This document shows, one piece after another, positions 1 to 36,852 of a DNA stretch of 36,852 bases. Under the pieces are notes generated by a model. The model saw only the letters and a program-made list of their open reading frames with translations. It did no database searches and was not told the DNA's origin. The position numbers and the translations under genes are program-made. Position 1 is the stretch's first letter. Every line of letters begins with the position of its first letter. Origin of the DNA: Anaerolineales bacterium (lineage in GTDB: Bacteria; Chloroflexota; Anaerolineae; Anaerolineales; Villigracilaceae). The stretch covers positions 1 through 36,852 of the forward strand of contig JAGVAO010000264.1 in the NCBI GenBank assembly GCA_020060235.1. The letters run 5' to 3'.

Positions 1-61
1 GAATTAATGCAACTCATATAAGTTTGCGAAATTTTTCGTAAGAAAATGAAAATTCAGAATC

Positions 62-95
62 AAAAACGGGAGGCTATTTCGCACCTCCCGTTTTT
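62..95 (-). terminator. Rho-independent terminator, bidirectional
   Basis: A perfect 12-bp inverted repeat (62-73 with 84-95, arm AAAAACGGGAGG) encloses a 10-base loop. The arms end in A and T runs, so it can work on both strands. It lies just past the stop codon of the solute-binding protein gene and closes the long minus-strand block. Bases 1-61 to its left are AT-rich and show no gene. Confidence 0.85.
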
Positions 96-112
96 AGCAT
101 CGAAAGATGGGA

Positions 113-1327
113 TTAGCCGCTAAAGGCCAGGTTGAGCCGTCGGGCAAGAGGCTCAAGGGTGTCGCGCACAATTTGCACCGGCTCTTTATCAGGGTTTCGG
201 CGAGCCTCGTCCAAGATTCCGCCGAGTGCCATGGCCAGTTGATGCTCGACCCTGCGCCAGAGGGGAACGCTCATGTAAGACATTCCATCGTGAGCGGCAA
301 GCATCACCGCCTCACGCAGGGGGTGGCCCGGCTGGTAGATTTCTTCCAACGCGTCAAGGCGGGCAGGCATACTCTTGACGACATTTGCCCAGAGTAACTG
401 GTTTTCTTTATTGTTCAAAAACTGCACCAGGGCCACCGCCGCCTTCTCGTGCTCAGGTTCGCCACGGGTGTGATTCCAGATGACAAAACTGCCACCGCCG
501 CACCAGGGGACTTCGGTCAGGGTGGCTACACCCATTTCATCAAGTGCAAAGGGAAGATTTTCCCGTGCAAAAAACGAATCGGCATTGCGGATATCGGTCA
601 ATATCGCGGCAGCCTTACCCTGCGCAAAAAGTTCCAGGCCGGCAATCGTATCGATTTCTGCGTGTTTCGGTTGTACAGCGAGATGGGTTTCCAGCCAGGC
701 TGTCACACCACGAATGGCTGCGTCGCTATCGAAGACCAGTTTTGTTCCGCTGTCGTCGATAAACTGGCCGCCCGACCCCCAGACCCAGGATGCGGCCATG
801 TGCAGATAATCGTTGTATGGCGCAACAATCGGCGGATTCAGCCAGGGGATTTCGAGATTCGACTGCGATAATTTCCTAATCGTCGCGGCAAGGGCGTCAA
901 TCGAGCCAAAGGCCGAGGCTTCATCGATGCCCGCCTGCCTGAACATATCGCGCCGGTAGCAAATCACATAAATGTAACCCGTCCAGGGAATGGCATAACA
1001 TTTGTCGCTACCAACCAGACTGGTGCTCAACCAGGTTGGGCGCATAAATGCGGACGCCCCTCCCAAATGCTCCAACTCGGAAGCCAGGAAGGGGCGCAGG
1101 GCGTTCATCATAATCAGGCTGCTTGTCCACGAACCGCCGATGTGCGAGATATCCGGCCCCCTGCCGTGCGAAGCGATGGTCAGCAAATCCGTCCAGGCGT
1201 TTGCCCAGGTCATCGGAGAAATACGGACACGCACATGATTGGCCTCGCCAAACTCGTTTACCAGGCGGGTTAAGACTTGCAAATCCAGGTCAGAGTCGGG
1301 TATGGTGGAGAGTTCAAGTTCAATCAT
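113..1327 (-). CDS. Solute-binding protein-like, no signal peptide
   Basis: A 404-residue protein resembling the extracellular solute-binding proteins of sugar ABC transporters (family 1/8 fold). The fold is suggested by the opening layout (ELSTIPDSD, then a PDISHIGGSW block), the central GYIYVICYRRDMFRQAGI segment and the late FVIWNHT and VALVQFLNN segments. Known members are secreted or lipid-anchored, but this one starts straight into the mature domain with no hydrophobic leader or lipobox. It therefore probably stays in the cytoplasm, or its export signal is missing. I chose the ATG at 1327 because AGAGGA lies about 7 bases upstream; a TTG at 1348 is the longer alternative. No permease or ATPase for sugar uptake is nearby. 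It may act as a sensor rather than a transporter part, but the ligand is unknown. Confidence 0.65.
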   Translation of the reverse strand: MIELELSTIPDSDLDLQVLTRLVNEFGEANHVRVRISPMTWANAWTDLLTIASHGRGPDISHIGGSWTSSLIMMNALRPFLASELEHLGGASAFMRPTWLSTSLVGSDKCYAIPWTGYIYVICYRRDMFRQAGIDEASAFGSIDALAATIRKLSQSNLEIPWLNPPIVAPYNDYLHMAASWVWGSGGQFIDDSGTKLVFDSDAAIRGVTAWLETHLAVQPKHAEIDTIAGLELFAQGKAAAILTDIRNADSFFARENLPFALDEMGVATLTEVPWCGGGSFVIWNHTRGEPEHEKAAVALVQFLNNKENQLLWANVVKSMPARLDALEEIYQPGHPLREAVMLAAHDGMSYMSVPLWRRVEHQLAMALGGILDEARRNPDKEPVQIVRDTLEPLARRLNLAFSG

Positions 1328-1360
1328 CGCGATGTCCTCTTTGGGCAACCAATAATCACC

Positions 1361-1389
1361 ATTATATGATTCTTCAGCGCTTAAAGCAA
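1361..1389 (-). promoter_or_regulatory. Promoter of the solute-binding protein gene
   Basis: On the minus strand, TTGCTT (1384-1389), a 17-base spacer and a perfect TATAAT (1361-1366) lie across the 3' end of ruvB. This gives a leader of about 25 bases before the ATG at 1327. The gene can therefore be read separately from ruvB despite the short gap. Confidence 0.55.
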
Positions 1390-2409
1390 GCGCGGCTGGG
1401 GCGCGTCGTCTGGATAAGACAGGCCAAGATGCTCATACGCCAGTCGGGTGGCAACCCGTCCCTGCGGGGTGCGGTCGAGGAAACCGAGTTGCAACAGATA
1501 CGGTTCGACCACGTCCATGATGGTTTCAGGCTCCTCGCCGATACTTGCCCCGATGGTGTTCAACCCAACCGGGCCGCCGCTGTATTTTTCGATGATGGTT
1601 TTCAGCACCCGGCGGTCAACGTCATCAAGGCCGAGCGGGTCGACCTGCAACAGGTCGAGGGCGCCGCAGGCTGCCTCCTGGGTGATGACGCCATCGCCGC
1701 GCACCTGGGCAAAATCGCGCACCCGGCGCAGCAGACGCAGGGCGATGCGGGGCGTGCCGCGCGCCCGGCGGGCAATTTCGGCAACCCCGGTTTCGTCGGC
1801 CTGGACACCTAAAATCCCCGTAGCGCGGCGGACAATGGTCTGCATGGCGGGCTGGTCGTAGTAATCGAGACGATAGACAGCCCCAAAACGCGCCCGCAGC
1901 GGTGCGGTCATCAACGCCAGGCGGGTGGTCGCGCCAATCACCGAAAAGCGCGGCAGTTTCAGACGTATCGAGCGCGCCGACGGCCCCTTGCCAATGACAA
2001 TATCGAGGGCAAAATCTTCCATGGCCGGGTAAAGCACTTCCTCGACCGCCCGCCCCAGGCGATGGATTTCATCGATGAACAGGATGTCGCCCGCCCGCAG
2101 GTTGGTCAGGATGGCCGCCAAATCGCCAGCCCGCTCGATGGCCGGGCCGGAGGTGACTTTGATGTTCACGTCCATTTCGTTGGCTAAAACATGCGAGAGG
2201 GTGGTTTTTCCCAGCCCCGGCGGGCCATAGAACAAGACGTGGTCGAGGCCCTCGCCACGCTGCCTGGCCGCCGCAATCAGGATGGCCAGGTTTTCCTTAA
2301 CCTGGTCCTGCCCGATTAAATCAGACAGTTTTTGCGGACGCAGGGTCTGGTCGAGGCGGTCGTCGGGTTTTGGCTCTGGGTCGAGCAGGCGGTTGTCTGA
2401 ATCGGTCAT
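1381..2409 (-). CDS. ruvB: Holliday junction branch migration helicase RuvB
   Basis: A 342-residue AAA+ motor that works with RuvA to drive branch migration of Holliday junctions in recombination and replication repair. The Walker A motif GPPGLGKT is at residues 62-69, Walker B with DEIH at 113-116 and sensor 1 GATTR at about 159-163. A C-terminal winged-helix domain ([26 protein letters not shown]) follows. Length matches the family. ruvA and ruvC are not adjacent. The gene follows the export operon by only 32 bases. It has a TATAAT exactly 6 bases before its ATG and no Shine-Dalgarno sequence, which suggests its own leaderless transcript. Confidence 0.97.
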
Positions 2410-2415
2410 GAGATG

Positions 2416-2421
2416 ATTATA
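2416..2421 (-). promoter_or_regulatory. -10 box just before ruvB (leaderless start)
   Basis: TATAAT on the minus strand ends 6 bases before the ruvB ATG at 2409, which places the transcription start at or next to the start codon. No good -35 box is seen (the best match is poor), and no ribosome binding site precedes the ATG. Confidence 0.4.
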
Positions 2422-2441
2422 AGCGCACTTTCCCTCACGCG

Positions 2442-3356
2442 CTACTTCGCCAGGTTCAGGAAGACGTCCTCGAGGCCGGGCTCGCCCTTTTCGAGGGTTT
2501 GGACATGCGCCCCAGCCGCCTCGACCGCTTCGCGGATTCGGCCTGCATCCAGCCCCGGCGCGGAAACAACCCGCAGCCGGTCACCTGCCAATGCGGCGCG
2601 CTCCACGCCTTCGGTCGATTCGAGCGCGGAGAGCGCGTCCAGCAGCGGCGCAGCAGCCAGTTCCCAGACATCTCCGCGCACAAAATGTTCTTTCAGGGCC
2701 AGCGGGGTGTCCATCGCCAGCAATTTGCCATCGCGCATCATGCCGACGCGGTGACAGTATTCGGCCTCGTCCATGTAATGGGTGGTGACGAGGATGGTCA
2801 CACCCCCGGCGGCCAGGTCGTAAATCAAATCCCAAAAGGCGCGGCGGGCATTGGGGTCTACGCCGCTGGTGGGTTCGTCGAGAAAGAGCAGTTTTGGCTG
2901 GTGGACAATCGCTATCGCCAGCGCCAGCCGCTGACGCCAGCCCGCCGAAAGTTCGCGGGTGAGCGAGTTGCGGGTGTCGCCCAGGCCGACGCTTTCCAGC
3001 GTTTCGACCAGGCGCGCCGTGTTTTTGATGCCGTACACGCCACCGTAAAATTCCAGGTTTTCCCAAACCGTCAGGTCGTCGTAAATGGCAAACTTTTGCG
3101 ACATATACCCCGCCCCGGCCCGCACCTGGCTCGACTGGGTAAACGCATCGTAACCCAGCACGGTGGCCCGGCCCTCGGTCGGTTTGAGCAGGCCAAGCAA
3201 CATGCGGATGGTGGTCGTTTTGCCGCAGCCGTTCGGGCCGAGGTAGCCGACAATTTCACCAGGCTGCACGTCAAACGAAACATGGTCAACTGCGGTAAAC
3301 CCGCCAAATTTGCGGGTCAGGTTTTGGGCGGAGATTACCGGGGCGGATGCGGTCAC
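2442..3356 (-). CDS. ABC exporter ATP-binding protein (YbhF C-half type)
   Basis: A 304-residue ATPase of an ABC-2 type exporter. It has Walker [12 protein letters not shown]-loop YMSQKF, Walker [13 protein letters not shown] and an intact switch histidine in [11 protein letters not shown]. The signature is LSAGWRQR instead of LSGGQ. That variant is usual in the second ATPase half of YbhF-like tandem proteins (recalled family pattern). The start is a GTG at 3356 with AAGGA about 9 bases upstream; a longer reading from 3458 would overlap the lipoprotein gene. It ends the TetR operon and very likely pairs with the ATPase at 4073-5038 and the permease at 6910-8037. The C-terminal 80 residues form the usual extension ending in [10 protein letters not shown]. 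The substrate is unknown. Confidence 0.88.
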
Positions 3357-3379
3357 AATGGAAAATCCTTTCAGGGCGG

Positions 3380-3988
3380 CTATCGCTGGCGCTGGTAGGT
3401 TTCGGTAATGGAAATGCCGTTGGCATCGTAGCGGATGCTCAGGACGTCGCCGCCGCATTCATAAGCGCCGACTCCGGGCGGCTCAAGGCGAATTTCAGGC
3501 GCGGCCCCGGCAGGCCCTTCCGCCATCACGCCATCGAGGTTAAAGCGAAAACCAAAAATCTCTGATTCGCTCACCAGTTCGGAAAAATAAAGCATCCCGC
3601 CTTCGGCCCGAAAACGTCCCGTAGCCAGGAAAACGCCCTCCACCTCGGCATAGCCGCCAGAAGGGGGCGAAAACCGCACCGTCAGCATATCAGAGCCGTA
3701 GGCAAAATCGCTGCCGACAAACGAGATGTAAATTTGACCGTTCACGACGCTGAAATCCTGGCTGGTCAGGGTGCTTAGTTTTTCGCTTGCATCTTCGGTC
3801 GATAAAACCCAATAACCTTGCAGACAGGAGGTATCTTCAGCCGTCGGCTCAGGGGTAATGGTCGGTTCAGGGGTCGCAGATTCAGGCGTTGCAGGTTCGT
3901 CGGCAAGCGGCGGCGCGCCGCCGGGCAGCGAACAGGCCAGTAAAGCAAGCAACAACATCGTCAGGGACAAAGCAAATTTTGTTTTCAT
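3380..3988 (-). CDS. Putative lipoprotein inside the export operon
   Basis: A 202-residue protein with a clear lipoprotein signal peptide: MKTK, a hydrophobic stretch and lipobox LLAC with Cys at residue 19. A Thr/Pro/Glu-rich linker (about residues 30-52) follows, then a compact domain starting at CLQGYWVLSTED. The later part, about 100 residues of short strands with two further cysteines, suggests a beta-rich domain. I do not recognise the family. It is anchored outside the membrane by prediction. It sits between the two ATPase genes, 23 bases before the second, so it is probably co-expressed with the exporter. It might help capture or release the substrate, but that is a guess from position only. 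Confidence 0.75.
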   Translation of the reverse strand: MKTKFALSLTMLLLALLACSLPGGAPPLADEPATPESATPEPTITPEPTAEDTSCLQGYWVLSTEDASEKLSTLTSQDFSVVNGQIYISFVGSDFAYGSDMLTVRFSPPSGGYAEVEGVFLATGRFRAEGGMLYFSELVSESEIFGFRFNLDGVMAEGPAGAAPEIRLEPPGVGAYECGGDVLSIRYDANGISITETYQRQR

Positions 3989-4072
3989 TTTTCACCTATC
4001 CAATAAAGTTAAACAGCCCCGGCAGGCTTTGCCAATACTTTACCATTTTTGTCCGATAAAGAGCGTTGCAAA

Positions 4073-5038
4073 TTAGCGACCTTCCGCGCTCAACATGATG
4101 AAGACATCCTCCAGCGTTGGCGGCAGGGGACGCAGGGACACGAGCGTTCCACCCGCAGCCTGGATGCGCTCCGGCAGGCTTTGCCCCACCGCCCCGGCCT
4201 GGCCTTGCATTACGCGCAAATGCAGGCGGTCGCCAAAAGCCTGGACATTTTCCACGCCTTCGACATCCGCCGCGAGATGCCGGATTTCGGTCAACGGGCT
4301 GCCGCGCAGTTCGAGAATTTGCCCGTCGAGCAGCGAGCGCAATTCGCCGGGCGTGCCCTCGGCCACCAGTTGTCCCTGGCGCATAAAACCAACCCGATGA
4401 CAGCGCGCGGCCTCGTCCATGTAGGGAGTGGAGATGAGGACAGATACTCGCGATTCGATATTCGATAATTCGGGATTCGGCAAACGCGGCTGGCTGACGA
4501 GACGAATGATGAGTTGCCAGAAATCTTGCCGGGTTACGGGGTCTACGCCGGTCGTGGGTTCGTCGAGCAGCAAAACCTTCGGACGGGTGACCAGCGCCGA
4601 GGCCAGTCCCAACTTTTGCTTCATGCCGCCTGAGAGTTGCCCGGCGAAACGGTCTTTGAAATCCGCCAGCCCGACGAACTCCAAAATCTCCATCGAGCGC
4701 GGATACCACTCATCGGGCTTCAGTCCACGCACCTCGGCAAAAAAGCGGATATTTTCGAGCACGGTCAGATCTTCGTAAAGCGAAAATCGCTGTGAAAGGT
4801 AGCCTATCTGCTCGCGGGCTTTTTCGGTCTGGCGCGCCACATCGAAGCCGCAAACCCTGGTTTCTCCAGAATCGGCTTTTAGCGCGCCACACAAAAGCCG
4901 CATGGTGGTCGTCTTGCCAGCCCCGTCCGCGCCGACCAGGCCATAAATTTCGCCAGGCGGAATGGTCAGGCTCAAATCATCGACTGCCGCCAGGTGGCCG
5001 AACGTTTTTCGTAAATGCAACGCTTCAATCGACATCAT
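4073..5038 (-). CDS. ABC exporter ATP-binding protein (YbhF N-half type)
   Basis: A 321-residue ATPase with Walker A GADGAGKTTT, Q-loop YLSQRF, a good signature LSGGMKQK and Walker B VLLLDEPTTGVD. The switch histidine is replaced: the motif reads ISTPYMDEA, with Pro at about residue 205 (codon CCC at 4424-4426), where active ATPases have His. About 13 extra residues just before it (near 184-197) come from an intergenic-type repeat. ATG 5038 or 5035 is the likely start, with GGA 4-7 bases upstream; a TTG at 5050 is also possible and overlaps the previous stop. The degenerate site pairs with the degenerate signature of the ATPase at 2442-3356, so the two probably form an asymmetric heterodimer. 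Confidence 0.87.
   Translation of the reverse strand: MMSIEALHLRKTFGHLAAVDDLSLTIPPGEIYGLVGADGAGKTTTMRLLCGALKADSGETRVCGFDVARQTEKAREQIGYLSQRFSLYEDLTVLENIRFFAEVRGLKPDEWYPRSMEILEFVGLADFKDRFAGQLSGGMKQKLGLASALVTRPKVLLLDEPTTGVDPVTRQDFWQLIIRLVSQPRLPNPELSNIESRVSVLISTPYMDEAARCHRVGFMRQGQLVAEGTPGELRSLLDGQILELRGSPLTEIRHLAADVEGVENVQAFGDRLHLRVMQGQAGAVGQSLPERIQAAGGTLVSLRPLPPTLEDVFIMLSAEGR
4451..4480. repeat. CGAAT-rich intergenic-type repeat inside an ABC gene
   Basis: On the minus strand, units like CGAATCCCGAATTATCGAAT follow each other as imperfect short repeats. They encode part of the extra residues PNPELSNIES, which are absent from the paralogous ATPase in the same operon. The reading frame is kept. 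Confidence 0.6.
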
Positions 5039-5046
5039 GATTCCAA

Positions 5047-5511
5047 TCAATTTGGGTGAACAATCACCAGCGCTTCGTTCTCGGCCAGTTTCTCTAACTG
5101 TTCGCGGCTGGGGTGTTGGGGCAGGCCATGCGCTTTTTGCATAATCAACCCAATCATCAACGGGTGGCGCTGGAGGCGGACTTCAATGAAATCGGCCATC
5201 CGGGCCGGGTCGGTAACAACTTCCGCCTTTCCAAAAACATCTTTCTTTCCTACACGAAGCCTGACATCTGGATTAGCCTGGATATTGCGAACCCAATCCG
5301 CTTTCAGCCCGCGCGCCGCGCCAAGGTAATACGAATCGCCAATTTTCTCGTACTGGAGCGGCGTCACACGCACCTGCCCGCTCTTGCGCCCGGTGGTGGT
5401 CAGGAGTAGGATGATTTTCCCAATCACCGGCCCCAATCCAATCGCATACAGAAAGCGATGGATTTTCTGGACGTTCTTGATTTTGGCCCAATCGAAGGCG
5501 GCAATTCCCAT
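5047..5511 (-). CDS. Deazaflavin (F420)-dependent oxidoreductase, DDN family
   Basis: A 154-residue protein of the F420H2-dependent quinone/nitro reductase family (PF04075 type). Its signature is LLTTTGRKSGQVRVTPL, then YYLGAARG, ADWVRNIQANPDV and a C-terminal helix region. Family members have a split beta-barrel that binds coenzyme F420 and reduce quinones, nitro compounds or other electrophiles. Length fits. ATG 5511 has AAGGA about 8 bases upstream; GTG 5514 is one codon longer. It lies in the export operon between the HlyD adaptor and an ATPase, and its stop is just before the next start. A detoxification role alongside drug export is plausible but inferred. Confidence 0.85.
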   Translation of the reverse strand: MGIAAFDWAKIKNVQKIHRFLYAIGLGPVIGKIILLLTTTGRKSGQVRVTPLQYEKIGDSYYLGAARGLKADWVRNIQANPDVRLRVGKKDVFGKAEVVTDPARMADFIEVRLQRHPLMIGLIMQKAHGLPQHPSREQLEKLAENEALVIVHPN

Positions 5512-5514
5512 CAC

Positions 5515-5553
5515 AAATATCCTTCCACTGTTACACTGCTTACTGGAAACTGA
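5515..5553. repeat. Intergenic CAGT/ACTG-type short repeat
   Basis: The spacer between the adaptor and the oxidoreductase genes consists of short imperfect repeats (ACTGTTACACTGCTTACTGG and similar). It resembles the spacer at 20690-20717. No gene is present. Confidence 0.4.
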
Positions 5554-6891
5554 TTACTTGAACGTCACATCCGCCGGCATACCCGGTTTCAACATGCCCT
5601 GCGGGTCATCCAGGCGCAGTTTGACGGCAAACACGGTGGTCTTGCGGCCCTCAACCGTTTGCACGTTGCGCGGCGTAAACTCGGCCCGGTCGGCAATTTG
5701 GACAACCACCGCTCGAAACACCTGACCGGGGAACGAATCGACCGTCACCTCGACAACCTGTCCGAGCGACACCTCGCCATAGCGGTCTTCGGGAACGTAG
5801 ACCGTCAGGGTCAGGTCAGACAGGTCGGCCAGGGTCAGGGCGACAGCGCCGGGATTAACCACCTCGCCCGGCTGGACGTTGCGGGTCAGAATCGTCCCGT
5901 CCGCAGGGGCAAAGACGGTCAACTTGCGGATTTGGGCATCGAGTACCGTTAAATTGGCTTCGGCCTGGCCGATGGCAGTCCGCGCCTGCGCCAGGGCAGC
6001 TTCAGCCTGTTCGACCGCTTTTTGCGCGGCGAGAACTTTGGGCGAGTTCAAACCGGTTTGCAGGGCGCGGACACGGTCGGCGGCGCGTTCGGCGCGCTCC
6101 TGGGCCACGCGCACATCGGCGCGGGATTCGAGAATGTCCTTTGCGCCGTCGCTGGTCAGGTTGTCGTCGTAGGCTTTCTGGGCGTCCTGCAGGTTGGCTT
6201 TGGCATCGTCGAAGGCGTTCTGGGCAGACTCGCGCAGGGTCGAATCGGTACTGCCGGCATTGGACAGGATTTCCTGCGCCAGCAGGTAGGCGGCGCGGGC
6301 GGCGGCCAGGTCGCGCTCAGACTTCAAGAAGTTGCGGCTGGCCGATTTTTCCTCGTAGAATTTCAGGCGTTCCTGCGCCTTTTGCAGGGCATCCTGCGCG
6401 GAGGCCGATTCGGCCTCGAAGGCGGCCAACTGCTCGGCGCGGGTGAAATACCAGGAGGGCTGGTCAAAGTCGGTCGGTTTGGTCAAGCGCCAGTCGGCGG
6501 CCCGCAGGGCGGCTTCCTCGGCCAGGGCGGCTTGCACGGTCAGGTCGTATTGCGCCTGCGCGGAAGCGAGAGCGGCTTCGGCGGTGAAAACAGCCGCTTT
6601 GGCGGTATCCAGGCTGGCGGCGGCAAGAGTCCGCTGGGCTTCGAGCAGGACAGGGTCGATGCGCAGAAGTACGTCGCCAGCCAGGACAGAATCGCCTTCG
6701 TCCGCCAGAACATCCAGCACCCTCCCCGCCGTTTCAGGGGCTATCGAGACCAGCACCGCTTCGACCGTGCCGGAGGCCGTCAGGGCGGTGTCGTTGGCGG
6801 GGCTGAGTTCTTGCCAGGCGTAATACCCGGCGGCGCTGAGGATGAGGAGAACCACGAGAATAATCACGGGAACAGGGGGTTTATGGGACAT
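5554..6891 (-). CDS. HlyD-family membrane fusion protein (efflux adaptor)
   Basis: A 445-residue periplasmic or extracytoplasmic adaptor. One N-terminal membrane anchor (about residues 7-26, PVIILVVLLILSAAGYYAW) is followed by a lipoyl-like half motif (GTVEAVLVSIAPETAGRV). A long Ala/Gln/Glu-rich coiled-coil hairpin spans about residues 75-305. The second lipoyl half (FAPADGTILTRNVQPGEVV) and a beta-barrel domain (VYVPEDRYGEVSLGQVVEV) follow. It resembles YbhG of the YbhGFSR exporter. GGAG lies 6 bases before the ATG. It is the second structural gene of the TetR operon, 18 bases after the permease. No outer-membrane channel gene is nearby, which fits a single-membrane host. Confidence 0.93.
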   Translation of the reverse strand: MSHKPPVPVIILVVLLILSAAGYYAWQELSPANDTALTASGTVEAVLVSIAPETAGRVLDVLADEGDSVLAGDVLLRIDPVLLEAQRTLAAASLDTAKAAVFTAEAALASAQAQYDLTVQAALAEEAALRAADWRLTKPTDFDQPSWYFTRAEQLAAFEAESASAQDALQKAQERLKFYEEKSASRNFLKSERDLAAARAAYLLAQEILSNAGSTDSTLRESAQNAFDDAKANLQDAQKAYDDNLTSDGAKDILESRADVRVAQERAERAADRVRALQTGLNSPKVLAAQKAVEQAEAALAQARTAIGQAEANLTVLDAQIRKLTVFAPADGTILTRNVQPGEVVNPGAVALTLADLSDLTLTVYVPEDRYGEVSLGQVVEVTVDSFPGQVFRAVVVQIADRAEFTPRNVQTVEGRKTTVFAVKLRLDDPQGMLKPGMPADVTFK

Positions 6892-6909
6892 GGGAACTCC
6901 ATTGAATAT

Positions 6910-8037
6910 TTAATCGAGCCGCTTGCGAAAACGCAGGGCGGCGGCGGTCATGATGGCCAGGCCAAAAAGAGTCAGGGCTATTACATCGGGCAGGATACTT
7001 TCGAGGCCGACGCCCTTGAGCAGCAGGACGCGGATAATGCTCAGGTAATAACGCAGGGGGATGGCGTAGGAAATCCACTGCAAGACATCGGGCATGGCCT
7101 GGAGCGGAAAGAAAAAACCGGAAAGGAAAATGCTCGGCAGCAGGGTCATCCAGACAGTCAGCATGGCTTCCTGCTGGGTGTTGGCGATGGTGGATGCAAA
7201 CAAGCCAATGCCCAGGCCCGAAAGCAGGAAGAGCGCGGAAATGCCAAGGATAAGGGCCAGCGAACTGCGAATGGGAACGCCAAACCACCAATGCCCGGCG
7301 AAAAGCACCACAACGGTATCGAAGAGCGCCAGCAGGGTATAAGGCAGGATTTTGCCTATAACCAACTCGCCAGAGCGGATGGGGGTCACTATCAACTGCT
7401 CGATTGTGCCGCGCTCACGCTCGCGCACGACAGCGGTTGCGGTCAGGATGGCGGTAATGGCAAATAAAATCATGCCGATGACGCCGGGAATCATGAAATG
7501 GGCGCTGACCAGGTCGGGGTTGTACCAGACGGTCGTCAAGACCTGCACCGGCGGCTGAAGTTTGAGTCCCTGGCCCGAACGGGCAATGCGCGAGGCTAAA
7601 ATGCCGGTGGCGTGATTCTGGCCGATAAGTTGGGCGGCCGAAAGGGCAGTCGAGGCCACCGAGGGGTCTGACCCGTCGAGAATGAAAGCCACCTGGGCAT
7701 CGCCATCCGCCAGCCGGTTGGCGTAGTCGGGTGGGATGATGAGGGCGGCGGCAGCCTGTCCGCGCTCAATGAGCGACTGGAGTTCGGCTTCAGACCCGGT
7801 GACATAAGCAATTTGGAAGTAATCGGCGGCGCGGTAGGAATCGAGCAGGGCGCGCGATTGGGGACTGTTGCTCTGGTCGAAGACCGCCAGCGGCACATTG
7901 CGGACATCGTTGGTGGCGGCATACCCCAGCAGGAACAACTGCATCACCGGGATGACCAGGATGAGCGCCAGGGTACGCTTGTCGCGGAAGATTTGGATAA
8001 ATTCCTTGCGGATGATGGAGGACAGGCGAGAGTTCAT
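6910..8037 (-). CDS. ABC-2 type exporter permease (YbhS/YbhR type)
   Basis: A 375-residue membrane protein of the ABC-2 family. The first membrane helix is at about residues 21-41 (RDKRTLALILVIPVMQLFLLG), and a large extracytoplasmic domain spans roughly 45-170. A cluster of five further helices occupies the C-terminal half and includes the conserved VVRERERGTIEQLIVTP block. This layout is that of the drug and Na+ exporting YbhS/YbhR and YhhJ proteins. Those systems normally have two permeases, but only one gene is present here. It may therefore act as a homodimer, or a second permease may lie elsewhere. It is the first structural gene after tetR, 47 bases away. Confidence 0.93.
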   Translation of the reverse strand: MNSRLSSIIRKEFIQIFRDKRTLALILVIPVMQLFLLGYAATNDVRNVPLAVFDQSNSPQSRALLDSYRAADYFQIAYVTGSEAELQSLIERGQAAAALIIPPDYANRLADGDAQVAFILDGSDPSVASTALSAAQLIGQNHATGILASRIARSGQGLKLQPPVQVLTTVWYNPDLVSAHFMIPGVIGMILFAITAILTATAVVRERERGTIEQLIVTPIRSGELVIGKILPYTLLALFDTVVVLFAGHWWFGVPIRSSLALILGISALFLLSGLGIGLFASTIANTQQEAMLTVWMTLLPSIFLSGFFFPLQAMPDVLQWISYAIPLRYYLSIIRVLLLKGVGLESILPDVIALTLFGLAIMTAAALRFRKRLD

Positions 8038-8105
8038 ATTCGTTACTCGTTATTCGTTATTTGGTGTTCGGCAGTTGAAATTCATTATTCTGCATTCTGG
8101 CTTCT
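8038..8105. repeat. Intergenic short repeats running into the tetR 3' end
   Basis: Units like ATTCGTTACTCGTTATTCGT (8039-8058) are followed by TTCATTATTCTGCATTCTGG (8081-8100), the same type of low-complexity sequence as at 19887-19958. The last codons of tetR (SQNAE) lie inside it, so the repeat forms the C-terminus of the regulator. Confidence 0.45.
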
Positions 8106-8708
8106 GAATTCCAGAATGCCGTGCAGGTAAATATCCATAAAATCTGCCAGGGTAACGCTGCGCATGTCGAGCGGCAGGTTTGGGTTTTGCATCAGGAATT
8201 CGGTAATATAAAAAGCGACGATGTTTCCCATCAGGGTGCGCAAAATGAGTGGCATGGGCAGGTCGCGCAATTCTCTTCCAGGGGTGGCAAAACGTGCCAA
8301 CAGCGGAATGATATGCGGCGAAACGGCTTCGAACAATTTCGGGAAGTGGCTGCCGCCAAACTCCACGATTTCTATCAGCATCAATTTCATAAATTCGGGG
8401 CGCGTTCCCATTTCGGCATGGATAATTTGGGCGGCATTTTGTAAAAAGGCCTCAATTGTGTCACCCGGCGCGCTTTGCAGGAGCGGCAATATCTGCATAT
8501 AGGGGTGCTTGGCAATCACCAGGGCCTGGAAAATCTCATCCTTACTGGCAAAATGATTGTAGATTCCGCCCAGAGCCAGGCCCGCACGCCCGGCCACCTG
8601 GCGCATCGAAGTTGCGCTATAGCCCTGACTCAAGAAAAGTTCATAGGCCGCGTCAAGGACAGCCTGGCGGGTGCGCTCTCCTTTGCTCTGGATTTCGTCA
8701 GCAGTCAT
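8085..8708 (-). CDS. TetR-family repressor of the export operon
   Basis: A 207-residue regulator. The N-terminal helix-turn-helix (about residues 12-58, RTRQAVLDAAYELFLSQGY, then SMRQVAGRAGLALGGIYNHF) is typical of TetR. The rest is an all-helical ligand-binding domain that is not conserved enough to name a ligand. I chose the ATG at 8708 because GGAGAG lies 5-6 bases upstream; the TTG at 8720 is less likely. It is the first gene of the export operon. A perfect 14-bp palindrome overlaps the transcription start of the only strong promoter, so it very likely represses itself and the exporter until an inducer, probably an exported compound, binds. Confidence 0.93.
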   Translation of the reverse strand: MTADEIQSKGERTRQAVLDAAYELFLSQGYSATSMRQVAGRAGLALGGIYNHFASKDEIFQALVIAKHPYMQILPLLQSAPGDTIEAFLQNAAQIIHAEMGTRPEFMKLMLIEIVEFGGSHFPKLFEAVSPHIIPLLARFATPGRELRDLPMPLILRTLMGNIVAFYITEFLMQNPNLPLDMRSVTLADFMDIYLHGILEFRSQNAE

Positions 8709-8724
8709 ATATCTCTCCAAAATG

Positions 8725-8769
8725 AACGAACGTTCGTTTTTATTATAGGCGTCTATTCTGAAATGTCAA
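8725..8769 (-). promoter_or_regulatory. TetR-operon promoter with palindromic operator
   Basis: On the minus strand, a consensus TTGACA (8764-8769), a 16-base spacer and TATAAT (8742-8747) form a near-ideal housekeeping promoter. The perfect palindrome AACGAACGTTCGTT (8725-8738) begins just downstream of the -10 box and covers the expected start point. A bound dimer would block RNA polymerase. Confidence 0.85.
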
Positions 8770-8861
8770 GGCATAATTTTCCCCACAGCAAAAATATCAC
8801 GTAAATTTGCTATACTGTATCAACATTAAATCTGGGTTTACGCCAATCAAGGAGATTTTTT

Positions 8862-9182
8862 ATGGGTCGATTTATTATTCCAGCAATTACCCTGGTTGCC
8901 CTGGTCATTGTAGCAGTCTTGACCACGCTGGCCCTCATGGTCGTATTAAATGGTTACCCCTCGGTTCCCGATACAATTATGTTTATCTATCTGGCATGCA
9001 GTTGCGGCCTGCTCCCGGCATTCAGTTTGCTGGTCGGTTTTTCAGCCCAAAAAATTTCAGAAATCAGCCCAATCCCCGCCTGGGTTGCGGGAATTGGGCT
9101 GGCTCTCGTCGCGCTGGTCGTCCTGCCTGTCATCCTGTTCGTGCTGACCTTTGCGCTGCTGGCGATATTCGGAATGCTGTAA
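8862..9182 (+). CDS. Small three-helix membrane protein, unknown function
   Basis: A 106-residue, very hydrophobic protein. Three membrane segments are visible, at about residues 5-29, 40-61 and 70-104, joined by short polar turns (NGYPSVPDT, SAQKISEISP). AAGGAG lies 7 bases before the ATG, so the gene is real. A TATACT at 8811-8816 could be its -10 box, with no clear -35. It is divergent from the tetR operon and ends 7 bases before the convergent metalloprotease gene. I do not recognise the family. Confidence 0.75.
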   Translation: MGRFIIPAITLVALVIVAVLTTLALMVVLNGYPSVPDTIMFIYLACSCGLLPAFSLLVGFSAQKISEISPIPAWVAGIGLALVALVVLPVILFVLTFALLAIFGML

Positions 9183-9189
9183 GGGCGGC

Positions 9190-10002
9190 TCAGGCCACAT
9201 CCAGGCCTGTCAGGCGAGTCAGCACGCGATGGAGAAGCAGGAAAGGAACTATCAGGATAATGTGAATCACCACGCTGACCGACAACACGAGGGCCGTACC
9301 GCGCAAAAATTCGTTCAGCGGCGGCGCGAGGTGTTCGAGCATCCATGGCCCCGCCCCGGCCAGCAGCAACAAGCCAAAGAAGATGGATACCACCACAATC
9401 GGCGGCGTCCAGGCGTGGCGGTCTGAGTCGGAGGGCATCATGGTGCTCGAAACGGCAAATGCCAGGTAAAACCACAGCCAGAAATCGGGCAGGTTCGGCA
9501 GGGCCAGCAAACCCCGGTACAACAAATCCCACTGGCCGTCGCGCAGCACATCCCACAACAGGCCCATGTGCAAATGGCGAATGGCCACCCAGGCCAGGAA
9601 AATCGTCCCGAACAAAATCGGCGCCGCGCCCACCAGCGAATCGCGCAGGAAATCGCTGCGCTCGGTTTCGACGTATCCCATTTGCAGGCGGCCGTCCGGC
9701 ATCGGGTTGGGAATCAGGGAAAAACGTCCCGTGCGTACCCCCAAAATTTTTGCCATGACAAAATGGCTCAACTCGTGCAAAAACACCCCCGGTATAAAAA
9801 TCAGGCCAAAAACCGCAATCGTAATGCCGGGGTGGCGGGTTAAAATCAGGAAAACGGCCTGGATTTCGCGGTGCATTTTGCGCTGCAAAAACGCCAGGAG
9901 CGCCAGCGCAAGCGCCAGCCAGAACAAGCCGTCGAGGGAGGTCAGGAAAAGCGGCATCACAAAATTAGAGACGCCCCACAAAACCGGGACGTCTCTCTCC
10001 AT
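9190..10002 (-). CDS. Membrane zinc metalloprotease-like protein (HELSH)
   Basis: A 270-residue integral membrane protein with the zinc-binding motif HELSHF (His at about residues 76 and 80) at the end of a membrane helix, as in M50 / site-2 protease-like families. A second conserved-looking block is VGAAPILFG. About six membrane segments are visible. It would cut or bind proteins within the membrane; the substrate is unknown. The start is uncertain. ATG 10002 has only a weak GGGA upstream, and its first 15 codons lie inside a hairpin that looks like the tpiA terminator. ATG 9957 would start just after that hairpin but lacks a ribosome binding site. Confidence 0.7.
   Translation of the reverse strand: MERDVPVLWGVSNFVMPLFLTSLDGLFWLALALALLAFLQRKMHREIQAVFLILTRHPGITIAVFGLIFIPGVFLHELSHFVMAKILGVRTGRFSLIPNPMPDGRLQMGYVETERSDFLRDSLVGAAPILFGTIFLAWVAIRHLHMGLLWDVLRDGQWDLLYRGLLALPNLPDFWLWFYLAFAVSSTMMPSDSDRHAWTPPIVVVSIFFGLLLLAGAGPWMLEHLAPPLNEFLRGTALVLSVSVVIHIILIVPFLLLHRVLTRLTGLDVA
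9961..9996 (-). terminator. Terminator-like hairpin after tpiA
   Basis: An 11-bp stem with one G-U pair (9967-9977 with 9986-9996) and an 8-base loop is followed on the minus strand by AATTTT. It lies 22 bases past the tpiA stop and overlaps the 5' end of the metalloprotease reading frame. Confidence 0.6.
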
Positions 10003-10017
10003 TTATCCCACTTGCCG

Positions 10018-10773
10018 TTAAGCGGCCGCCGCCTGGGCAATCAGGACAAAATCGTCCTTCAGGCTCGCGCCACCGACCAGCGCGCCGTCAATATCGGTCT
10101 GCGAGAAGAACTCGGCCGCATTGGCCCCGGTCACCGAGCCGCCGTACAGGATGCGGATGGCCCCGGCGGTTTCCTGCCCGAACAATTCCACCAACACCGG
10201 GCGGATAACCTGCCCATGAACGTGCTGTGCGTTCTCACCCGAAGAGGCTTTGCCGGTTCCGATGGCCCAAACCGGCTCATAGGCTATCACCAGGCTGGGG
10301 GCAAACCCCGCTTCGACGCCGGCCAGCGCGCCCAGGGTCTGGCGGCGAACCACCTCGGCAGTCTTCCCGGCTTCGTATTCTTGCAGGGTTTCGCCGACGC
10401 ACACAATCGGGATAATGCCGTGCTTCTGGGCCGCCAGCACGCGCTTGTTGACGGTTTCATCCGTCTCTCCGAAGTATTGGCGGCGTTCGGAGTGCCCCAG
10501 GATGACATATTTGCAAAATTCCTTGACCATTTCGGGGGCAATTTCGCCGGTGAACGCGCCTTTTTCTTCCCAGTGCATGTTTTGTGCGCCGAGGCCAATA
10601 TCGGTGCCGCCGAGCAGGTTGGCCACCGCCAGCAGCGACGTGAACGGCGGGCAAACCACCTTCTCAACGCCTTTGACGGCTTTCAGGCCGACGCCCATCG
10701 TCGAAACCAGGTCGCGGGCTTCGGCAACAGTTTTGTTCATTTTCCAGTTTCCAGCAACAAAGGGGGTTCTCAT
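10018..10773 (-). CDS. tpiA: Triosephosphate isomerase
   Basis: A 251-residue glycolytic enzyme that interconverts dihydroxyacetone phosphate and glyceraldehyde 3-phosphate in the cytoplasm. Catalytic Lys11 is in GNWKMN, the catalytic His in GHSERRQYF and the catalytic Glu in AYEPVWAIGTGK; the phosphate-binding ILYGGSV is near the end. Length is typical. The ATG at 10773 has GAGGA about 5 bases upstream; the reading frame is open for 34 more codons upstream but that part does not match the family. It belongs to the gap-pgk-tpiA neighbourhood but is separated from pgk by another gene and two terminators, so it has its own promoter. Confidence 0.97.
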   Translation of the reverse strand: MRTPFVAGNWKMNKTVAEARDLVSTMGVGLKAVKGVEKVVCPPFTSLLAVANLLGGTDIGLGAQNMHWEEKGAFTGEIAPEMVKEFCKYVILGHSERRQYFGETDETVNKRVLAAQKHGIIPIVCVGETLQEYEAGKTAEVVRRQTLGALAGVEAGFAPSLVIAYEPVWAIGTGKASSGENAQHVHGQVIRPVLVELFGQETAGAIRILYGGSVTGANAAEFFSQTDIDGALVGGASLKDDFVLIAQAAAA

Positions 10774-10883
10774 GGTTTCCTCGCTATCAATGATTGTTTT
10801 GAACGCCCATACGCGACGCCCAATAATTGCACAACGACTAAATTTTACCGCAGACAGACCCCGAAAAGCGGGCAAATATCCGC

Positions 10884-10916
10884 AATAAAAACAGGGCAGG
10901 CGATTTGCCTGCCCTG
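10884..10916 (-). terminator. Strong rho-independent terminator
   Basis: A perfect 10-bp stem (10892-10901 with 10907-10916, arm CAGGGCAGGC) with a 5-base loop is followed on the minus strand by TTTTTATT. It ends the gene at 10934-11503. Confidence 0.9.
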
Positions 10917-10933
10917 CAAAAAACTAGACGGGG

Positions 10934-11503
10934 TTATTCGTCCAGTGAAACCGAAATATCCGTCCCGCCGCCTGCCGCAGGGGTGAAAGTGACGGCAAAG
11001 GGCTTGGTCGAGCCGTCTTCGCAGGGAACCGTCCAACGTTCGCGCCAGGCGCCGCTCGAATCGGGGTCCTGGGTGACTTCGATGACTGTATCCTGTGCGC
11101 CAGTAGCAGGGATGACACAACTCTGGGCTGCCGCAGAAAGATTGACGTAGAACCAGGTATCGGTGCGCAGGGTGTCATCGCCCAGGCCGCCGCTGGGAAT
11201 GTAATCTGACAGGCCGTAGTCGCCAAATTCCCATTCGCCCTCACCAGACGGGTTATCTTCGGAATAAGGCGTGGCTTCATAATTGGGCATATCTTCAAAT
11301 TCCGGCATCCCTTCGTAGGGCATTTCATACAAATCTTCTTCGATTCTTTCAAAGGTGTTCGTGATTGCAGGCCCGGCAACAGCGAAGGCGACACCGGCCA
11401 GCAAACAACAACAGCACAAAAGAGCGACAACCACTGCGACGACAATTAAAACTGTGTTGTTTTTCTTGGGTACTTCTAGGACGTTTGAAAATTCTTCTGA
11501 CAT
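10934..11503 (-). CDS. Single-pass membrane protein with Cys cluster, unknown
   Basis: A 189-residue protein. A short polar N-terminus (MSEEFSNVLEVPKKNN) is followed by one membrane helix at about residues 17-44 that contains four cysteines in a row (LLCCCCLL). An acidic, Pro/Tyr-rich linker (about 50-100) and a small C-terminal domain with two cysteines (SCVIPATG and VPCEDGS) follow. AAAGGAG lies 7 bases before the ATG at 11503, and TTGAAA-N16-TATACT upstream forms a good promoter. It lies between pgk and tpiA with terminators on both sides, so it is an independent unit. I do not recognise the family. The extracellular domain may be stabilised by a disulfide. Confidence 0.78.
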   Translation of the reverse strand: MSEEFSNVLEVPKKNNTVLIVVAVVVALLCCCCLLAGVAFAVAGPAITNTFERIEEDLYEMPYEGMPEFEDMPNYEATPYSEDNPSGEGEWEFGDYGLSDYIPSGGLGDDTLRTDTWFYVNLSAAAQSCVIPATGAQDTVIEVTQDPDSSGAWRERWTVPCEDGSTKPFAVTFTPAAGGGTDISVSLDE

Positions 11504-11537
11504 ATTCTTCTCCTTTGGTGATTGAATTAACATGGAT

Positions 11538-11565
11538 AGTATACGTCCGCTTTTGTTTTTTTCAA
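11538..11565 (-). promoter_or_regulatory. Promoter of the Cys-cluster membrane protein gene
   Basis: TTGAAA (11560-11565), 16 bases and TATACT (11538-11543) on the minus strand lie between the pgk terminator and the AAAGGAG ribosome binding site. Confidence 0.65.
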
Positions 11566-11580
11566 TGGACAAAATGGGGG

Positions 11581-11620
11581 ATATAAAAACAGGGCCACCC
11601 GCCAAAGCGGCTGACCCTGT
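11581..11620 (-). terminator. pgk terminator
   Basis: 14-base arms (11589-11602 with 11607-11620) pair at 13 positions around a 4-base loop and are followed on the minus strand by TTTTTATAT. It lies 17 bases past the pgk stop. Confidence 0.85.
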
Positions 11621-11637
11621 TAAAGTTCGATTGCCTG

Positions 11638-12810
11638 TTACTTATCGTTGAGCGCGGCCACGCCGGGCAATTCCTTGCCTTCGAGGAACTCCAGGCTGGC
11701 CCCGCCGCCGGTCGAGACGTGGGTCATCTGCTTGGCGACCCCGGCCTTCTTGACCGCGCTGGCGCTGTCGCCGCCGCCGATAACGGTCGTCGCGCTGGAT
11801 TCGGCCAGCAGTTTGGCCAGGGCAAAGGTCCCCTCGGCAAATTTGGGGAATTCGAAGACGCCCACCGGGCCGTTCCAGACCACCAGTTTGGCATCGGCCA
11901 AAACAGCGCGATACAGGTCGAGGGTCTTGGGGCCGACATCCAGCATCCGCCAGCCAGCCGGGATTTTGTCCACATCCACCACCTGGCTTGCGGCCTCGGC
12001 GTCGAATTTGTCGGCAATGACAGCATCCACCGGCAGGACAAATTTATCGCCTACATTCGCAAGGATGGATTTTGCCGTTTCGAGCGAGGCTTCTTCCACC
12101 AGGCTGTCTTGCATGTTCAGGCCTTTGGCGGCCAGGAAGGTATTGGCCATGCCGCCGCCGATGATGAGTTTGTCGCATTTGGACAGCAAGGTTTCGACGA
12201 CCAGGATTTTGTCGCTGATTTTCGCGCCGCCGAGAATGGCAACATAGGGATGTTCAGGATTGGCAACCGCGCGGCCCAGGTATTCAAGTTCCTGCTCCAT
12301 CAGGAAGCCGGAGACGGCCGGGAGGAAGCGGGCGATGCCTTCGGTGGACGAGTGGGCGCGATGGGCCGAGCCAAAGGCGTCGTTGACGTAGACATCCGCC
12401 AGGGCGGCCATCTGTTTGGCGAGGTCGAGGTCATTCTTCTCCTCGCCAGCGTGGAAGCGGGTGTTTTCAAGCATCAGCACGTCGCCGGGCTGGAGGGCTT
12501 TCGCCAGGGCTTCGACTTCCGGGCCGACGCAATCGGGGGCCATCTGGACGGGTTTACCCAACAGGGCCGCCAGCGCTTCCGAAGCGGCTTTCAGGCTGAA
12601 TTCCGGGCTTGGCCCGCCCTTAGGACGTCCAAGGTGGCTGGCCAGCAGGACGGACGCGCCCTGTTCCAACACATACTGGATGGTCGGCAGGGCGGCCTTA
12701 ATGCGTTTATCGTCGGTGACTTTGCCATCGGCCATCGGCACGTTAAAGTCCACGCGCATAAAGACCCGCTTGCCTTTCAGGTCGATATCTTTCACGGTTT
12801 TCTTGTTCAT
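11638..12810 (-). CDS. pgk: Phosphoglycerate kinase
   Basis: A 390-residue enzyme that makes ATP and 3-phosphoglycerate from 1,3-bisphosphoglycerate. The substrate-binding N-terminal motif [12 protein letters not shown], the hinge-side [11 protein letters not shown], and the nucleotide-binding [13 protein letters not shown] and [16 protein letters not shown] are all present. Length is typical. ATG 12810 has AGGAGG 6 bases upstream; the frame stays open for 44 codons upstream through a repeat, and that part is not protein-like. It follows gap by 74 bases and is probably co-transcribed with it. Confidence 0.98.
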
Positions 12811-12820
12811 AATTGCCTCC

Positions 12821-12881
12821 TGCCCCCTCCCTAACCCTCCCCCAAATTCTGCAAATTTGGGGGAGGGCTGGGTGGGGGTAG
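12821..12881. repeat. Palindromic repeat between gap and pgk
   Basis: A perfect 14-bp inverted repeat, CCCTCCCCCAAATT (12835-12848) with 12854-12867, has a 5-base loop and is flanked by C-rich and G-rich arms. The same core occurs in frame inside mrfA at 29755-29790. It could also form an mRNA hairpin between the two glycolytic genes. Confidence 0.8.
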
Positions 12882-12884
12882 AAA

Positions 12885-13943
12885 TTACAGGCTCTTCGCC
12901 ATCAACGCGGCCAGGTCGGCGGTGCGACAGGAGTAGCCCCATTCGTTGTCGTACCAGGTAACGACTTTGACGAAATTGCTCTTGTCTTTGCCGAGCACGC
13001 TGGTGAAGGGCAGGTCAACCGAGGAGCTGTAGGAACTGCCTTTGAAGTCCATGCTGACGAGCGGCTCGTCCACGGCTTCGAGGATGCCCTTGAAGCGCGG
13101 GGTGGCGGCGGCATCGCGGAAGGCCTGGCGCAGTTCTTCGGTGGTGGTTTCTTTTTCGAGTTCGGCGGTGAAATCGACCACCGAAACGGTCGGGGTCGGG
13201 ACGCGCAGGGAATAGCCGTCGAACTTACCCTTCAGGTCGGGGATGACCAGGGCGACAGCCTTGGCGGCGCCGGTGGTGGTCGGGATGATGTTCAGGCCCG
13301 AGGCGCGGGCGCGGCGCAGGTCGGAGTGCGGCATGTCGAGCACTTTCTGGTCGTTGGTGTAGGAATGCACAGTGGTCATGAAACCGCGTTTGATGCCGTA
13401 CAGGTCATGCACAACTTTAGCCGCCGGGGCGAGGCAGTTGGTGGTGCAGGAAGCATTCGAAACAACATGGTGGCTGGCCGGGTCGTACATATCTTCGTTG
13501 ACGCCCAATACAACGGTCAGGTCTTCGCCCTGGGCGGGGGCCGAAATGATGACCTTCTTCGCGCCGCCGGAAGTGATGTGGTTTACCGCGCCCTTAACCG
13601 TCTTGCCTTTTTTGTTGACGCCGTCGTCTTTAATGGTGAACAGGCCGGTCGATTCGATGACGATGTCGATGCCCAGGTCGCCCCATTTGATGGCAGCGGG
13701 GTCGGTTTCCTTGAACACTTTGACCATCTTGCCGTCGATAACCAGACCGTCGTCGGCAACTTCAACTGTGCCGTCGAAACGGCCATAGGTCGAGTCGTAT
13801 TTCAGCAGGTGCGCCATGGTCTGCATATCGCCAATATCATTGAAGGCGACAACTTCCAATTCGTTCGGGTACATGTCGCGAATTGCTTTCAGCACCTGGC
13901 GTCCGATGCGCCCAAAACCATTGATACCAACTTTTGTAGCCAT
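12885..13943 (-). CDS. gap: Glyceraldehyde-3-phosphate dehydrogenase, type I
   Basis: A 352-residue NAD(P)-dependent enzyme that oxidises and phosphorylates glyceraldehyde 3-phosphate. The Rossmann motif [10 protein letters not shown] is at residues 6-15, the catalytic Cys at 166 in [12 protein letters not shown], the catalytic His in HSYTNDQ at about 193 and the C-terminal WYDNEWGYS. It is slightly longer than the usual 335 or so residues. AGGAGG precedes the ATG by 7 bases. It is followed by pgk and preceded by yvcK, 110 bases upstream. That spacer is AT-rich with a short 6-bp hairpin (14006-14021) and no clear promoter. Confidence 0.98.
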
Positions 13944-14053
13944 AATTAAACCTCCTCAGGTTTTATATTGTGATTTTTTACACAATTTAGAATTTTATCA
14001 TGAAGAACCCGAAACCGGGTTGCTTGCCCATGATTTTGACCAAATGTTAACTT

Positions 14054-15382
14054 TCATTCCAGCAACGGGCCGGTGCGCTCGAAGAGCAAATCCATCAGCG
14101 TTTGGGCCAGTTTTTCCGAATCGTGCCGCCAGGGATGGTCGACATCAACAAGGTTTGCGCCATAGAGCGGATAACCGCGCGGCTCACCCTCCAATTTTAC
14201 CCAATCTGAAATATTTGGGAGCGGCAAATCGTGATGACTATTATAAACAATTACATCGGACAGGTCGCCGCCAACATGCTCCTCCAGTACCTTAATGTGG
14301 TCCATGACCGAATAACGGCTGGTCTCACCCGGCTGGGTGGCGATGTTTACCACATAGGCCTTGAAGGCCCGGCTGGCGCGCACGGCTTCGAGCAGGTCGG
14401 GAACCAGCAGGTTGGGCAGGATGCTGGTGTAGAGGCTTCCCGGCCCAATGACGATTAAATCGGCAGCCAGGATGGCCCGCACCGCTGGCGGAAAGGCAAA
14501 CGGGGAATTCGGCTCCAGCCAGACCCGCCGCACCCGCCCCGGCATTTCAGGGATGGCGCTTTCGCCCTCTACGCGCACGCTTCCGGGCTGGTTGGGCAAC
14601 TCGACATCGGCGACCAGGCGCACGTTGTGGAGCGTGGCGGGGAGCACCCGCCCGCGCACGCCCAGCACCCGGCCCGATTCCGCTACTGCTTCCTCGAAAC
14701 TGCCTGTAATTTCGGCCAGGGCCGAGATGAACAGGTTGCCGAAGGAATGACCGCCCAGGCTCGACTCGCTGGTGAAGCGATATTGGAAAAGTTGGGTCAG
14801 CATGGCTTCGTCGTCAGAGAGAGCGGCCAGGCAGTTGCGGATGTCGCCCGGGGGCAGGATGCCCATCGATTCGCGCAGGCGGCCTGAGGAGCCGCCGTCG
14901 TCGGCGACCGAGACAATGGCCGTCAGGTTGGCGGAATGGTTTTTCAGCCCGCGCAGCAGGGTTGCCAGCCCATGCCCGCCGCCCAGAACAACGATACGCG
15001 GCCCGCGCCCTTTGCGGCGGTAACTGGCAATCTGGTCGACCAGTTTTTGGCCGGGGCGCACGAAGGGAATAATCAGGGCGCGGTTTAACCCGGCCATGCC
15101 AATTCCCATCAAGAGCAGGCCCAGGCCTGCAAAGATGAGCACGCGCAGGGGACGCGCCAGGGATTGCAAAGCCACCACTTCGAGCACCGGGGTCAGGCCG
15201 CTCTCGGCGGGTGTCGTGCGGTAAATATCAAGCAAAAGCAGGGCCAGGCCAACCGCCAGCAAGGTCAGGCCGACGAGAATCAGGCTGAACCAACGCTTAA
15301 CCCCCAAACCGGGAATAAGCCAGCGCAATATTCCTGTGATTTCACGACGCAATTTGGATGAAAATGTCTGAACCTTTCGCAC
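14054..15382 (-). CDS. yvcK: Membrane-anchored YvcK/CofD-like gluconeogenesis factor
   Basis: A 442-residue protein. Two N-terminal membrane helices (about residues 29-51 and 77-100) precede a CofD/YvcK domain with nucleotide-binding GGGHGLATLLRGLK, the family blocks VSVADDGGSSGRLR and PPGDIRNCL, and VIGPGSLYTSILPNLL. YvcK in Bacillus is needed for growth on gluconeogenic carbon sources and for cell-wall homeostasis, and it binds UDP-sugars. The membrane-anchored form is found in Chloroflexota and some others. The start is a GTG at 15382 lying directly after a promoter, so the mRNA is probably leaderless. It lies upstream of gap-pgk, which fits a link to central carbon flow. Confidence 0.92.
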   Translation of the reverse strand: MRKVQTFSSKLRREITGILRWLIPGLGVKRWFSLILVGLTLLAVGLALLLLDIYRTTPAESGLTPVLEVVALQSLARPLRVLIFAGLGLLLMGIGMAGLNRALIIPFVRPGQKLVDQIASYRRKGRGPRIVVLGGGHGLATLLRGLKNHSANLTAIVSVADDGGSSGRLRESMGILPPGDIRNCLAALSDDEAMLTQLFQYRFTSESSLGGHSFGNLFISALAEITGSFEEAVAESGRVLGVRGRVLPATLHNVRLVADVELPNQPGSVRVEGESAIPEMPGRVRRVWLEPNSPFAFPPAVRAILAADLIVIGPGSLYTSILPNLLVPDLLEAVRASRAFKAYVVNIATQPGETSRYSVMDHIKVLEEHVGGDLSDVIVYNSHHDLPLPNISDWVKLEGEPRGYPLYGANLVDVDHPWRHDSEKLAQTLMDLLFERTGPLLE

Positions 15383-15388
15383 GCGCCG

Positions 15389-15417
15389 ATAATAGCAGTC
15401 TTCCAGACATCCGTCAA
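15389..15417 (-). promoter_or_regulatory. yvcK promoter, leaderless
   Basis: TTGACG (15412-15417), a 17-base spacer and TATTAT (15389-15394) on the minus strand. The -10 box ends 6 bases before the GTG start, so transcription should begin at the start codon itself. Confidence 0.7.
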
Positions 15418-15447
15418 CGAGTCGGGCGGGCCAGGATGTGGAAAATA

Positions 15448-15491
15448 TTGCCGAAACGGCAGTTTTCGAGTAGAATGTAACCGCTTACATT
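15448..15491 (+). promoter_or_regulatory. Promoter with LacI-family operator
   Basis: TTGCCG (15448-15453), 17 bases and TAGAAT (15471-15476) form a promoter for the ROK-like gene. The palindrome AATGTAACCGCTTACATT (15474-15491) contains TGTAANCGNTTACA, the consensus of LacI/GalR-family operators, and covers the end of the -10 box and the start point. No LacI-family gene is present in the window. Confidence 0.75.
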
Positions 15492-15529
15492 AAGTGTCCA
15501 CCACCCCACCAGCAAAAGGAAAAACGGAT

Positions 15530-16918
15530 ATGTCCTCGTCCCTGCAACTCGCCGCCCCTCAATTTGTCCCGCCGCTCGAGCCGGAATTCCGCCCGGCGGC
15601 GCTGGCCAACCGCCAGTTCCGGGCCGAGGCCGCAAAAGTCGGTGTCCCGCTCGTGCTCGGGCTGGAACGCGCCCACGGTGAAGTCTCGCGCTTCGAAACG
15701 GTGGTCTTTCCGGCGGGACATCCGCGCGAGGCTGAGAATCTGTATTACGCCGAACGGCTGGTCAAGTTCATGCTGTGGGCCAAAGGCGGATTCAAAGTTT
15801 ACGTCGGCGGGCCGGAAAATATCGCCGCCCACCTGCAAAAACTATACGCGCCAGACGGCGAACGAGCCTTCGATTATCATTTCATGGGCGAACAGGTTTA
15901 CGAACAGACTTTTACGGTCGTCTCATGCAAGCCGGAGGAAGTGCCACTCACCAAAGAGGGCGGCAAAGCGCTCGGACGTCACCTGAACGGCTGTCGAATC
16001 GGATTCGACCTGGGCGCATCGGACCGCAAGGTCAGCGCGGTGGTCGATGGCGAGGCAATTTACAGCGAGGAAGTCATCTGGGAGCCGCGCAAACACAGCG
16101 ACCCGAATTATCACTACAACGAAATCTTGGCTGCACTCAAGACTGCGGCCAGCAAAATGCCGCGAGTGGACGCCATCGGCGGGTCTTCGGCGGGCATTTA
16201 CATCGACAATCGCCCGATGGTGGCCTCGCTCTTCCGCAACATCCCGGCCGAGCGCTACGGAGAAATCCGCGGCATGTTCCTGCGCATCCGCGAGGAATTA
16301 GGCGTGCCGCTGGAGGTCATCAACGACGGCGATGTGACCGCCCTGGCCGGGTCGATGTCGCTGGAGGATACCGGCATTTTGGGCATCGCGCTCGGTTCGA
16401 GCGAAGCGGTCGGGTATGTGGACATGAACGGGCACATCCAGAACTGGCTGAGCGAACTGGCCTTCGCCCCGGTCGATTACAACCCGTTGGCGGCTGCCGA
16501 TGAGTGGTCGGGCGATATCGGCGTCGGGTCGCAGTATTTCTCGCAGCAGTGCGTCTTCCGCCTGGCCCCGCGGGCGGGAATCGAGATTCCAAAAGACATC
16601 ACCGATGCCGAAAAATTAAAATTCGTGCAGCAAAAACTGGAGGCCGGTCACGAGGGCGCGCTCAAAATTTGGGAAAGCATGGGCATCTATCTCGGCTATG
16701 CCCTGGCGCATTACGCCGAGTTCTACGACATCAAGCATGTGCTGATTTTGGGGCGCTGCACCTCCGGGCGCGGCGGCGATATGCTGCTCGAAGGGGCGCA
16801 AAAGGTACTCGAAGCGGAGTTCCCCGAACTCGCCGGGCGGATTCACGTCCAGTTGCCGGATGAGAAAAGCCGCCGGGTTGGGCAGTCGATTGCGGCGGCG
16901 AGTTTGCCGGCCTTGTAA
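15530..16918 (+). CDS. ROK-like sugar kinase (ASKHA fold)
   Basis: A 462-residue protein. About 155 N-terminal residues of unclear fold precede a kinase-like domain: phosphate-1 motif IGFDLGASDRKVSAVV, then GGSSAGIYIDNRP, INDGDVTALAGSM and GIALGSSEAVGYV, as in ROK-family kinases of the actin/hexokinase fold. The usual ROK zinc motif (CxCGxxGC) is absent. AAAGGA lies about 10 bases before the ATG at 15530; a GTG at 15494 would lie in the operator region and lacks a binding site. The LacI-type operator upstream supports a sugar-related role. Substrate unknown; it might have lost kinase activity. Confidence 0.65.
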   Translation: MSSSLQLAAPQFVPPLEPEFRPAALANRQFRAEAAKVGVPLVLGLERAHGEVSRFETVVFPAGHPREAENLYYAERLVKFMLWAKGGFKVYVGGPENIAAHLQKLYAPDGERAFDYHFMGEQVYEQTFTVVSCKPEEVPLTKEGGKALGRHLNGCRIGFDLGASDRKVSAVVDGEAIYSEEVIWEPRKHSDPNYHYNEILAALKTAASKMPRVDAIGGSSAGIYIDNRPMVASLFRNIPAERYGEIRGMFLRIREELGVPLEVINDGDVTALAGSMSLEDTGILGIALGSSEAVGYVDMNGHIQNWLSELAFAPVDYNPLAAADEWSGDIGVGSQYFSQQCVFRLAPRAGIEIPKDITDAEKLKFVQQKLEAGHEGALKIWESMGIYLGYALAHYAEFYDIKHVLILGRCTSGRGGDMLLEGAQKVLEAEFPELAGRIHVQLPDEKSRRVGQSIAAASLPAL

Positions 16919-16927
16919 GAACGATTG

Positions 16928-17017
16928 TTTGTCATTTCGAGCCGCGAAGCGGCGAGAAATCCTTCTTGTCGTAAGGCGCAAGATTTCTCAGGCGCTGCGC
17001 GCCTTCGAAATGACAAA
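16928..17017. repeat. MITE-like palindromic element, 13-bp inverted ends
   Basis: Perfect terminal inverted repeats TTTGTCATTTCGA (16928-16940) and 17005-17017 enclose a second inverted pair GAGAAATC (16954-16961) / GATTTCTC (16982-16989). No coding capacity. Elements with these ends are recalled as common intergenic repeats in several bacterial phyla. It lies between two convergent genes. Confidence 0.8.
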
Positions 17018-17035
17018 TCACAACCAATTAAAGCA

Positions 17036-17068
17036 AAAGAGCAGTCTCCAGCGCGGAGGCTGCTCTTT
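17036..17068. terminator. Bidirectional terminator between convergent genes
   Basis: A 14-bp stem with one G-T mismatch (17036-17049 with 17055-17068, arm starting AAAGAGCAG) and a 5-base loop. It serves the ROK-like gene from the left and the purine operon from the right. Confidence 0.85.
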
Positions 17069-17087
17069 ATTATCCCAGAATACCGGC

Positions 17088-18077
17088 CTAGCTCATCGTC
17101 AGGGCCATGACGGCCTTCTGGGCGTGCAGGCGGTTTTCGGCCTCGTCGAAGACGACCGACTGCGGGCCGTCGAGCACGCTGGAAGTGACTTCAATGTCAC
17201 GGTCAGCGGGCAACGGGTGCATGTAAATTGCGCCTTCGTTGGCGACCTTGAGTTTGGCATCATCCATAATCCAGTCCTGGTACATGTCCTGCAAACGCTT
17301 GCCTTCCACTTTGTCGGTGGTGGTCAGCAGCGGGCCCCAGGACTTGGCGTAGATGACATCGGCGTCCTTGCAGGCTTCGGTCATGCCGTCTTTGCTGTCG
17401 ATAATTTCAAAAGCCGTGCCAGCCTTGCGGGCTTCATCCTGGGCCTGGGCGACGATATCGGGCATCAGCGGGAATTCGGGCGGATAGGCCAGGGTCACGT
17501 CCATGCCAAAGCGCGGCATTTGCAAAATCAGCGACTGGGGCACGGAAATCGGCTTGAGATAAGACGCGGCATACGCCCAGGAAACGACAATCTTCTTCTT
17601 ACGCAGGTCGCGGCCCTTCTTCTCCATGATGGTCATCAGGTCGGCCAGGCACTGGAAGGGGTGGTAAACATCGCATTGCATGTTCAGGACGGGAACGCGG
17701 CTCGATTTGGCAACCGCGTTCAGGTAATCGTTGCCGTCGCCATAGTCGCAGTGGCGGATGGCGATGCCGTCGAAATAGCGGCCAAAGATTTCGCCGATTT
17801 CGACCGGGGTGTCGCCGTGCGAGATTTGGGTGGTATTGCTGTCGATGAAAGCGCCGTGTCCGCCGAGTTGGGCCATGCCGGCCTCGAACGAGCCGCGGGT
17901 GCGGGTGGATGAGAAGAAGAACAGCATCGCCAGCACCTTGTCGCGCAGGTAGGGATGCGGCTCGCCCAGGGCGCGTTTGCGCTTCAGGTCCCAGGCCACC
18001 TCCAGAACGGTTTCGACTTCTTCCTTGGTGAAGTCGAGGTCGCCGATAAAGTCTCGGCCACGGAAATTGGTTTGCAT
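17088..18077 (-). CDS. YgeW-like knotted carbamoyltransferase
   Basis: A 329-residue transcarbamylase. The carbamoyl-phosphate motif is STRTR at about residues 57-61; ISHGDTPVEIGEI, IAIRHCDYGDGN and HPFQCLADLM follow. The block SWAYAASYLKPISVPQ and YAKSWGP are close to E. coli YgeW (from memory). The last motif is HPLPADRD, whereas YgeW and ornithine enzymes have HCLP; Pro at this place is typical of aspartate transcarbamylase. AAGGAG lies 10 bases before the ATG. It is the last gene of the purine operon, where YgeW-type enzymes are thought to act on late nitrogen-rich intermediates to yield carbamoyl phosphate. Substrate not established. Confidence 0.82.
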   Translation of the reverse strand: MQTNFRGRDFIGDLDFTKEEVETVLEVAWDLKRKRALGEPHPYLRDKVLAMLFFFSSTRTRGSFEAGMAQLGGHGAFIDSNTTQISHGDTPVEIGEIFGRYFDGIAIRHCDYGDGNDYLNAVAKSSRVPVLNMQCDVYHPFQCLADLMTIMEKKGRDLRKKKIVVSWAYAASYLKPISVPQSLILQMPRFGMDVTLAYPPEFPLMPDIVAQAQDEARKAGTAFEIIDSKDGMTEACKDADVIYAKSWGPLLTTTDKVEGKRLQDMYQDWIMDDAKLKVANEGAIYMHPLPADRDIEVTSSVLDGPQSVVFDEAENRLHAQKAVMALTMS

Positions 18078-18122
18078 ATTGAAATACTCCTTTAGGATTG
18101 GTAATTGGTAGTTAGCGATTTT

Positions 18123-18641
18123 TCAAACGCGTAAAACTCGAACGGATGTGAACTTGCCATCTTCCCAGGTCAGGCGTACGCCCTCGCAGTAGTCGATGTA
18201 GTCGCCCAACGTGCCATAATCGGCAGATGGAAAACAGGCTATCGCGCTGAGTTCGACCACGCCGCCATGATTCACCACCAGCGCCGCGCCACCTTCGGGC
18301 AGGGATTCGACCAATTTAACGTAGAAATCAGCGAGGCGTTGGGCGTAGCGCGTCGTCGGGCCGTTTTGACGGGAGGCGGCGGCATACTCGCCAAAACTGG
18401 CGGGCCAGGGACATTCCAAATCGACCGCATCTCCCATCGATGCCAGAAGTTCGACGGTTTCATCCACCGGGTAACCCATCGCTTCGGCAGTCTGGATGGC
18501 GCGCGGCAGGGGGCTGGCGAGGACGCGGTCGAACTGGCCCATTTCGAGGCCGACGAGGTTGGCGAGGGCCAGGCCTTCTTCGGACAGGTCGGGCTGGGCG
18601 CGGTTGCGCAGGGAGTGGCGGCGGATTTCGAGGGTTTTCAT
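18123..18641 (-). CDS. Histidine phosphatase family protein
   Basis: A 172-residue protein of the phosphoglycerate mutase-like phosphatase superfamily. The catalytic RH is in EIRRHSLRN (residues about 7-9), ASPLPRAIQTAEAM gives the second Arg block, and the second catalytic His is in VVNHGGVVE. Ser follows RH where most members have Gly or Ala. No Shine-Dalgarno sequence precedes the ATG. It lies between ygeY-like and ygeW-like genes with short gaps (31 and 45 bases), so it is part of the purine operon. Substrate unknown; it is not a standard member of known purine degradation clusters. Confidence 0.85.
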   Translation of the reverse strand: MKTLEIRRHSLRNRAQPDLSEEGLALANLVGLEMGQFDRVLASPLPRAIQTAEAMGYPVDETVELLASMGDAVDLECPWPASFGEYAAASRQNGPTTRYAQRLADFYVKLVESLPEGGAALVVNHGGVVELSAIACFPSADYGTLGDYIDYCEGVRLTWEDGKFTSVRVLRV

Positions 18642-18672
18642 GATGGTTTTCGGGGCGACCGGCCGGTGGCGC

Positions 18673-19869
18673 TTACGGAATCAGGCTGGGCAAGACCGCG
18701 TAAAACTCGGTCGCCTTGACCATGTCATCGAGCGGGACGCTGTCTTCGGTGGTGTGGGCGGTTTCTTCGTCGCCGGGGCCAAAGCCGATGGCGGGAATGC
18801 CCGCCTTGCCCGCCCAGTAGATGCCGTTGGTCGAGAAATTCCACTTGCCGCTGGGGGCTTCGGGCAGGCCAATCAGGGTGCGAGCTTTTTGCCCGGCCTC
18901 GACCAGCGGGTGATTCTCTTCATAAGCCCAGGCGGGGAAGTATTTATCGACCGGGAAGACGAAGCCGGTGTAGGAGGGTTCGTCGTAGAAGAGTTCTTCG
19001 ACCCTGACCGAGTCCTTGAATTCGGCAGGAATCAAATCCTCGACCTGCTTCTTGACCGCTTCCTTGGTCTCACCAAAAGTCATGCGCCGGTCGATGAAGA
19101 TGGTGGCTTCGTCGGGGACGGCGTTGATGCTGGGGGTCTTGACGGTCATGTCGCTGACGGTGATTTTGCCGTGACCGAGGAAGGGGTGGTCGCCGAGTTT
19201 GGGTTCCAGGTCGCGGATTCCGGCAATAACCGGCAGGAGTTTGTAAACAGCGTTATCGCCCAGGTGGTTGGATGCGGCGTGAGCGCTCTTGCCTTTGGCG
19301 ACGACCTTCATCTCCAGGCGGCCTTTGTGCCCGCGGTAGACGTTCATCTTGGTCGGTTCGCCGATAACGACAAAGTCGGGGCGCACGCCGGGGTCAACCT
19401 CGACGAAGGTGTTGGGGGCGATGCCATCGCACCATTCTTCCATGTTGCCGAAGTACCAGGCCGTCCAGCCATCGAGCAGGCCCAGGTCGCGGGCAAAAGC
19501 CAGGCCGTAAACCATGCCGGGGGTGGAGCCTTTTTCGTCGCACGCGCCACGGGCATAGAAGATGCCGTCTTCGACTTTGCCGACGAACGGGTCCCAGGAC
19601 CAGGCGGAGGGGTCGCCGATGCCGACCGTATCGATATGCGAGTCGTAGACGATGACGCGCGGGCCGTTTCCGATGCGCCCCATGATGTTGCCCATCTTGT
19701 CGAAGCGGACTTCGTCATAGCCGAGTTTGGTCATTTCGGCGGCAATGCGTTCGCCCACATCCTTGAGTTGTGAATCCATCGAGGGGATGGCGCAAATATC
19801 GCGCATGAACTGGATGATGTCGTCACGGTGTTTTGCGACGAGGGATTGGATTTCGGGTATCTTGGTCAT
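18673..19869 (-). CDS. ygeY: YgeY-family M20 hydrolase
   Basis: A 398-residue metallohydrolase of the M20 peptidase family, YgeY branch. The metal-binding DSHIDTVG, the bridging Asp in GACDEKGS, the catalytic Glu pair in NMEEWCDG, IGEPTKMNVYRGHKGR and the final metal His in ETAHTTEDSV are present. YgeY genes occur with ygeX, ygeW, ssnA and xdhD in the anaerobic purine and urate degradation cluster of gut bacteria, and were first noted in selenium-linked loci. AGGAG precedes the ATG at 19869 by 5-6 bases; a longer frame to 19935 reads through a repeat and is rejected. Its expected role is hydrolysis of an amide-type intermediate in purine breakdown. Confidence 0.92.
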   Translation of the reverse strand: MTKIPEIQSLVAKHRDDIIQFMRDICAIPSMDSQLKDVGERIAAEMTKLGYDEVRFDKMGNIMGRIGNGPRVIVYDSHIDTVGIGDPSAWSWDPFVGKVEDGIFYARGACDEKGSTPGMVYGLAFARDLGLLDGWTAWYFGNMEEWCDGIAPNTFVEVDPGVRPDFVVIGEPTKMNVYRGHKGRLEMKVVAKGKSAHAASNHLGDNAVYKLLPVIAGIRDLEPKLGDHPFLGHGKITVSDMTVKTPSINAVPDEATIFIDRRMTFGETKEAVKKQVEDLIPAEFKDSVRVEELFYDEPSYTGFVFPVDKYFPAWAYEENHPLVEAGQKARTLIGLPEAPSGKWNFSTNGIYWAGKAGIPAIGFGPGDEETAHTTEDSVPLDDMVKATEFYAVLPSLIP

Positions 19870-19886
19870 GAGTCTCCTGAAAGTAA

Positions 19887-19958
19887 ATGAAGAATACAAA
19901 ATGCAGAATGATGAATGCGGAAAACAATTCTGCAATCTTCATTCTGCATTCTACATTT
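19887..19958. repeat. Intergenic inverted repeat of ATTCTGCATT type
   Basis: AAATGCAGAATGATGAA (from 19898) and TTCATTCTGCATT (from 19938) form an imperfect inverted pair in the spacer between gntR and ygeY. The same short words occur at 8081-8100. It may fold in the operon mRNA. Confidence 0.55.
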
Positions 19959-20675
19959 TTACGCCCCGCCTACTTTGCGGACGATATGGAATTTAAAATA
20001 GCCGGGCACAAAATAACTGTGCGAGTAATCGACCACTTTGCCGCTGGCGGAGATGAGTTTGGCCGTGAACTGCAAAAGCACATCGCCGCGCTGGATTTCG
20101 AGCATTTTGGCGACATCGGCGGTGGCGTTAGTTGCGCTGATTTCGGTACGGCTGACGGTGAGCGGGTCGCCGCGCTGGAGCAGGTAGTCGAGCACCGAAC
20201 CGCTGAATTTGCTCGACAACTCGTCAGGCCGCAAGATTTCCTCGGGCAGCAAATCGACCAGGTAGGCCACCGGGCGCGTATCGGCCTGCATGGTGCGGGA
20301 GACGCGCACCAGCCGCGTCCCGACCGGAACGTCCAGTGCGCTGGCAGATTCGTCACTGGCCTGGAGTAGTTCGACCAACGCGGGGCCGGGGCCGACATCC
20401 AGGTTGGTGCGGCGGGCCAGGGTAAGCATGCTTTCGAGGATTTCCAATCCGCCTTCTATTACCGGCGGCTTGCCGACCACGAAAGTCCCCGCGCCCTGCC
20501 GGCGGCGGACGAGGCCCTGGGTCTCGAAGGTGCGCATGGCTTCGCGCAGGGTGGCGCGGCTGACGCCCAACTCGGCGGCCAGGTCTGGCTCGGAGGGCAG
20601 GCGCGTACCGGGTTCCGATTTGGCAATCAGTTCAGCCAGGTCGGCTTGCAGGCGTTGGAAGGGGAAGTGTGGCAT
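19959..20675 (-). CDS. GntR-family regulator with UTRA domain
   Basis: A 238-residue transcription factor. A winged helix-turn-helix (about residues 5-68; GTRLPSEPDLAAELGVSRAT, then LVRRRQGAGTFV) is followed by a UTRA ligand domain of the HutC/FarR type (VPVGTRLVRVSRTM, PVAYLVDLLP and the end YSHSYFVPGYFKFHI). GGAG lies 6 bases before the ATG. It lies inside the purine operon, 42 bases after adenine deaminase. It is the best candidate to bind the TTGTC-N-GACAA palindromes at 24517-24533 and 35277-35291, with a purine or breakdown product as likely inducer (inference). Confidence 0.92.
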   Translation of the reverse strand: MPHFPFQRLQADLAELIAKSEPGTRLPSEPDLAAELGVSRATLREAMRTFETQGLVRRRQGAGTFVVGKPPVIEGGLEILESMLTLARRTNLDVGPGPALVELLQASDESASALDVPVGTRLVRVSRTMQADTRPVAYLVDLLPEEILRPDELSSKFSGSVLDYLLQRGDPLTVSRTEISATNATADVAKMLEIQRGDVLLQFTAKLISASGKVVDYSHSYFVPGYFKFHIVRKVGGA

Positions 20676-20689
20676 GGGGACTCCAGTCT

Positions 20690-20717
20690 TTAGTATCCAG
20701 TTTTCAGCGGGCAGTAT
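20690..20717. repeat. Intergenic CAGT-type short repeat
   Basis: Imperfect short units (TAGTATCCAGTTTTCAGCGG and on to TATTCAGTC) fill the spacer between gntR and the adenine deaminase gene. The spacer at 5515-5553 is of the same kind. Confidence 0.4.
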
Positions 20718-22502
20718 TCAGTCAAAAAGCGGTACAAATTCAAACCTGGTCACATCAACCAGTCCCTTGTCAGAAATACGCAGTTCGGGGATGACGACCA
20801 GGGCCAGCAGGGAAAGTTGCATGTTGGGGTTGTTGAGCGCGCAGCCGCAGGCGCGGAATCCGTCCAGCACGCTGGCGGCTTTTTCGGCGACAACTTCGGC
20901 GCGCTCGTCTGACATCAACCCGGCAATCGGGAGCGGCACTTCGCCGATGATTTCGCCATTCTTGACGACCACCTGTCCCCCGCCGATTTCGGCCAGGCGG
21001 TTGACGGCTTGCGCCATGCAGGCATCGTCCGTGCCGGCGACAAGCAAGTGGTGACTGTCGTGGGCGACTGTGGAGGCGATGGCGCACTTCGCGGTGAAGC
21101 CAAATCCGCTGACAAGGCCCATCTGGACTGCGCCGGAGCCGTGATGGCGGTCGACAAGGGCGAGTTTGGCAACATCCAGGGATGAAGGATGAAGGATGAA
21201 GGATGAAGGGATTTCGCCGTTTTCAACCGGGATTTCGAGTTTCAGGTGACGGGTCGGGGCTTGATTCTCGATGATACCGATGACATTGGCGGTCACGATT
21301 TTGTCTTTATTGGCTACGCGCAAAGCAAAATCTTCGGCAGTCAGTTTTTTGCCGATTTTGACGCTTTTCTTGACCCAGGCCGGGTAAGGATAGGTCGAAA
21401 GTTGAATGTTCAAGGTTCCATTCTCGGCGATTGGCTGGCCTTTGGCAATCACCAGGCGCGGGCGGAAGTCGTCCAGGTCGTCTACGAGCAGGATATCGCC
21501 CCAGCGTCCCGGCGCAATCAGGCCGATTTCGCGGCTGAGGCCGAAGTGCTCGGCGGTGTTGAGGGTCGCCATCTGGATGGCGGTCATGGGCGGCAACCCT
21601 TCGCTGATGGCGTGGCGGACGACGCGGTCCATGTGGCCATCAAAGGCCAGGGTGGCCGCGTGGCTGTCGTCGGTGCAGAGAATGAAGCGGCGCGGGTCGA
21701 GTTTGCCTTCAGTGACGGCCTTCGCCTGGGTGGCGACATCGTGCCAGGCCGAGCCATAACGCAGCATCGGCTTCATCCCCTGGCGGGCGCGGGCGATGGC
21801 GTCCTCGAGACGGGTTCCCTCGTGGTCGTCCTCCGGGCCGCCGGCGACGTAACCGTGAAAATCGAGTCCCAGGTCGGGGGTCGGGTAGTGGCCGCCGATG
21901 GTCTTGCCCGCATGGCGGGTGGCGTGCATTTCGGCGTGCATTTTCTCGTCGGAGGCGACCACGCCGGGGAAGTTCATCATCTCACCCAGGCCGATGATTC
22001 CGGGCCAGGTCATGGCTTCGGCCACGTCGGCGGGGCTGATGGATGCGCCAGGTGTTTCCATGCCGGGCGCGGAGGGGACGCAGGACGGAACCTGCACCCA
22101 GACGTGAATCGGCTGCCCGGCGGCTTCATCGACCATCAATTTAACGCCTTTCAGCCCAAAGACATTGGCAATTTCGTGCGGGTCGATGAACATGCCGGTC
22201 GTCCCGCGCGGGGCAACAGCGCGGACAAACTCCGTCACGGTAATCATGCCGCTCTCGACGTGCATGTGCCCGTCGAGCAGACCGGGGACGAGGTAACTGC
22301 CCTGCGCGTCGATGACCCGCGTCTTGTCGCCAATTGCATGGTCGGCGTTTGCGCCGACAAAGGCAATCCGGCCTTCGACAATGGCAATATCGGTATTCGG
22401 GATGATTTCCCCGGTCTGGACACAGACCCAGATTCCGTTTTTGACGACCAAATCAGCAGGCTTGCGCCCCATAGCGACGTTGACGAGGGTTTGGGTTAGC
22501 AT
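20718..22502 (-). CDS. ade: Adenine deaminase
   Basis: A 594-residue amidohydrolase that turns adenine into hypoxanthine and ammonia. Metal-site HMHVESGM follows PGLLDG; FIDPHEIANVFG, PSCVPSAPGMETPG, GLGEMMNFPGV and CTDDSH are diagnostic of the bacterial ade/AdeC family. The C-terminal domain carries VDRHHGSG and VAHDSHH. GGAGG precedes the ATG by 5 bases. Residues about 432-441 (SSFILHPSS) come from a tandem heptamer repeat and look like an insertion in a loop before DVAKLALVDRH. The enzyme feeds hypoxanthine to the oxidation steps expected of the xdhD-like enzyme. Confidence 0.96.
   Translation of the reverse strand: MLTQTLVNVAMGRKPADLVVKNGIWVCVQTGEIIPNTDIAIVEGRIAFVGANADHAIGDKTRVIDAQGSYLVPGLLDGHMHVESGMITVTEFVRAVAPRGTTGMFIDPHEIANVFGLKGVKLMVDEAAGQPIHVWVQVPSCVPSAPGMETPGASISPADVAEAMTWPGIIGLGEMMNFPGVVASDEKMHAEMHATRHAGKTIGGHYPTPDLGLDFHGYVAGGPEDDHEGTRLEDAIARARQGMKPMLRYGSAWHDVATQAKAVTEGKLDPRRFILCTDDSHAATLAFDGHMDRVVRHAISEGLPPMTAIQMATLNTAEHFGLSREIGLIAPGRWGDILLVDDLDDFRPRLVIAKGQPIAENGTLNIQLSTYPYPAWVKKSVKIGKKLTAEDFALRVANKDKIVTANVIGIIENQAPTRHLKLEIPVENGEIPSSFILHPSSLDVAKLALVDRHHGSGAVQMGLVSGFGFTAKCAIASTVAHDSHHLLVAGTDDACMAQAVNRLAEIGGGQVVVKNGEIIGEVPLPIAGLMSDERAEVVAEKAASVLDGFRACGCALNNPNMQLSLLALVVIPELRISDKGLVDVTRFEFVPLFD
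21180..21209. repeat. (GGATGAA)4 tandem repeat inside ade
   Basis: Four perfect copies of a 7-base unit, GGATGAA on the plus strand, plus two further bases. It is read in the ade frame as part of SSFILHPSS. Because 7 is not a multiple of 3, gain or loss of one copy would shift the frame. Confidence 0.9.
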
Positions 22503-22507
22503 GTTAC

Positions 22508-22530
22508 CTCCGGTTGAAGGTTGAAAGTGG
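22508..22530. repeat. GGTTGAA short repeat upstream of ade
   Basis: GGTTGAAGGTTGAAAGTGG lies directly before the ade ribosome binding site, in the 33-base spacer after the P-loop gene. It is another low-complexity intergenic word of the type found elsewhere in the window. Confidence 0.35.
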
Positions 22531-22535
22531 ACAAA

Positions 22536-23108
22536 TTAAAGGTGGTACTTGCCAGGGACAAGGTTGGAAGGCACGGTCAAGGGCTTTAGGCTTGGGTCGG
22601 GCTGCGTCGCAAAAGCGAGGACGCTGGCAAAGTTTTCTTCTAAAGGTTGGACAGAATCAACAAACAGGGCCGTATCCTGTTCCCAGGGCAGGAAAGATTG
22701 GCGCTGGTGTTGAATCCGCTCCCAGGTGGCAACGACTTCATCGTTCAATTCCTGATAGCGTTGGGTGACGCGTTCCTGCCAAAGAGCATTATCAGAGACA
22801 AAGGTATAAATCGGGCGGAATGTGGCGTTCTGAGCGCGGGCGATTTGCTGGGCATGGTGGCGGTCGTACGCCATAAAGACCGAATCAAGGATAACGCTGA
22901 CACCCAGTTCGAGCTGGGATTCTGCCAAACGCAGAAGGATGGCAATTTGCGTATCCCAGAAATCCGTCCTTGCGCCGGGCGGGATTTGCAGGGCAATGTC
23001 GTCAATTCGCAAGATGGGCAGGCGCAGGTGACCTGCCAACCGAGTTGACAGGGTACTCTTGCCAGTACCAGGCAACCCGGAAAAAATAATAAGAGAGGGG
23101 CGAAGCAT
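22536..23108 (-). CDS. P-loop kinase-like ATPase
   Basis: A 190-residue P-loop protein of the AAA_33 / zeta-toxin-like kinase group. Walker A GLPGTGKST is at residues 11-19, followed by LRIDDIALQIPPG, where kinases of this group bind substrate, and VILDSVFMAYDRHHAQ as the Walker B-like strand. The C-terminal part is helical. AGGAA precedes the ATG by 5 bases, and only one base separates it from the deaminase stop, so the two are translated together. It could phosphorylate a nucleoside, sugar or related small molecule in purine use; the substrate cannot be read from sequence. Confidence 0.78.
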   Translation of the reverse strand: MLRPSLIIFSGLPGTGKSTLSTRLAGHLRLPILRIDDIALQIPPGARTDFWDTQIAILLRLAESQLELGVSVILDSVFMAYDRHHAQQIARAQNATFRPIYTFVSDNALWQERVTQRYQELNDEVVATWERIQHQRQSFLPWEQDTALFVDSVQPLEENFASVLAFATQPDPSLKPLTVPSNLVPGKYHL

Positions 23109-23109
23109 T

Positions 23110-24498
23110 TTATTCCTGGGCTACCAACCGCCGCGCGGCCTTATTTTGCCGCTCAGCCAACTTGCGCTCATCGACCGTGACCAACTGACCTTCTTTCACG
23201 ACAAACTTGCCGCCGACGACAGTGTAATCGACCCGGCGGGGCTGGCAGAAGACGACTGCCGCAACCGGGTCGTGGACTGCGCCGCCAGCCAGGTCGAGCG
23301 TATTCAGGTTGACGGCGAAGAAGTCGGCGCATTTGCCGGGTTCGAGCGAGCCGATATCTGTCCGCCCCAGAACTGCCGCGCCGCCGCGCATGCCAAGCCA
23401 GAGCGCCTGGCGGGCGGTCATTAATTTCCGGGAGGGGTCGTTGGAGAGTGAAAAGCCGGTAATCCCCTCGCGCAGGCGGGACAAGAGCATTGCCTGGCGG
23501 ACTTCGGCCAGCAGGTGCGAACCGTCATTCGAGGCAGAACCGTCCACACCCAGGCCTACGTTGACGCCCGCAGCCAGGTATTCCCTAATCGGCGCAATAC
23601 CTGATGCCAGGCGCATGTTGGAGGTAGGGCAGTGAGCCACGCCGCAGTTGTGTTTGGCAAAAACCCCAATCTCAGCGGCGTTGACGTAGACCGAGTGCGC
23701 GAACCAGACATCTGACCCAACCCAATCGACCGACTCCATATAACCGACCGGGCGGTAGCCAAATTTTTCGATGCAGAATTGCTCCTCGTCTTCGGTTTCA
23801 GCCAAATGGGTGTGCAGGTGGACTCCGTACTGGCGCGCCAGTTTTGCCGATTCGCGCATCAGGTCGCCGGTGACGCTGAAGGGCGAGCAGGGCGCGAGCA
23901 CGATTTGGGTCATCGAACCCGGCCTGGGGTCATGGTAACGCTCAAGTAAGCGCTGGCTGTCAGCCAGGATGATGTCTTCTTTATCGGTAACCGAGTCTGG
24001 GGGGAGTCCGCCCTGGGATTCGCCCAGGGACATCGACCCCCTCGAGGCGTGGAGCCGGACTCCCAGCGAGAGTCCCGCCTCGATTTCATCGTCCAATTTG
24101 GAGCCATTGGGGAAGAGATACAGGTGGTCGGACGCGGTGGTGCAGCCCGCAAGGGCCAGTTCGGCCAGGGCGGTCTGGGCAGAGGTGAAGATGTCGTCCG
24201 GTTGGAGGCGCGCCCAGATTGGGTAGAGGGTTTTGAGCCAGTTGAACAGGTTGGCGTCCTGCGCGGCGGGGATGTTGCGGGTCAGGGTCTGGTAGAAGTG
24301 GTGATGGGTGTTGACCAGGCCGGGCAGGAGGACGTGGCCGGAGAGGTCGAGGACTTCGTCGGCTTCGTGAGGCAAGTTGGCAACCCGCCCTACCTGCTCG
24401 ATGAAGCCGTCACGAACAAAAAGACCACCGTCCGAAAACTCGGTCTGGTGGTCGTCCATGGTGGCGATATAGGCGTTTTTTACAAGGAGGGTGCTCAT
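23110..24498 (-). CDS. 8-oxoguanine deaminase (SsnA-related amidohydrolase)
   Basis: A 462-residue metal-dependent amidohydrolase. The metal motif THHH is at about residues 64-67 in LPGLVNTHHHFYQTLTRN, with further metal or catalytic residues in HLHTHLAETED, WFAHSVYVN and GLGVDGSASNDGSHL. The blocks TASDHLYLFPNG, SMSLGESQGGLPPDSV and CPTSNMRLASGIAP are those of characterised 8-oxoguanine deaminases (recalled Pseudomonas enzyme), which give urate and ammonia. SsnA of E. coli is a relative. It is the first gene of the purine operon, behind a consensus promoter and a perfect palindromic operator. Its binding site is weak (AGAAGAG). Confidence 0.93.
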   Translation of the reverse strand: MSTLLVKNAYIATMDDHQTEFSDGGLFVRDGFIEQVGRVANLPHEADEVLDLSGHVLLPGLVNTHHHFYQTLTRNIPAAQDANLFNWLKTLYPIWARLQPDDIFTSAQTALAELALAGCTTASDHLYLFPNGSKLDDEIEAGLSLGVRLHASRGSMSLGESQGGLPPDSVTDKEDIILADSQRLLERYHDPRPGSMTQIVLAPCSPFSVTGDLMRESAKLARQYGVHLHTHLAETEDEEQFCIEKFGYRPVGYMESVDWVGSDVWFAHSVYVNAAEIGVFAKHNCGVAHCPTSNMRLASGIAPIREYLAAGVNVGLGVDGSASNDGSHLLAEVRQAMLLSRLREGITGFSLSNDPSRKLMTARQALWLGMRGGAAVLGRTDIGSLEPGKCADFFAVNLNTLDLAGGAVHDPVAAVVFCQPRRVDYTVVGGKFVVKEGQLVTVDERKLAERQNKAARRLVAQE

Positions 24499-24516
24499 GC
24501 TCTTCTGCCTGAACGA

Positions 24517-24564
24517 AAGTTGTCTGACAACTTATAGTTTAGCAGAAAGAGGTAGACAAGTCAA
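24517..24564 (-). promoter_or_regulatory. Purine operon promoter and palindromic operator
   Basis: On the minus strand, TTGACT (24559-24564), 17 bases and TAAACT (24536-24541) form a good promoter. A perfect palindrome with 8-bp arms, AAGTTGTC-N-GACAACTT (24517-24533), starts right after the -10 box. Its core TTGTC-N-GACAA fits the TNGTNNNACNA pattern of many GntR-family operators and recurs before the xdhD-like gene. Confidence 0.8.
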
Positions 24565-24586
24565 TTGGTTTCTGAGAAAGCAAAAA

Positions 24587-24612
24587 AATGAACGCTCATT
24601 TGTTGTATAATT
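24587..24612 (+). promoter_or_regulatory. Promoter region of the decayed toxin-antitoxin pair
   Basis: TATAAT (24607-24612) lies 6 bases before AGGAG and 16 before the ATG at 24628. Just upstream is the near-palindrome AATGAACGCTCATT (24587-24600), which could be an operator. The -35 box is not clear. Confidence 0.5.
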
Positions 24613-24627
24613 TTTGCAGGAGAACTT

Positions 24628-24920
24628 ATGAGTCAGGCAGAACGGTTGAAATCAAAGCGTAAGGACATCCTGCGCCTGGCCAAGCGTTACGGCGCATCCA
24701 ATTTACGCGTCTTTGGCTCGGTGGCACGCGGCGAAGCAAATTCCAACAGTGATATCGATTTGCTCGTGGAACTCGAACCAGGGCGCGAAGCCTGTTTGAC
24801 CTGGGTGGCCTGCTTGTCGAACTGGAAAACCTGCTTAAGTGCAAGGTTGATTTGCTCACTGAAAAATCGCTGCACTGGTATATTCGTGACAAAGTTTTGA
24901 ATGAGGCCCAACCCCTGTGA
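24628..24920 (+). pseudogene. MntA-like nucleotidyltransferase antitoxin, frameshifted
   Basis: The first 50 or so codons encode a minimal nucleotidyltransferase: [24 protein letters not shown] has the GSx10DxD active site of MntA antitoxins, which adenylylate HepT toxins. At about 24790 the frame breaks. The original frame continues as nonsense to a stop at 24900. The next frame gives the expected family end ([15 protein letters not shown], then [17 protein letters not shown]) to a TGA at 24918-24920. The restored gene would overlap hepT by 4 bases in the usual way. The intact 90-residue reading is therefore not the original protein. Confidence 0.8.
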
Positions 24921-25244
24921 AAGACGAGAAACTTTACATCATTCATATCAGCGAGTGTATTGAACGCATCGAAAATATACCGAGAGCGGCAAAGATGCCT
25001 TCATGCAATCAGACCTAATTCAGGATGCAGTCATCCGTAACTTGCAAGTCATGTCAGAGTCGACCTGCGTCTTTCTGATGAGACACAAGAATTCTATGCT
25101 GAGGTCGAGTGGTTCAAAATTCGCGATTTTCGTAATGTTCTCGTTCATGACTATCTTGGAACAGACCTGGAACGAGTCTGGATGATAATTGAAAACGACT
25201 TACCGGCACTAAAAACGGTTGTTCAAAAAATGCTTCTTCGCTGA
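24917..25244 (+). pseudogene. HepT-like toxin, at least two frameshifts
   Basis: It begins at a GTG overlapping the antitoxin stop (KDEKLYIIHISECIERIE). A first shift near 24978 leads into another frame (TESGKDAFMQSDLIQDAVIR and LQVMSES). A second near 25060 returns the family end (LRLSDETQEFYAEVEW, then FRNVLVHDYLGTDLERVW). The RNase motif RNVLVHDY is still readable. With the antitoxin shift, three breaks in 600 bases, and none in neighbouring genes, point to decay rather than read errors. Confidence 0.8.
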
Positions 25245-25289
25245 ATATCTACTGCAATCAACCAACACATTCATAAAGGAGATGTGAAC

Positions 25290-25406
25290 ATGGGCGACAA
25301 AGGCGGCAAGAAAGATAAGAACAAAGCAGACAAGCAAAAAAAGCAAAACGAACAAAAGAAAAAGGAGCAACAGAAGAGCAAACTGCCAACCAAGAAACCT
25401 TCTTAA
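25290..25406 (+). CDS. Lysine-rich microprotein (38 aa)
   Basis: A 38-residue gene with AAAGGAG 8 bases before its ATG and a strong terminator directly after its stop. The protein starts MGDKGGKKDKNK and has 15 lysines with many Gln, Asp and Glu, and no hydrophobic core, so it is expected to be unfolded and highly charged. I recognise no family. A second, 24-residue lysine-rich gene lies 500 bases away on the other strand. A role in nucleic-acid or ribosome binding would fit the charge but is not shown. Confidence 0.7.
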   Translation: MGDKGGKKDKNKADKQKKQNEQKKKEQQKSKLPTKKPS

Positions 25407-25414
25407 ATATCCGC

Positions 25415-25457
25415 AAAGCGTCCCCGCCAAAAATTTACAGCCGGGGACGCTTTTTTT
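25415..25457 (+). terminator. Terminator after the 38-aa gene
   Basis: A perfect 12-bp stem (25415-25426 with 25442-25453, arm AAAGCGTCCCCG) and a 15-base loop, then a run of seven T. Confidence 0.88.
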
Positions 25458-25458
25458 A

Positions 25459-25488
25459 TTGCATCGAGGCCACAGCCTGTGATATAAC
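25459..25488 (+). promoter_or_regulatory. Promoter of the FKBP gene
   Basis: TTGCAT (25459-25464), 18 bases and TATAAC (25483-25488) lie between the terminator and the AAAGGAG site of the FKBP gene. Confidence 0.5.
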
Positions 25489-25508
25489 AGCCGAAAGGAG
25501 ACCTTTTA

Positions 25509-25844
25509 ATGAAAACAGATTCTGGACTTGAATATACCGAAATCGAAGCCGGTACGGGCGAACAGGCCGTCGCCGGGAAAACCGTCAGCGTGCATTACAC
25601 CGGCCAGTTGACCGACGGAACCGTTTTCGACAGTTCCTACTCGCGCGGCGAACCGATTAGCTTCCCGCTCGGCGCAGGGCGCGTCATCAAGGGCTGGGAC
25701 GAAGGCATTGCGCTGATGAAAGTCGGCGGCAAGGCCACGCTCACCATCCCGCCGCACCTGGGCTACGGCGAACGCGGCGCGGGCGGCGTCATTCCGCCCA
25801 ACGCCACACTGGTTTTCGACGTCGAACTGGTCAGCGTCAAGTAA
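25509..25844 (+). CDS. FKBP-type peptidyl-prolyl isomerase
   Basis: A 111-residue single-domain FKBP that speeds cis-trans isomerisation of proline bonds in the cytoplasm. The family core is complete: [21 protein letters not shown] with the active-site Tyr and Asp, [43 protein letters not shown]. No signal peptide and no inserted flap domain (so not SlyD-like). AAAGGAG lies 8 bases before the ATG. It is a monocistronic unit between two terminators, flanked by the two lysine-rich microprotein genes. Confidence 0.97.
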
Positions 25845-25860
25845 AACCGGGACGAGAATC

Positions 25861-25898
25861 AAAAAATGCGCCGCAAAGCAAACGCGGCGCATTTTTTT
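25861..25898. terminator. Bidirectional terminator after FKBP
   Basis: A perfect 14-bp stem (25861-25874 with 25884-25897) with a 9-base loop, A run on the left and T run on the right. It serves the FKBP gene and the small minus-strand gene beyond it. Confidence 0.92.
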
Positions 25899-25913
25899 GT
25901 GGGGAAAGAAAAC

Positions 25914-25988
25914 CTACTTCTTGTCTTTTTCCTTCTTCTTCTTCATTTTGGACTTGTCTTTGTTTTTGCCTTGCTCTTTGTTTGCCAT
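25914..25988 (-). CDS. Lysine-rich microprotein (24 aa)
   Basis: A 24-residue gene, MANKEQGKNKDKSK and then a Lys/Glu-rich end, with 12 lysines. AAAGGAG lies 8 bases before the ATG and a perfect terminator lies just past the TAG. A TATAAT at 26026-26031 could be its -10 box. It is too short for usual gene finders. It resembles the 38-aa gene at 25290 in composition rather than in alignable sequence. Function unknown. Confidence 0.6.
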   Translation of the reverse strand: MANKEQGKNKDKSKMKKKKEKDKK

Positions 25989-26038
25989 AAGGTTACTCCT
26001 TTCTAATAAAAACAACAGCACCCTTATTATAAATCTTT

Positions 26039-26896
26039 TCAGGGGAAACTTTTCGATAATGGCCCATCCGGCGCGATAAGCGCGGCGAACGTCTCGTAAG
26101 GCACAAGCACCTGTTGCTTCCCGGCGGCATAGGGGGCCACCTGGTACTCGTCGAAAGTCACCAGCAGGCCCTCGTAGGTCAGGTTCCAGTTCAGATAATT
26201 TTCGGGCAGCGGGTCGGCGCCGCCGCTGAAACCGAGTTCAAAACCGATGTCGCGGGTGGCGAGTTCGGCCTTGCAGTAATCCGCTATCATAGTCAGGTAA
26301 TCCGCGCCGGGCAGGAAGAGCATGTCAAGGCTGAGAACCTGTCCGCTTTCGAGGTCGTAGTTCAAGGTGCGGGTCAGGTGATAGGGATGGGCCGCGCCAT
26401 CGGAATAAGCGTCCACGCCAAACTGGATGCTCAGGATGTCGCCGGGCGGCGCAAGTTGGGTAAATGTGACCTGGAAGAAACTGCCCGCCGAAATCGGCTC
26501 CTCGGGCAGGTACTCGAACCCGGACTTGAAACTGGCTGCCATTTCGTCGACCATTTCTGCCGCCAGGCGGTTGAATTCGAGCACACGCGGGTCGTCGGAG
26601 CCTTCCAGCACGGGCGTGTTGGTTTCGAGCGTGTAAACGGGCGAGTCCCCGCTCTCGCTGTACGATTCTTCGGTCAGCGTCACCTGCTGGAAGAGACGCG
26701 GCGTCCCGACCTGGTCGAGGGCTGGCGTTTCAGTCGGGGCCGGAGGCGCATCCGGCGGCGGGGGCAGGGTCGGGGTGGCCGGGACGGGAGTGCTTGTCTC
26801 GGTTCCCTGGAATAGCCGGGGAATGGACATACAGGCAGTCATAAAAACGGCCAGCAACAACACAAGCAAGAAAATCTTAGGGTTTCGCTTTTCCAT
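26039..26896 (-). CDS. DUF3298-type lipoprotein
   Basis: A 285-residue predicted lipoprotein. The signal peptide ends in lipobox MTAC (Cys at about residue 22), and a Thr/Pro-rich linker spans about 32-62. The rest matches the DUF4163-DUF3298 layout found in PdaC and RsiV relatives: QVTLTEESYSE, RVLEFNRLAAEMV, then the C-terminal YDLESGQVLSLDMLF, ITYEG-like LTYEGLLVTFDEYQVAPYAAG and VLVPYETF. This layout binds or senses cell-wall ligands in known members. GGAAGGA precedes the ATG. It overlaps the mrfB end by 20 bases, so it is probably co-transcribed, though a functional link is doubtful. Confidence 0.85.
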   Translation of the reverse strand: MEKRNPKIFLLVLLLAVFMTACMSIPRLFQGTETSTPVPATPTLPPPPDAPPAPTETPALDQVGTPRLFQQVTLTEESYSESGDSPVYTLETNTPVLEGSDDPRVLEFNRLAAEMVDEMAASFKSGFEYLPEEPISAGSFFQVTFTQLAPPGDILSIQFGVDAYSDGAAHPYHLTRTLNYDLESGQVLSLDMLFLPGADYLTMIADYCKAELATRDIGFELGFSGGADPLPENYLNWNLTYEGLLVTFDEYQVAPYAAGKQQVLVPYETFAALIAPDGPLSKSFP

Positions 26897-28124
26897 TTTG
26901 TTTTCCTTCCAGTCTTGCCCGGCGATGCTCCAGGTCGGCCAGCCAGTGAGCGCGGACGTAGCCCGGCAGGCTGGGGGCGGAGGCCAATTCGAGGGCGGTC
27001 AGCGTCCAGCGCAGGGCCAGCGGGATGTCGCGCTGGCGGTGTTCGGCGTGCTTGGCCAGTTCGACATGGGCGTAGATGTGGCCCTCCCCGGCGGCGCGCT
27101 CCCACACTTTAACGGCGGACTCCAGGTCGCCGCGGCGGCGTTGCAGGCTGGCATAGCGGCGGGTCGCTTCGGCGAACCCGGCTTCGGGGAGTTCGCTCTC
27201 GAGGGCGCGCTCGTACAGGCGGGCAGCGTCGTCCCATTTCCTTAAATCCTCGAACAGGCGGGCCAGGGCGAAAATATCCAACCCGTGCAGTTCGGCTTCG
27301 TGAGGGTCGTGCAGCAGCCCGGCGGTATGGTTGAGCAGGGCGGCCATCGAAACCACGTCGAGGCCGTTGTGGTAGAAAACACCCTTAAGCGGGGACGGGT
27401 CGCCGCTGCGCAGGTAGTCGAAGTAAAGATAGGGGATTTCGTAGCCGGGCACTTCCTCGTCGCCGCGCGGGGCGTTCAGGATGTCCACTTCGAGGGCTTT
27501 CAGGGCGCGCGAAGGCAGGCGGTCGCGCCACAGGCGGCGAGCCAGCGGCAGCAGGTCGATGTGGGCAAAACCGTCGAACGGACAGGGAATGCTGTGCAGG
27601 CTGTAACGGGTCTTGAGCAGGGGCGCATCGAAGGATTTGCCGTTGAAGGTGACCAGCGCCTCGCAGGGAGCCAGGAAATCGGCCAGGGCTTCGAGCAGGG
27701 CCGCTTCTTCTTCGGGGGCAGGCATGAAGAACATCGCCAGGTGTAAATTTTCGCCGATATAGCGCGCCACCCCGACCATGAAGGCGTATGTCCCGGTGCC
27801 GCCGGAGAGTCCGCTGGTTTCGGTGTCGAGGAAAGCCAGCCCTTCGGGAGCCAGCCCGGCCAGGCGTGGGTCGCCAGCCCAATCGGCAATGCCGCCCAGC
27901 GGCGCAGACAGGCGGATGGGCAGGTCGCCGTGGGCATAGTCGAGCGGGTAGGTTTTCTCGACCACAAAAGCCGGGCCGCGCCGCGACTCAAGCCAGCGCC
28001 CGCCGAGGGCCGCTTCGAGCGGCTGACGCGCCGCCATGCGCGGAATCTCAACCTGCGGCTGGAGGCCATCCGCGCCAACTTTGACGCCCAGCGATTTGAG
28101 TTTATCGGCCAGGGAAGGGGACAT
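26877..28124 (-). CDS. mrfB: MrfB/YprB exonuclease, RNase H-like with TPR end
   Basis: A 415-residue protein of the YprB family. A DEDD-type exonuclease domain (about residues 95-270) shows FLDTETSGLSGGTGTYAF with the first acidic pair, FNGKSFDAPLLKTRY with the third, and NGLDVVSMAALL near the last. The C-terminal 130 residues form tetratricopeptide-like helices (LYERALESELPEAGFAEA, AVKVWERAAGEGHIY). In Bacillus, MrfB is the nuclease that works with the helicase MrfA to remove mitomycin C adducts. It starts 9 bases after the mrfA stop, with no clear binding site, which suggests translational coupling. Confidence 0.92.
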   Translation of the reverse strand: MSPSLADKLKSLGVKVGADGLQPQVEIPRMAARQPLEAALGGRWLESRRGPAFVVEKTYPLDYAHGDLPIRLSAPLGGIADWAGDPRLAGLAPEGLAFLDTETSGLSGGTGTYAFMVGVARYIGENLHLAMFFMPAPEEEAALLEALADFLAPCEALVTFNGKSFDAPLLKTRYSLHSIPCPFDGFAHIDLLPLARRLWRDRLPSRALKALEVDILNAPRGDEEVPGYEIPYLYFDYLRSGDPSPLKGVFYHNGLDVVSMAALLNHTAGLLHDPHEAELHGLDIFALARLFEDLRKWDDAARLYERALESELPEAGFAEATRRYASLQRRRGDLESAVKVWERAAGEGHIYAHVELAKHAEHRQRDIPLALRWTLTALELASAPSLPGYVRAHWLADLEHRRARLEGKQNGKAKP

Positions 28125-28133
28125 GGAGGAATT

Positions 28134-30725
28134 TTACCCCACCAACTGTCGCAACAACGCCAGCGTTTCCGCTTTGCCGCCCAGGCCGTTCTCGCCGCCA
28201 GGCCCAACACAGGACGGACAGCCGTCTTCACACGGACAGGACTGGACATGCTCCAGGCCGCGCGCCAGCAGTTCAGCGTGCAGTTCGAACAGGCGCTCGC
28301 TGAAGCCAATTCCCGCCGGGACCTGGTCGTACAGCACCAGCGAGGGCAGGCCGTTGACCGCAAAAGCCTCCGGTTCGATGTGCAGGCCCAGGTCTTCGGA
28401 GTCGCACATCAGGAAGAGCGGCGCCAGGCTGGCAAGCACGTAGCCCAGCCCGGCCAGTCCGCTGCGCACGCGGACGTTGGCCTCGGCTTTTTTGTGGCAC
28501 TCGGGGCAGAGCGTAATTAAATTGGCGAGGTTGTTGGCAGCCGCGCGGGCCTTGTCCGGGTCATCGGCGCGGCGCATGAAAAAGCGGAAAGGAGTCTTGT
28601 GATGGACATCGTGCTGGCGGCCTGTCCTGGGCGCAGTCGAAGGGCCGCTTTCGGGACGTCCACAGACCTGGCAGCGGAATCCGTCGCGGGCGCGCACGCG
28701 TTCGCGGATTTTGGGCCAATCGGGGCCGTAATCGTTGGGGGCGTTCGTCCATAGCCCGGCCTGGCTGAGGGCTTGCACGGTTTCTTCGGGGATGGACAGC
28801 CAGTAGCCGGTGGTTTGCAAATCGCTGGGCGGCAAGTCGAGCGGTTCCTGGTCGAGGATATGACCGGAGGCCCATTCCTTGCGCCGGAAACCGGTCACCC
28901 GCGTTGTAACCTGGATTTCGCCCCAGGCTTTCTGCGGGGCTTCCGCCATAACCGACAAGACCTCGACCGAGGTCTCGCGCAGCGGCTCGGTGAAATAATC
29001 GAGCGCAACCGGCACCAGGGTGGCCACATTGCGCTGTAAATCGAGTTCTTGGACGTAATACTGCTGGGCTTCGTGCAGGTAAACAGCCTTGGGATGCACC
29101 ATCCAGGGCGCGGATTCGCGGTCAACTTCGCCGAGCAGGCGCGCCCTGAGCTGTGTCGAAGGGCCGTCTTCCACTTGCAAAACCACATTTTCCGGCGAGG
29201 CCGAACGCAGCGAAACGCCTGCTGCCGGGTAGGCTTCCGCCATCCAAAAAACCTTTTCGGGCGCAAGATGGGCCTCGCCGCCCGCAGCCAGCACTTGCAG
29301 GTATTCCTGCACCGTCTCGGCGGACAGGCCGCCGAAACCCTCGTCCGCGCCGAAGGGCAATTCGAACAAGGCGCAGCGGATATGGTTGAGCAGGATGAGC
29401 AGATGGTCGGGATTAATCAGTCCGCGCTCGGGGGAACGCCCAAACAGGGTTTCAGGATGATGGGCCAGGAACTGGTCGATGGGCGCGGGCGAGGCCAGCA
29501 GGATGGAAACAGCCGGGGCATCGCCGCGACCGGCCCGGCCAGCCTGCTGGTAGGTGGAGGCCAGCGAACCGGGATAGCCAACCAGCAGGGCCGCGCCCAG
29601 CCCGCCGATGTCGATTCCCAGCTCGAGGGCGTTGGTTGCCACCACCAGGCGCACTTCACCGGCGCGCAAGCCCTGTTCGATTTCACGCCGGTGGGCGGGC
29701 AGGTAGCCGGAGCGGTAGCCGCGTATGGGGCCCCCACCCCGGCCACCCCCTCCCCGGCCCTCCCCCAAATTCGTTGAATTTGGGGGAGGTTGCAGGGTGG
29801 GGGCCGAAGGGGGAAGATAACTGAGCAAAATCTCAACCCCGCGCCGTGAGCGGGCAAAGATGACCGACTGGACATCGGCGGCGAGCAACTCCTTGCCCAG
29901 CCGCACCGCTTCCTGCACCGACGATTTGCGCAAGCCGAGGGCCTCATCGACCACCGGCGGGTTATAGACCAGAAAATGCTTTTCGCCGCGGGCCGAACCG
30001 TCACGGTCGATGAGCGTCACCGGGGCTTCGACCAGCCGCCCGGCCAGTTCCGCCGGGTTGCCGATGGTGGCCGAGGTCAGGATGAACTGCGGCTTCGCGC
30101 CGTAAAAAGCGGCGATGCGCTTCAATCGTCGAATCACATTGGCAACGTGCGAGCCAAACACGCCGCGATAGGTGTGCAACTCGTCGATGACGACAAAGCG
30201 CAGGTTCCTGAAAAACTCAGCCCAAAGGGTGTGGTGCGGCAGGATGCCGGTATGGAGCATATCGGGGTTACTTAAAACAATCTGGGCCTTCTCACGGATG
30301 GCCTTGCGCTTCGCCTGTGGCGTATCCCCGTCGTAAATCGCCGCCGGGACTGTAAACTGCTCACTGATACCCGAAAACTGGTCCTGCGCCAGGGCTTTGG
30401 TCGGGTAAAGGTACAGGGCGCGCGCCAGCGGATTCTCCGTCAGCGCAGAGAGAACCGGCAGGTTGTAGGCCAGGGTCTTGCCAGAGGCCGTGCCCGTCGC
30501 CAGGACAATGTTTTCGCCACGTTGAACCGCCTCCCAAGCCTCGGACTGGTGACTGTAGAGGGATTGGATTCCGCTTTTCTTAAGCGCGGCAAGCAAGGGT
30601 GGGGAAAGTTCCGGCGGCAGGGGGCGCAAATCGGCTGCCTGCGCGGGGAAAACCTGCCAGTGCGAGACATTCGGCGCGGTCAGGCCATCCTGCCGCAGGT
30701 GATAGAGGAAATCGTCAAAAGCCAT
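28134..30725 (-). CDS. mrfA: MrfA/YprA-type DEAD/DEAH helicase with internal HNH
   Basis: An 863-residue SF2 helicase of the MrfA/YprA (Hrq1-related) family. Walker A GTASGKT is at residues 78-84, DELH at 181-184, SAT at 218-220 and QQAGRAGR at 393-400. The DUF1998 end carries the four-cysteine motif CPCEDGCPSCVG. Between core and end (about 673-745) lies an extra HNH-like zinc domain: RARDGFRCQVCG, then DVHHKTPF and LITLCPECHKK. Three stretches read as intergenic repeats: residues 305-333, about 521-527 and about 694-701. Bacillus MrfA is shorter, about 750 residues. A TACAAT ends 6 bases before the ATG and no binding site is seen, so a leaderless mRNA is likely. It works with MrfB on DNA adducts. 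Confidence 0.93.
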   Translation of the reverse strand: MAFDDFLYHLRQDGLTAPNVSHWQVFPAQAADLRPLPPELSPPLLAALKKSGIQSLYSHQSEAWEAVQRGENIVLATGTASGKTLAYNLPVLSALTENPLARALYLYPTKALAQDQFSGISEQFTVPAAIYDGDTPQAKRKAIREKAQIVLSNPDMLHTGILPHHTLWAEFFRNLRFVVIDELHTYRGVFGSHVANVIRRLKRIAAFYGAKPQFILTSATIGNPAELAGRLVEAPVTLIDRDGSARGEKHFLVYNPPVVDEALGLRKSSVQEAVRLGKELLAADVQSVIFARSRRGVEILLSYLPPSAPTLQPPPNSTNLGEGRGGGGRGGGPIRGYRSGYLPAHRREIEQGLRAGEVRLVVATNALELGIDIGGLGAALLVGYPGSLASTYQQAGRAGRGDAPAVSILLASPAPIDQFLAHHPETLFGRSPERGLINPDHLLILLNHIRCALFELPFGADEGFGGLSAETVQEYLQVLAAGGEAHLAPEKVFWMAEAYPAAGVSLRSASPENVVLQVEDGPSTQLRARLLGEVDRESAPWMVHPKAVYLHEAQQYYVQELDLQRNVATLVPVALDYFTEPLRETSVEVLSVMAEAPQKAWGEIQVTTRVTGFRRKEWASGHILDQEPLDLPPSDLQTTGYWLSIPEETVQALSQAGLWTNAPNDYGPDWPKIRERVRARDGFRCQVCGRPESGPSTAPRTGRQHDVHHKTPFRFFMRRADDPDKARAAANNLANLITLCPECHKKAEANVRVRSGLAGLGYVLASLAPLFLMCDSEDLGLHIEPEAFAVNGLPSLVLYDQVPAGIGFSERLFELHAELLARGLEHVQSCPCEDGCPSCVGPGGENGLGGKAETLALLRQLVG
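28621..28644. repeat. GTCGAAGGG-type repeat in mrfA, HNH loop
   Basis: CCTGTCCTGGGCGCAGTCGA and on to AGGG is read on the minus strand as GPSTAPRTG, between the CxxC and the HH of the HNH-like domain. It belongs to the same family of short imperfect palindromes as 29144-29163. Confidence 0.65.
29144..29163. repeat. GTCGAAGGG-type palindromic repeat in mrfA
   Basis: CCCTGAGCTGTGTCGAAGGG, an imperfect palindrome widespread as an intergenic repeat in several bacterial groups (recalled). Here it is in frame as GPSTQLRA. Confidence 0.65.
29727..29813. repeat. CCCTCCCCCAAATT palindromic repeat in mrfA
   Basis: The core inverted repeat CCTCCCCCAAATTC...GAATTTGGGGGAGG (29759-29789) with C-rich and G-rich flanks matches the copy between gap and pgk. 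It encodes a low-complexity stretch (PPPNSTNLGEGRGGGGRGGG) in the linker just before IRGYRSGYLP. Confidence 0.85.
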
Positions 30726-30771
30726 GCGGGGATTGTATCTGATTTTCCACCCGCCCGCATGGCCGGTTGCG

Positions 30772-32109
30772 CTACTCGGCGGGCAAGTGATAGTCGAGCA
30801 GTTCGAAGGTCATCGGCTGGTAGCGGCGCGGATGCTCAACCTCGAGGATGACCGCATCGAAGGGCAGGTCGAGCGAGCCGCCGCGCACGGGGACGCGCGC
30901 ATCGGTCAACAGGTCGAGGTAGTCTCCGTCGGGAAGTTGGGCCTCGACACGCCCGTACTGGCCGCTGGTGTTAAAAATGCCATACAGCCCCTTGCCCTGC
31001 CCCACCCAGGCGGCCTGGATGGCAGGTTCGGCGGAAAGCAGGTGCAGGTGGCCTTTCTGGGCGGGGTGCTTTTTCAGGCCGGCCAGGCGGGTGAGGAAGG
31101 TCTGGAATTCATAAGCGCCCCATTCGATTTTGTCGATGTCGAAGAGGGAGGGCGTATGGGTGGCCGCCGATTCCTGTCCGGCATAAATGAGGAACGCGCC
31201 GCGATTGAAGGCGGCGAAGGCCGTCCAGGCAAGGGCCTGGCTGCGGCTGGGAGCCAGTTTGAGAATGCGCAACTGGTCGTGGTTTTCGACACAGCGCATT
31301 TTGACAAAATTCTGCGGGTAGATGGCGTCCTGAAAGCGCAGGGCTTCGAGATAGCGCTTGACCGGGACCACGCCGCGCACCGCCTGCTGGAAGATGGGCC
31401 AGATGTCGTAGTCGTAGGTCAGGTCGAAGGCGGCATAGACTTCGCTGTCTGAAAGGCCCGAAAGGCCGTTTTCGCGACGATGGGCGACGAAGGAGGCATG
31501 CACCGACTCGGCCAGCCAGAGAACGCCGGGTTTGACTTTCTCGACCTCGGCGCGGGCCTGCAGCCAGAAATCCTGCGGCAGGAGCGAGGCCACGTCGCAG
31601 CGGAATCCGTCCACGCCGAACTGCGCCCAACCCTTGAGGCTGTCGATGAGGTATTCAGCCAGGCCGGGATGCGGATGTTTGAGGTCAATCACGTCCGACC
31701 ATTCGGGCACGGTGGCGATGGGCCGTCCGTAAGAATCCTGGTGAAAGTATTCGGGATGTTCGGCAACCAGCAGCGAATCGTGCGCGGTATGGTTGAAAAC
31801 CACATCAATCATGACCTTCAGACCCAGGCTGTGGGCTTTTTCGATGAAGCGGGCAAAATCTTCGCGCGTGCCGTATTCGGGATTGACGCCGCGATAATCC
31901 TGGATGGAGTAAGGACAGCCCAGGCTGCCTTTTTTGTTCAACTGGCCGATTGGGTGAATCGGCATGAACCAGACCACGTCCACACCCAGCGAGCGGATGC
32001 GCTCGAGGTCGACTTCGACATCGGCAAAGGCGCCGTTCGGGCCGTGGTTGCGGACATAGACTTCGTAAATGACAAGGTTGCGGCTGGAGGCGGGCGTGTT
32101 GGCGGCCAT
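30772..32109 (-). CDS. GH13 alpha-amylase family protein
   Basis: A 445-residue (beta/alpha)8 glycosidase. All four conserved regions are present: DVVFNH, GFRCDVASL with the nucleophile Asp, LAES with the acid Glu and ENHD. A short beta-domain closes the protein. No signal peptide, so it acts on intracellular glycans such as maltodextrins or glycogen. AGGAAG precedes the ATG by 7 bases. It follows the aldo-keto reductase by 18 bases, so the two form an operon; they may both serve sugar metabolism. Exact specificity cannot be read from sequence. Confidence 0.93.
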   Translation of the reverse strand: MAANTPASSRNLVIYEVYVRNHGPNGAFADVEVDLERIRSLGVDVVWFMPIHPIGQLNKKGSLGCPYSIQDYRGVNPEYGTREDFARFIEKAHSLGLKVMIDVVFNHTAHDSLLVAEHPEYFHQDSYGRPIATVPEWSDVIDLKHPHPGLAEYLIDSLKGWAQFGVDGFRCDVASLLPQDFWLQARAEVEKVKPGVLWLAESVHASFVAHRRENGLSGLSDSEVYAAFDLTYDYDIWPIFQQAVRGVVPVKRYLEALRFQDAIYPQNFVKMRCVENHDQLRILKLAPSRSQALAWTAFAAFNRGAFLIYAGQESAATHTPSLFDIDKIEWGAYEFQTFLTRLAGLKKHPAQKGHLHLLSAEPAIQAAWVGQGKGLYGIFNTSGQYGRVEAQLPDGDYLDLLTDARVPVRGGSLDLPFDAVILEVEHPRRYQPMTFELLDYHLPAE

Positions 32110-32127
32110 AAGAATCTTCCTGCGGCC

Positions 32128-33117
32128 CTAGCGGCCCAAAATGGTGTCGATTTCCTGCATCTGGGCAGGGGTGAGGGGGCCAAACTGCATTGCCTTGCAG
32201 TTCTCATCGACCTGGGCGACCGTTTTGAAGCCGGGAATCGGGAAGGTGAGCGGACTGCGCGCCCAAATCCAGGCCAGGGCGCCCTGGGCCAGGGTGCGTC
32301 CGCCGCTGGTCAGCACCTCGCGGATGGAGGCCAGTTTGTCGAGCCACTCCTGGGTTGGCTTGCCGCCCTTGAAACCCGGATGCCACTCAGCATTGTGGCG
32401 CACATCGTCGCTGGCAAAGGTGCTGTCGGGGGCAAATTTTCCGGTCAGCAGGCCCATGCCCAGCGGGCCGCGGTTGATGCTGGCCAGGTTGCGCTGCTCG
32501 CACAGGGCCAGCAAGTCCATGTTGCCGTCAAGGACACTCAACTGCTGCTGGATGACGCCGCAGTTCGGCGAAGTCGCAAAGGCCTGAATGGCGTCGAGGC
32601 GGTCGGTGCTCCAGCCGTAAGTGCGAATTTTGCCTTCTTTCACCAGTTCTTCGAGCACATCGCGCACTGCGAGGGCCCGTTCGATTTCCAGTCCCCAGAC
32701 ATGCAGTTGGTAGACGTCGATATAATCCGTTTCCAGGCGTCCCAGGCTGGCTTCGACATCCGCGCGCAGGCGGCCGGCGACATCACTGCCTTCTTCGGTT
32801 TCGTCGTAATGCTGAACCCTTTTGGCGGCTTCATCAACCAGGTAACCAAACTTGGTGGCAATCACGACTTTGTCGCGGCGGCCCTTGAAGGCCTTTGCCA
32901 GCAGGCGTTCGCTGTGTCCCGCGCCGTAATTGGCGGCGGTATCGAAAAAGGTCGCGCCCAGTTCAAGGGCATGCTCGATGGCGCGCAGGGATTCGTTGTC
33001 GTCGACCTCGCTCCAACCGGCGGGCGAGTTGTTGAACAGCCAGGGGCCGCCAATGGCCCAGCAGCCCATCCCAAGCGCGCTGGCCTCAATTCCCGAACGT
33101 CCTAAAATTCGTTTCAT
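32128..33117 (-). CDS. Aldo/keto reductase
   Basis: A 329-residue NAD(P)H-dependent oxidoreductase with the (beta/alpha)8 fold. The catalytic tetrad is visible: Asp in FFDTAANYG, Tyr in NYGAGHSE, Lys in VIATKFGY and His in VYQLHVWG. The cofactor end (GALAWIWARSPLTFPIPGFK) is typical. ATG 33117 has AAGGAG 7 bases upstream; a GTG at 33132 is less likely. It is the first gene of a two-gene operon with the amylase. The 106-base region upstream has a TAAAAT-like -10 but no firm promoter. Confidence 0.93.
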   Translation of the reverse strand: MKRILGRSGIEASALGMGCWAIGGPWLFNNSPAGWSEVDDNESLRAIEHALELGATFFDTAANYGAGHSERLLAKAFKGRRDKVVIATKFGYLVDEAAKRVQHYDETEEGSDVAGRLRADVEASLGRLETDYIDVYQLHVWGLEIERALAVRDVLEELVKEGKIRTYGWSTDRLDAIQAFATSPNCGVIQQQLSVLDGNMDLLALCEQRNLASINRGPLGMGLLTGKFAPDSTFASDDVRHNAEWHPGFKGGKPTQEWLDKLASIREVLTSGGRTLAQGALAWIWARSPLTFPIPGFKTVAQVDENCKAMQFGPLTPAQMQEIDTILGR

Positions 33118-33223
33118 GCAAGACTCCTTCACAAAATTCCCACAAAATAGTTGTACACACCATTCCTATTTTAGACAAGAAAGCCATTTTGAAACGTAAA
33201 CAATTCGCAAATGTTGGGCTAAA

Positions 33224-33561
33224 ATGAAGTTGCGGTATGAACCCGAAAACGGTCTCTTCTTTGTTGGCAATTACCTGGATAACATGAGCAGATTTTTTAC
33301 ACCCCACAAAAATGCTTCGCAATTTGTTCCGGAAAGCCTTGCCCCGTTTTTCCAGGAGTATGAGATTGCAAGTTTCAGCCCCGGAAAAGACGCGCACACC
33401 ATTATCGAGCGGACGTTGCAGTTTGGCAACCGTGCCGAATTGCGCTGGCTGTTTGAGGCTTATGGCGAAACAAAAATCCGCGAGTGGGTGCGGCAGTTCG
33501 GGCGCGAAAACCTGCCCCAGCCGCATCTCAATTTCTGGCAAATCGTTCTGGAAATCAAACC

Positions 33562-33565
<4 letters not shown>
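33224..33565 (+). CDS. DUF6922-like antitoxin partner of AbiEii toxin
   Basis: A 113-residue protein whose core (FTPHKNASQFVPESLAPFFQ, then IIERTLQFGNRAELRWLFEA, YGETKIREWV, LNFWQIVL) fits DUF6922, a small helical family found directly before AbiEii-type toxins. It probably neutralises or regulates the toxin. The start at 33224 has no good binding site; the ATG at 33284 (MSRFFTPHKN) has GGAT upstream and starts where the family starts. Its stop overlaps the toxin start as ATGA, so the two are translated together. Confidence 0.75.
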
Positions 33566-35276
<1,711 letters not shown>

Positions 35277-35303
35277 ATCTGTCAGACAAATTCAGGGTAG
35301 AAT
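35277..35303 (+). promoter_or_regulatory. Operator and -10 of the xdhD-like gene
   Basis: The near-palindrome ATCTGTC-N-GACAAAT (35277-35291) shares the core TGTC-N-GACA with the purine operon operator at 24517-24533 and would lie over the -35 region. TAGAAT (35298-35303) is a likely -10 box; a -35 is not clear. Confidence 0.6.
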
Positions 35304-35326
35304 TAAGGCAAGAACAGGAGACTGTC

Positions 35327-36852
35327 ATGAACCTTACCCTCACCATAAACGGAACCCAACACGCCCTTGAATGCCCGCCGCACACCACCCTGCTCGCCGC
35401 CCTGCGCGGGCTGGGCTTTCACTCGGTCAAATTTGGGGATGAACACGGCCTGAGCGGCGCGGACACGGTTTTGCTGGATGGGAAACCGGTCAATGCCGCG
35501 CTGATGCTGGCCGCGCAGGCCGAGGGGCATAAAATCGCCACCTTGGAGGCGCTCGGCGAGCACCCGCAGCAGGGCTGGCGCAAAACCGACGGATTGCACC
35601 CGCTGCAACAGGCTTTCATCGAGAGCGGCGCCATCCAGTGCGGTTACTGCACCCCGGCGCAAATTTTGGCGGCCAAAGCCTTGCTCGACGCAAACCCCAA
35701 CCCCACCGAAGCCGAAGTGCGCGAGGCCCTGGCGGGCGTTCTGTGCCGCTGTACGGGCTATCTCAAGCCGGTGCAGGCGGTGATGAACGTAGTCAATGGT
35801 AATTGGGGAATGGCAAATAATAATTTCACGCTGGCAAATGAACAGGCTCAACCGGAGAACTGGCAAACCAGCCAACCGGATGAACCAATCACCAATCCCC
35901 AATTACAAATTACCACGCTCCCCAAAATGGTCGTCGCGCCCGAAACCGACAAATGGCAGGTGGTCGGCAAGCCCGAAAAAAAAGTGGACGCCGTCAAACT
36001 GGCACAGGGCAAACCGGCCTTTGCGGCGGATATCGAACCGAGGGCCTTGTTGCACGCCAAAGTTTTGCGCTCGCCCCACGCCCATGCGCGGATTAAGCGC
36101 ATCGACGCATCGAAAGCCCGCGCCTTGCCGGGCGTCGCCGCCGTGCTGACCTGGCAGGACATTCCGCGCGTGGTCTATTCGACCGCCGGGCAGTCCGACC
36201 CGATTCCGGGGCCGCTGGATTGCTTCTCGCTGGATAACAAAGTCCGTTTTGTGGGCGATAGGGTGGCATTTGTGGCCGCTGAGACGCCCGAAATCGCCGA
36301 AAAAGCCCTCGGGCTTATCGAGGTCGAATACGAAATCCTGCCCGCGATTTTGGATATGGGCGAGGCGCTCGACAACCCGACGGTCATCCACGACCAGCCG
36401 GAATATGTCAACTTTGCCGACTCCAATCCGGCCCGCAACCTGGCGGCGCATATCCGCATCGACATCGGGGACGTGGAAAAAGGCTTCGCCGAAGCCGACG
36501 AGATATTCGATGCCGAGTACGAGGTGCCGAAAGTCCAGCAGGCGCACATCGAGCCGCATGTCTGCGTCACCTACTGGGACGAGGACGACCGGCTGGTGAT
36601 TCGCACCAGCACGCAAGTCCCCTTCCACGTGCGGCGGATGCTGGCCCCGGTGCTGGGCGTGCCTATCAAGCGCATCCGCGTCATCAAGCCGCGCATCGGC
36701 GGCGGCTTCGGCGGCAAACAGGAAGTGCTGATGGAAGACGTGGCCGCCCACCTGACGATTGCCACCCGCCGCCCGGTTCTCTACGAATACAGCCGCGAGG
36801 AAGAATTCATCGCCGCGCGCTCCCGCCACCCGATGCGAATCCGCATGAAGAC
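35327..36852 (+). CDS. XdhD-like molybdenum hydroxylase, cut by window end
   Basis: 508 codons are open to the window edge with no stop. An N-terminal ferredoxin-type part (1-155) is fused to the molybdenum-binding aldehyde oxidase/xanthine dehydrogenase domain (from about 205; LRSPHAHARI, HIEPHVCVTY, RIGGGFGGKQE). The wording (HSVKFGDEHGLSGAD and on to TVLLDG; TAGQSDPIPGPLD) is close to E. coli XdhD. The four cysteines of the first 2Fe-2S cluster are lost (D38, S43, D46, A58 at the expected places). The second cluster is intact (C105, C108, C140, C142); in E. coli XdhD both appear lost (recalled). AGGAG precedes the ATG by 6 bases. Likely role: oxidation of purines or related heterocycles in the purine pathway. 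Confidence 0.88.
   Translation, partial: MNLTLTINGTQHALECPPHTTLLAALRGLGFHSVKFGDEHGLSGADTVLLDGKPVNAALMLAAQAEGHKIATLEALGEHPQQGWRKTDGLHPLQQAFIESGAIQCGYCTPAQILAAKALLDANPNPTEAEVREALAGVLCRCTGYLKPVQAVMNVVNGNWGMANNNFTLANEQAQPENWQTSQPDEPITNPQLQITTLPKMVVAPETDKWQVVGKPEKKVDAVKLAQGKPAFAADIEPRALLHAKVLRSPHAHARIKRIDASKARALPGVAAVLTWQDIPRVVYSTAGQSDPIPGPLDCFSLDNKVRFVGDRVAFVAAETPEIAEKALGLIEVEYEILPAILDMGEALDNPTVIHDQPEYVNFADSNPARNLAAHIRIDIGDVEKGFAEADEIFDAEYEVPKVQQAHIEPHVCVTYWDEDDRLVIRTSTQVPFHVRRMLAPVLGVPIKRIRVIKPRIGGGFGGKQEVLMEDVAAHLTIATRRPVLYEYSREEEFIAARSRHPMRIRMK
35799..35906. repeat. GGTAATTGG-type inverted repeat in the xdhD-like linker
   Basis: GTAATTGGGGAATGG (35799-35813) and CCAATCCCCAATTAC (35892-35906) are inverted copies matching at 14 of 15 bases. 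They bracket a Gln/Asn-rich linker (about residues 156-197) between the iron-sulfur and molybdenum domains. The same words occur in the intergenic spacer at 18096-18108. Confidence 0.7.

Follow-up and report, generated by a model that had tools for sequence, protein, structure and literature searches.

The gene at the contig end and its domains

The window, that is, the whole stretch of 36,852 nt that was analysed, ends within an XdhD-like gene, and window protein, window genome and window family refer in the following to this gene starting at 35327. The codes for families and genera (f1 for the window family, f2, f11, g23 etc.), for loci (L numbers) and for genomes (G numbers) are internal to the analysis. 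The open reading frame begins with an ATG and runs off the contig at 36852, which is the end of contig C172 in the window's assembly. The remainder of the gene was not found elsewhere in the assembly, where a C-terminal Mo domain occurs only on contigs C107 and C128. These carry two more xanthine dehydrogenase-family enzymes (G000:C107, L007:6959-9814; G000:C128, L008:5464-9530), with complete Fe-S ligands and canonical FAD-subunit motifs.

Table 1. Features of the XdhD-like gene and of its upstream neighbour, in window coordinates.
Feature	Positions	Strand	Remarks
Adenine DNA methylase gene with RAMA domain	34197..35276	+	directly upstream; CcrM is the best NCBIfam model of a family homologue; enzyme membership not claimed
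XdhD-like molybdenum hydroxylase-family gene	35327..36852	+	first 508 residues; 3' end cut by contig end
N-terminal ferredoxin-like domain without [2Fe-2S] ligands	35327..35566	+	residues 1-80; homologue comparison and model
D38 codon, replaces ligand Cys 1 (bovine Cys43)	35438..35440	+	alignment
S43 codon, replaces ligand Cys 2 (bovine Cys48)	35453..35455	+	alignment
D46 codon, replaces ligand Cys 3 (bovine Cys51)	35462..35464	+	alignment
A58 codon, replaces ligand Cys 4	35498..35500	+	homologue alignment; mostly G in the window family
Fer2_2 helical domain, Mo-side [2Fe-2S] site complete	35576..35782	+	residues 84-152; Pfam, 97 bits
Mo-side ligand codons	C105 35639-35641; C108 35648-35650; C140 35744-35746; C142 35750-35752	+	
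a/b hammerhead domain PF01315	36005..36340	+	Pfam, over cut-off
Mo-cofactor-binding domain PF02738 (MoCoBD_1), first part	36431..36850	+	Pfam, over cut-off

By its Mo domain the window protein belongs to the xanthine oxidase family, with PF01315 and PF02738 both over their cut-offs. The best NCBIfam match is TIGR03313, the model of E. coli XdhD, with 383.4 bits for a protein that is cut short against a cut-off of 1101.9, and this cut-off is passed by none of 400 genomes of the phylum. Since the best model is one whose cut-off is not reached, the name must be limited: judged by sequence and as far as naming goes, the protein is XdhD-like and not XdhD. Pfam found no match to Fer2 (PF00111) in the window protein, and a genome-wide search with PF00111 misses the gene while finding six other places. 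As we read the model, the predicted order of strands and helices in residues 1-80 fits a beta-grasp ferredoxin. In the predicted model of the 508-residue protein (mean pLDDT 67.7), the pLDDT is 89-95 at residues 1-30 and 51-70, 73-77 in the old cluster loop (31-50) and 72 at residues 71-80.

Just upstream of the gene (33484-35276) an AbiEii-type nucleotidyltransferase gene is followed directly by the RAMA-domain methylase gene, and a homologous methylase occurs near the XdhD-like gene in L040, L042, L043, L048, L053, L316 and L320. At 28134-30725 the minus strand encodes a DEAD helicase whose winged helix is of the HRQ1 type and which has an HNH motif ahead of its MZB zinc domain.

In place of the canonical wire of two sites with four Cys each, the window protein has none of the four FAD-side ligands and all four Mo-side ligands. 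When it is aligned with bovine xanthine dehydrogenase (XDH), Cys43, Cys48 and Cys51 fall on D38, S43 and D46, and the retained Cys lie in QCGYC and CRC; the fourth position (A58) was assigned from the alignment of homologues and not from bovine XDH. Cys43/48/51/73 are described as the ligands of Fe/S II in the ferredoxin-like domain, the CxxC/CxC motif as belonging to Fe/S I, and the order of electron transfer in the enzyme as Mo, Fe/S I, Fe/S II, FAD (PMC3509653). From this order follows that the relay nearest the flavin is gone, while the relay nearest the molybdenum is kept. An earlier note on this DNA had called the first [2Fe-2S] site gone at D38, S43, D46 and A58, the second (CGYC and CRC) complete, and E. 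coli XdhD apparently devoid of both clusters. What the note calls the first site corresponds to the FAD-side cluster, named Fe/S II in work on these enzymes, and the retained site is the Mo-side Fe/S I. All three statements are borne out, the first by the alignment and the missing Fer2 match, the second by the four intact Mo-side Cys, and the third by the MG1655 sequence, in which the ligands of both sites are absent.

Other accounts of the missing site did not survive. Ligand Cys at shifted positions, an alternative named in the earlier note, are rejected by the 69 other family genomes, taken without selection for state, in which positions 30-66 are free of Cys throughout; within residues 1-90 of 57 further N-termini, a set chosen for lacking the site, Cys occurs only at position 12 (one row) and position 16 (14 rows). 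An artefact of a single assembly is likewise rejected, the same loop being found in 29/29 best-matching relatives and 40/40 further family genomes. Of 80 named loci, 77 could be typed (L264, L271 and L287 were excluded), and among these 36 have the replaced loop and 41 keep the FAD-side site. A separate ferredoxin subunit, the second alternative named in the note, was not seen beside the Mo gene within the 279-contig assembly, and the six Fer2 places of the genome lie in frames of 263, 280, 483, 674, 830 and 1058 aa. A replacement cluster in the FAD subunit is rejected by the number of its Cys, which varies from 2 to 7 within the family.

Fixation in the window family and recurrent changes of cluster state

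A match to the window protein occurs in 149 of 150 family genomes, for 130 of them at E < 1e-100 by a count of the listed matches. The FAD-side ligands are absent in all 71 family genomes that were examined without regard to state, namely the 29 best matches, the 40 further genomes and two more of genus g23. The FAD-side loss is thus fixed in this family of uncultured Anaerolineales. What has replaced the ligands is also conserved: D at position 38, S or T at 43 and D at 46 are found in 69/69 family genomes (29 + 40). In the set of 57 N-termini, which by its choice measures conservation of the replacement and not fixation, 54 of the 56 readable rows have D at position 38, and E39, G44, D46 and N56 are invariant. 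The mean dN within the cluster-free set is 0.143 for the old ligand loop vs 0.757 for the linker. For the ferredoxin domain vs the Mo domain the mean dN is 0.197 vs 0.064 in the cluster-free set (the first 400 qualifying pairs) and 0.335 vs 0.074 in homologues with the cluster (113 pairs), the sets being defined by state. As the replaced loop is conserved, and does not evolve faster than in cluster-bearing homologues, the ferredoxin domain is being kept and is not decaying. In the nearest relative, family f2, both sites are kept in 7/7 typed proteins, and they are kept also in Longilinea arvoryzae.

Two records stand apart. L268 holds a family-type gene (79% identity) under the title Blastopirellula marina, a planctomycete name, and is probably misnamed or a mixed bin. 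L040:10543-10687 (-), in one genome of the window's genus (that of L011), lies about 1 kb upstream of the intact XdhD-like gene and encodes a broken N-terminus of XdhD, spread over two frames; it is the relic of a second XdhD copy.

For a wider comparison 122 of 137 aligned rows were typed, the others being without the N-terminal region or having it on another chain. The typed set consists of E. coli XdhD, the paralogue G000_C107 from the window genome, and XdhD-like proteins of the phylum including the window protein; its rows are among the best-scoring matches and are not a census. Both sites are kept in 59 of these proteins, only the FAD-side site is lost in 31, only the Mo-side site in 5, and both or nearly both in 27, six of which keep one Mo-side Cys. 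None of the 122 rows keeps one to three FAD-side ligands, and the stray Cys seen in two rows lie outside the motif. The five Mo-side-only losses all belong to family f11 (L137, L180, L181, L182 and L219), where the FAD-side site is complete and all four Mo-side ligands are lost, a state opposite to that of the window protein. The replacement loop varies as well: the D, S/T, D loop, conserved in f1, is found again in most of f117, in f134, f125 and f13, and partly in f127 and E. coli XdhD, while S-T-A-D-like loops are found in f9, f10, f33 and others.

The earlier note had proposed to map the cluster states on a phylogeny, and this mapping yields multiple independent losses of each site. On a Mo-domain tree of 120 rows, from which E. 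coli XdhD and G000_C107 were excluded as long branches, the states call for at least eight FAD-side and five Mo-side changes by parsimony on quick LG trees; the same numbers result from 39 chosen rows, and g23 adds two Mo-side changes. With the 39 rows, a tree constrained to a single clade of all FAD-side losses is worse by 919 log units (p-AU 6e-67), and one constrained to a single clade of all Mo-side losses by 773 (p-AU 3e-36), so that a single origin is rejected by AU tests for either loss. L057 falls outside the window family on Mo-domain trees (support 80-81), while holding the family as one clade costs 2.1 log units and is not rejected (p-AU 0.445), so that the FAD-side losses number seven or eight. 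Family f134, with the FAD-side site lost, has as its sister f125, where a single Mo-side Cys is left, and f11, which lost the Mo-side site, forms a group (support 92) with f129, which lost both; the losses thus run in either order. To judge from these sequences, E. coli XdhD is not the endpoint of the window's line.

A second loss has occurred inside the window family itself. All four Mo-side Cys are present in 66 of the 71 family genomes, and the five exceptions, which lie outside the typed set, all belong to genus g23 (L368-L375). Here five of eight proteins have lost the Mo-side site, with one Cys left in L368-L370 and none in L373 and L374, while three keep all four Cys; in the losers the FAD-side loop is D-S-D as in the rest of the family. 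On the Mo-domain tree the two states interleave, the losers being nested among members that keep the site, and at least two changes are needed. L369 (site lost) and L371 (site kept) are sisters with support 97. The FAD-side-lost state can therefore pass into loss of both sites, and g23, where Mo-side loss is in progress or repeated, is a natural test pair for the role of the cluster. The five proteins without the Mo-side site imply that the reaction may do without the retained cluster, and suggest that even this cluster can be spared. On the window's own branch no Mo-side loss was seen among the family genomes examined.

These results divide the claim of the earlier note that the protein is halfway through the loss of its clusters. 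It stands in so far as one site is lost and g23, through its five losers, exemplifies how this state can lead to none; it falls in so far as the FAD-side loss is fixed in 71/71 genomes with a conserved loop and a Mo-side site mostly kept, other lineages have lost their sites independently and in reverse order, and the protein is neither decaying nor on the way to E. coli XdhD. The full reading of the note, by which the protein is passing from two clusters to none and has an altered partner, is an unlikely one. It draws on the nested g23 losses, on the sister relation of f134 and f125 and on E. coli XdhD without either site. It is opposed by the constrained loop and the Mo-side site of 66/71 genomes, by f11, in which the Mo-side site went first, by the rejection of one origin of the FAD-side loss, and by the FAD-subunit gene, which is retained.

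Partner genes and the Mo pocket

The note had also suggested that the protein may need another partner instead of the FAD subunit. This is not supported, for a YgfM-like FAD-subunit gene lies at G000:C166:3680-4426 in the window genome and has counterparts in 133 of 150 family genomes (E up to 1e-12). The best model of the subunit in the window genome is TIGR03312, with 105.9 bits vs a cut-off of 241.5, and its gene lies on another contig than the Mo gene. Of 20 stretches, each about 18-19 kb long, that surround the Mo gene in the family, 13 contain the FAD-subunit gene and 11 an XdhC-type maturation gene. Sorted by cluster state, a FAD-subunit-like gene lies within the stretch at 35/62 FAD-side-lost, 44/74 both-kept and 15/24 both-lost loci, and at none of the five f11 loci (Mo-side-lost only) within the stretches fetched. 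The flavin motifs are altered in the YgfM-like subunits of L060-L089, L139:3680-4429 and L120-L124, where GGN...PxxD is replaced, while GRS is conserved in the family; the flavin of the subunit is for this reason not assured. That the FAD-side loss results from these altered motifs is unsupported, the same alteration being found in f2 subunits, where both clusters are kept.

A total of 45/61 genomes have SsnA above its cut-off, the window genome among them. There, SsnA, npdG and cofE lie together on contig C28, and the Mo gene, the FAD subunit and SsnA lie on three different contigs. A longer order, with other genes interspersed in places, is SsnA-npdG-cofE-cofD-cofC-LLM-class F420 protein-FAD subunit-XdhD-like-XdhC-type factor, where npdG is the NADPH-F420 reductase and cofC, cofD and cofE are F420 biosynthesis genes. 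It is found in the family member L057/L323 (L323:9461-17742), at the seven f2 loci L120-L126 and in L. arvoryzae (L252); SsnA is linked to the XdhD-like gene in L057/L323, in L315 and at the f2 loci. At L125 the FAD subunit shares only 29% identity with the query. At L128, which keeps both sites, and at L199, where one Mo-side Cys remains, homologues of YgeY, YgeW and SsnA lie beside the gene, and at L128 also one of HyuA. The F420 genes at related loci suggest an F420-linked reductive breakdown of urate or purines in Anaerolineae. A correlation of the cluster state with the F420 locus is not seen, as the locus occurs with both states.

The residues which we take to form the Mo pocket are kept throughout. 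Among typed rows that have the position, the presumably catalytic Glu of GVKAVAE is found in 116/116, and the Arg of GAYRGYG in 118/119, the sole exception being a Gln in E. coli XdhD; the window ends before both. The Gln of GGGFGGKQ is found in 121/122 typed rows. Glu606 of E. coli XdhD has been proposed to orient urate (PMC12507026, Li et al. 2025). The equivalent residue is E wherever a typed row has the position (118/118), including E. coli XdhD and the paralogue G000_C107, and in all 30 FAD-side-lost relatives with the position, the window protein again ending before it. It is E in one of eight XdhA-type rows, and six other untyped rows have four E and two D.

E. coli XdhD, together with a co-purified 30 kDa protein that is putatively YgfM, is reported to convert urate to yanthine with NADH, and a putative F420-dependent reductase was noted in Chloroflexota clusters (PMC12507026). 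Li et al. suggest that an F420-dependent protein is the yanthine reductase of the next step (PMC12507026), and in a commentary the protein that donates electrons to the clostridial urate reductase is called undiscovered (PMC12990295). The E. coli XdhD that was assayed (PMC12507026) has, by the MG1655 sequence, no ligand for either cluster. In the main text of that paper, '2Fe-2S' and 'cysteine' are absent and 'iron-sulfur' occurs once; the available parts of PMC12507026, PMC12990295, PMC2997495 and PMC3958847 do not mention the missing ligands. A search of titles and abstract openings, confined to its best matches and with supplements and most subscription literature outside its scope, found no paper on ligand loss in XdhD.

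Electron route, alternatives and known systems

The best explanation, to which as a whole we give nearly an even chance, joins a cluster-free scaffold, electron flow from a flavoprotein partner over the Mo-side cluster to Mo, and F420-linked purine reduction. What we infer about substrate, direction, donor and route is as follows. The gene product would be the Mo subunit of an XdhD-type enzyme, with the iron-sulfur domains fused to it, and the enzyme would most likely act in a reductive purine pathway linked to F420, dehydroxylating urate as reported for E. coli XdhD. The family ancestor would have lost the FAD-side [2Fe-2S] cluster outright, and the loop would have become a conserved cluster-free scaffold with D-S/T-D-G in place of the four Cys. 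Electrons would most likely pass from a flavoprotein partner to the Mo-side cluster and on to the molybdenum, the YgfM-like FAD subunit being the first candidate donor; the flavin partner would be charged by NAD(P)H or F420H2, and the substrate would be urate or a close purine. Where the Mo-side cluster is also gone, as in g23, other lineages and E. coli, the hand-over would have to be still more direct. The reported activity of the cluster-free E. coli XdhD makes a flavin hand-over without the FAD-side relay credible, and an altered electron route, as proposed in the earlier note, is plausible. Published partner binding rests on E. coli, and the window family is known here from its sequences.

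Several points count against this explanation. When Fe/S II is lost from the order Mo, Fe/S I, Fe/S II, FAD, the gap that is left should be too long for fast transfer. The g23 proteins without a Mo-side site, the altered flavin motifs, the scatter of Mo gene, FAD subunit and SsnA over three contigs, the f11 loci without a FAD-subunit gene in their stretches and the F420 locus that does not separate the cluster states weigh on the same side. The Glu606 equivalent is E also in the paralogue G000_C107. The rat Cys43Ser and Cys51Ala proteins are described as insoluble or monomeric (PMC3509653).

A different donor is conceivable. In this alternative a separate soluble donor docks on the cluster-free domain, be it a ferredoxin or, like the LLM-class protein of the locus, an F420-dependent flavoprotein, and the YgfM-like protein is structural. 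The F420 biosynthesis genes, NADPH-F420 reductase and LLM-class protein at the loci of f2 and L057/L323, the altered flavin motifs of the YgfM-like subunit, and the donor of the clostridial enzyme being called undiscovered (PMC12990295) speak for it. It becomes improbable when considering that the F420 locus occurs also where both clusters are present, that Li et al. suggest yanthine reduction as the task of the F420-dependent protein (PMC12507026), and that no ferredoxin gene was seen next to the Mo gene.

Should the protein neither import nor export electrons, by carrying out a redox-neutral Mo reaction or by being inactive or regulatory, the clusters would be free to go, and their repeated loss, also within the window family, would be accounted for; the g23 losses strengthen this account a little. 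The Mo-pocket residues kept in all cluster states, the FAD-subunit-like gene near many loci in three of four states (0/5 in f11), and the two-electron reduction reported for E. coli XdhD (PMC12507026) make it very unlikely. It is scarcely credible that the relay is replaced and not lost, with another metal or an oxygen-ligated cluster bound at D38, S43 and D46: the D-S/T-D loop is conserved in f1 and recurs in other families, but S-T-A-D-like loops serve in its place elsewhere and two family-type members carry S-T-D and A-T-D.

The explanation by a cluster-free scaffold with a flavoprotein donor can be generalized, in a form that we regard as speculative and rather unlikely as it stands. XdhD-type enzymes would then be independent of the Mo-Fe/S-Fe/S-flavin wire, with a partner that carries reduced flavin, or flavin charged by F420H2, serving the Mo by a shorter route. 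The clusters would be vestigial and would have been discarded repeatedly and independently, in either order and in the window family to this day, without loss of the reaction or of the flavin partner. In textbooks, two [2Fe-2S] clusters form a fixed relay in molybdenum hydroxylases, and the repeated loss of one or both relays in relatives means that this wiring cannot be the whole story. One orthologous group holds every combination of clusters with the Mo-pocket residues kept, and with a flavin-subunit gene often near in three of the four states; within one genus, the sisters L369 and L371 differ in the Mo-side site. This variety makes the need for a relay in the reductive direction directly testable. 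XdhD begins the oxygen-free breakdown of uric acid in the gut, and its route for electrons becomes directly testable as well.

Among known systems, bovine and rat xanthine dehydrogenase align with the window protein in their Fe-S and Mo domains and differ by having both clusters, and FAD in the same chain. The aldehyde oxidoreductase of Desulfovibrio (1dgj, 1sij) gives the first Foldseek matches (E 6e-28 and 2e-27), but with a TM-score of 0.45 and an rmsd >10; like the window protein it has its Fe-S and Mo domains in one chain and no FAD domain, and it differs by its two [2Fe-2S] clusters (PMC10223205). The Anaerolineaceae orthologue from Longilinea arvoryzae KOME-1 (L252) is 68% identical and has the gene order of L057/L323, but both of its [2Fe-2S] sites are complete. 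The g23 proteins of L368-L370, L373 and L374 belong to the window family, share the D-S-D loop and differ by the Mo-side loss. E. coli XdhD (b2881), the reported urate-to-yanthine reductase with YgfM (PMC12507026), has the same fused Fe-S/Mo architecture with the FAD-side ligands lost, 39% identity over the 508 residues of the window protein, and YgfM-like and SsnA genes that are found in the window genome too. It differs in that the Mo-side ligands are lost as well, while the window type stays far below the XdhD equivalog cut-off and has F420 genes at related loci.
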